42,070 nucleotides of DNA, from the NCBI GenBank assembly GCA_903922455.1, contig CAIXTT010000180.1, positions 1 to 42,070 of the forward strand. Direction: 5' to 3'. A program made the position numbers and the translations under genes. Shown here one piece after another: positions 1 to 42,070 of the stretch (the first letter of the stretch is position 1; each line of letters starts with the position of its first letter). The notes below the pieces were generated by a model. That model searched no databases. It worked only from the letters and a program-made list of their open reading frames with translations, and was not told the origin of the DNA. This stretch comes from an uncultured Bacteroidota bacterium (GTDB lineage Bacteria; Bacteroidota; Bacteroidia; AKYH767-A; OLB10).

Positions 1-663
1 ATCAATTTAAAATTCGGTGCTATTTTTCGCCCTGCGGACGCTATTCGAATTGGAGTAGCTATTCACTCCCCTACTTGGTATACTTTAGTAGACAAATATT
101 CAGCCACCATTAAAACTGATTTACAAGATGGTAATATTCGTTCGTCTGCAGGTCCGGAATTTATTCCATTCGATTATAAGATCACTACACCTTTTCGCGT
201 GATGACTAATCTCGCATTAATCTTAGGAAAGCAAGCTGCATTAAATGTAGATTACGAATATTTAAATTATAGTCAAGCAAGAGTAAAACCTGTTGACCGT
301 TCCTTTTCTGCAGATTTTAATCCGGTGAATAATGCTATCGGTCGGAAATATACAGGTTCACATAATTTAAGAGCTGGAGTTGAATTTAGATTTGATCAAT
401 TCCGTTTTAGAACGGGAGGATTTTACTCTACCTCTCCATTTAAAACTGCATTGCGTGATTCAAAAGAGAATGACTTAAGTAAAATCGGTATTACTGCTGG
501 ATTTGGATTTCGTGAAAAGAAATGGTACTATGACTTAGGCTATTCATGGTCGCAACAAGGAAGCTATTTGCAACCTTATTCGCTCAACAATCAAATTACA
601 GAGGGAATAACTCTTAAAGAAACTGACCATCGCGTATTGATGACTTTCGGATTTCTGTTCTAG
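1..663 (+). CDS. FadL/OmpP1-family outer membrane transporter, 3' part (5' truncated by window edge)
   Basis: The reading frame is open from base 1, so the gene begins before the window and only about 220 C-terminal residues are present. The first methionine in the frame (base 199) is internal and should not be taken as the start. The visible protein opens with KFGAIFRPADAIRIGVAIHS and continues with alternating polar and hydrophobic strands, which is the pattern of the C-terminal half of FadL/TodX-like barrels annotated as OmpP1 in Bacteroidota. It ends in a phenylalanine after a hydrophobic strand (TFGFLF), as barrel proteins recognised by the BAM machinery usually do. The family moves hydrophobic compounds such as long-chain fatty acids across the outer membrane; the substrate here is unknown. 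It converges on the glycosyltransferase gene with about 30 bases between the stop codons, and I see no hairpin there. Confidence 0.8.
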   Translation: MNLKFGAIFRPADAIRIGVAIHSPTWYTLVDKYSATIKTDLQDGNIRSSAGPEFIPFDYKITTPFRVMTNLALILGKQAALNVDYEYLNYSQARVKPVDRSFSADFNPVNNAIGRKYTGSHNLRAGVEFRFDQFRFRTGGFYSTSPFKTALRDSKENDLSKIGITAGFGFREKKWYYDLGYSWSQQGSYLQPYSLNNQITEGITLKETDHRVLMTFGFLF

Positions 664-694
664 TGGCACTTGATACATAGAAAATAGGAATAAA

Positions 695-2608
695 TTACTT
701 TTCCATAACACGGAAAACGAAATCGTCTATAAAAAACTTCTGCTTAGAAGCATTATAGAAATAAATCGACACTTCGTCATCTGGTAATATGTTTTCTACT
801 AATTTATATCCAGCATAAAACGAAGTCCAGGTCGCATTTTCTATTGGAAAATCGTCCAATTGTACACCTCTCCATAATACACTTTCTCCTTTTCGATCAA
901 TAGACACGACGAACACCACATCGGTTAACATTGCATCAGAAAAATATTTACAAGACATTTGAAAAACAGATCCTTTTGTAAAACCAAGATTAGCTGCACT
1001 CGATTTATAAGTAGTGCTATATTCTTGCTCAGGATTCATTCGCATCGACCATTTTCCCTCCATTGAAATACTATCGGATCTGAATTTTTCATCATCGGTC
1101 CAAGTTGGGATTTCAAAATTATTAGATACAACCACTAAAGTTTCAGGAGCTATTGCTAAAGGAATTGTACTATCCTTTGAAAAGACCATCACTCCTGCAT
1201 TAAAAAAAGGATCGTATTGAACCAGATAAGGGAACTTTTCAGAAATGATCATTTCCACTTCTGGTGCATGATAATTATTTGACCACCCATGAATCATTGT
1301 TTGTGCAGATGAAGTATTGACTAAATGCTTTAATTCTACAAAATGGGATGCTCTATTACAAAGATACTGTTCAAATACTGGAGAAGAAGGGTATCGATTC
1401 GAATAGTAATGAATGTAATTGGGATGGATCACATTCACTGTAGAAATTGTTTTTTTCGATCTGTACTTTGCATTATACAAAGCCATTTTTTCAGCAACTA
1501 GTTTAAACGGAGCAAAATTTTGTTTACTATAAAAATGCTGTGCTATGATGGTGCTGTAAGAAGTTAAAAGAAAAGCTAAGATCAAAAATGCATAATTCTT
1601 AATGCTAATAACTGGAGTTTCAAACCAAGAGAACATCAAAAGAAGTAAACAAGGAAAACTAAATAATAAAATTGAATACTGAAAAACCGGATTCTTATAA
1701 ACAGAATAAAAATAAGCAATCAAGGCAGGTAAGACGAAAAATAAAAGTGCCATACTTTGTTGAATTTTCCATTTAAACTTAACCTTTAGAATAAAAAACA
1801 TGGATACAACTAATACCAACAACATTAACAATAAAAAAAGGCTTTCATTGAGGCAATACAATAAATACTTCCATATTGCATCCTTTTCGGGAGGGCCTAA
1901 CCAGCCCTCTGAACCACCTAAACCACCAATACTAAATTGATACAAAAAAACATTTACATTGGGAATATAAAACAGGAACATTAAAAGACCACACACAAGA
2001 TACTTCGATCTATTTTCTTTCTGAATTAGAAACAATCCTGCAAGACCAACAATGGCTGTAAAAAGAAAACTGAAATAATGTGAATACATGGTTCCCACTC
2101 CACCGATGATAAACCACATTGCTGTTTTCCAACTCCACACTTGCGATTTCCACATCATGGTTGACCATGCATATAAAACTAACAAACTAAAAAATAATCC
2201 AGGGCTATAAGGTCGAGCGAGCTGTGCATAAAGGATTGGAAATTCTAACGCAACAAATACTGCAGTTGCCAGTAGTGCAGGAAATTTTCCAAAAAAGTTT
2301 TTTCCAGTTAAGTACAATAATGGTATGGTCAATATACCTAGTAACACAAACGGAAGGCGCAACACTTCTTCACTCATTCCAAAGAGATGAGTCCACATCC
2401 ATAAAAAAGATTGTACACCGACGGGATGCATATCGGTTAATCGAACACCTTGTTCAATCATTTCAGAAAAAGAACTATAATTTAACCTTGTGATCGCGCT
2501 CAACTCATCATTGCTGAGTGACCAATTATTATAATTATAAAATCGAAATAGCGCTCCGACGAATACCAGAACACTTGCGATTTTATCTTCAAGGTCAAAT
2601 CGTTTCAT
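695..2608 (-). CDS. GT-C fold (GT39/ArnT-like) membrane glycosyltransferase
   Basis: A 637-residue protein with about ten hydrophobic segments in its first 370 residues, followed by a soluble C-terminal region of about 260 residues. The first extracytoplasmic loop carries an Asp-Glu pair (WSLSNDELSA, D34/E35), where dolichyl-phosphate-mannose mannosyltransferases and ArnT-like enzymes have their catalytic acidic residue. Such enzymes transfer a sugar from a polyprenyl-phosphate donor to an acceptor on the outer side of the inner membrane. The C-terminal part (about 490-637) looks like a beta-sandwich and could bind carbohydrate, but I cannot place it in a family. It lies 6 bases downstream of rlmB and is probably the last gene of the rmuC-GWxTD-rlmB run. 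Donor and acceptor are unknown. The GT-C assignment is fairly sure; the exact GT number is less so. Confidence 0.75.
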   Translation of the reverse strand: MKRFDLEDKIASVLVFVGALFRFYNYNNWSLSNDELSAITRLNYSSFSEMIEQGVRLTDMHPVGVQSFLWMWTHLFGMSEEVLRLPFVLLGILTIPLLYLTGKNFFGKFPALLATAVFVALEFPILYAQLARPYSPGLFFSLLVLYAWSTMMWKSQVWSWKTAMWFIIGGVGTMYSHYFSFLFTAIVGLAGLFLIQKENRSKYLVCGLLMFLFYIPNVNVFLYQFSIGGLGGSEGWLGPPEKDAIWKYLLYCLNESLFLLLMLLVLVVSMFFILKVKFKWKIQQSMALLFFVLPALIAYFYSVYKNPVFQYSILLFSFPCLLLLMFSWFETPVISIKNYAFLILAFLLTSYSTIIAQHFYSKQNFAPFKLVAEKMALYNAKYRSKKTISTVNVIHPNYIHYYSNRYPSSPVFEQYLCNRASHFVELKHLVNTSSAQTMIHGWSNNYHAPEVEMIISEKFPYLVQYDPFFNAGVMVFSKDSTIPLAIAPETLVVVSNNFEIPTWTDDEKFRSDSISMEGKWSMRMNPEQEYSTTYKSSAANLGFTKGSVFQMSCKYFSDAMLTDVVFVVSIDRKGESVLWRGVQLDDFPIENATWTSFYAGYKLVENILPDDEVSIYFYNASKQKFFIDDFVFRVMEK

Positions 2609-2614
2609 TACTTC

Positions 2615-3367
2615 CTAACTATTTCGACGTTGACAAACTATTTCATAGAGTACCATACCTGTAGCGACGGATACATTATATGAAGCTACGGATCCTTCCA
2701 TCGGTAGTTTAACTGAATCATCGCTACGTTTAATATACTCCGGTGAGACACCATTCTCTTCACTTCCCATGATGATTGCGATAGGTCCTGTTAAATCTTT
2801 ATCACGAGCTAGCGCGTTCGCTTTTTCGGAACAAGCCACTACTTTAATTCCGCATGATTTTAAATAATCGATCGTATCCTTTAAATTATCTTCTCTACAG
2901 ATGGGCATATGATGTAATGCTCCAGCACTTGTTTTTACAGCATCCGCAGTTATCAAAGCAGACCCTCTAGAAGGAATAATAATTGCATTTACGCCGGTAC
3001 ATTCGGCAGTACGAGCAATTGCCCCCAAGTTTCTTGTATCCGTAATTCGATCTAAAATAAGTAGCATCGGCATTTTTCCGGATTCAAAAATTCCGGGAAT
3101 AATTTCTTCTACTTTGCAATAAGAAACGGTAGATAAATAAGCAATAACCCCTTGATGATTATTTCTTGTCAATCGATTCAATTTTTCGACTGGGACCGAT
3201 TGAAAGTGCAATCCTGTTTTTTCCAACTCTGATTTCAATTCACGTGCTAATGGATTATTCAATCCATTTTGAATAAATACCTTTTCAAATTCCTTTCCCG
3301 CTTGAAGTGCTTCCATCACTGCTCGCGTACCATAGATCATGGTTAAATCACTTTCCTCGTTATACAT
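2615..3367 (-). CDS. rlmB: 23S rRNA (guanosine-2'-O-)-methyltransferase RlmB (TrmH/SpoU family)
   Basis: This 250-residue protein has the two-part layout of RlmB: a small N-terminal substrate-binding domain (IYGTRAVMEAL, residues about 11-80) and a SpoU methyltransferase domain with the knotted fold. The three SpoU motifs are clear: DRITDTRNLGAIARTAE, then IAIIMGSEENGVS, then KLPMEGSVASYNVSVATGM. The family uses S-adenosylmethionine to methylate the ribose 2'-oxygen of a guanosine in 23S rRNA (G2251 in E. coli). The annotated ATG at 3367 gives a short extension; an internal methionine nine codons later, just before IYGTR, could also be the start. It is 8 bases after the GWxTD gene and 6 bases before the glycosyltransferase gene, consistent with one transcript. 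A TrmH-like tRNA methyltransferase is the main alternative, but the N-terminal domain favours RlmB. Confidence 0.88.
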   Translation of the reverse strand: MYNEESDLTMIYGTRAVMEALQAGKEFEKVFIQNGLNNPLARELKSELEKTGLHFQSVPVEKLNRLTRNNHQGVIAYLSTVSYCKVEEIIPGIFESGKMPMLLILDRITDTRNLGAIARTAECTGVNAIIIPSRGSALITADAVKTSAGALHHMPICREDNLKDTIDYLKSCGIKVVACSEKANALARDKDLTGPIAIIMGSEENGVSPEYIKRSDDSVKLPMEGSVASYNVSVATGMVLYEIVCQRRNS

Positions 3368-3375
3368 ACTCTTAT

Positions 3376-4674
3376 TTAATTATCATTCACAATTCGACCT
3401 TGGCGCCAATGATCCACGGCAAGGTACCATACATTTTCATAAACGGGCTGGCGGATGAGTGCGTAATCGTTATTTGAAAATGGATTATTCATTTTTCTAA
3501 AGATGAAAAGAATATCGGGGAATCCAGTGAGCCCAGAATATGTCCATTGTTCTGTTTCTGCATCTCGGTAAATTGAGATGGGTTGACCCATCACCAAATA
3601 AATCATTCCGCGATCGGTTTTCCAACCTTCCATATAAGAAGTAAAAGCATAATTTGCATCTTGCACACGATTATAAAATGCTCTAATTAATCCGCGAGCT
3701 CTTTCGGGCGCCCCGCCTACTTCCAACCAAAACGCATCCAATTCTGCTTTTTTATTATCTGCATTCATTAGATGTGCATACTCTTTTCTTGTTGTTAAGT
3801 AACGAGTTGCTTCTATGAGTTGTTCGGGCTTAGTCACCTTTGGAAAATCGGCATCCAAACAAGTAATCGTTAAACCGCTCGCCAAATTAGTATCCATTTG
3901 AAAATAATAGATACCGAGTCGGGGTAAATTAATAGTTCCAAAATCACTTCTATGCACAAGAAAAACGCTATCTGAATACATGCTAAATTTCTCATCATCA
4001 ATCACTCTAAACGGCATTGCTGCTAGTGGAAAATCTGTGTAATAACAACGCACCCATAAAGCTTCCAAACCTGGGAAATTCGATTCAAGAGTGACTGAAG
4101 AATGGCCTGATAATTTATAATTATAACTGAGCTTTCCGCCTTTGTTTTTAACAATAAAACTTTGATTGGTTAATTTACTTCTATTATTAATTACAATATT
4201 TCGAATTGACTCTGCATTTCTATTGAGATCCTTAAACTTCAATCGAAGGATACTTCCATCTTTTAATGAATACGTTATCGGAAAGGAATCAACTATATCT
4301 GAAAAATCTTTTTCAGATAAATAAGTAAACTGTACGGAGCCAGAATCAGAAGGATGTGTTGTAGAATACGTATCAAATATAGAATACTCCACCAAGAGCC
4401 TACTTGAAAATGATTTCCCGTCATTTACAAAAAGCAAATCTTTTTCTGCCACAGAAAAATGCAGCATGGAGAGCTCTGAACTCTTATGAAACAATAATAC
4501 ATCTGGCGAAAAAGTTTCTGATTGATAAAAAAGCTGAGTCGTTAAATTTTCATTACTAAGTTTTGAGGAGGTTTTACAACCCACAAAAATAAAAATAAAA
4601 AAAGTGAATACGATCCAATCAAAAAATTGGATTCTACTTTTAGTACACTTGAGTTCTGTTGGTGACAACAACAT
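3376..4674 (-). CDS. GWxTD-domain lipoprotein
   Basis: This 432-residue protein ends in the GWxTD domain found mainly in Bacteroidota: DAFWLEVGG, then RVQDANYAFTSYMEGWKTDR followed by GMIYLVMG. The N-terminus has a hydrophobic stretch ending FVGC, a lipobox, so it is probably a lipoprotein exported through the Sec system. The middle (about 60-290) is beta-rich. The function of the domain is not known to me, and naming one would be guesswork. Its ATG overlaps the TAA stop of rmuC by one base (TAATG), which indicates translational coupling, and rlmB follows after 8 bases. The long polar stretch before the hydrophobic segment (about 18 residues) is unusual for a signal peptide, so the true start could be slightly further in, although the TAATG overlap supports the one given. 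Confidence 0.78.
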   Translation of the reverse strand: MLLSPTELKCTKSRIQFFDWIVFTFFIFIFVGCKTSSKLSNENLTTQLFYQSETFSPDVLLFHKSSELSMLHFSVAEKDLLFVNDGKSFSSRLLVEYSIFDTYSTTHPSDSGSVQFTYLSEKDFSDIVDSFPITYSLKDGSILRLKFKDLNRNAESIRNIVINNRSKLTNQSFIVKNKGGKLSYNYKLSGHSSVTLESNFPGLEALWVRCYYTDFPLAAMPFRVIDDEKFSMYSDSVFLVHRSDFGTINLPRLGIYYFQMDTNLASGLTITCLDADFPKVTKPEQLIEATRYLTTRKEYAHLMNADNKKAELDAFWLEVGGAPERARGLIRAFYNRVQDANYAFTSYMEGWKTDRGMIYLVMGQPISIYRDAETEQWTYSGLTGFPDILFIFRKMNNPFSNNDYALIRQPVYENVWYLAVDHWRQGRIVNDN

Positions 4675-6053
4675 TATTTCGATTGCATATTAGCATTTAT
4701 ATCTTCATCACCTTCTTCTAACTCTTGGATATCTTCAGTACGATCGATTAAGGTCTGATTAATTTGTTTCGTTGTTTTCACGCCCAATTTTTTCAATCTC
4801 TCCACTCTAGAAATCAGATTTCCATTCCCGGTATGTAGTTTATTCATAGTGCCTTCGTAAGCAGACTGAGCATCCTTCATTTTCTTACCTATTGAAATCA
4901 TATCTTCAATCAATGCAGAAAACTTATCATACAGGTCACCCGATTGGCGAGCAATTTCGACAGCATTCTTATTTTGATATTCCAATCTCCAAATACTTGC
5001 AATAGTTCGCAATGTGGCTAACAAGGTAGAAGTAGTAACGAGCACTATATTCTTTTCAAACGCCTCGTTAAACAACTCATGATCTTGTTCAATCGCCAGT
5101 GCGAATGCGGGTTCAACGGGAATAAAGAGCAACACAAAATCCAATGTATTAATACCGTGCAAAGATTGATAATTCTTTGCGCTCAAATCTTTAATATGTT
5201 TACGCACAGAACTCAAATGCTCTCTTAAAGCTAATGCTTTTGCGATATCATCTTCTTCGTTTGCATAACGCTCATACGCTATTAGAGAAACCTTAGCATC
5301 CACTACAATACTTCTTCCTTCGGGTAGACTAATAATTACATCGGGTTGAAAACGTTTTCCCTCATCGGATTGTAGACTTGTTTGTACAAAATACTCGCGA
5401 CCTTTTACCAATCCAGAGCGTTCTAGTATTTTTTCTAAAATCATTTCGCCCCAATTCCCTTGCGTTTTCGCTTGTCCTTTCAATGCAGAAACTAAATTAC
5501 GAGCTTCATCACCAATCGACTTATTCATCGTTTGCAATTGAATCAATTGTTCCTTCAGCGATTGATTCTCTTTAATTCGTTCTTCGTGAGAAGTACGAAC
5601 TTGCGTTTCGAATTTCTCTATTTTATCCTTTAGTGGATTTAAAATATCATCCAACTTTGTTTTATGATCTTCTTGAATACGTTGTGAATTCTTCAAAACA
5701 ATATCGGAGGCAATTGCACTAAACTGCTCTTTCATCTGCACACGAATTGTTTCCAATTCACTTTTATGTTCAGTGAGTCGAGTTTCTAAAGATTGCGCAA
5801 CCGTTTCAGCTTTCACTTTAGAAGCATTCAACTCCTTCAGTTCAATTTGCAACGCATGACTAACTTGCTCTGCTTTTACCACTTGACCGCGTAAATCTTC
5901 AACTTGTTGAAGTAAGACAGCTTTTTCTCTTTCTACATTCATTGTCAATGAAGCAGAGTTATTCAAATCATCCTTTGATCGCATCTTCAAAAAGAGGTAA
6001 GAAATCAATGTTCCTACGACGATTCCAACTACCAAATACAATAAATCCATCAT
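4674..6053 (-). CDS. rmuC: DNA recombination protein RmuC
   Basis: This protein of about 459 residues has the RmuC architecture. A single N-terminal membrane segment (LLYLVVGIVVGTLISYLFL) is followed by a long coiled coil (about 30-195) and then the RmuC nuclease-like domain with KGQAKTQGNWGEMILEKILE, FQPDVIISLPEG, VDAKVSL and LDFVLLFIPVEPAFALAI. RmuC limits recombination at inverted repeats in E. coli and is related to PD-(D/E)XK nucleases; the D-x-K in VVDAKVSL fits that core. I place the start at the ATG at 6053, not at the in-frame TTG three bases upstream, because a TAnnTTTG promoter box (6058-6065) ends four bases before it. The gene leads a tight run with the GWxTD lipoprotein, rlmB and a glycosyltransferase. 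Confidence 0.88.
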   Translation of the reverse strand: MMDLLYLVVGIVVGTLISYLFLKMRSKDDLNNSASLTMNVEREKAVLLQQVEDLRGQVVKAEQVSHALQIELKELNASKVKAETVAQSLETRLTEHKSELETIRVQMKEQFSAIASDIVLKNSQRIQEDHKTKLDDILNPLKDKIEKFETQVRTSHEERIKENQSLKEQLIQLQTMNKSIGDEARNLVSALKGQAKTQGNWGEMILEKILERSGLVKGREYFVQTSLQSDEGKRFQPDVIISLPEGRSIVVDAKVSLIAYERYANEEDDIAKALALREHLSSVRKHIKDLSAKNYQSLHGINTLDFVLLFIPVEPAFALAIEQDHELFNEAFEKNIVLVTTSTLLATLRTIASIWRLEYQNKNAVEIARQSGDLYDKFSALIEDMISIGKKMKDAQSAYEGTMNKLHTGNGNLISRVERLKKLGVKTTKQINQTLIDRTEDIQELEEGDEDINANMQSK

Positions 6054-6057
6054 CAAA

Positions 6058-6065
6058 CAAAGATA
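6058..6065 (-). promoter_or_regulatory. TATCTTTG promoter -7 box of rmuC, leaderless layout
   Basis: On the minus strand the sequence TATCTTTG fits the Bacteroidota -7 consensus TAnnTTTG and is followed by four bases and the rmuC ATG. Transcription would begin at or next to the start codon. I see no clear TTG element at the usual upstream distance, so the call rests on the -7 box and its position. Confidence 0.5.
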
Positions 6066-6117
6066 AGAAATGCCTTAGTATGCTCTAGACCATCCTTTAA
6101 AATTAAGTCAATTTCCA

Positions 6118-6573
6118 TTAGGCCTCAAATTCAGGCAACGATTCCATAAATTCAAATTGATCTTCCGATCTTTTCAAACAATAATGTTCATTGCCATTAG
6201 TTAAAAGCACATGCGCCACTTGAAGAGAAAAATTATAGCGAGCGGCTTGCAAAAAAGTCTCTTGAGAAATCTTTATAGAAGGAGCTTTACATTCAGCAAT
6301 TAGCCAAGGAGCTCCTGAACGATCATAGATGACCACATCCGCACGTTGAGACAAGCCGTTCACTTTCACTATTTTCTCTACAGCCATTAGCGATAAGGGA
6401 TATCGATATACCTGCACCATAAATTGAATAAGGTTTTGGCGCACCCATTCTTCGGGAGTTAAGGCTACAAATCGTCTCCTAACTGAGTCAAAAATTTGTT
6501 TACTTTGCCCTTGTTCACGAACCCGAAAAGAAAAGTCTGGAAAGTTCAAGTGTTCCAATGTAGAATCATTCAT
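6118..6573 (-). CDS. HsdR N-terminal-like (HSDR_N_2) orphan protein, possible nuclease fold
   Basis: This 151-residue protein matches the stand-alone HSDR_N_2 family, named for similarity to the N-terminal nuclease domain of type I restriction subunit R. The pattern TPEEWVRQNLIQFMVQ, then RADVVIYDRSGAPWLIAECK, gives an Asp and an ExK motif (D before VVIYD, then ECK) arranged like a PD-(D/E)XK active site. No helicase/translocase, methylase or specificity subunit is nearby, so this is not a restriction system. Such single-domain proteins are widespread in Bacteroidota, and I recall them near holA; here holA is about 850 bases away on the other strand. The biological role is unknown. It is divergent from the AMP nucleosidase gene, and a TAATTTTG box lies directly before its start. 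Confidence 0.78.
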   Translation of the reverse strand: MNDSTLEHLNFPDFSFRVREQGQSKQIFDSVRRRFVALTPEEWVRQNLIQFMVQVYRYPLSLMAVEKIVKVNGLSQRADVVIYDRSGAPWLIAECKAPSIKISQETFLQAARYNFSLQVAHVLLTNGNEHYCLKRSEDQFEFMESLPEFEA

Positions 6574-6577
6574 TGCT

Positions 6578-6585
6578 CAAAATTA
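6578..6585 (-). promoter_or_regulatory. TAATTTTG promoter -7 box of the HsdR-N-like gene, leaderless layout
   Basis: TAATTTTG on the minus strand matches TAnnTTTG. Four bases separate it from the ATG at 6573, the same spacing as at rmuC. No convincing -33 TTG is seen. Confidence 0.45.
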
Positions 6586-6637
6586 CATTTCTAATAGGGA
6601 GGAATAAAATTTAAACTCACTCGTGTAAAATTATTCT

Positions 6638-7408
6638 ATGAAAAGCAAAAAAGAAATCGTTGAAAATTGGCTTCCAAGATATACTGGGGAGAAGCTCGAG
6701 AACTTCGGAAAATACATCTTACTCACTAATTTTCAGCTCTATGTGGAGTTATTTGCCAAATGGAACAAAGTGAAAATAGTAGGATTAGACAAACCAATGT
6801 CCTGCGCTACGGCTAAAGGGATTACCATCATTAATTTTGGGATTGGGAGTGCAAATGCCGCTACCATAATGGATTTGCTAGGTAGTATTAAGCCTAAAGC
6901 CGTTTTGTTTTTAGGGAAATGCGGTGGTTTAAAAAAGAAAAACAAAGTGGGCGACTTGATTTTACCTATCGCAGCGATTCGTGGAGAAGGAACCTCCAAT
7001 GACTATTTTCCGCCTGAAATTCCCGCGTTACCCGCGTTTAGTTTACAAAAGGCGGTATCGACAACGATACGAGATTTTGGAAAAGACTACTGGACAGGGA
7101 CGGTTTATACTACCAATCGGAGAGTATGGGAGCACGATACTGAATTTAAAAAATACCTGGCTAAACTGAGATGTATGGGAATTGACATGGAGACTGCAAC
7201 TATTTTTATAACGGGCTTTGCGAATCAAATTTCCACAGGTGCTTTGTTATTAGTATCGGATCAACCCATGATTCCGGAAGGAATAAAAACAGCGGATAGT
7301 GATACCAAAGTGACCAAGAGTTATGTAGAAAATCACATCAAAATAGGAATTGCTGCATTGAATGAAATCATCAACATCGGAAACACCGTAAAACATTTGA
7401 AATTTTAA
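6638..7408 (+). CDS. amn: AMP nucleosidase (Bacteroidota-type, PNP/UDP phosphorylase superfamily)
   Basis: This 256-residue protein has the nucleoside phosphorylase/nucleosidase fold: INFGIGSANAATIMDLL near the N-terminus, VLFLGKCGGLKKKNKVGDLI in the first third, and GIDMETATIFITGFANQ with LLLVSDQPM toward the end. The MET-containing motif binds the ribose in this superfamily, and the Asp in LVSDQP is placed like the catalytic acid. In Bacteroidota, proteins of this length and sequence are annotated as AMP nucleosidase, which splits AMP into adenine and ribose 5-phosphate; they lack the extra N-terminal domain of the E. coli enzyme, which is nearly twice as long. A related nucleosidase (for example MTA/SAH) cannot be excluded from motifs alone. 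The gene is 17 bases before holA on the same strand and divergent from the HsdR-N-like gene. Confidence 0.78.
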   Translation: MKSKKEIVENWLPRYTGEKLENFGKYILLTNFQLYVELFAKWNKVKIVGLDKPMSCATAKGITIINFGIGSANAATIMDLLGSIKPKAVLFLGKCGGLKKKNKVGDLILPIAAIRGEGTSNDYFPPEIPALPAFSLQKAVSTTIRDFGKDYWTGTVYTTNRRVWEHDTEFKKYLAKLRCMGIDMETATIFITGFANQISTGALLLVSDQPMIPEGIKTADSDTKVTKSYVENHIKIGIAALNEIINIGNTVKHLKF

Positions 7409-7425
7409 TTCAGGATTGAAGAGGA

Positions 7426-8487
7426 ATGGCACAGAAGACAATTGATGAAATAAAAAGAGATTTAAAAAATAAAATCTACCATCCTGTCTATTTACTACAA
7501 GGAGATGAGCCTTATTATATTGATGTAGTTACGGAGATGCTTGAAAATTCCGTGCTCGATGACATGGAAAAAGAATTTAACCAAACTGTACTTTATGGTA
7601 AAGACTGTGAAATATTAAGTTTGATCAGTGCAGCCAAACGATATCCGATGATGTCGAATTATCAAGTAGTCATCATTAAAGAAGCGCAGGAAATAAAGGC
7701 GCTTCTTCCAAAAGCGAAAAGTAAAAGTGAGGACGGAGGAGAAGAAAAAAACGATAGTGTCCCTTTATTAAATTATCTTTCCAATCCACTTTCTTCAACA
7801 CTACTTGTTTTAGCCATGAAGTATAAGGCTCTCGACAAGCGTGGTAAATTGTACAAGGCCATAGAAAAAAACGGAGTTGTTTTTGAGTCGAAGAAAATGT
7901 ACGACGACAAACTTCCTAAATGGATAGAAAATTATTTAGCAGAGAAAAATTCAAAAATTACTCCGAAAGCTTCTCAGCTCATGTCGGAGCATTTAGGAAA
8001 TGATTTATCGAGGATTGCCAATGAATGTGACAAATTGCTAATTAATATTAAATCGAAAGAAACCATTGATGTTCAACATATCGAACTATACATTGGAGTA
8101 AGTAAGGAGTTTAATATTTTTGAATTGCAAAAAGCTTTAGGCAAAAGAGATGTATACGCCTGCATTAAGATTGCAAATTATTTTACTGCAAATCCGAAGA
8201 GCAATCCAATTCAAGTAACGATGGCGATGCTCTATACTTATTTCACTAAATTACTTTTATATCACTCTCTGAATGACAAATCCAGAAATTCAGTTGCGGT
8301 GGCATTAAAAGTAAATCCATTCTTTGTAGATGATTATTTCACGGCGGGGAAAAATTATAGTCCGGAGCATGTAGAAAAAAACATCAGTTTACTTCGAGAA
8401 TTTGATTTAAGATCAAAAGGTGTAGGGGCCTCCACTTTAGGGAACGAGGATTACATGAAAGAATTTGTATATAAATTAATTCATTAG
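7426..8487 (+). CDS. holA: DNA polymerase III subunit delta
   Basis: This 353-residue protein begins like HolA (YHPVYLLQGDEPYYIDVVTE) and keeps the delta layout: an AAA+-like N-terminal domain without a working Walker A, a middle lid domain, and the helical collar with GNDLSRIANECDKLLIN and FNIFELQKALGKRD. Delta is the clamp-loader wrench that opens the beta sliding clamp during replication. The N-terminal part contains a charged insertion (about residues 98-112, KAKSKSEDGGEEKNDS), which looks like a loop. The start ATG is preceded by GAAGAGG, one of the few purine-rich ribosome-binding-like sequences in this window. It is downstream of the AMP nucleosidase gene and 6 bases before mqnA, so all three may be co-transcribed. 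Confidence 0.88.
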   Translation: MAQKTIDEIKRDLKNKIYHPVYLLQGDEPYYIDVVTEMLENSVLDDMEKEFNQTVLYGKDCEILSLISAAKRYPMMSNYQVVIIKEAQEIKALLPKAKSKSEDGGEEKNDSVPLLNYLSNPLSSTLLVLAMKYKALDKRGKLYKAIEKNGVVFESKKMYDDKLPKWIENYLAEKNSKITPKASQLMSEHLGNDLSRIANECDKLLINIKSKETIDVQHIELYIGVSKEFNIFELQKALGKRDVYACIKIANYFTANPKSNPIQVTMAMLYTYFTKLLLYHSLNDKSRNSVAVALKVNPFFVDDYFTAGKNYSPEHVEKNISLLREFDLRSKGVGASTLGNEDYMKEFVYKLIH

Positions 8488-8493
8488 AAACGG

Positions 8494-9264
8494 GTGCAAA
8501 ACAAAACTCGAATATCTGTAGTTTCCTATTTAAATGCTCGACCTTTTGTATTTGGAATGGAGCATCAATTAGCAAATGATGAATTCATCATTGAGAAAGA
8601 CATCCCTTCTACATGTGCTTCTAAACTTATGGGAAATCAAACGGATATTGGGTTGATTCCAGTAGCGATGATTTTATCTTTAAAGGAAGCCCATCTTCTT
8701 ACTTCATATGGAATCGTAGCAGATGGAAAAGTAGATTCAGTAGTGCTTGTTAGCAATTCCCCATTGACTGAAATAAAAAAAATTGTTTTAGATCAAGAAT
8801 CGAGAACCTCCGTATTACTTGCAAAAATTCTTGCCAAAGAATTATGGAACATCCAACCAGAATGGATCAATGAAAATGCTGAAAGTTCAATTTTACAGGA
8901 GGAGCAATATACTGCTGCCGTCATTATTGGCGACCGAGCATTGAAATATAAATCTACATTCACTTATTGTTATGACTTAGCAGCATGTTGGAAAGAACTC
9001 ACGGGGCTTCCCTTTGTATTTGCCGCTTGGGTTAGTAATAAGTTGATAGATGACGGAATTATTCAGAAGTTAGAATCCTCATTTCATTATGGCGTAACCC
9101 ATCGAGTAGAAATCTTTCCAACACTAGCAATAGAATATCCCGAATTTAATATTTCGCAATACTTACAGAAAAGAATACTTTATAAAATAGACAATAAAGC
9201 CCGGGAAGGACTTCAATTATTTTTAAAAAAGATTAAGGAAATAAGTTATACCGACGCAACTTAA
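8494..9264 (+). CDS. mqnA: Chorismate dehydratase MqnA (futalosine pathway)
   Basis: This 256-residue protein starts with RISVVSYLNARPFVFGMEH, the hallmark N-terminus of MqnA, followed by the substrate-binding elements PSTCASKLMGNQTDIGLIPV and LTGLPFVFAAWVS. MqnA has a periplasmic-binding-protein fold and removes water from chorismate to give 3-[(1-carboxyvinyl)oxy]benzoate, the first step of the futalosine route to menaquinone. The start is a GTG six bases after holA; the next in-frame ATG would delete the conserved N-terminus, so GTG is required. The other mqn genes are not in this window. The gene suggests that the organism uses the futalosine route and not the classical MenFDHCEB route, which is informative for its placement within Bacteroidota. 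Confidence 0.9.
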   Translation: MQNKTRISVVSYLNARPFVFGMEHQLANDEFIIEKDIPSTCASKLMGNQTDIGLIPVAMILSLKEAHLLTSYGIVADGKVDSVVLVSNSPLTEIKKIVLDQESRTSVLLAKILAKELWNIQPEWINENAESSILQEEQYTAAVIIGDRALKYKSTFTYCYDLAACWKELTGLPFVFAAWVSNKLIDDGIIQKLESSFHYGVTHRVEIFPTLAIEYPEFNISQYLQKRILYKIDNKAREGLQLFLKKIKEISYTDAT

Positions 9265-9330
9265 AAAATAGTCCAATCTCTTAATCGTACTGCTTTGGTT
9301 TAGGCCTTTGAAGTACCCATTAAAGTCAAT

Positions 9331-9355
9331 GTAGGTTGTCAAAATACAACCCTAC
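9331..9355. terminator. Hairpin between convergent mqnA and small-protein gene
   Basis: GTAGG-TTGT pairs with ACAACCCTAC across a six-base loop, with one bulge. It lies between two convergent genes and could end transcription from either side. There is no long T run on either flank, so a strong intrinsic terminator is not certain. Confidence 0.4.
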
Positions 9356-9394
9356 TTATTGGAATAGAATAGTATTGTATTATTATTAAAAAAA

Positions 9395-9676
9395 TTAAGC
9401 TCTGTGATCGAAATCGAAAAGTCGATCGGTATCATCTGAAGCTTTTTTAATCAATTGCATCTGTGTTTTCGTCAATCCTTGATCTTGTTGATTCATTCTC
9501 GCGTTAATTTTATCGCTTGATGAAGTTAATTTATTTCGACTTGGGATTAAGCGCACCATCAATTCGTTCACAATAGTTAATCGTTGCGCTGGCTCTAGTT
9601 GTTGTAATAAATTTTTCATTTGAACGATGCATTGATCGAGTTCTTGCTTTACTTGAATCTCAGAATTTGTTTTCAT
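9395..9676 (-). CDS. Small helical protein of unknown function downstream of the histidine kinase
   Basis: I do not recognise this protein. A longer frame from 9742 overlaps the end of the kinase gene, but the ATG at 9676 (MKTNSEIQVKQELDQCIVQM) lies 43 bases after the kinase stop and is the better start, giving 93 residues. The product is rich in Gln, Leu, Lys and Arg and should be almost entirely helical. It has no signal peptide or membrane segment and a single Cys. It is in the same direction as, and close behind, the PAS histidine kinase, so it could be co-expressed and act with it, for example as a cytoplasmic partner; that is inference from position only. It converges on mqnA, with a hairpin between them. 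Confidence 0.6.
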   Translation of the reverse strand: MKTNSEIQVKQELDQCIVQMKNLLQQLEPAQRLTIVNELMVRLIPSRNKLTSSSDKINARMNQQDQGLTKTQMQLIKKASDDTDRLFDFDHRA

Positions 9677-9719
9677 GGCTGGTGTTAAAGTCCTATTACG
9701 ACGAAGTTGGAAAAGTGTT

Positions 9720-11480
9720 TCACGACATAAAATCTTCAGCAAGCAATGACTCCTCCATACTTGCCTTTTTTACTTTTGGCCAATTAAAACAGAATGTGGC
9801 TCCTTTTCCTTTTTCCGACTCCACCCATATCTTTCCACCTTCTTCTTCAACAATCTTTTTAACGATGGCTAGTCCAACACCACGAGATTCCACTTCATCA
9901 CGCGCATTCAATGTTTGGAAGATCACAAAAATCTTTTCATGATAGCGTGGTTCGATGCCAGGGCCATTATCTTTCACAAAAAACTTCCAGTCGTTTCCTT
10001 GATCTTCACATCGAATTTCAACTTGAATGTCTTCTTTATCGTTATACTTAATAGCGTTTTGGATAAGATTCAAAAATACTTGCTGAAGCTTGACGCGTTC
10101 GGCTCTCATATTGGGCAAATTATCTCTTACATTGATTACTGCATTTGCAGGTGGTCCGATGAGATCAATAGAATCACGAACCAATTCATTCACTTCGAAT
10201 GGTTGAAGCTCACCAGAGGTTTTACTCGCTTTCGTATAATCTAGAATTCCATTAATTAATCCTTCCATACGAACTACACGACCTTTGATGGTATTAAAAT
10301 GTTCTAAAAGATCAGCAGGTAGACGATCACCCATATCCTCTTCAATCCATCCCGTTAAATTTCCAATTGCACGAACAGGTGCTTTCAAGTCATGAGAAAC
10401 TACATAAGCGAATTTGTCGAGCTCAGAAATTGTTTTCTCCAAATTCTTCATATAGCGATTCATTTTTTCTTCGGCTAATTTTCTAGGTGTGATATCACTT
10501 TCGATATAAATATACTTCGCCTCCGTCTCTGTATCGGCATCGGAAGCAATTGGAGTCATTGTAATTTGTGTCCAGAATGGTTCACCTGATTTCTTATACT
10601 TTAAAAGTTCACAAGAAAAGGCTTCATGATTTGTAATGGCTAGGTTTAATGCAGCAATTGTATCTTGATTCGATTTTTTTCCTGTTAAAAGATGATGTGG
10701 ATTTTGCCCTACGATATCATCAAAGTAGAATCCTGTAAGACGAACAAATCCATCATTCACCCATTCTGCAATTCCATCACTGTTTGTAATGATAATTGCA
10801 TTGTCTGCTTTACTAGCTACAACAGAAAGTTTATGCAATTCCTTATTCGCTTCTCTCAACTCATTTCTTTGCACTGTTATTCTCTCAATGACAACATTTT
10901 TTCCGCTCTCTAGATAATTCATCTGAGTAGAAAGAATCAGCATGGCTAAAAAGAAAGTGGTGAGATAATCGATATTTATTAATTCAACGGTATCTCCGAT
11001 CAGCGCATAGGAGATCAAATCTGTGTATTCCGTGGCATACCAAAAGAAAACAATATTTATAGCGATGAGGGTAAACACAATTTTACCAGCCGTATTCCCG
11101 AGGAGCATATATCCCAGCAACATGAGTCCAGCCATGTACATAATTGCTGAAGCTCGAATTCCACCTGAATAATAAGAAATGATATGAAGTGTTGTAAATG
11201 CTCCCAGGACGATTACATAATAAGCAAGCCGATGATTCTTATGAAAAGGCAGATAGAAATAATTTACAACTAGTACTAAACCAAGAATTCCTATAAGGAT
11301 ACCCGAAAAGTTACCGACATCTACCACATACCAGGCTTGGAAAAAAGCGTAAAAAATAACTGCTGCTGCAGTAATAGTTGTAGCTCTAAACAGACGATAT
11401 CTCTGACGTGCGATGAGATCATCAGCAGGGATGCTGTTATGATACTTTTCGTTATTCTTGAATATATTTAGATTACGCAT
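9720..11480 (-). CDS. Membrane-bound PAS sensor histidine kinase
   Basis: This 586-residue protein has about six membrane segments in residues 33-190, a short coiled linker, one PAS domain (about 215-340, with DNAIIITNSDGIAEWVNDGF and KSGEPFWTQITMTPI), a HisKA dimerisation domain with the phospho-acceptor in YVVSHDLKAPVRAI, and a HATPase domain with N box NLIQNAIKYN, G1 box DNGPGI and G2 box VGLAIVKK. The PAS and HisKA sequences resemble phytochrome-like kinases of Bacteroidota that pair with small CheY-like regulators of the Rcp1 type. A single-domain regulator of exactly that type lies divergently 143 bases away (11624), a plausible partner. No receiver or DNA-binding domain is fused. The signal is unknown; the membrane part resembles no sensor domain I can name. 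The 93-residue protein downstream may be co-transcribed. Confidence 0.88.
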   Translation of the reverse strand: MRNLNIFKNNEKYHNSIPADDLIARQRYRLFRATTITAAAVIFYAFFQAWYVVDVGNFSGILIGILGLVLVVNYFYLPFHKNHRLAYYVIVLGAFTTLHIISYYSGGIRASAIMYMAGLMLLGYMLLGNTAGKIVFTLIAINIVFFWYATEYTDLISYALIGDTVELINIDYLTTFFLAMLILSTQMNYLESGKNVVIERITVQRNELREANKELHKLSVVASKADNAIIITNSDGIAEWVNDGFVRLTGFYFDDIVGQNPHHLLTGKKSNQDTIAALNLAITNHEAFSCELLKYKKSGEPFWTQITMTPIASDADTETEAKYIYIESDITPRKLAEEKMNRYMKNLEKTISELDKFAYVVSHDLKAPVRAIGNLTGWIEEDMGDRLPADLLEHFNTIKGRVVRMEGLINGILDYTKASKTSGELQPFEVNELVRDSIDLIGPPANAVINVRDNLPNMRAERVKLQQVFLNLIQNAIKYNDKEDIQVEIRCEDQGNDWKFFVKDNGPGIEPRYHEKIFVIFQTLNARDEVESRGVGLAIVKKIVEEEGGKIWVESEKGKGATFCFNWPKVKKASMEESLLAEDFMS

Positions 11481-11623
11481 TTAAATTTCTTAACCGCTTA
11501 GCCCTTTTTTGTTTGTTGTATTAATTCTACATTTGACAACTTAGAATACTAGAAAAAGAATTTTTACTAATGATGTGTACGAACATTAGCTTTAGTTGTT
11601 ACAATACTTATAAAAAATAAGCT

Positions 11624-12052
11624 ATGAGCGAACAAACTATCACTATTCTTCACGTAGAGGATGACCAGGTTGACAAAATGGTTATTGAGAGAGTATTTAA
11701 ACGACTTAATCTTACTAATAATTTACTGCACGCATCGAATGGCGAAGAGGCTTTGGATGTGCTGCGAGGAACCAATGGAAAAGAGAAGTTGGAGAAATTA
11801 CCACAAGTGATTTTGCTTGACATCAATATGCCAAAAATGAACGGATTGGAGTTCTTAAAAGAATTGAGAAGCGATCCTACAATCAATTTCATTAGTGTTT
11901 TTGTGTTAACAACGTCTAATGATGATTATGATAGAAAAGAAGCCTATAAACATAATGTTGCTGGATACTTTGTAAAGCCGGTGGATATTAGTCAGTTTGA
12001 GACCACCTTTCTGACTTTATCGAATTTTTGGAAGATTTGCGTTTGGCTATAA
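11624..12052 (+). CDS. Single-domain response regulator, Rcp1/CheY-like
   Basis: This 142-residue protein is one receiver domain and nothing else. The acidic pocket is VEDDQ (E12, D13, D14), the phosphorylated Asp is D66 in LLDINMPKMNG, the switch Thr lies in VFVLTTSND, and the conserved Lys is in YFVKPVD. The insertion LRGTNGKEKLEKLP between strand 2 and strand 3 and the tail LSNFWKICVWL are typical of Rcp1-like regulators that accept phosphate from phytochrome-type or PAS kinases. With no output domain it must act by protein contact or in a phosphorelay. It is divergent from the PAS histidine kinase, the likely cognate partner. The C-terminal tail after FWKIC is short, but the receiver fold itself is complete. 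Confidence 0.88.
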   Translation: MSEQTITILHVEDDQVDKMVIERVFKRLNLTNNLLHASNGEEALDVLRGTNGKEKLEKLPQVILLDINMPKMNGLEFLKELRSDPTINFISVFVLTTSNDDYDRKEAYKHNVAGYFVKPVDISQFETTFLTLSNFWKICVWL

Positions 12053-12124
12053 AAAAGGTTTTACTCTTAAAATTAGATTTCAACAATAAATCCTTGTATT
12101 ATTTTGATCTAAATTAGACCTTTT
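12053..12124. terminator. Bipartite inverted repeat between convergent genes (possible terminator)
   Basis: Directly after the response regulator stop, AAAAGGT at 12053-12059 and AATTAGAT at 12071-12078 are matched in reverse by ATCTAAATT at 12107-12115 and ACCTTTT at 12118-12124. The arms would fold into a long imperfect hairpin covering the gap between the two converging genes. The loop is long and there is no compact GC stem, so the call is weak. Confidence 0.3.
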
Positions 12125-13433
12125 GACGTTTATCCATTTTAAAATACCGATTTATCTCTTTCATTGAAGTACCGGTATCAGCCATTGCCAAAGGCAATTG
12201 TTGAGCAATTTGAGTCAACAATCCATTAATATCTTCCTTATTCATATGCAATGAAAGAGGAATTCTCATACCTGTATTATGATAAGATACGGAAGGGAAA
12301 ACCGAGAGGTTCACATAATATCCATTATTTATAAGTCGGCTTACCATATTGTAACCCATATGTGGTTTACCAAGGCAAACAAATTTTATTGGAGAAATAT
12401 CATCTGAAATAATTGGGATTTCGAGCAACTTGGCTGTTTGATTAAAATATTTAATCCGGTCTTGCAATTGTTTTTGCAACGTGTAAATTTCCGAAGACAA
12501 ATGAATTTTGGCGGAGGCGACTGCTGCTCCGAGAATGGGCGGTGGAATTTGAATTGAAAAAATTGACGTTTTGCCGTAATCATGGACACGACGAAACTCT
12601 TCATCATTTGGAAAAATCATAACGCCGCCACTTGCTCCAAACGCTTTACCTAAAGATGTTGTTAAATAAATTCGATCATGTTTAGGTACTTGACTTCTTA
12701 CGTAGCCCGAACCGTTTTCACCTGACCAACTCATTCCATGTGCATCATCGATGTACAAATAAAGTTGCTCATAAATATCCATCAACTTAACAATTTCTTT
12801 CACGGGTGCTAAATCTCCAAACATCGAATAAACTCCATCAGACAAATACCAAATTTTCTTGTGCGTCAGGCTTAATTCTTTCACCCGATCTTCAAGTAAG
12901 TCGAGTCGATTGTGACGAATAATCTCCACATGAATATTTCTTTCATTCAACAATGAAACTGCCATTTGAACACTTGAATGTACGCTTACGTCCATTACGA
13001 TGGCATCTTCATCACCAATAAGAATGGGAAGATTGCTTAAATGCCCAAGCGTTGTCGTATTAAAAACAGCAGCAGGAGCATCAAATATTTTAGCTAATTT
13101 TTCCTCTAACTCGCCATACAATGGAGAAGAGAGATACGAGCGGGAAGAAGAAAACTGTACACCAAAACGAGTAATTGCATCAATTGCACCACCCATCAAT
13201 CGTTGGTCAAGATCAAGACCGAAGTAACTGCAAGAGCTAAAATTCTTCAGTTTTTTTCCTTTTAGTGTCACATGGCGCCCATCAAATTCGTCATCTTCCA
13301 CTGTTTGCAATATAATTCCTAACTTTTTACCTGAAATAGAAACTTCGTCTAGCAATTCTAGAATTTGTTCGTGCTTACTTTTTACACTGTTGCCGACCTC
13401 CATACGTCCTTTAGTTTTTTTGAAACAATACAT
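12114..13433 (-). CDS. PLP-dependent alpha-oxoamine synthase-like enzyme (BioF/SPT superfamily)
   Basis: This 439-residue protein is a fold-type I aminotransferase-superfamily enzyme of the alpha-oxoamine synthase group. The PLP lysine is K263 in TTSLGKAFGASGG, the ring-binding Asp and the following His are in YIDDAHGMSW (D230, H232), and a His in TTTLGHLSNL sits where the ring-stacking residue is found. Such enzymes condense an amino acid with an acyl-thioester (8-amino-7-oxononanoate synthase, serine palmitoyltransferase, glycine C-acetyltransferase, cysteate acyltransferase). The motif FSSSRSYLSSPLYGELEEKL differs from the SGSR-type loop of standard BioF and serine palmitoyltransferase, so I do not assign the substrate. 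No biotin, sphingolipid or sulfonolipid gene is adjacent. The start may be the ATG at 13433 or, ten codons in, the ATG at 13403 (MEVGNSV). Confidence 0.72.
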   Translation of the reverse strand: MYCFKKTKGRMEVGNSVKSKHEQILELLDEVSISGKKLGIILQTVEDDEFDGRHVTLKGKKLKNFSSCSYFGLDLDQRLMGGAIDAITRFGVQFSSSRSYLSSPLYGELEEKLAKIFDAPAAVFNTTTLGHLSNLPILIGDEDAIVMDVSVHSSVQMAVSLLNERNIHVEIIRHNRLDLLEDRVKELSLTHKKIWYLSDGVYSMFGDLAPVKEIVKLMDIYEQLYLYIDDAHGMSWSGENGSGYVRSQVPKHDRIYLTTSLGKAFGASGGVMIFPNDEEFRRVHDYGKTSIFSIQIPPPILGAAVASAKIHLSSEIYTLQKQLQDRIKYFNQTAKLLEIPIISDDISPIKFVCLGKPHMGYNMVSRLINNGYYVNLSVFPSVSYHNTGMRIPLSLHMNKEDINGLLTQIAQQLPLAMADTGTSMKEINRYFKMDKRQKV

Positions 13434-13619
13434 GAAAAATCTCTTACCCTACATGGTATGCTAAAATTAGGTCAGAGATGGAATTAATTATCCTTCAAAG
13501 TATACAGTTATCAACCTAACAATGTTAATTGAAAGCAACGCTGTAATCAAAAGAAAATTCGCACCAATTAATGGAAACTTTAAAAAGTAAAAAGAAGATT
13601 TAAGTTATAAAAGCAGAAA

Positions 13620-15569
13620 CTAGTTCAGTTTTGCTGTGGAAATTACTTCCTTCACTTTTAGCTCAAAGCCATTACTTCGTATATCCCCTAGAGATATCAT
13701 GCATGGGCTTTCAAGGACTAAGTTTTGTGATAAGTTTAACACCTGAGATGTGCCGGCTTTATTTACTACTAATTTACCGATAACATTTTGTTTAGGTTGT
13801 GTTTGGAAAATTCCTGTCTCTTGCGGATTAGAATTTAAGTAATAATAATAGGTTGCTCCAGAATTAAAAGTTCGTTTTTCAGTTTGGATATTTCCTTTTG
13901 AGCCGCTCGAGTATATTCCTTCTGGGTGACCAATTGCAAGCATGGTATTATTTTCCAAAACAAACTCGCCCTCACCATTCACCACAACTTTCTCGCAATA
14001 CAATTCTGCACCATCACTAATCTGAAAGGTAGACCCTTTTGAAATATTACCAAATATTTCACCTTTTATTTGCAATACATGTTTATTTGCGACCGTAACA
14101 TTTCCAAGATTTGCTTTACACAATGGTTTTTGAATCCATCTGGAAGTTCCAGAACCTGACATGATAAATTCAGAAGTGGCGCTTCTATCCGTAGTGAAAA
14201 TACCACTCAATAAAATGACATCTTCCTTAACATGCATCTTTAAAGCTGCCTTCTGGTTCGTCTTATCCATTTTTGCATCATAAAACTCACCTCCTTTCAA
14301 GATGAAATCTTGTGCAACAGAACAAGACAAATTTCCATTGTTAGCGCCAAAAAACAAACCACCCATTTGAATAAAACTGCCATTAATGTTTAACAAATTA
14401 TTACCAGTGAAGAAAATTCCTGAAAGATCTTTTCCCGTTTTCCTAATTTCAAAATCACCTTGAATCTGCTCGACTTTTCCACCCAGATCGATGGAAGAAA
14501 CATCTGCTGCATCTAATACAAGATTTCCAAAATTAATTTCAGGTCGGAAAGTGTTGGAACCATATTTAAAAAACAATTGAGTAGACTTCGGACTTAACCT
14601 ATTCTTTAATCCGGGGAACCACCCGGTACTGTTATGAATATACATGGCTCCATTGTCCATATAAAATTCATTAAAAGAATAAAAATTATTGATTGAAGTA
14701 TCCATCTGGACAACGCCACCAAAAGCAACATAAATTGCATTCAATCTTAAAGGGGAAGTAATTCGTAATTCCCCGCCTTTTTCTATTACTAAAGTTTGTA
14801 GATTAGAACCTGTACTACTTATCATCCGATGTCCGGATTGAATAAAATAGCTGTTACGTACTTCATTCATTTGACGAGGAGACATTCCTGAACCATCTCT
14901 TTTAGAATTCCAGGAATTAACTTTACCCAAAGAAAAATTACCCATTGAATAAAAGGGAATATTTGATTGTACAAATCGCTTTCCAATTGGATCAACAACG
15001 ACAGGCAAATAGGAAATAGCACCTATTCGAATTTCTTTACACATAGCATCCACTGTTCCAGGCGTTGAATTCGCATTGGTAAAAACATCAAAAGTTAACC
15101 AAAAGAAATTTTTTCCTGGCAATAAAGTTTGGCTTGCAGAAAACACAAAAGGTTTGTCGTTAATGGCAGGAATCGTAGTCCCTACAATTTGCTGAATTGA
15201 AAATTCAGGATCATTGCCGGTATACCACAATCGCGCATTTTCTATGTTTTGCTCAATAGGAATTGAAGTTCCTGCTGCAGAAAATGTAAAAGAATTGATT
15301 TTTACAGGAGTTCCTTTACCGCTTGTCTCCACCACAACTCCAATTACTTTTTGATTTATGCTTCCTCTCAACACACCACTTGTATCTTGAAAAGTAGTGG
15401 ATTGTTTGTAAGTCATGGATGTGGCCGCTCTCCCCTCTTCCTTTTTTGTGAGATTGAAAACAACTATTAATAAAACTACCAAACCAGAAATGGCGGCGGT
15501 GGTTGCAATAAAAGTTAAACGAAGTTTTGTCTTAAGTGCGGTTTGTTGACGTAAGTTTTTTCTGGCCAT
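13620..15569 (-). CDS. Surface/exported protein with BNR-associated N-terminal domain
   Basis: This 649-residue protein has a basic N-terminus, a membrane segment at about 19-40 (AISGLVVLLIVVFNL), and then a domain resembling the BNR_assoc_N family found before sialidase-type repeats in Bacteroidota (GVVVETSGKGTPVKINSFTF, then RLWYTGN, then FWLTFDVFTNA, about 65-190). The remaining 450 residues are Gly/Ser/Asn-rich beta-strand repeats, as in parallel-helix surface proteins of the phylum (LNINGSFIQMGGLFFGANNG is a representative piece). I see no BNR Asp-box repeats and no type IX C-terminal sorting domain; it ends at EVISTAKLN, so it may stay anchored by its N-terminal segment. There is no evidence of enzymatic function. 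A perfect inverted repeat lies 34 bases upstream. Confidence 0.68.
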   Translation of the reverse strand: MARKNLRQQTALKTKLRLTFIATTAAISGLVVLLIVVFNLTKKEEGRAATSMTYKQSTTFQDTSGVLRGSINQKVIGVVVETSGKGTPVKINSFTFSAAGTSIPIEQNIENARLWYTGNDPEFSIQQIVGTTIPAINDKPFVFSASQTLLPGKNFFWLTFDVFTNANSTPGTVDAMCKEIRIGAISYLPVVVDPIGKRFVQSNIPFYSMGNFSLGKVNSWNSKRDGSGMSPRQMNEVRNSYFIQSGHRMISSTGSNLQTLVIEKGGELRITSPLRLNAIYVAFGGVVQMDTSINNFYSFNEFYMDNGAMYIHNSTGWFPGLKNRLSPKSTQLFFKYGSNTFRPEINFGNLVLDAADVSSIDLGGKVEQIQGDFEIRKTGKDLSGIFFTGNNLLNINGSFIQMGGLFFGANNGNLSCSVAQDFILKGGEFYDAKMDKTNQKAALKMHVKEDVILLSGIFTTDRSATSEFIMSGSGTSRWIQKPLCKANLGNVTVANKHVLQIKGEIFGNISKGSTFQISDGAELYCEKVVVNGEGEFVLENNTMLAIGHPEGIYSSGSKGNIQTEKRTFNSGATYYYYLNSNPQETGIFQTQPKQNVIGKLVVNKAGTSQVLNLSQNLVLESPCMISLGDIRSNGFELKVKEVISTAKLN

Positions 15570-15602
15570 GATGGGCTTATTGTTTTATGCCATCTTATAC
15601 TC

Positions 15603-15636
15603 CAATTTTAGAGAAAAGGTTTTGCATCTAAAATTG
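15603..15636. promoter_or_regulatory. Perfect 10-bp inverted repeat upstream of the BNR-domain gene
   Basis: CAATTTTAGA at 15603-15612 is the exact reverse complement of TCTAAAATTG at 15627-15636, with 14 bases between. It lies 34 bases before the start of the 649-residue protein gene. It could be an operator or fold in the leader RNA. There is no T run after it, so a terminator is unlikely. Confidence 0.4.
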
Positions 15637-15674
15637 AAATAACGACTAGAAGTTCGAACCAATTTATCCAAGGC

Positions 15675-15706
15675 AAAAAAAAATAACCGAGCCCTTACAA
15701 GACTCG
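15675..15706 (-). terminator. Intrinsic terminator of hppD
   Basis: On the minus strand, CGAGTCTT, a three-base GTA loop and AGGGCTCG form an eight-pair stem (two G-T pairs), followed within three bases by nine consecutive T. It lies 25 bases after the hppD stop and points the right way. Confidence 0.75.
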
Positions 15707-15730
15707 TCTATTTCATTGATTTAAAACTGA

Positions 15731-16825
15731 TTATAAATTCCCTCTTAATGCTTGTTCTCTTTCAATGGCTTCAAATAAAGCTTTAAAATTTCCTTTGCCG
15801 AATGAGCGAGCGCCTTTACGCTGAATGATTTCAAAAAAGACAGTAGGGCGATCTTCCACGGGCTTCGTAAATAGTTGAAGCAAGTATCCTTCATCATCAC
15901 GGTCCACAAGGATTCCCAATTTGGCCAAATCATCCATATCCTCGTCTATTTTTCCAATTCTTGTTTTAAGATCATCGTAGTAAGTCATTGGAACTTGTAA
16001 AAATTCTACACCACGTTCTTTCAACATGCTGACTGTATCAATAATATTGCTGGTAGCGATGGCAATGTGTTGCACACCTGCACCATGATAAAATTCAAGA
16101 TACTCGTCGATTTGCGATTTCTTTTTTCCTTCGGCAGGTTCATTAATTGGAAACTTCACATATCCATTGCCGTTAGAAACTACTTTTGACATAAGTGCAC
16201 TGTATTCGGTGCTGATGTCTTTGTCATCAAACGTCAGGATCATTTTGAATCCCATGACGTCTTCATAAAACTTTACCCAATCGTTCATCTTACCCAACTC
16301 AACATTTCCTACACAATGATCGATGTATTCAAAGCCCACTGGAGTCGATTTTGAAGAGGACGAAATGGCTTTATAGCCAGGAAGGAAAACTCCTTTATAG
16401 TTTTTTCTTTCTACAAATTTATGAATGGTCTCTCCATAAGTATGTATGGCTGAAATTTTCACTTCACCAAAATCATCTGTAATTGTTTGTGGTTCTGTAT
16501 GCGCCTTGGCTCCCCTTGCCATAGTTTCATAAAAAGATTTCTCTGCATCATCCACCCCCAACGCTAACACTTTTACTCCGTCACCATGATTTGCAACATG
16601 GTTAGTAATTTCATGATTGGGATGGAGGGCGGTTGTCAATACGAAACGAACCTTTCCTTGCTGCAATACATAAGAAGCTCTATCACGAACTCCAGTTTCT
16701 GGACCAGCATATGCAATGAGCTGAAAACCAAAAGCATGCTGATAGTAATAGGCAGATTGTTTGGCATTTCCAACAAAAAATTCGATGTGATCGGTACCAT
16801 TTAGAGGAAGGAAGTCTGTTGTCAT
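15731..16825 (-). CDS. hppD: 4-hydroxyphenylpyruvate dioxygenase
   Basis: This 364-residue protein has both vicinal-oxygen-chelate halves. The N-terminal domain begins NGTDHIEFFVGNAKQSAYYY, and the catalytic C-terminal domain provides the three iron ligands H170 (FEYIDHCVGNV), H253 (GAGVQHIAIAT) and E332 (TVFFEIIQRKG). The C-terminus, GARSFGKGNFKALFEAIERE, is the usual closing helix. The enzyme converts 4-hydroxyphenylpyruvate to homogentisate with molecular oxygen, the second step of tyrosine breakdown, which indicates an aerobic organism. The homogentisate dioxygenase and fumarylacetoacetase genes are not in this window, so the pathway is split across the genome. It is followed by a clear intrinsic terminator and is probably transcribed alone: the DUF6438 gene upstream ends 85 bases before it. 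Confidence 0.93.
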   Translation of the reverse strand: MTTDFLPLNGTDHIEFFVGNAKQSAYYYQHAFGFQLIAYAGPETGVRDRASYVLQQGKVRFVLTTALHPNHEITNHVANHGDGVKVLALGVDDAEKSFYETMARGAKAHTEPQTITDDFGEVKISAIHTYGETIHKFVERKNYKGVFLPGYKAISSSSKSTPVGFEYIDHCVGNVELGKMNDWVKFYEDVMGFKMILTFDDKDISTEYSALMSKVVSNGNGYVKFPINEPAEGKKKSQIDEYLEFYHGAGVQHIAIATSNIIDTVSMLKERGVEFLQVPMTYYDDLKTRIGKIDEDMDDLAKLGILVDRDDEGYLLQLFTKPVEDRPTVFFEIIQRKGARSFGKGNFKALFEAIEREQALRGNL

Positions 16826-16910
16826 GATATTCTTATTTATAGCTGTAAAATTACGATTTTATGCCCAAAATATCACCAAAATATACTTGAAAAATCAATA
16901 TTCTAATGAA

Positions 16911-17447
16911 TTATTCCTCATCCTTTCTTGCTTTGGCCTGTTGCTCCCATCGCAATTGATCCAACAATCCCTCAAAGATCTGAGTAAACTCTGTAATGGG
17001 CACAGGAGGTGATTCATGATTCAATAAAATTTTCTTTCTTGGTTTTTTGTCTGCTACCCATAAAGAGTAGACAGGGAAGTCAGCAAGATATGGATTGGAA
17101 TAAGCCGTATCCATAGTTTCCATTTTATTTTCACGAATCGCATCAAGCAAAAATGTAAGTTGCTCACTCGACAATCGGGCATACCATTGTCCTACTTTTT
17201 TCACATTCATCTCTCCATAATATTCTGCAAACCCAGATTTATAAACGGTGGCATAATACTGTGGACATCGACCAAAGCATGCTTCACGCTTAATCTTGAC
17301 TAATAAAGTATCGATGAAAGTAGACTCTCCGCTTGGTAAACTCTCCTTAGCAGACGCAGTTTTTTGAGACTTACATGATGACATCGCCATCAGCAAAGCA
17401 AATGAAAACCATCCAACAGAAAGTAAGATTTTGTTTTTCATATCCAT
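16911..17447 (-). CDS. DUF6438-type lipoprotein
   Basis: This 178-residue protein has a hydrophobic signal segment ending MAMSSC, a lipobox, so it is a predicted lipoprotein. The body carries the motif REACFGRCPQYYATVYKSGF followed by AEYYGEM, typical of the DUF6438 family of Bacteroidota; the two Cys in CFGRC are conserved features as I recall them and could bind metal or form a disulfide. The family has no established function. Two methionines (17447 and 17441) are possible starts; the second leaves a conventional MKNKILLS signal peptide. The gene follows yidC by about 50 bases on the same strand. Confidence 0.7.
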   Translation of the reverse strand: MDMKNKILLSVGWFSFALLMAMSSCKSQKTASAKESLPSGESTFIDTLLVKIKREACFGRCPQYYATVYKSGFAEYYGEMNVKKVGQWYARLSSEQLTFLLDAIRENKMETMDTAYSNPYLADFPVYSLWVADKKPRKKILLNHESPPVPITEFTQIFEGLLDQLRWEQQAKARKDEE

Positions 17448-17499
17448 TTAAATAAAACCTAAAACAAGATAGCAAATTTAAGAATCCAAAACAGGAAAA

Positions 17500-19380
17500 T
17501 TACTTCGGCATTTTATATCCTTTCTCCTTTGCCATTTTTTCAAGGCGTTGTTGGAATTTCGACTTAGTTTGGCTGGCTGGTCGCTTTTTATTCTCTTGAA
17601 TTTTGCGATGAATTTCATCTTCATCCACAAAAGACTTAAACAAAAACTGCTGACCGACACTGATCATATTTGCAAGGAAATAGTAGTAACTTAATCCTGC
17701 CGAATAATTATTAAACACCCCTAAAAATACGATAGGCATCAAATACATCATCCACTTCATTTGCGGATTCGTCATAGCGGCACCTGAATTTACTTTGGTA
17801 ATAATCAATGTAGAGATGGTCATTAACAATGTCCATAAACTAACGTGATCGCCGTAACCCCAAATGTGAAATGGAAGGTCTAAGATGGAATCGTACGTAC
17901 TTAAATCTTTTGCCCATAGAAAACCTTCTTGTCGAAGTTCGATCGATTGAGGGAAAAATCGAAACATGGCAATTAAGATCGGCATTTGTAAAAGCATGGG
18001 CAAACAACCTCCCAAAGGACTCACGCCAGCTTTTTTATAAAGTGCCATCATTTCTTGTTGCAACTTCATGGGCTCGTCCTTATTATTGGCTTGAATCACT
18101 TCTATCTCTGGTTTCAAGACTTTCATTTTAGCCTGAGAGAGATATGCTTTATACGTGAGCGGCAAAAGCATAATTTTAATTGCAATTGTTAAGATGAGGA
18201 TGATAATTCCGTAATTCAAATTGAAACTATTCAAGAAATTAAAAATCGGAATTACTAAATATCGATTCACCCAACCAAAAATCCCCCATCCTAGTGGAAT
18301 TTGTTTTTGAAGATCATCGCCCGCTTTCTTTAATAATTGATAATGGTTTGGACCGATATAAAAATGCATTGCAAAATTTTCACGTTGATTATGTGAATAA
18401 GGCAATGTGAATGCGACGTTCATTTGCTTCACAAAACGATCCCCTTCTTCTCCAGAAATAGTTTCAATTCGGGTGGGCTTATCAAATGATTTTTGAGCAA
18501 CTAAAACTTGAGTAAAAAACTGTTGTTTCATAGAAACCCATTTCAACTTCGTTTTAATTTCTTCGGTTTCGTTTTCGGTCTCACTGAGGTAATCTACTTC
18601 TTTATCCTCATCAGCAAACATATAATAGATGGTAGAGTTGATACGCTCTGCATTCATATCTTTCTCTTGCTTCTGAATTTGTTGAGTCCAATTCAACTCT
18701 ACATAAGATGCATTACTTGCGATGACTTCATTAACGCCAACAAAATTTACATTAAATCCGAGGATGTATTTATCGGCGGTTAATGAATATTGATACTCAA
18801 TATAACGGTCGGGGCTACCCGCATTTAAGCGATATGAAAAGATAGAACTATCTTTTCCAGTCACAACAAATCCTTTGCCTTGTGGCTGGAAAAATAAATT
18901 GTTGGTAGAAACGCTTCTATTTTGAGCAAAGAAATTCAATCCGAAACTGGACGAGTCGCTTTCAAAAAGTCGCACAGGTTTACCCTCTGCGGTTTTATAG
19001 CTTTTTAGCTCCACTACTTTTACGCGACCACCTCTTGATGTTAGAGTAACCTTCATCAGGTTATTCTCGATGGTAACTAATTCCTCTTTTCCCGTGGCTG
19101 CGGATGCAAAATCACCTAATAAATCTTGAGCTTTTAATTGCTTAAGCGAATCGTTCAACAACGTATCATTCAAGACCACATCAAGTGGAGCATTCTGCTT
19201 TACTTGTACTGCCTTTAAATTTGCAGCCTTCGTTGCTGCTTCTTGCTTATCAACTAAAGCAATACTATCTTGTTGTTTTTTAAGATTTGCGATTTCTTCA
19301 TCGCTGGGTGCGTTTAAAACACTAAAACCGATAAGTATCAAGCCTATAAGAAATAGGCCAAGCATTGATTGACGATCCAT
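17500..19380 (-). CDS. yidC: Membrane protein insertase YidC
   Basis: This 626-residue protein has the layout of YidC in diderm bacteria: an N-terminal membrane segment (LGLFLIGLILIGFSVL), a large periplasmic beta domain (about 60-360) and the C-terminal Oxa1-like insertase core of five membrane segments (starting LNYGIIILILTIAIKIMLLP, with GGCLPMLLQMPILIAMFRFF and YYYFLANMISVGQQFLF). The tail is lysine-rich, which helps ribosome contact. YidC inserts membrane proteins alone or with SecYEG. The gene lies 64 bases after pyrG, an order I know to be common in Bacteroidota. A TACTTTTG box between the two suggests its own promoter. Confidence 0.95.
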   Translation of the reverse strand: MDRQSMLGLFLIGLILIGFSVLNAPSDEEIANLKKQQDSIALVDKQEAATKAANLKAVQVKQNAPLDVVLNDTLLNDSLKQLKAQDLLGDFASAATGKEELVTIENNLMKVTLTSRGGRVKVVELKSYKTAEGKPVRLFESDSSSFGLNFFAQNRSVSTNNLFFQPQGKGFVVTGKDSSIFSYRLNAGSPDRYIEYQYSLTADKYILGFNVNFVGVNEVIASNASYVELNWTQQIQKQEKDMNAERINSTIYYMFADEDKEVDYLSETENETEEIKTKLKWVSMKQQFFTQVLVAQKSFDKPTRIETISGEEGDRFVKQMNVAFTLPYSHNQRENFAMHFYIGPNHYQLLKKAGDDLQKQIPLGWGIFGWVNRYLVIPIFNFLNSFNLNYGIIILILTIAIKIMLLPLTYKAYLSQAKMKVLKPEIEVIQANNKDEPMKLQQEMMALYKKAGVSPLGGCLPMLLQMPILIAMFRFFPQSIELRQEGFLWAKDLSTYDSILDLPFHIWGYGDHVSLWTLLMTISTLIITKVNSGAAMTNPQMKWMMYLMPIVFLGVFNNYSAGLSYYYFLANMISVGQQFLFKSFVDEDEIHRKIQENKKRPASQTKSKFQQRLEKMAKEKGYKMPK

Positions 19381-19398
19381 TCAGGGTAAATTAAGGCG

Positions 19399-19406
19399 CA
19401 AAAGTA
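19399..19406 (-). promoter_or_regulatory. TACTTTTG promoter -7 box of yidC
   Basis: TACTTTTG on the minus strand fits TAnnTTTG and ends 18 bases before the yidC ATG. No good TTG is found at the expected distance upstream, so the promoter is only partly supported. Confidence 0.45.
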
Positions 19407-19444
19407 CACAATCCAAAGGGGATGGAGCCACTTATAACCTCAAT

Positions 19445-21605
<2,161 letters not shown>

Positions 21606-21620
21606 TTGGAGATTTGCGGG

Positions 21621-22907
21621 ATGAAAGAAGAGTTCTTGTATTATCTCTGGCAAAACAAGCTACTATTAAGAGATCCGCTTTTATTGGAAAGCGGAGAAAC
21701 GGTTGAAATTATTCATCCTGGAGTTCGGAATTTCGAAAGTGGTCCAGACTTTCACAATGCCCGCATTCGAATAGACAACATGATATGGGCTGGAAATATC
21801 GAGATTCATGTGAATTCCAGCGATTGGTTTAAGCATCACCATCAGGGTGATTTATCGTATGACAATATTTTACTTCACGTTGTTCATCAAAATGATAAAC
21901 CTGTACATCGGTTAGATGGAAGTAAAATTCCAACCTTAGTCATGAATGAAAAATACCCATTAGGATATTTATACCACTATGAAAACCTACTACAAGGTTG
22001 CCATTCCTTTATTCCGTGCGGACAACAATTTCAAGAAGTTCCATTTATCCATGTCCAAAGTTGGATGGACCGTGTACTTACAGAACGATTGGAAACGAGA
22101 TTTGAAGAATTGACTCATATCCATAAAGAATCGGACGCTCGATGGCCAAAAAGTCTTTATCAACTCCTTGCCAAATCTTTTGGATTTAAAGTAAATGCAG
22201 TTCCTTTTGAGTTATTAGCGAATGCAGTGCCCTATGAGCTCATGATCAAACATAGACATCAAATCGAATCTTTGGAGTCACTATACTATGGACAATCGGG
22301 AATGCTTCATACAACAGTAGATGATCCCTATATTGATCGTTTAAAAAAAGAGTATAAATATTTTCGGACGAAATACCATCTAAAAAACAACTCTCCTCAT
22401 CTTTGGAAATACGGGGGATTACGACCTGCGAATTTTCCCACATTACGAATTTCCCAATTCAGCATGTTACATTTTACCCATGAATATTTGCTTGACAAAA
22501 TCATACAGACCATAGAGCTTTCGGATTTAATAACGCTATTTGATATAAATGCTACGGATTATTGGTACCAGCACTTTCGGTTTGGAATCGCATCAGAACC
22601 ACATATAAAAAAGCTAGGCAAGGACGCCATACTTCACCTGATGATCAATGCCATTATCCCGTTCCTTTTTTTCTATGGTAAAAAGCAGAAACTACCTATA
22701 CTTTGCGATAAGGCTATCTATTGGTTGGAAAAATGTCCACCAGAAAAAAACAAAATCATACGATCTTTTGAGGATATTGGATTTTATATTACCAATTCAG
22801 CTCAAAGTCAGGCCCTATTGCACCTCAAAAAAAATTATTGTGATTACAAAAAATGTGTAAATTGCAGCATTGGAAACTACCTCTTAAAAAATGCAAACAC
22901 TAATTGA
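21621..22907 (+). CDS. DUF2851 family protein
   Basis: This 428-residue protein matches DUF2851, a conserved Bacteroidota family of unknown function. The signature N-terminus is present: KEEFLYYLWQNKLL, HPGVRNFESGPDFHNARIRI, and WAGNIEIHVNSSDWFKHHHQ, followed by DNILLHVV. The C-terminus has LLHLKKNYCDYKKCVNCSIG, with a C-x4-C-x2-C group that may bind metal. The ATG at 21621 is the likely start: an in-frame TTG at 21606 gives five extra residues outside the family pattern, and a degenerate GAGATTTG box sits four bases before the ATG. The conserved D...E-I-H arrangement recalls nuclease cores, but that is speculation. The gene overlaps the PspC-like gene by 17 bases, so the two are probably coupled. 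Confidence 0.85.
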   Translation: MKEEFLYYLWQNKLLLRDPLLLESGETVEIIHPGVRNFESGPDFHNARIRIDNMIWAGNIEIHVNSSDWFKHHHQGDLSYDNILLHVVHQNDKPVHRLDGSKIPTLVMNEKYPLGYLYHYENLLQGCHSFIPCGQQFQEVPFIHVQSWMDRVLTERLETRFEELTHIHKESDARWPKSLYQLLAKSFGFKVNAVPFELLANAVPYELMIKHRHQIESLESLYYGQSGMLHTTVDDPYIDRLKKEYKYFRTKYHLKNNSPHLWKYGGLRPANFPTLRISQFSMLHFTHEYLLDKIIQTIELSDLITLFDINATDYWYQHFRFGIASEPHIKKLGKDAILHLMINAIIPFLFFYGKKQKLPILCDKAIYWLEKCPPEKNKIIRSFEDIGFYITNSAQSQALLHLKKNYCDYKKCVNCSIGNYLLKNANTN

Positions 22908-23124
22908 AGAGATTAAAGCTTGGTTTGAGCAGCAAGCCTTTGGCGTATGTGAATGGTGGGGAGAAAAAATCAACATCCCTTCTGCTCAAATTCGGATGTT
23001 TTTTATTTACACGACCTTTCTCACGGTAGGTTCTCCAATCATTTTATATTTAACATTGGCTTTTTGGAAAAAAATGCGTGCATTGATCACAGAACAAAAG
23101 CGTGGAAGCGTTTGGGATTTGTAG
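22891..23124 (+). CDS. PspC-domain small membrane protein
   Basis: This 77-residue protein looks like a stand-alone PspC domain: an amphipathic start (MQTLIEEIKAWFEQQAFGVC), the short motif GVCEWWGEKINIPSAQIRMF, and one strong membrane segment (FLTVGSPIILYLTLAFW) with a basic tail. PspC domains are membrane components of phage-shock envelope stress responses, but the many single-domain copies in Bacteroidota are not characterised. No pspA or pspF-like gene is nearby. The start ATG lies inside the end of the DUF2851 gene (17-base overlap, different frame), suggesting co-translation. Confidence 0.75.
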   Translation: MQTLIEEIKAWFEQQAFGVCEWWGEKINIPSAQIRMFFIYTTFLTVGSPIILYLTLAFWKKMRALITEQKRGSVWDL

Positions 23125-23295
23125 AATAAAATCAATCTATCTAGTTAGATCACTTCCAAAGCAGCATTTAAATACTTTTCGGTGATGGTTTTCAATCAAT
23201 AAACATGCTTCAGCGCCAACTTTAATAAAAACATGGTTTAAAAAGTTCCATTGAAAAACTATTAATTCTACTCTTAATCTAGAAGAAATATAAAT

Positions 23296-23303
23296 TAACT
23301 TCG
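23296..23303 (+). promoter_or_regulatory. TAACTTCG promoter -7 box of the K+ channel gene, leaderless layout
   Basis: TAACTTCG is a common variant (TTCG for TTTG) of the Bacteroidota -7 box. It ends four bases before the channel ATG at 23308, so transcription would start at the codon itself. A TTG at the usual upstream spacing is absent. Confidence 0.45.
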
Positions 23304-23307
23304 CAGT

Positions 23308-24318
23308 ATGCACAAAAAGCACTTTCAATTCATAAAAAAACTGCGAATTGCTGCCATTATGACTCTTGGCACCATTGCCTTCGGGGTGATTGGCTTTATG
23401 GTCATCGAAGGGTACACATTCAGTGAAGCATTTTATACTACCATAATTATACTATCGACGGTAGGACTTGGTGTGGTACATACACTTTCCAATGCAGGAA
23501 GATGGTTTGTTTCCGTACTCATCATTATCAGCATAGGAATATTCGCATACGGCATAGCACAGATCACTTCATACATCATGGAAGGAGAAGTACAACGTTA
23601 TTTAAAATTAAAAAAAATCTTAAAAATGATCGGTAAAATTCAGGGACATGTAATCGTTTGTGGCTATGGAAGAAATGGCAAGCAGGCATGTAAACAATTA
23701 AGATCCCACAATCAAGATTTTGTGGTGATTGAAAATTCCGAAAAAGGAATTGAAGATTTAAGAGAAGATGATGAATTTCTATTTATTCAAGGCGATGCAA
23801 CTCGAGATGAAATATTGATTGAAGCGGGCATTGAAAAAGCGTGTGCCCTTATCACCACCTTACCCAGTGATGCCGCTAATGTTTTTGTAGTATTAACTGC
23901 AAGAGAATTGAGAAGTGACATTAAAATCATCAGTCGCGCTTCTGAATCATCCTCGGAAGGGAAATTGAGAAGGGCTGGAGCAGATAATGTAATCATGCCA
24001 GATAAGATTGGTGGATCTCACATGGCTACCTTAGTGACTAGACCTGATGTACTCGAATTTATTGATCATATCACAGGGAAGGTAAACATACGTTTAGAAG
24101 AGATCATGATCAACAAACTAAAAGAAATATACAAAGGAAAAACGATTCGGGAATTGGAAGTACGTAATCGTACAGGAGCCAATATTATTGGATTTAAAAC
24201 CAGCGAAGGCGAGTACATTATTAATCCGAGTCCGGACACAATCATGAAACCTGATTCGAAATTATTCGTATTAGGTACTAGTGAAGAGGTGGAAGAACTT
24301 ACGAAAGTTCTTTTTTAA
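23308..24318 (+). CDS. Two-segment potassium channel with RCK (TrkA-N/TrkA-C) domain, atypical filter
   Basis: This 336-residue protein has the layout of MthK/Kch-like channels: TM1 (about 12-33), a pore helix and filter (about 38-58), TM2 (about 65-90), then a cytoplasmic RCK domain with the nucleotide-binding motif IVCGYGRNGKQACKQL and a TrkA-C domain (about 250-336, ending LFVLGTSEEVEELTKVLF). RCK domains gate the pore in response to ligands such as NAD(H), ATP or Ca2+. The filter reads STVGLGVVHTL where the standard sequence is TVGYGD; both the Tyr and the Asp are replaced (L54, V56). I recall Bacteroidota relatives with TVGFGEVHPL, so partial divergence is known, but Leu and Val here are further away. 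Selectivity cannot be assumed. A TAACTTCG box sits right before the ATG. Confidence 0.88.
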   Translation: MHKKHFQFIKKLRIAAIMTLGTIAFGVIGFMVIEGYTFSEAFYTTIIILSTVGLGVVHTLSNAGRWFVSVLIIISIGIFAYGIAQITSYIMEGEVQRYLKLKKILKMIGKIQGHVIVCGYGRNGKQACKQLRSHNQDFVVIENSEKGIEDLREDDEFLFIQGDATRDEILIEAGIEKACALITTLPSDAANVFVVLTARELRSDIKIISRASESSSEGKLRRAGADNVIMPDKIGGSHMATLVTRPDVLEFIDHITGKVNIRLEEIMINKLKEIYKGKTIRELEVRNRTGANIIGFKTSEGEYIINPSPDTIMKPDSKLFVLGTSEEVEELTKVLF

Positions 24319-24339
24319 ACTTGCAGTTAATCTATCAAA

Positions 24340-25251
24340 ATGAAAATTCTTATTACAGGTTCTAATGGTTTACTCGGGCAAAAGCTAATTTACGCTTTAT
24401 TAAACCGAAATGACATTACCATTATTGCGTGTGCAAGAGGAGAAAATAGAATCACTAGAAAAAATGGTTATCACTATGAATCATGTGATTTAAGTGATCA
24501 ATTTACCGTTACTGAAATAATCAAAAAGCATCAACCAGATTGCATTATCCATACCGCGGCGATGACCAATGTGGATGCATGCGAGCTCGATCCTATTTCC
24601 TGTCGGCGATACAATGTAGATGCCGTTCATTATTTAGTAGAGGCCTGTAAAGAATTTAAAACCCACTTTATAAATATTAGCACTGATTTTGTTTTTGATG
24701 GAACAGCGGGACCATACACCGAGGAAGATGTAGCAAATCCATTAAGTGTTTATGCACACTCCAAAATGGAGGGTGAAAAAATAGTGCTGGAAAGTGGTTT
24801 ACCATGGACGATATTACGCACCATGATTATTTATGGCGTTACTGATGATAAGCAAAGGTCGAACATCGTTTTATGGGCAAAGAAATCATTAGAAGAAGGA
24901 CAATCCATCAACGTCATCAATGATCAATTTAGAGGACCGACATTAGCAGAAGATTTAGCAGATGCATGTATAGTTGCTGCAATAAATAAAACACAAGGAT
25001 TATTTCATGTATCGGGGAAAGAAGTAATTTCCATTTTAGAAATTGCAGAGCGCGTTGCGGATTTTTTCGATCTAGATAAAAAATTCATTCAGCCTATTAC
25101 AACAGCATCGCTTAAGCAAGCCGCACTTCGACCATTAAAAACAGGATTTATTATTGAGAAGGCAGAACGCGAATTAAATTTTCATCCTTGTCGTTTAGAA
25201 GATGGATTGAAAGTAATATCAGAGCAGTTACTAAAACGACAAGAGGCTTAG
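24340..25251 (+). CDS. RfbD-like SDR (dTDP-4-dehydrorhamnose reductase family)
   Basis: This 303-residue protein is an extended short-chain reductase of the RmlD/RfbD type. The NAD(P)-binding motif GSNGLLGQKL is at the N-terminus, followed by HTAAMTNVDACELDP, INISTDFVFDGTAGPYTEED and the catalytic YxxxK in VYAHSKMEGEK. The true family member reduces dTDP-4-keto-rhamnose to dTDP-rhamnose, but rfbA, rfbB and rfbC are not in the window, and many Bacteroidota carry isolated relatives whose substrate is unknown. It follows the K+ channel gene by 21 bases on the same strand and ends 6 bases from the convergent gene. I therefore call the family and leave the substrate open. Confidence 0.8.
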   Translation: MKILITGSNGLLGQKLIYALLNRNDITIIACARGENRITRKNGYHYESCDLSDQFTVTEIIKKHQPDCIIHTAAMTNVDACELDPISCRRYNVDAVHYLVEACKEFKTHFINISTDFVFDGTAGPYTEEDVANPLSVYAHSKMEGEKIVLESGLPWTILRTMIIYGVTDDKQRSNIVLWAKKSLEEGQSINVINDQFRGPTLAEDLADACIVAAINKTQGLFHVSGKEVISILEIAERVADFFDLDKKFIQPITTASLKQAALRPLKTGFIIEKAERELNFHPCRLEDGLKVISEQLLKRQEA

Positions 25252-25257
25252 GTCACT

Positions 25258-26073
25258 TTATTTTGTGCCTGTACTAATTCCTATATTAATTCCAACTTCT
25301 ATCATGGCGGATGTTTTGTTAAACGTCGATAGCACAGCACCGTATTCTGGAGTTTGAAGTGGACCTTCATATTCAATTCCGATGTCTCTCTTTTTCATAG
25401 TATAATAGCGCGTTCCGGCACCTGCATAAAACTCCAGACTCAAATTTCCCATCTTATAATAACCACCATATATAAAAACCAAATTCAATTGGCGCTCCAT
25501 CTCGTTGAATTGAACGTTTGGATTATAGATTAACTCATTAGTAGGAAGCACACCATCTGCCTTCCAATTATATCTTCTATATTCAAAACGACATCCTATG
25601 AAACTCGACATGATAGAGGCTGCCGAGGTAATATTAACCCTTGGCATCAATGAAATATAAGCACCTGTTTTTACAGTTCTAAAATCATAATCGTAAAAAA
25701 ATTCTTCTAAGTCTTTTCTATTTACACCTTGCCAGTAGGGAGAATCAAAAGTACTCAAGAAATATCCGTTATTATCACCTGAACCTGTTGCTGCTTCAAA
25801 CAAAATATTTTTTCTGGTTATTCCCAAGCCCAATTCTAAACAAGCAATTGTATTAACATCACCTTGTACATAAAATCCAATTTTACCCGACATTGCATCC
25901 AGAAGACCATATTTAAAAGTAGCATTTACTGCCCATGAAGGAACGGCTTTGCTACCCGGAAGAATTGGAGCAACTGCCCCAACTCCGGTTGCCGGGTTGT
26001 TTGGAGGTACTTGCCCAAAAGCGCTATATGTTGTAAGAATAAGAATGCAAAAGAAGTTGAATAATTGATTCAT
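25258..26073 (-). CDS. Predicted outer membrane protein of unknown function
   Basis: I do not recognise a named family. The 271-residue product has a clear signal peptide (MNQLFNFFCILILTTYSAFG, cleavage near the following Gln) and then alternating strands rich in aromatic residues and glycine (LELGLGITRKNILFEAATGS, LSLEFYAGAGTRYY, IEVGINIGIS), consistent with an outer membrane beta-barrel. The mature N-terminus is proline-rich (QVPPNNPATGVGAVAPI). The gene has its own -7 box (TATTTTTG, 26114-26121) about 40 bases upstream and is separated from secDF by an intrinsic terminator. Transport or adhesion functions cannot be assigned. Confidence 0.65.
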   Translation of the reverse strand: MNQLFNFFCILILTTYSAFGQVPPNNPATGVGAVAPILPGSKAVPSWAVNATFKYGLLDAMSGKIGFYVQGDVNTIACLELGLGITRKNILFEAATGSGDNNGYFLSTFDSPYWQGVNRKDLEEFFYDYDFRTVKTGAYISLMPRVNITSAASIMSSFIGCRFEYRRYNWKADGVLPTNELIYNPNVQFNEMERQLNLVFIYGGYYKMGNLSLEFYAGAGTRYYTMKKRDIGIEYEGPLQTPEYGAVLSTFNKTSAMIEVGINIGISTGTK

Positions 26074-26113
26074 AGCTGTTGATTTTACTCATTTCAAATT
26101 TTAAAATCACAAG

Positions 26114-26121
26114 CAAAAATA
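26114..26121 (-). promoter_or_regulatory. TATTTTTG promoter -7 box of the 271-residue outer membrane protein gene
   Basis: TATTTTTG on the minus strand matches TAnnTTTG and lies 40 bases before the start codon. The upstream -33 element is not clear. Confidence 0.4.
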
Positions 26122-26198
26122 CAAAGGATTTCTTGTAGACTCATCGAATATATTCTGAACAATCGCAATTTATAATTAAAATGACATATAACTGGAAT

Positions 26199-26227
26199 AA
26201 AAAAAAGGGGCTCAAGGCCCCTTTTTT
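26199..26227 (-). terminator. Intrinsic terminator of secDF
   Basis: GGGGC and GCCCC form a five-pair GC stem around a five-base loop, flanked by eight A on one side and six T on the other, so the A/T runs extend the stem and either strand would end in a T run. It lies 20 bases after the secDF stop. Confidence 0.85.
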
Positions 26228-26246
26228 AAATTATATCAATCACTAA

Positions 26247-29200
26247 TTACTTCTTATCTTTTTTATCGAAGTCGATTACAATTGGAGAAGCGATACATAA
26301 TGAGCTGTATGTTCCTACTAAAATACCGATTAACAATGCGAAGATAAATCCACGAATCACATCACCACCAAATATGAAGATGGCGAGTAATACGAAGAAA
26401 GTAGCCAACGAAGTATTCATGGTTCTGCTCAACGTAGAATTCAATGCATTATTAATAACTATTTTCTTATCGGTGTTCGGGTGAATTCCTAAATACTCTC
26501 GAATCCTATCAAATACCACAACTGTATCCGTCATGGAATAACCCATAACCGTTAACAATGCCGCGATAAAGTCTTGGTTGATTTCAAGCGTGAAAGGAAG
26601 AATTCCGTTAAAGATGGAGAAGATGGAAAGAATCAATAATACGTCATGCAACAAGGCTACCGTAGCACCCAAACCATACTGCCATTTTTTGAATCGTATA
26701 AGGATGTATAAAAACATCAAAGCACATCCAAAGATAATAGCGAAGAATGCCGACGACTTAATATCATCCGCAACAGTAGGCCCTACTTTTTGAGAATTAA
26801 TAATTTTTGTCTCTTGGAATTTAGCTTGATCAATACCTGCAAACTGACCTTTCACTCCTTCATATAAAGCTTTCGTTACAGCTGCTTGTGCTTCTGCAGT
26901 ATTTTCCTCAATCAAATAATCGGTGGTGATCTTGTAGCGATTATCGGTACCGAAAGTTTTTACATCAGGAGCTTCTCCAAAAGGAACAGCCAATGATTCT
27001 CGAATGGCTTGTGTAGAAGTAGCATTGTCGAACTGAACAACAAACGTACGACCTCCGTCGAAGTCCACACCGAAATTAAATCCTTTCATACCGATTGAAA
27101 AAATTCCGGCAGCGATTACAATTCCTGAGATGATATAATACTTCTTACGATTCTCTACAAATGGAAGATTAATATTTTTATAAGGATCCTTCGTTGCATT
27201 TGTCCAGAAAGGAATATCCTTATTCTTATCTAATAAATATTCAAAAATTAAACGGCTAATAAATATAGCAGAGAATAATGAACAAAGGATACCAATAATC
27301 AAGGTGGTTGCGAAACCTTGAACAGGTCCACTACCAAAAGAATAAAGGATAATACCTAGTAGCAACGTAGTCACATTGGAGTCGATGATAGAAGAGAAGG
27401 CATGCTTGTAACCATCAGAAATTGCCAAACGCAAACCTTTTCCTAAACGCAACTCTTCACGAATCCTTTCAAAAATAAGAATGTTTGCATCCACAGAAAG
27501 TGCAATGATTAACACGATACCTGCGATACCAGGAAGCGTGAGAACTGCACCCAAAGAAGCGAGTACACCCATAATAAAAAACATATTAACTACGAGAGTA
27601 ATATCTGCAACAATACCTGCCTTGCTATAATAGAAGGCCATAAAGAAGAATACGATACACAATGCAACTACAAAGGAAAGTAATCCATTTTGAATAGCTT
27701 CCGCTCCTAAAGATGGACCCACTACGGCTTCTTCCACGATACGTGCGGGAGCAGGAAGTTTACCAGCCTTTAAAATATTTGCTAAATCTTTTGCTTCATT
27801 AATTTCAAAATTTCCTGTGATGCTTGAACTTCCACCTGCGATTTCGCCTTGAACGTTCGGGAAGCTGTATACATAATCATCAAGTACAATTGCAATTGAC
27901 TTTCCGACATTTTCACCCGTAAGACGCTTCCAAACTTTAGCGCCATCTGGATTCATTCTCATACTAATTTCAGGCTTACTATTGAATTGACCGAAGTCTT
28001 GACGAGCATCTGAAATAGCAGCACCATCTAAGGGTGCTTTTCCATCACGACCTGCACTCTTAATACCAATTAATTCCAGAGATTGAGTTTCAGCTGAACG
28101 CGGCTTAACCGTCCATAATAAACGTAGATTTTTTGGCAGTGCTGCTTTAACATCATCGCGTTCTAAAATGCGATTCACTTTAGCGGTATCCTTAATCAAA
28201 GAATAACCGATGACACATTGCTTATCTACTATGTTTTTTTCTTCTTGCGTACGTACTTGTCCATCAGAAGGGAATAACACTGCGAACAATGGGTTTTCAC
28301 GAGCAAATTCTTCAAAAGTTTTACCACCTGCCGTGTCCTTTGCTGCTGTAGAATCTTTACCCATCTTATCAACCAAAGAAACTTTTGTTGTATCCTTAGT
28401 TGTAGTTGTATCGATAGGAGTGGCACTAGTTGTTGCACTAGAATCAATAACTGAAGTTGAACTTCCTAACAAAGAATCCTTCTTACTTTTATTCGCCAAC
28501 ATCGTATTCACAGCAACTAATCCGGGAGCTACTTCACCAAAGGTGTAAGTTTCCCAGAATTCTAATTTCGCCGTTCCTTGAAGGAGTTTACGTACACGAT
28601 CCGGCTCTTTCACTCCTGGTAATTCTACCAAGATTCGTCCAGAACCTAATTGTTGAATATTGGGTTGAGATACACCGAACTTATCGATACGCGTACGAAG
28701 GATATTAAATGAACGACTGATGGCTGCATCAGACTCCTCTTTTAATACTTTCAATACTTGCGGATTGGTTGAGTTAAATTTGATCTTATCCTGATTCTCG
28801 ATATTCGCAAATACCGCGGCAAGGCTGGCATTTGGATCAACTTCAGTAAAAGCTTGTCCGAACAACGTAACAAAATCCTTGTTGCTATTACGTTGTAATT
28901 CTGCAGCACGATCAATCGCTTTTTTAAAGGTAGGATCTTCAACATTTTGACCGGCCATAGAACGAACAAGATCCATCACGGATACCTCCAACGTTACGTT
29001 CATTCCACCTTTCAAGTCAAGACCAAGATTGATTTCTCTTTCCTTGCACTCAAGGTAGGAGTAGTCCTTAACTCCGATGTTGTAAACACCTTTAGGACCA
29101 ATCGAATCGAGATATTCTTTCTCTTTTATAGGATCGTTATTCGCATACTCTCTTGCATCAGCCTCCACCCCACGTGTAACCAGGGTAAATGAGAGTTGAT

Positions 29201-29258
29201 AGAGGCAAACCAGAGCCAAAACGATGGCAAATAGTTTAATAGCACCTTTACTTTGCAT
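26247..29258 (-). CDS. secDF: Fused protein translocase subunit SecDF
   Basis: This 1003-residue protein is a SecD-SecF fusion, the usual form in Bacteroidota. The SecD part begins with a membrane segment (about 7-26), has NLGLDLKGGMNVTLEVSV, the P1 head with LRTRIDKFGVSQPNIQQLGS and ILVELPGVKEPDRVRKLLQG, and six membrane segments ending near 675. The SecF part starts near 700 with the segment YYIISGIVIAAGIFSIGM, FNFGVDFDGGRTFVVQF, and a second set of membrane segments with YSMTDTVVVFDRIRE. SecDF uses the proton gradient to pull preproteins out of SecYEG on the periplasmic side. A Thr/Ser/Lys-rich insertion (residues 258-314) interrupts the SecD head and looks disordered. A full promoter precedes it and a strong terminator follows. 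Confidence 0.95.
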   Translation of the reverse strand: MQSKGAIKLFAIVLALVCLYQLSFTLVTRGVEADAREYANNDPIKEKEYLDSIGPKGVYNIGVKDYSYLECKEREINLGLDLKGGMNVTLEVSVMDLVRSMAGQNVEDPTFKKAIDRAAELQRNSNKDFVTLFGQAFTEVDPNASLAAVFANIENQDKIKFNSTNPQVLKVLKEESDAAISRSFNILRTRIDKFGVSQPNIQQLGSGRILVELPGVKEPDRVRKLLQGTAKLEFWETYTFGEVAPGLVAVNTMLANKSKKDSLLGSSTSVIDSSATTSATPIDTTTTKDTTKVSLVDKMGKDSTAAKDTAGGKTFEEFARENPLFAVLFPSDGQVRTQEEKNIVDKQCVIGYSLIKDTAKVNRILERDDVKAALPKNLRLLWTVKPRSAETQSLELIGIKSAGRDGKAPLDGAAISDARQDFGQFNSKPEISMRMNPDGAKVWKRLTGENVGKSIAIVLDDYVYSFPNVQGEIAGGSSSITGNFEINEAKDLANILKAGKLPAPARIVEEAVVGPSLGAEAIQNGLLSFVVALCIVFFFMAFYYSKAGIVADITLVVNMFFIMGVLASLGAVLTLPGIAGIVLIIALSVDANILIFERIREELRLGKGLRLAISDGYKHAFSSIIDSNVTTLLLGIILYSFGSGPVQGFATTLIIGILCSLFSAIFISRLIFEYLLDKNKDIPFWTNATKDPYKNINLPFVENRKKYYIISGIVIAAGIFSIGMKGFNFGVDFDGGRTFVVQFDNATSTQAIRESLAVPFGEAPDVKTFGTDNRYKITTDYLIEENTAEAQAAVTKALYEGVKGQFAGIDQAKFQETKIINSQKVGPTVADDIKSSAFFAIIFGCALMFLYILIRFKKWQYGLGATVALLHDVLLILSIFSIFNGILPFTLEINQDFIAALLTVMGYSMTDTVVVFDRIREYLGIHPNTDKKIVINNALNSTLSRTMNTSLATFFVLLAIFIFGGDVIRGFIFALLIGILVGTYSSLCIASPIVIDFDKKDKK

Positions 29259-29287
29259 TGATAGATTATATTAATTTATAGAGCGGG

Positions 29288-29318
29288 CAAATATAGCTGA
29301 TGCGTGCATACGAAACAA
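29288..29318 (-). promoter_or_regulatory. secDF promoter (TTG / 20 bp / TATATTTG)
   Basis: On the minus strand a TTG (29316-29318) is followed by 20 bases and TATATTTG (29288-29295). Both elements and the spacing fit the Bacteroidota -33/-7 promoter. The start codon is 29 bases beyond the box. This is the best promoter in the window. Confidence 0.7.
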
Positions 29319-29662
29319 TTTATAAAAGGATTTAAAATAGAGATTGCATTGACACATCTCATTAAATATCAAATTTTTATACGACACCTATTAAAAGTAA
29401 TTGGCAAATGTGTTCGAAATCATTCAATCTACAAGCATTTACAGACTTGAGGAACCTCAATAGTTATGTTTAGGCAAAGGCAAAATTAACTTGAATGCTG
29501 AGCTTTTCAAATCCTTTCAGAATTTGCCATATTTCTGATTTTATTATGAAATAGAAAGTTGTTTGAACATGATATTTCTAATAATAAAATGAGAAAGTTT
29601 GTTAATCAATCAATTAACATTATGGATGGTACCCAATAAAAAGAATTCAGCTAGATAAGAAT

Positions 29663-29670
29663 TACCTTCG
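29663..29670 (+). promoter_or_regulatory. TACCTTCG promoter -7 box of the first GT4-like gene, leaderless layout
   Basis: TACCTTCG (TAnnTTCG variant) ends five bases before the GTG at 29676 and is followed by CAG, as at the K+ channel gene. This supports the GTG as the start. A TTG at the usual distance is missing. Confidence 0.45.
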
Positions 29671-29675
29671 CAGTT

Positions 29676-30806
29676 GTGGCTGATAGAATAATTATAAGTG
29701 TAACCTCTGATTTAGTAACTGACCAAAGGGTTCAACGAGCCGCAGGTACTTTAAAAGAGGCAGGATATCAAGTGATGCTGGTTGGACGCGTTCTTTCGGA
29801 TTCAATTGAAATGAAAGGAAAGCGGTTTAGAATAACACGATTCAAACTATGGGTCAACAAAGGACCTTTTTTCTATCTAAATTACAATTTACGATTATTT
29901 TGGTACCTCTTGTGGAACCAAGCCGACATCCTTCTCAGTAATGATTTAGATACGTTGCCAGCTAATTTTTTAGTTTCAAAAATCAAAGGAATACCACTTG
30001 TTTACGATAGTCACGAGTATTTTACAGGTGTCCCGGAACTCAGCCAACGTCCAAAAGTTAAAGCAATATGGAAAAGAATAGAATCGTTTATAGTTCCTAA
30101 AATCCAATATGCCTACACGGTAAATTCGAGCATTGCTCAATTGTATGAAGACGAATACAAAATAAAATTCAACGTAATTCGAAATATGCCCGAGGTGAAA
30201 TTTCAAATTCGAACCGACCTTGACATTATCAAAAGAGAATTGCGATTACCGAGTGATAAGGCCACTATCATTTTACAAGGAGCAGGAATAAATATTCAGC
30301 GAGGGGCAGAAGAAGCTGTGCAGGCAATGCAATATGTTGAAAATGCCATTTTGCTTATCATTGGAAGTGGAGATGTAATTCCTGCATTAAAATTAATGGT
30401 TGTAGAATTGCGTCTAAATGAAAAAGTAAAGTTCGAACCAAAAAAATCTCCATCTGAACTCTTCCTTTATACACTTTGTGCGGATTTAGGATTAAGTCTA
30501 GACAAAAACACAAATCTTAATTATAGATTTAGTCTACCCAACAAAATCTTTGATTACATACAGGCGGGTGTACCCATCTTAGCCAGTGATTTGCCTGAAG
30601 TGAAGAAAATAATTGAAGGATACAACATCGGTTGTATAAGTCCAGACCACAATATAAAAAACCTTGCTACTTTGATGAACAAAATGATTGATAATAAAGA
30701 GATGCGTCTTACATGGCAAGAGAATTTAAAAGCAGCTTCACAAGAATTGAACTGGGATCATGAAAAAAGTAAACTACTAAGTATTTTTTCTTCCATTGAT
30801 AAATAA
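29676..30806 (+). CDS. GT4-like glycosyltransferase
   Basis: This 376-residue protein has the two Rossmann domains of GT-B glycosyltransferases. The N-terminal domain begins ADRIIISVTSDLVTDQRVQR and contains SNDLDTLPANFL and VYDSHEYFTGVPEL. The C-terminal domain has LQGAGINIQRGAEEAVQAM, ILLIIGSGDV and the donor-binding region LPNKIFDYIQAGVPILASDL. The start is GTG, supported by the promoter box immediately upstream; no ATG is available before the conserved N-terminus. The family adds a sugar from a nucleotide-sugar donor during polysaccharide or glycoprotein synthesis; the acceptor is unknown. It overlaps the next glycosyltransferase by 11 bases, so the pair is likely translated together and may act in one pathway. 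Confidence 0.83.
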   Translation: MADRIIISVTSDLVTDQRVQRAAGTLKEAGYQVMLVGRVLSDSIEMKGKRFRITRFKLWVNKGPFFYLNYNLRLFWYLLWNQADILLSNDLDTLPANFLVSKIKGIPLVYDSHEYFTGVPELSQRPKVKAIWKRIESFIVPKIQYAYTVNSSIAQLYEDEYKIKFNVIRNMPEVKFQIRTDLDIIKRELRLPSDKATIILQGAGINIQRGAEEAVQAMQYVENAILLIIGSGDVIPALKLMVVELRLNEKVKFEPKKSPSELFLYTLCADLGLSLDKNTNLNYRFSLPNKIFDYIQAGVPILASDLPEVKKIIEGYNIGCISPDHNIKNLATLMNKMIDNKEMRLTWQENLKAASQELNWDHEKSKLLSIFSSIDK

Positions 30807-31917
30807 ACAACTTCATATCATTTCATTTGATGTTCCGTTACCAGCAGATTACGGGGGCGCGATTGATGTTTTCAATAAAATCAGACATTTACATCGACTC
30901 GGAATAGAAATCGTCTTACATTGCTTTACCTATGGCAGAAAAGAAAATAAAGATTTAACTAATTTTTGCAAAGAGGTACATTATTACCCACGATACACTT
31001 CTCTAAAAAAAATATTTAGTCTTGACCCTTTCATTGTAACTACTCGAACTCACCCCGAATTACTTCAACGATTACTAGCTGACCAACATCCTATTTTATT
31101 TGAGGGGCTACATACTGCACATTTACTTTCCCATGCTTTTTTAAAAGATCGAGTAAAAGTTGTGCGTGCTCATAATATCGAACATGAATATTATGGCTAT
31201 CTATACAAAGCAGAAAAAAGCTTTTTGAAAAAAATGTTTTTTCTTTCTGAATCTATAAAACTAAAATACTACGAAAAGAAATTAAAAAACGCTCAGCACA
31301 TTGGTGCCATTTCTTCTACGGATAAAAAATATTTTCAGAAATGGGGGAACTCTTTCCTTCTTCCTCCTTTTCATCACCATGACGAAATAAAATCGAACAT
31401 TGGCAATGGTAACTACAGTTTATATCATGGGAACTTGGGGGTTGCTGAAAATGAAAAAGCGGCAATCTGGTTAGTTGAAAATATCTCTACGCTTCTAAAT
31501 CATCCATTGATTATTGCTGGGAGTGGATGCGGCACACTACTCCGGAAGAAGATTAATCAATCCTCAAAAATTACGCTTGTTGAAAATCCATCAGATGAAG
31601 AAATGCAAAGGTTGATTTCTGAAGCGCATGTCCACTTACTCCCCAGTTTTCAAGAGAGTGGTGTAAAACTCAAATTGCTACATGCGTTATACTCTGGTCG
31701 ATTTGTTTTAGCCAATTCCATGATGCTAAGCGGAACTTCATTAGAAAACGCGTGCACTATGGCAAATGACATTTCTAATTTTGCACAGAAAGCGAATTCA
31801 CTATTTGCTTTACCATTTACCAATGAGGAAATTGAAAAACGCAAAATAATACTTTCAGAAAATTACGATAATATGTCCAATGCTAAAATGCTTTTGGATC
31901 AGATTTACAACCAATAA
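30796..31917 (+). CDS. GT4-like glycosyltransferase
   Basis: This 373-residue protein begins LHIISFDVPLPADYGGAIDV, a signature of a Bacteroidota glycosyltransferase group often annotated as mannosyltransferase. It has KVVRAHNIEHEYYGYLYKAE in the N-terminal domain, and IIAGSGCG with AHVHLLPSFQESGVKLKLLH in the C-terminal GT-B domain; the Glu in QESGVKLK is the usual catalytic/donor-binding Glu of GT4-like enzymes. The start is a TTG inside the end of the upstream gene (11-base overlap), and no in-frame ATG or GTG lies before the conserved start, so a TTG start is the best reading. It converges on ftsE with only 8 bases between the stop codons. Confidence 0.8.
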   Translation: MINKQLHIISFDVPLPADYGGAIDVFNKIRHLHRLGIEIVLHCFTYGRKENKDLTNFCKEVHYYPRYTSLKKIFSLDPFIVTTRTHPELLQRLLADQHPILFEGLHTAHLLSHAFLKDRVKVVRAHNIEHEYYGYLYKAEKSFLKKMFFLSESIKLKYYEKKLKNAQHIGAISSTDKKYFQKWGNSFLLPPFHHHDEIKSNIGNGNYSLYHGNLGVAENEKAAIWLVENISTLLNHPLIIAGSGCGTLLRKKINQSSKITLVENPSDEEMQRLISEAHVHLLPSFQESGVKLKLLHALYSGRFVLANSMMLSGTSLENACTMANDISNFAQKANSLFALPFTNEEIEKRKIILSENYDNMSNAKMLLDQIYNQ

Positions 31918-31925
31918 ATATTAAT

Positions 31926-32597
31926 TTACGAATGCGGACCTAAAACTCCTGCATCTACTTTTACAACTCTAGAAGGAAATTTTTCCATCAAGCCATAGTT
32001 ATGTGTTACCATCACCACGGCTCTACTGTTTCTACTGATATCAAAAAGCAAATTCATGATTTCATTACTGGTTTCTGGATCGAGATTTCCGGTAGGTTCA
32101 TCGGCTAAAATTAAATCGGGGTCATTTAGAAGTGCGCGTGCAATAACCAATCGTTGTTGTTCGCCGCCCGATAATTCATACGGCATTTTAAATCCTTTTG
32201 TACTTAGTCCTACTTTTCCTAAAACATCGCTTACCCTTTCTTCCATTTTTTTCTTGTCGTCCCATCCTATTGCTTTTAAATAAAACATCAGATTTTCTTT
32301 TGCTGTGCGATCTGTTAAAAGTTGAAAGTCCTGAAAGATAATGCCAAGCTTCCTTCTTAATTTAGGAATGTCACTCATCTTCAAATTATGCAATTCAAAT
32401 CCGGCCACATAACCTTCCCCTTGGGGCATGGGCAATTCTCCATAAAGCAGACTCATAATTGAACTTTTTCCTGTTCCCGTTTTCCCTATGAGGTAAACAA
32501 ACTCGCCACGCTTAACATTTAAATTCACATTGTTCAACAAAAGATTTTTCTTGTGAAACACATTTACATTTTTAAGATCAATAATAGTATCTGACAT
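31926..32597 (-). CDS. ftsE: Cell division ABC ATPase FtsE
   Basis: This 223-residue protein is a complete ABC ATPase with Walker [10 protein letters not shown] (38-46), Q-loop IIFQDFQLL, signature [15 protein letters not shown], Walker [13 protein letters not shown] and the switch His in VMVTHNYG. Short length and the sequence [20 protein letters not shown] place it with FtsE, the cytoplasmic partner of FtsX, which links cell division to peptidoglycan hydrolase activation. ftsX is not adjacent; in Bacteroidota I recall the two often being unlinked. LolD-like or other MacB-type ATPases are the main alternative. It follows the 70-residue unknown gene by 29 bases and probably shares its transcript. 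Confidence 0.82.
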
Positions 32598-32626
32598 TTT
32601 TTTATCTTCTGGTTATATAGATGAAC

Positions 32627-32839
32627 TTACAAATTCCATTCAGTAACTTTTCCGAAAGGAATAATTCTCAAGAATTCAAGCATGCGAGCTTCTTCTGCTT
32701 GCAAGCCTATCTTAGCCAAAGCTTTTTCTGGTCGATCCAATCGAAAATAAGCCAGAAGCGTGAATTGTTCATCTCTCAATTGAACATAATCAGGAATTTT
32801 AGCTTTGCCTTGAATTTTTAATAGGTAATACTTCGACAT
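32627..32839 (-). CDS. Small conserved-looking protein of unknown function upstream of ftsE
   Basis: I cannot name this protein. The ATG at 32839 (MSKYYLLKIQGKAKIPDYVQ) gives 70 residues; an in-frame TTG five codons upstream is a poorer start. The product is soluble, has no Cys, and mixes a short N-terminal strand with helices (PEKALAKIGLQAEEARMLEF). It has no signal peptide or membrane segment. A TAAGTTTG box (32852-32859) sits 12 bases before the ATG, and ftsE follows after 29 bases, so the two are probably one operon. A role in division or in regulating FtsE is possible only by position. Confidence 0.6.
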   Translation of the reverse strand: MSKYYLLKIQGKAKIPDYVQLRDEQFTLLAYFRLDRPEKALAKIGLQAEEARMLEFLRIIPFGKVTEWNL

Positions 32840-32851
32840 GATTCTTACTTG

Positions 32852-32859
32852 CAAACTTA
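32852..32859 (-). promoter_or_regulatory. TAAGTTTG promoter -7 box of the 70-residue gene and ftsE
   Basis: TAAGTTTG on the minus strand matches TAnnTTTG, 12 bases before the ATG. No clear TTG lies at the usual -33 spacing. Confidence 0.45.
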
Positions 32860-32942
32860 TTGGAAAAAAAATTGAATTCTCTTGAAGAAATTACTAGAAT
32901 CATTAAATTATTCAACAGGCAACATTAAAGAACTTAGAACAT

Positions 32943-32978
32943 AAAAAAAGAGGCTTACCATAATGGGAAGCCTCTTTT
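32943..32978 (-). terminator. Intrinsic terminator of gldJ
   Basis: AAAAGAGGCTT (32946-32956) and AAGCCTCTTTT (32968-32978) form a perfect 11-pair stem with an 11-base loop, followed on the minus strand by a T run. It lies 19 bases after the gldJ stop. Confidence 0.88.
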
Positions 32979-32997
32979 CATTTATTTTTTTTGCAGC

Positions 32998-34440
32998 TTA
33001 ACGCTTACTTGTTTTCTTTCCACCTAATCCAATGGGGCTACCTACACGTGCCATGGCACAACGGAAACCTAACCAATCAGTAGATTGTTCTTGATCCAAA
33101 AAGCGACGAGAACCAGGAGTCAAATAGTAGGCGCGATCTTTCCATGATCCACCTTTTATAACACGAGCTTTGTCATCTACTAAAGTTGCACTACCGCTAT
33201 TATACGTCGCATAATCAGGCTCATCACCATCAATATAGTTGATATTGTCTGCTTTTTGGTAATTTCTACGTGTAGAAGCTTCTTGTTCGGTTACATCACG
33301 TTTCATGATTCGGCCCAATGTGTCTTTTTCCGCGATTGAACCTTCTTCATCGGTTACTTGCGTATCGTAAACGTTTCCACGGAAAGAACGGAAATCGGTT
33401 TTATCTTCATGAGATAAAGGACGAAACACATCCATCACCCACTCTGCAACGTTACCACCCATATTATATAAACCATAATCATTTGGTGAGTAAGAATAAA
33501 CGGGTGCTGTGATATCGGCATTATCATTCAACTTACCGGATACTCCCATATTATCACCTCGACCACGCTTAAAGTTCGCTAACATTTCACCTTGCCATTT
33601 ATCTTCAGAATTACGAACACCGTGTCCGCTCCAAGGATAAAGTTTACGCTCATTTACGTTTTCAAAAACAGTATTTCCAATTAAAGCTAAGGATGCAAAC
33701 TCCCACTCAGCTTCCGTTGGAAGGCGATATCTCGGTAAAAGAATACCATCTTCCATTCTTACTTTACGAGTATCGATATTTGGATTCAAATCTTCCAATG
33801 GGCTTTTTACAAGGCCTTCATATTGACCTGCGAAATAAGCATCCGTATTAAAGTTGTCTTCATTCACCTGAGCAGGATTTACACGAAGGATTCCTTCACG
33901 AATTAAAATTTGCTCATTCACACGATCGGTACGCCAAGCGCAAAAGTCGTTACACTGTAACCAGTTTACACCTACAACAGGATAATCTTGAAAGGCAGGA
34001 TGACGAAGGTATAATTCTACATAAGGTTCATTAAAAGCTAAACGATCACGCCAAACGAGTGTATCGGGTAAAGCTTTGCGTTGAACTTCTGGATAGTCAG
34101 TTGCGAATACGCGTCCTAACCAATAAAGGTATTCTAACCAATACGTATTAGAAACCTCTGTTTCATCTAAATAATAAGAAGAAACCGTTACTCGACGAGG
34201 CATGTTATCCCAATCTTGAATTACATCTTGTTCGGTACGACCCATGACAAAGGTTCCCCCTTCAATGAGTACTAATCCTGGTCCGGTTTCTTGCTCTAAA
34301 TAAGGTACGACTTCAAAACCACCATTACGCTCATCATTATAACTCCATCCTGTTGAGCCGGATTTGTCGTAGTTATTACAAGCTGAAAAAAACAACGTCG
34401 CAAGTCCAAGGAGGGGAAGCAATTGATTCTTAATCTTCAT
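32998..34440 (-). CDS. gldJ: Gliding motility / type IX secretion lipoprotein GldJ
   Basis: This 480-residue protein is a lipoprotein (lipobox LFFSAC, Cys21) with a formylglycine-generating-enzyme (SUMF) fold: LVLIEGGTFVMGRTEQDV, then YYLDETEVSNTYWLEYL, PVVGVNWLQCNDFCAWR, RLPTEAEWEFASLAL, YGLYNMGGNVAEWVMDVFR and RVIKGGSWKDRAYYL. The block TLVWRDRLAFNEPYVELYLR, followed by HPAFQDYP, and RTDRVNEQIL match GldJ better than the paralogue GldK. In Flavobacterium johnsoniae GldJ is needed for gliding and type IX secretion and lies next to porU and porV, as here. It is a structural relative of sulfatase-activating enzymes and is not expected to be catalytic. A TTG/CATATTTG promoter overlaps the end of porP, and a strong terminator follows. 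Confidence 0.87.
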   Translation of the reverse strand: MKIKNQLLPLLGLATLFFSACNNYDKSGSTGWSYNDERNGGFEVVPYLEQETGPGLVLIEGGTFVMGRTEQDVIQDWDNMPRRVTVSSYYLDETEVSNTYWLEYLYWLGRVFATDYPEVQRKALPDTLVWRDRLAFNEPYVELYLRHPAFQDYPVVGVNWLQCNDFCAWRTDRVNEQILIREGILRVNPAQVNEDNFNTDAYFAGQYEGLVKSPLEDLNPNIDTRKVRMEDGILLPRYRLPTEAEWEFASLALIGNTVFENVNERKLYPWSGHGVRNSEDKWQGEMLANFKRGRGDNMGVSGKLNDNADITAPVYSYSPNDYGLYNMGGNVAEWVMDVFRPLSHEDKTDFRSFRGNVYDTQVTDEEGSIAEKDTLGRIMKRDVTEQEASTRRNYQKADNINYIDGDEPDYATYNSGSATLVDDKARVIKGGSWKDRAYYLTPGSRRFLDQEQSTDWLGFRCAMARVGSPIGLGGKKTSKR

Positions 34441-34462
34441 GTGTCTTTTATGTTTGGGATGA

Positions 34463-34494
34463 CAAATATGCGAAATAACTAAAAACTAGGGCAA
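34463..34494 (-). promoter_or_regulatory. Probable gldJ promoter (TTG / 21 bp / CATATTTG)
   Basis: A TTG (34492-34494) and CATATTTG (34463-34470), 21 bases apart on the minus strand, approximate the Bacteroidota promoter with one mismatch in the -7 box. The -33 element lies within the last codons of porP, so gldJ can be transcribed separately from it. Confidence 0.45.
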
Positions 34495-35489
34495 CTTATT
34501 GCTCGGAATCTCTTCTTCTTTGGTCGGCATTCGAACTGAAACCCAACACTTAGTTCATGCGAACCACCGGTTGCATTACTTAAGGCTGAGACAGTTACGT
34601 CATAGCTATACCCAAATTTAAAGACTCCTTTTTGCAATCCAATTAATGCAATAAAACTGTCGCTCGACAAGAAATTTTTGTTGCCGAAATTACCACGGTA
34701 CCATAATCCACCTACTATTGGAGAATGTAAGATATACATACCGATATTAATTTGATTGAATGATCCTTGTTGTTGATACAGTACATTAGGAGAAATAAAA
34801 GTTCCTTCATCGCGATTTACTCTGCCACGTGAACCACGTCCATAAGAATCACCAACAGGTAACATCGCACCAAAGTGGGCAGTGTATTTACGAGGCAATT
34901 TTGAAGTTCCTTTTACTATAAAAGCTTCATCAGGCTCTGTCAAATGATTTACTGCGAATCCACCATAAACTGTGTTAGTATAAGCTAATACACCTCCACT
35001 AAAATCCATGTAATTCCTGGTTTCTGTTGGACGAACTTCTTGAGTATTATAAACGAAACCGTAACGCGGATCGATCATATCACCAAAGGTTAACTTACTG
35101 AAGTCGAGACGTTTTTGAACATAAGTGGCTTGAAGACCAAATCGCATTGAAAACTTACGATTTACATTAAGCTGGTAAGCGTACATTCCAGTAATGTTAT
35201 TCGTAACAAACACACCTTCACCCGCTTTATCATTCAAGAACATTAAACCGATACCACCATTTATTCCTTCAAAATGCTGATCATAGCTCGCACTTGAAGT
35301 AATATACGTTTCTTTTAGGGCTGGCCATTGATTTCTATAGTTGATACTAACTCGCGGACAACGAGTTGAACCCGCAAAAGCAGGATTCAAATAAAGTGGG
35401 TTCGCATAGAACTGAGTGAATTGAGGATCCTGTGCATCAGCCGATAGGCAGGTTGCAAACATGATACACAAGAGGACGCGTTTAAACAT
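34479..35489 (-). CDS. PorP/SprF family type IX secretion outer membrane protein
   Basis: This protein of 336 residues begins, from the ATG at 35489, with a signal peptide (MFKRVLLCIMFATCLSADAQ). The TTG at 35495 is an unlikely start. The mature protein opens with DPQFTQFYANPLYLNPAFAG, the hallmark of PorP/SprF, followed by beta-barrel strands (GINGGIGLMFLNDKAGEG, FSMRFGLQATYVQKRL) and a closing barrel strand, HELSVGFQFECRP. PorP-type proteins sit in the outer membrane; some are part of the core type IX machine and others (SprF) help one particular large substrate. No SprB-like adhesin gene is adjacent, so I leave the subtype open. It lies between gldJ and porU, divergent from porU, which strengthens the type IX link. 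Confidence 0.87.
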   Translation of the reverse strand: MFKRVLLCIMFATCLSADAQDPQFTQFYANPLYLNPAFAGSTRCPRVSINYRNQWPALKETYITSSASYDQHFEGINGGIGLMFLNDKAGEGVFVTNNITGMYAYQLNVNRKFSMRFGLQATYVQKRLDFSKLTFGDMIDPRYGFVYNTQEVRPTETRNYMDFSGGVLAYTNTVYGGFAVNHLTEPDEAFIVKGTSKLPRKYTAHFGAMLPVGDSYGRGSRGRVNRDEGTFISPNVLYQQQGSFNQINIGMYILHSPIVGGLWYRGNFGNKNFLSSDSFIALIGLQKGVFKFGYSYDVTVSALSNATGGSHELSVGFQFECRPKKKRFRAISCPSF

Positions 35490-35665
35490 ATTCAAATCTT
35501 TTACGAATATTTATACGAAGAAATCTATTTTTGTTTCGATTTCAACGCATGAGTTCTGCAATAATTGTTTTTGGTGTCCGTTCCTAATGGGCCACATACC
35601 AAACACCAAAGATGCAAAATCCGTTGTTAGATACAGCACAAATTTAATTTTTTTAAGAATATTAA

Positions 35666-38600
35666 ATGATCAAAGACAAACATTCCTTACTAAGTAAGGC
35701 GGAAAAGTTTAATCTCAGGTTCTTCAACGAAAGAATTAAATGCATCGTGGCTACTATTTTAGTAGGAATTCTACCCTTGGAATCCTACAGTCAAAAAGTA
35801 GAAACAACGACAATTACCTGGTCAGAAGTGCAAACTATACAAGAAGGTGAATACCGATTAGGATTTACTGGCGCACATTATTTGCTGGAGGAAAGTAAAC
35901 TTCCTTTTTATCATAAACAATTAGAAGGCAATATTTTAAAGGTTGATATAATCGATGCCTCCTATGCATCTTTGAGCGCATTAGAAAGCACTTTAGCGAA
36001 AGAAATTACAGGGAACGCCCCTAAAATTTCAATCATAGAGGCCACCGAAAAAAAGCAAAGCAAGAGCCTTATATACATCCTTCCTTTTCGAAAAAACACA
36101 AGTTCAGGAAAGATAGAAAAGCTGATTTCCTTCCGATTAAACATTACAAAAGGTCCATCAGAAACAGAAAAAAAGGGTCTTTCAACTGCATCTTTTGCTA
36201 CAAATTCGGTTTTATCGAACGGAGATTGGTACCGGATTGCAGTTTTGAACGATGGAATTTACAAAGTAGACTACCAACAATTGAATAATATGGGGATCGA
36301 CGTTTCTGGAGTTACCCTTTCCAATATTCGATTATATGGAAATGGTGGCGGGATGTTGCCTCAACTGAATAGTGCACCTAGATTAGATGACTTACAGGAA
36401 TGTGCTATTGAAATGATCGATCAAAACCAAGATGGCATATTCAATGGATTGGATTATTTTCTTTTTTATGGTCAAGGGCCTGATCGATGGAGTTATAACA
36501 CTACAGAAAAACAGTATGTACATGCCAAGAATTATTATAGTGACACAACGTATTATTTCATCACTATTGACAACTCGAATCCTGGAAAGCGAATTCAAAA
36601 TCAATCCAATTTAGCAAGTACCGGAAACGAAGTGAATGTTAGTAGTTTTACCGAAGTGGCTTTCTATGAAAATGATTTGAAAAATTTTACCAAGTCAGGA
36701 AAAGAATGGTATGGCGAAACATTTGATTTAGTATTAAGCCAAGGCTTTAGTTTTAATTTTCCTAACCTAATTCCGGGTCCTGCAAAACTAAAGTCAAGTG
36801 TAATTTCCAGAACAGCTACTTCCTTTTTTGCTACAAGTAGTTTTAATGTAAACTATAACAACACTACTATTCTTTCGCATAATATAATAAATGTAGGCAC
36901 TAGTTATACTGATGATTTTGCACGTGCCGCTGTACAAAATTCCAACTTTGTGGCTACAGGTTCAACCCTAAATTTAGATTACAATTATTTACCTTACAAT
37001 GCTACCTCAACAGGGTGGCTTGACTTTATTGCTTTAAATGTTACGAGAGGTTTAATCTTTTCAGGTAATGGAGTTATTTTTAGAGATCGAGACACGAATA
37101 ATGTTGGTTTGAATCGGAAATACACTATTAATAATACTTCACCAGGTTTAAAAGTTTGGAGTTTAAAAAATCATAACGACGTCAAAAATCAGCAGTACAC
37201 TTTCACAGGAAGTCAAATTGAATTCATTCAATCCATCTCCCCAACTGAAAGTGTTGAATATATTATTTTCAATAACAGTGAAGCTAAATACCCTGTAAAT
37301 GCTACTAAGATTTCCAATCAAAATTTACATGGATTACCACAAGCTGATTACTTAATTATTACGCATCCCAACTTCCTAAGTGAAGCGGAACGCATCGCAA
37401 AATTTCATACTGATTATGATAACTTAAGCAGCGCAGTTGTTACCACACAACAGATCTACAATGAATTTTCAAGTGGCGCACAAGACGTCAGTGCATTGCG
37501 CGATTTCATTCGTATGTTTTATGAAAGAGCTACTACATCTACAGAACTACCTCGCTATGTTTTATTGATGGGAGATGGTTCATTTGATCCAAAATACAGA
37601 ATAAGCAACAATACAAATTATCTACCTTGCTATCAAAGTGAAAATTCCATTTCTCAATTGGCTTCCTACACGTCAGATGATTTTTATGCGATGCTCGATC
37701 CGAACGAAGGTCAGTTAATCGGATCGGAATTGGCGGATGTTGGTGTAGGAAGATTACCCGTTCGTACGTTGGAAGAAGCGAAAGACATGGTCAATAAAGT
37801 AATTACTTACTCGACTCCAGGTTTAACGAATGATCAAAATTTATGTGCAGGATCAAATAGTAGTCGACTAGGAGATTGGAGAAATGTTTTATGTTTTATT
37901 GCAGACGATCAAGATCGTAATTTGCATCAACGACAAAGCGAGCGCATTACAGCTATTGTTCAACAAAACAAACCTGTATATAATGTAGATAAAATATATT
38001 CAGATTCTTATCAGCAAATTTCTACTCCTGGAGGACAACGTTATCCGGAAGTGAATGATGCTATTACAAAACGTGTTGAAAAAGGTGCTTTACTAATGAA
38101 TTACACAGGTCATGGTGGTGAGTTGGGATGGGCTTCAGAAACCATTTTGAACAATGATATGATTAACAAATGGCAAAACGTAAATAACATGCCTGCGTTC
38201 ATCACCGCCACTTGTGAGTTTAGTCGATACGATGATCCACTGCGAACATCAGCGGGTGAATTTGTATTACTCAATTCCACTGGTGGAGGAATTTGTTTAT
38301 TCACAACGGTTCGGTTAGCATTTGCCATCGACAACGAACTCATCAACTCCGATATGATGGTTCACTTCTTTCAGCCCATCAATGGAGAGATGCCACGAGT
38401 AGGCGATATCATTCGACTCTCAAAAAGAGATAATCCATCGAACCGAAACGTTACCTTACTAGGCGACCCAGCCTTACGATTAGCTTATCCAAAACATTTA
38501 ATCACCACCGAATCCATTACTGAATCTTCTACTGGAATTGCAGCGGACACCATTTCAGCACTTAGTAAAATTACAGTGCAAGGAAAAGTTACTGATGTTT

Positions 38601-39586
38601 CAGGAAATGTATTGACTGGTTTTAATGGAGTTGTTTACCCAACCATATACGATAAATCCGGTAAAATTTATAACCAAGTAAATGATTTTGCAGGTGCTGA
38701 TATTAGTTTGCCTGATAGTTTCAATTTAAGAAAAAATATACTTTATAAAGGCAAAGCAAGTGTAGTAAATGGTGTTTTCACTTGTTCATTTATTGTTCCT
38801 AAAGACATCTCCATTCAATATGGAAAGGGTAGATTGAGTTACTATGCTAATAGTGGTGCAGAAGATGCACATGGATTTAACGAGAATTTTTATATTGGAG
38901 GAATATCAAGCAATGCACTCAATGATAATGATGGTCCACAAATTAAATTATATATGAATGACGAGAATTTTATTTTCGGAAGCATTACCAATGCTTCACC
39001 TAACGTATACGCCATTCTTTTTGACTCCAGTGGAATCAATACGGTTGGAAATGGTATAGGTCATGACATCACCGCTCAAATTGATGGTAAGCCGCAACAG
39101 TTATTTGTTCTCAACGATTATTATGAGTCTGATTTAGACTCCTACCAAAAAGGAAAAGTATTATTCCCATTGAGTACATTATCCGAAGGGGTACATAGTG
39201 TGGTTTTCAAAGCATGGGACATCAACAATAATTCATCTGAATCCACCACTGAATTTGTAGTGAGCTCTTCAGCTGGATTGGCTTTGGACCATGTACTCAA
39301 TTACCCAAATCCATTTACCACCTACACGCAATTCATGTTCGAACATAACCGACCATGCACGGGTATGGCCATTCAAGTACATATCTATACGGTGAGTGGT
39401 AAACTTGTAAAAACCATAGATGCTTATCAAGTTTGCGAAGGGTTTAGAAATACGGCTATTTCGTGGGATGGAAAGGACGATTTTGGCGATCAATTGGCCA
39501 AAGGAGTTTATGTGTATCGCTTGGTTATCAGAACAGCTGAAGGTGAAACCGCACAAAAAACAGAAAAATTAGTTTTACTTAGATAG
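35666..39586 (+). CDS. porU: Type IX secretion signal peptidase/sortase PorU
   Basis: This 1306-residue protein is a gingipain-type (C25) peptidase. After a signal peptide with a long polar start (IVATILVGILPLESYSQ) come N-terminal beta domains, then the caspase-like catalytic domain from about 560 to 930. The catalytic pair is H816 in NYTGHGGELGWAS and C850 in FITATCEFSRYDDP; the 34-residue spacing fits known C25 enzymes. The C-terminal 90 residues are a type IX sorting domain (LNYPNPFTTYTQFMFEHNRP; GVYVYRLVIRTAEG near the end). PorU removes the sorting domain from cargo at the cell surface and joins the cargo to lipopolysaccharide, working with PorV, the next gene. It is longer than the F. 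johnsoniae and Porphyromonas enzymes as far as I recall. All key residues are present. Confidence 0.93.
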   Translation: MIKDKHSLLSKAEKFNLRFFNERIKCIVATILVGILPLESYSQKVETTTITWSEVQTIQEGEYRLGFTGAHYLLEESKLPFYHKQLEGNILKVDIIDASYASLSALESTLAKEITGNAPKISIIEATEKKQSKSLIYILPFRKNTSSGKIEKLISFRLNITKGPSETEKKGLSTASFATNSVLSNGDWYRIAVLNDGIYKVDYQQLNNMGIDVSGVTLSNIRLYGNGGGMLPQLNSAPRLDDLQECAIEMIDQNQDGIFNGLDYFLFYGQGPDRWSYNTTEKQYVHAKNYYSDTTYYFITIDNSNPGKRIQNQSNLASTGNEVNVSSFTEVAFYENDLKNFTKSGKEWYGETFDLVLSQGFSFNFPNLIPGPAKLKSSVISRTATSFFATSSFNVNYNNTTILSHNIINVGTSYTDDFARAAVQNSNFVATGSTLNLDYNYLPYNATSTGWLDFIALNVTRGLIFSGNGVIFRDRDTNNVGLNRKYTINNTSPGLKVWSLKNHNDVKNQQYTFTGSQIEFIQSISPTESVEYIIFNNSEAKYPVNATKISNQNLHGLPQADYLIITHPNFLSEAERIAKFHTDYDNLSSAVVTTQQIYNEFSSGAQDVSALRDFIRMFYERATTSTELPRYVLLMGDGSFDPKYRISNNTNYLPCYQSENSISQLASYTSDDFYAMLDPNEGQLIGSELADVGVGRLPVRTLEEAKDMVNKVITYSTPGLTNDQNLCAGSNSSRLGDWRNVLCFIADDQDRNLHQRQSERITAIVQQNKPVYNVDKIYSDSYQQISTPGGQRYPEVNDAITKRVEKGALLMNYTGHGGELGWASETILNNDMINKWQNVNNMPAFITATCEFSRYDDPLRTSAGEFVLLNSTGGGICLFTTVRLAFAIDNELINSDMMVHFFQPINGEMPRVGDIIRLSKRDNPSNRNVTLLGDPALRLAYPKHLITTESITESSTGIAADTISALSKITVQGKVTDVSGNVLTGFNGVVYPTIYDKSGKIYNQVNDFAGADISLPDSFNLRKNILYKGKASVVNGVFTCSFIVPKDISIQYGKGRLSYYANSGAEDAHGFNENFYIGGISSNALNDNDGPQIKLYMNDENFIFGSITNASPNVYAILFDSSGINTVGNGIGHDITAQIDGKPQQLFVLNDYYESDLDSYQKGKVLFPLSTLSEGVHSVVFKAWDINNNSSESTTEFVVSSSAGLALDHVLNYPNPFTTYTQFMFEHNRPCTGMAIQVHIYTVSGKLVKTIDAYQVCEGFRNTAISWDGKDDFGDQLAKGVYVYRLVIRTAEGETAQKTEKLVLLR

Positions 39587-39620
39587 CCCTTGTAACGAAA
39601 CAAATACACTATCTTTTCGT

Positions 39621-39628
39621 TATATTTG
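39621..39628 (+). promoter_or_regulatory. TATATTTG promoter -7 box of porV
   Basis: TATATTTG is a perfect TAnnTTTG match in the porU-porV gap, giving a leader of about 60 bases. The nearest TTG (39590-39592) is 28 bases upstream, too far for a standard -33 element. porV may have its own promoter in addition to read-through from porU. Confidence 0.45.
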
Positions 39629-39690
39629 CCATCGTTCCTTATGAACTCTGGCTGTAATCCATTGAATCTTAAAGAAGAAAAAAAATAGCA

Positions 39691-40893
39691 ATGAATAAAT
39701 TTCTTAAAAAATCTAGCTTCATACCAGTATTTTTACTGATATCAGCATTGAATGCATCTGGTCAAAACACTAATTTATTAGGTCAGATCAACACCATTAC
39801 AACGGCTGTACCTTTTTTATTAATTTCTCCAGATGCTCGTGCCGGTGGCATGGGTGATTTGGGAGTATCTTCTTCTGCTGATGTAAATAGCATCCATTGG
39901 AATCCTGCTAAACTTGCTTTTGCAGAAAATAAAATGGCATTTGGTGTTAGTTATACACCATGGCTTAGAAATTTAGTGAACGATATGTTCATCGCCTATC
40001 TATCTGGTTATACAAAGTTGAAAGGTGAACAAGCCATTGGAGCTTCACTCCGCTACTTCTCCTTAGGAAATATTACGTTTACAGATAATAATGGTAACAC
40101 CATTCGTGATTTTAAACCCAATGAATTTGCATTAGACGTTGCCTACTCTCGAAAACTAAGTGAATTTTTCTCAGGAGGTATTGCTTTACGTTATGTTCAT
40201 TCCAACTTAACCGGAGGAACACAAGTGGAAGGTCAAGATTCAAAAGCGGGTAATACCGTGGCTGCTGACGTTTCTGTTTTCTTCCAAAAAGAAATTGAAG
40301 TGGGTGGAAAAGATGCGATTTTTACAAGCGGTGTAAACATCTCTAATATTGGCGCAAAGATTTCATATACGGAATCAGGTGTAAAAAACTTTATTCCTAC
40401 CAATCTTCGTTTAGGTCCAGGGTTAAGACTAAAACTTAATGAATACAATGACCTTGCATTCATGTTAGATTTCAACAAATTATTAGTTCCTACTCCGCCC
40501 ATCTATACACAAGATACTGCCAACAGTGCAGAAAATATTATTCAATACGGACAAGATCCAGATGTAAGTGTTGCACAAGGAATCTTCCAATCATTTAATG
40601 ATGCTCCTGACGGTGGCAAAGAAGAGTTAAGAGAGGTGAATATTGCATTTGGGATGGAATACTGGTACGACAAACAATTTGCTTTCCGTGCAGGATATTT
40701 TAATGAGAGCAAGTTCAAAGGCAATAGAAAATACTTCACGTTAGGCGCTGGTTTACGTTACAATGTATTTGGAATCGACTTGGCTTATTTGATCCCAACC
40801 GATCAAAGAAATCCACTTGAAAATACCTTGCACTTTACTCTTACTTTTGATTTCAATGGTGATAAGTCCACCAAAGAAGAAAGTGGAGAATAA
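39691..40893 (+). CDS. porV: Type IX secretion outer membrane protein PorV (LptO)
   Basis: This 400-residue protein has a signal peptide (MNKFLKKSSFIPVFLLISAL, cleaved near ASGQ) and the PorV signature PFLLISPDARAGGMGDLGVS followed by HWNPAKLAF, then a FadL-like 14-strand barrel with KLSEFFSGGIALRYVHSNL and PTNLRLGPGLRLKL. PorV is the outer membrane shuttle that takes cargo from the SprA translocon to PorU and is required for secretion of most proteins with a type A sorting domain. The porU-porV order matches F. johnsoniae. A Glu/Lys-rich tail (GDKSTKEESGE) is unusual for a barrel end, but the strand before it (NTLHFTLTFDFN) is normal. Confidence 0.93.
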   Translation: MNKFLKKSSFIPVFLLISALNASGQNTNLLGQINTITTAVPFLLISPDARAGGMGDLGVSSSADVNSIHWNPAKLAFAENKMAFGVSYTPWLRNLVNDMFIAYLSGYTKLKGEQAIGASLRYFSLGNITFTDNNGNTIRDFKPNEFALDVAYSRKLSEFFSGGIALRYVHSNLTGGTQVEGQDSKAGNTVAADVSVFFQKEIEVGGKDAIFTSGVNISNIGAKISYTESGVKNFIPTNLRLGPGLRLKLNEYNDLAFMLDFNKLLVPTPPIYTQDTANSAENIIQYGQDPDVSVAQGIFQSFNDAPDGGKEELREVNIAFGMEYWYDKQFAFRAGYFNESKFKGNRKYFTLGAGLRYNVFGIDLAYLIPTDQRNPLENTLHFTLTFDFNGDKSTKEESGE

Positions 40894-40914
40894 TTTCTCA
40901 GTACAACGGACGTT

Positions 40915-41394
40915 ATGAAAATTAAAGTTGGATTCGGATTTGATGTCCACCAGCTGCAAGAAGGTCGCGACTTTTTTATTGGTGGCGTAAAAATTCCACA
41001 TTCAAAAGGTGCCTTGGGTCATTCGGATGCTGATGCCTTGATACATGCTATTTGCGATGCACTTTTAGGTGCGGCAGGATTAAAAGATATTGGTTTTTAT
41101 TTCCCCGACACTTCCGCTGAATTCAAAGGCATCGACAGTAAAATTTTATTGAAACGAGTAGTCGATTTAATTTCAGAGAAAGGATATATCATCAGCAACG
41201 TGGATGTTTCTCTCGTTTTAGAAAAACCAAAAATCAACGCTTACATTGATGAAATGATTAACACCTTAGCTCCAATTTTAAAGGTGGAGTTGGACGATAT
41301 CAGCATCAAAGCTACTACCAACGAGAAGATGGGTTACGTGGGCAGAGAGGAAGGGATAGCGGCGTATGCGGTTTGTTTGATAAGTAAGATTTAA
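40915..41394 (+). CDS. ispF: 2-C-methyl-D-erythritol 2,4-cyclodiphosphate synthase
   Basis: This 159-residue protein has the complete IspF signature. FGFDVHQL provides metal ligands D10 and H12, GALGHSDADALIHAICDALL includes the third His, and KDIGFYFPDT and the C-terminal substrate loop KATTNEKMGYVGREEGIAAY are intact. The enzyme cyclises 4-diphosphocytidyl-methylerythritol 2-phosphate with release of CMP, the fifth step of the non-mevalonate isoprenoid pathway. It forms trimers with the active site between subunits. It follows porV by 21 bases, with no promoter or hairpin visible between, so it may be co-transcribed with porV. No other isp gene is in this window. Confidence 0.95.
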   Translation: MKIKVGFGFDVHQLQEGRDFFIGGVKIPHSKGALGHSDADALIHAICDALLGAAGLKDIGFYFPDTSAEFKGIDSKILLKRVVDLISEKGYIISNVDVSLVLEKPKINAYIDEMINTLAPILKVELDDISIKATTNEKMGYVGREEGIAAYAVCLISKI

Positions 41395-41716
41395 CTTCGG
41401 GAGAGATTTTTGGTTACGAATTACGAATCAATACGAATTTACGAATTACGAATACGCGGATACGCTAATACACGAATTGTATACAGAATGATTTTGCTTC
41501 GCAGTTCTACACTGACGCGAAAGTGCGAAAAGCACGAAAATGCGAAAATTGTTTAATGACTAAAATTTTGCTTCGCAGTTCTACTTTGGTTACGAATTAC
41601 GAATCGATACGAATGTACGAATTTACGAATTCGCTAAACCGCTGTTTACCGCTGCGTACGCTGCTTAACGTTGCTGACGCTGCGTTTAAAAGAAGTTATT
41701 AATAAAACGAAAAACT
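41395..41716. repeat. Repeat-dense intergenic segment between ispF and recG
   Basis: This 322-base segment has no gene. It holds two 30-base copies of a TTTGGTTACGAATTACGAAT-type block (41409-41438 and 41585-41614, one mismatch), further TTACGAAT units around them, two exact copies of ATTTTGCTTCGCAGTTCTAC (41491-41510 and 41565-41584), a GCGAAAA-type run (about 41515-41550), and a CGCTG run with a step near ten bases (41638-41686). The copies are direct. It separates convergent genes and looks like accumulated intergenic repeat sequence. Confidence 0.7.
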
Positions 41717-42070
41717 CTAACTCACACGACTTAAGTTCGCATCGGCTTCTTCTAAAAGACTAAGTTGTTCGACGAGGAGTTGGTTTTGAGGGAGAATAAG
41801 TTTTTCATCTTTATTCAGAATATCCGTTGCAGCATGTCTTGCAAGTTCGAGGATGCGTTGATCTTTGGCGAGGTTGGCAATTTGTAGATTCACGATTCCA
41901 CTTTGTTGCTTTCCTGCTAAATCACCCGGACCACGTAATTCTAAATCAACCTCTGCGATTTTAAATCCATCGTTAGTTTCCACCATGGTGCGCATTCGCA
42001 ATCGCGCGTCGTTGCCCAATTTCTCACCGGTAATCAACACGCAAAAACTTTGCTCGGCACCACGCCCTAC
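41717..42070 (-). CDS. recG: ATP-dependent DNA helicase RecG, C-terminal part (5' end beyond window)
   Basis: The frame is open to the last base of the window (VGRGAEQSFCVLITGEKLG), so about 117 C-terminal residues of a larger protein are visible and the true start lies outside; the GTG at 42040 is internal. The motif VGRGAEQS is helicase motif VI, and the following RMRTMVETNDGFKIAEVDLE, then LRGPGDLAGKQQSG, is the RecG-specific tail. RecG remodels stalled forks and Holliday junctions by moving on double-stranded DNA with ATP. Usual RecG is about 690-700 residues, so most of the gene is missing here. It converges on ispF across the repeat-dense segment. Confidence 0.9.
   Translation of the reverse strand, partial: VGRGAEQSFCVLITGEKLGNDARLRMRTMVETNDGFKIAEVDLELRGPGDLAGKQQSGIVNLQIANLAKDQRILELARHAATDILNKDEKLILPQNQLLVEQLSLLEEADANLSRVS

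Follow-up and report, generated by a model that had tools for sequence, protein, structure and literature searches.

A maintained TVGLGV selectivity filter in an MthK-type channel gene of an uncultured Bacteroidota bacterium

The window analysed here is the whole stretch of 42,070 nucleotides from contig CAIXTT010000180.1 (assembly GCA_903922455.1) of an uncultured Bacteroidota bacterium. It contains a channel gene flanked by a DUF2851 gene and an RmlD-like SDR gene (Table 1). The channel protein carries two membrane helices with a P-loop, an RCK-N domain and an RCK-C domain in one chain, which is the architecture of MthK-type 2TM-RCK channels. Pfam matches occur in the order Ion_trans_2 (residues 17-91, 36.6 bits against a cut-off of 22.5), TrkA_N (E = 1.4e-35, including GYGRNG) and TrkA_C, each above its cut-off, and the ORF has no frameshift or stop. 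Among PDB entries matched by sequence, GsuK was the best, and MthK matched over the full length. In an AlphaFold2 monomer (mean pLDDT 84.5, about 70 in the surroundings of the filter), M1, the pore helix, M2 and the RCK domain are visible, and MthK chains were the top structural matches. The gene is present in a single copy and encodes the sole Ion_trans_2 protein detected in the window's genome. The label "K+ channel", given in a preliminary description of this DNA, is a putative one based on homology. A small ORF (window 22891-23124, 77 aa) with a sub-threshold match to PspC overlaps the end of the DUF2851 gene; an ORF of similar size lies at the matching place in several relatives.

Table 1. 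Features of the channel gene and its neighbours in the window
Feature	Position	Strand	Basis
DUF2851 gene, conserved upstream neighbour of the channel	21606..22907	+	Pfam and synteny
MthK-type 2TM-RCK channel gene, 336 aa	23308..24318	+	ORF list and translation, Pfam, full-length MthK match
M1 helix, model residues 3-33	23314..23406	+	AlphaFold2 secondary structure
Pore helix, residues 38-51	23419..23460	+	Model and alignment columns
Tyr43 (KcsA 67, MthK Tyr51) and Ile48 (KcsA Thr72), within the pore helix		+	Alignment columns
Selectivity filter T51-V52-G53-L54-G55-V56 (KcsA 75-80)	23458..23475	+	Sequence, MthK register
M2 helix, residues 62-91	23491..23580	+	Model
RCK-N (TrkA_N), residues 115-231; GYGRNG at 23662-23679	23650..24000	+	Pfam
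RCK-C (TrkA_C), residues 274-334	24127..24309	+	Pfam
RmlD-like SDR gene, conserved downstream neighbour of the channel	24340..25251	+	Pfam and synteny

The pore stretch reads TTIIIL followed by S50, T51, V52, G53, L54, G55, V56, V57, H58, T59 and L60 (residues 49-60 are encoded at 23452-23487). Relative to the signature TxG[YF]GD, the protein retains T-x-G (T51, V52, G53) and the second glycine (Gly55, KcsA position 79), but the aromatic residue at position 78 is replaced with Leu54 (codon CTT, 23467-23469) and the acid at position 80 with Val56 (codon GTG, 23473-23475). The alignment with MthK, in which TVGYGD stands opposite TVGLGV, is gapless through the filter, so that the positions of Leu and Val are no alignment artefact and an error in the register of the pore is ruled out. 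The changes from Tyr to Leu and from Asp to Val had been placed exactly in the preliminary description. KcsA numbering is used below for positions in and around the filter.

TVGLGV was found in seven sequences of the same GTDB family, the window counted, and TVGLGT in one. Apart from the window's own, these sequences come from G001, which is a MAG binned separately and the neighbour within the genus, and from six further members of that family. All eight channels sit between a DUF2851 gene and an RmlD-like SDR gene, and they form one clade (ultrafast bootstrap 99, SH-aLRT 92). Their filter codons differ synonymously (CTT or TTA for Leu; GTG, GTA or GTT for Val), and the pairwise dN/dS of the channel gene is 0.03-0.12 for pairs with unsaturated dS. 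Because the locus is shared, the clade is single, the codon differences are synonymous and dN/dS is low, TVGLG[V/T] represents a selected trait of the subfamily and no error. The TVGLGV filter is evolutionarily maintained under strong purifying selection.

These results bear on three earlier statements. That Leu/Val might be a conserved subfamily trait is borne out by the seven locus relatives with TVGLGV or TVGLGT. The opposite case, in which this genome alone would differ, does not apply: separate MAGs carry TVGLG[V/T] at the same locus, which rules out an assembly error or an isolated mutation. That the channel is intact and not decayed agrees with the Pfam domains, the uninterrupted frame and the dN/dS values, and the latter, where dS is unsaturated, rule out a pseudogene. 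Within the same family, all that genome G014 retains of the channel is a C-terminal piece interrupted by two stops (C32:10176-10391), and the channel had no match in G002, G003 and several further genomes; the gene has therefore been lost repeatedly.

The filter was compared across 245 distinct relatives, made up of 205 unique sequences and 40 from outside the class. This set consists mostly of MAG sequences, includes near relatives and samples very thinly beyond Bacteroidota, with variant counts depending on the genomes sampled. Gly77 is present in 245/245 and Thr75 is almost invariant. Position 78 is occupied by Phe (172), Tyr (60), Leu (12) or Ile (1). Gly79 is kept in 98 sequences; in the 147 without it, the position is filled by R, Q, S, K, T, N, M, E, A, H or L. 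At position 80, Glu is found in 222 sequences and the canonical Asp never; position 67 is aromatic in every one of the 245. Apart from TVGLSA and TVGLSM, all sequences without Gly79 have Glu80. A FastTree tree computed with the filter columns left out requires at least 31 changes between Gly79 and other residues. Judged from the sequences, the outer half of the filter has been rewritten many times across this widespread family. Bacteroidota relatives with TVGFGE, mentioned in the preliminary description, do exist (31 of the 205 unique sequences), and the window channel is a step away from them, but TVGFGE is not the main type: most relatives lack the second glycine (TVGFQE, TVGFRE, TVGYRE, TVGFSE and others). 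The replacement of Gly79 with Glu80 retained, seen for example at L034, L035, L045, L052, L099 and L105, runs through the family and is a larger departure than the one described for the window channel.

In the tree of 205 sequences, the window clade has as its closest sister a group with TVGYRE, TVGFRE or TVGFAE. The pattern GFxE (Phe or Tyr at 78 and Glu80, with residue 79 free) is not that of the window channel, which has Leu78, Gly79 and Val80. By the evidence of tree and locus, the window channel derives from within the GFxE-type Bacteroidota family. It is odd within this family in that Gly79 is kept and the aromatic residue and the acid are lost.

As a control, Gly79 was present in all 59 other Bacteroidia Ion_trans_2 channels that we read (Kv-like, KirBac-like and small 2TM channels). 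A general drift of Gly79 across the pore channels of Bacteroidia is thereby ruled out, and the relaxation is specific to the MthK-type family. It is not limited to Bacteroidota, since a Rhodococcus plasmid channel has TVGFRE. Many KirBac-like channels of the same class have no acid at position 80 (G, R, K, A, H or F). Several single channels are unusual in other ways. A Hymenobacter monticola plasmid channel (L350:583-1638), annotated as a potassium channel, has SGGGYE in the filter region. L133, a small 2TM channel of 123 aa, has TVAYGD, with Ala at the first filter glycine, which is usually essential, and the second glycine kept. A haloarchaeal plasmid RCK protein (L351:826-2505) with TTGYGV represents a non-acidic position 80 in another RCK channel lineage. 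A Bacteroidota-type channel with its neighbours also occurs on a contig labelled "Euryarchaeota archaeon" (L092, PBNL01000009.1); this MAG is probably mislabelled or contaminated.

According to the trees, the 12 Leu78 channels belong to two or three lineages: the window clade, channels of the same family that lie at another locus and have TVGLGA or TVGLSA, and a channel with TVGLSM from a Flavobacteriales MAG. That Leu78 arose only once is unsupported: the careful tree requires two or more changes, and a single change suffices in 0 of 200 bootstrap trees. The acid at position 80 is missing in 12/12 Leu78 channels, compared to 11/193 others in the 205-sequence set, and the position of KcsA Thr72 is occupied by Ile or Val in 11/12 Leu78 channels, compared to Thr or Ser in 233/233 others. 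Tyr67 is present in every Leu78 protein. Fisher's test gave p = 1.6e-13 for the couplings 78-80 and 72-78, yet these amount to only three independent pairs, and a sign test cannot reach significance because there are only two or three independent origins. In KcsA, Tyr78 contacts Thr72. In MthK, the acid at position 80 (Asp64) bonds with Tyr51 (KcsA 67), and loss of this bond in simulations led to a filter that was wider at the second glycine (PMC10274084). The Leu78 channels thus give the impression of a repacked outer filter, with hydrophobic Leu78-Ile72 packing in place of a hydrogen-bonded strut and with the outer latch gone.

With middling confidence, we propose that the window protein is an RCK-gated, nucleotide-sensing cation channel that would conduct K+ through its inner filter and, owing to a softened outer filter, would show weaker selectivity and strong filter gating. 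It would form a tetrameric 2TM channel like MthK and GsuK and belong to a family, spread across Bacteroidota, with a rebuilt outer filter half. With Thr75-Val76-Gly77 kept, K+ would still be bound at the inner sites, about S2-S4. Leu78, resting on Ile72, would take the place of the Tyr78-Thr72 strut, and without an acid at position 80, Tyr43 (position 67) would be left without the partner by which the outer filter is pinned in MthK. The filter would thus be flexible at its outer end, Na+ would be less excluded and the filter itself would be able to gate. In GsuK, which has Phe in place of Tyr, PNa/PK is about 0.2 (PMC3510474); in TWIK1, Leu228 is among the residues that underlie Na+ permeability induced by acid, and the shift is lost in L228F (PMC11079055). 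Counting against a softened filter, the structural evidence is a monomer model with pLDDT of about 70 at the filter. Selectivity may also survive because the filter is lined by carbonyls, not side chains.

Opening would be set by a nucleotide (NAD+, ADP or similar, as in GsuK) at the Rossmann site of the RCK domain. The nucleotide motif GxGxxG is intact in the window protein; among the relatives, G119 and G121 are invariant and G124 is found in 243/245. The Ca2+ ligands of MthK, D184, E210 and E212, are replaced with T, R and S in the window protein, and MthK position 210 is Arg or Lys in 242/245 relatives. With these ligands missing, Ca2+ gating via the MthK site is ruled out. Two Kup genes are present in the window's genome, in which TrkH and KdpA had no match; therefore the window channel may be a regulated K+ leak, which would set membrane potential and pH alongside the two Kup uptake transporters. 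At another locus (L038:1330-4993), genes for a flavodoxin-fold (KefF-like) protein, a KefC-like antiporter and a TVGLGA channel lie in a row on one strand. The KefC-like and KefF-like genes directly before the channel fit a role in K+ transport, and the row is possibly a K+ efflux operon.

The same data may be read as those of an ordinary, well K+-selective channel, in which Leu78 and Val80 are tolerated by a carbonyl-lined filter and Ile72/Leu78 packing fully restores rigidity. The inner TVG is invariant, Gly79 is kept in the window clade, and position 80 is non-acidic in many KirBac-like channels of the same class; in addition, GLG is a filter sequence found among K2P K+ channels (PMC8616229), and at neutral pH TWIK1, which carries Leu228, selects for K+ (PMC11079055). 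However, the aromatic residue and the acid are lost together, which removes two supports of the outer filter, and weak selectivity is reported already with Phe in GsuK. In TWIK1, a K2P dimer, Leu is present in just two of the four pore loops, whereas here all four would have it. On balance, we consider full K+ selectivity rather doubtful. Quite unlikely, in our judgement, is a non-selective or differently selective cation channel of the kind seen in NaK, NaKTs or NirBac, passing Na+ and K+, NH4+ or divalent ions. A constitutively Na+-leaky pore would be costly to a bacterium, Gly79 is still present in the window protein, TVG is retained throughout the family, unlike in NaKTs, and the KefC-like neighbour in L038 suggests K+; what favours such a channel is that natural departures from TxGYGD in 2TM channels are non-selective (NaKTs, PMC5052707; NirBac, PMC4607889), that K+ selectivity is reported to be lost when the second glycine is mutated (work cited in PMC3283738) and that most of the window channel's family lacks this glycine. 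A silent pore, with the protein persisting as an RCK-based sensor or regulatory partner, is very improbable: although position 79 varies freely, canonical residues are lost and the gene is missing in several genomes of the family (a fragment with stops only in G014), the gene-wide dN/dS of 0.03-0.12 speaks against it, and a non-conducting pore would not keep M1, the pore helix, M2, Gly77 and the aromatic residue at 67.

The K+ filter TxGYGD is regarded as almost impossible to alter, and its second glycine is usually called invariant. Beyond the softened-filter reading of the window protein, we tentatively suggest that a large RCK-gated bacterial family retains only the inner T-V-G, with G-[F/Y]-x-E or G-L-[G/S]-hydrophobic plus Ile72 as the outer half; this may be a naturally occurring class of filter that selects and gates in its own way, and in which the second glycine would be dispensable provided that Glu80 is present. 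The literature searched, which excluded most subscription journals and the 2005 review of GYX filters, held no description of the GFxE family or its Leu78/Val80 branch, and a search by the family's filter strings, TVGLGV included, returned no channel paper. One scaffold of known fold thus offers many maintained filter variants with orderly co-substitution: position 79 is variable while position 80 is Glu, and Leu78 goes with Ile or Val at 72 and a non-acid at 80. Such variants bring an old question within reach of direct tests: which parts of the filter serve selectivity and which serve gating and stability only. They also call for caution, as domain matches alone are insufficient to annotate such genes as K+ channels.

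Among known systems, MthK (a Ca2+-gated K+ channel, PDB 1lnq) resembles the window protein in length and in its 2TM-P-loop pore with a single RCK domain (residues 4-332, E = 1.1e-32) but has TVGYGD instead of TVGLGV and the Ca2+ ligands that are replaced here. GsuK of Geobacter (an NAD+/ADP-activated K+ channel, PDB 4gx0/4gx5) shares the 2TM pore and an RCK with a nucleotide-binding site; its filter, TLGFGD, has Phe, not Tyr, at 78 and is weakly K+-selective, but GsuK has two RCK domains per subunit and keeps Gly79 and Asp80. GYX filters of prokaryotes and protozoa were noted earlier with no function assigned, according to PMC3283738 (citing Kuo 2005). As described there, their second glycine is replaced (GYSD/E, TIGYRD), like that of most of the window's family, whereas the window clade keeps Gly79 and loses the aromatic residue and the acid, and the protozoan GYX proteins belong to other channel families. 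TWIK1 (human K2P, GLG in one pore loop) also has Leu at the Tyr78 position and shows dynamic K+/Na+ selectivity. It differs in being a two-pore-domain dimer without RCK, with the other loop canonical at 78 and Asp230 kept after GLG; the window protein has one P-loop and two membrane helices per chain. NaKTs and NirBac are prokaryotic 2TM channels whose filters naturally depart from the canonical sequence, and both proved non-selective (PMC5052707, PMC4607889). Their filters differ in the inner half as well (PMGNGP, or pore loops that resemble no known filter), RCK is absent and few members are known, whereas the window protein keeps the inner TVG. Compared by architecture, not by filter sequence, actinobacterial CglK and MchK share the 2TM pore with a single RCK, as does the TVGFRE channel of the Rhodococcus plasmid, and deletion of MchK changes K+ need, growth with respect to pH and membrane potential (PMC9025972).
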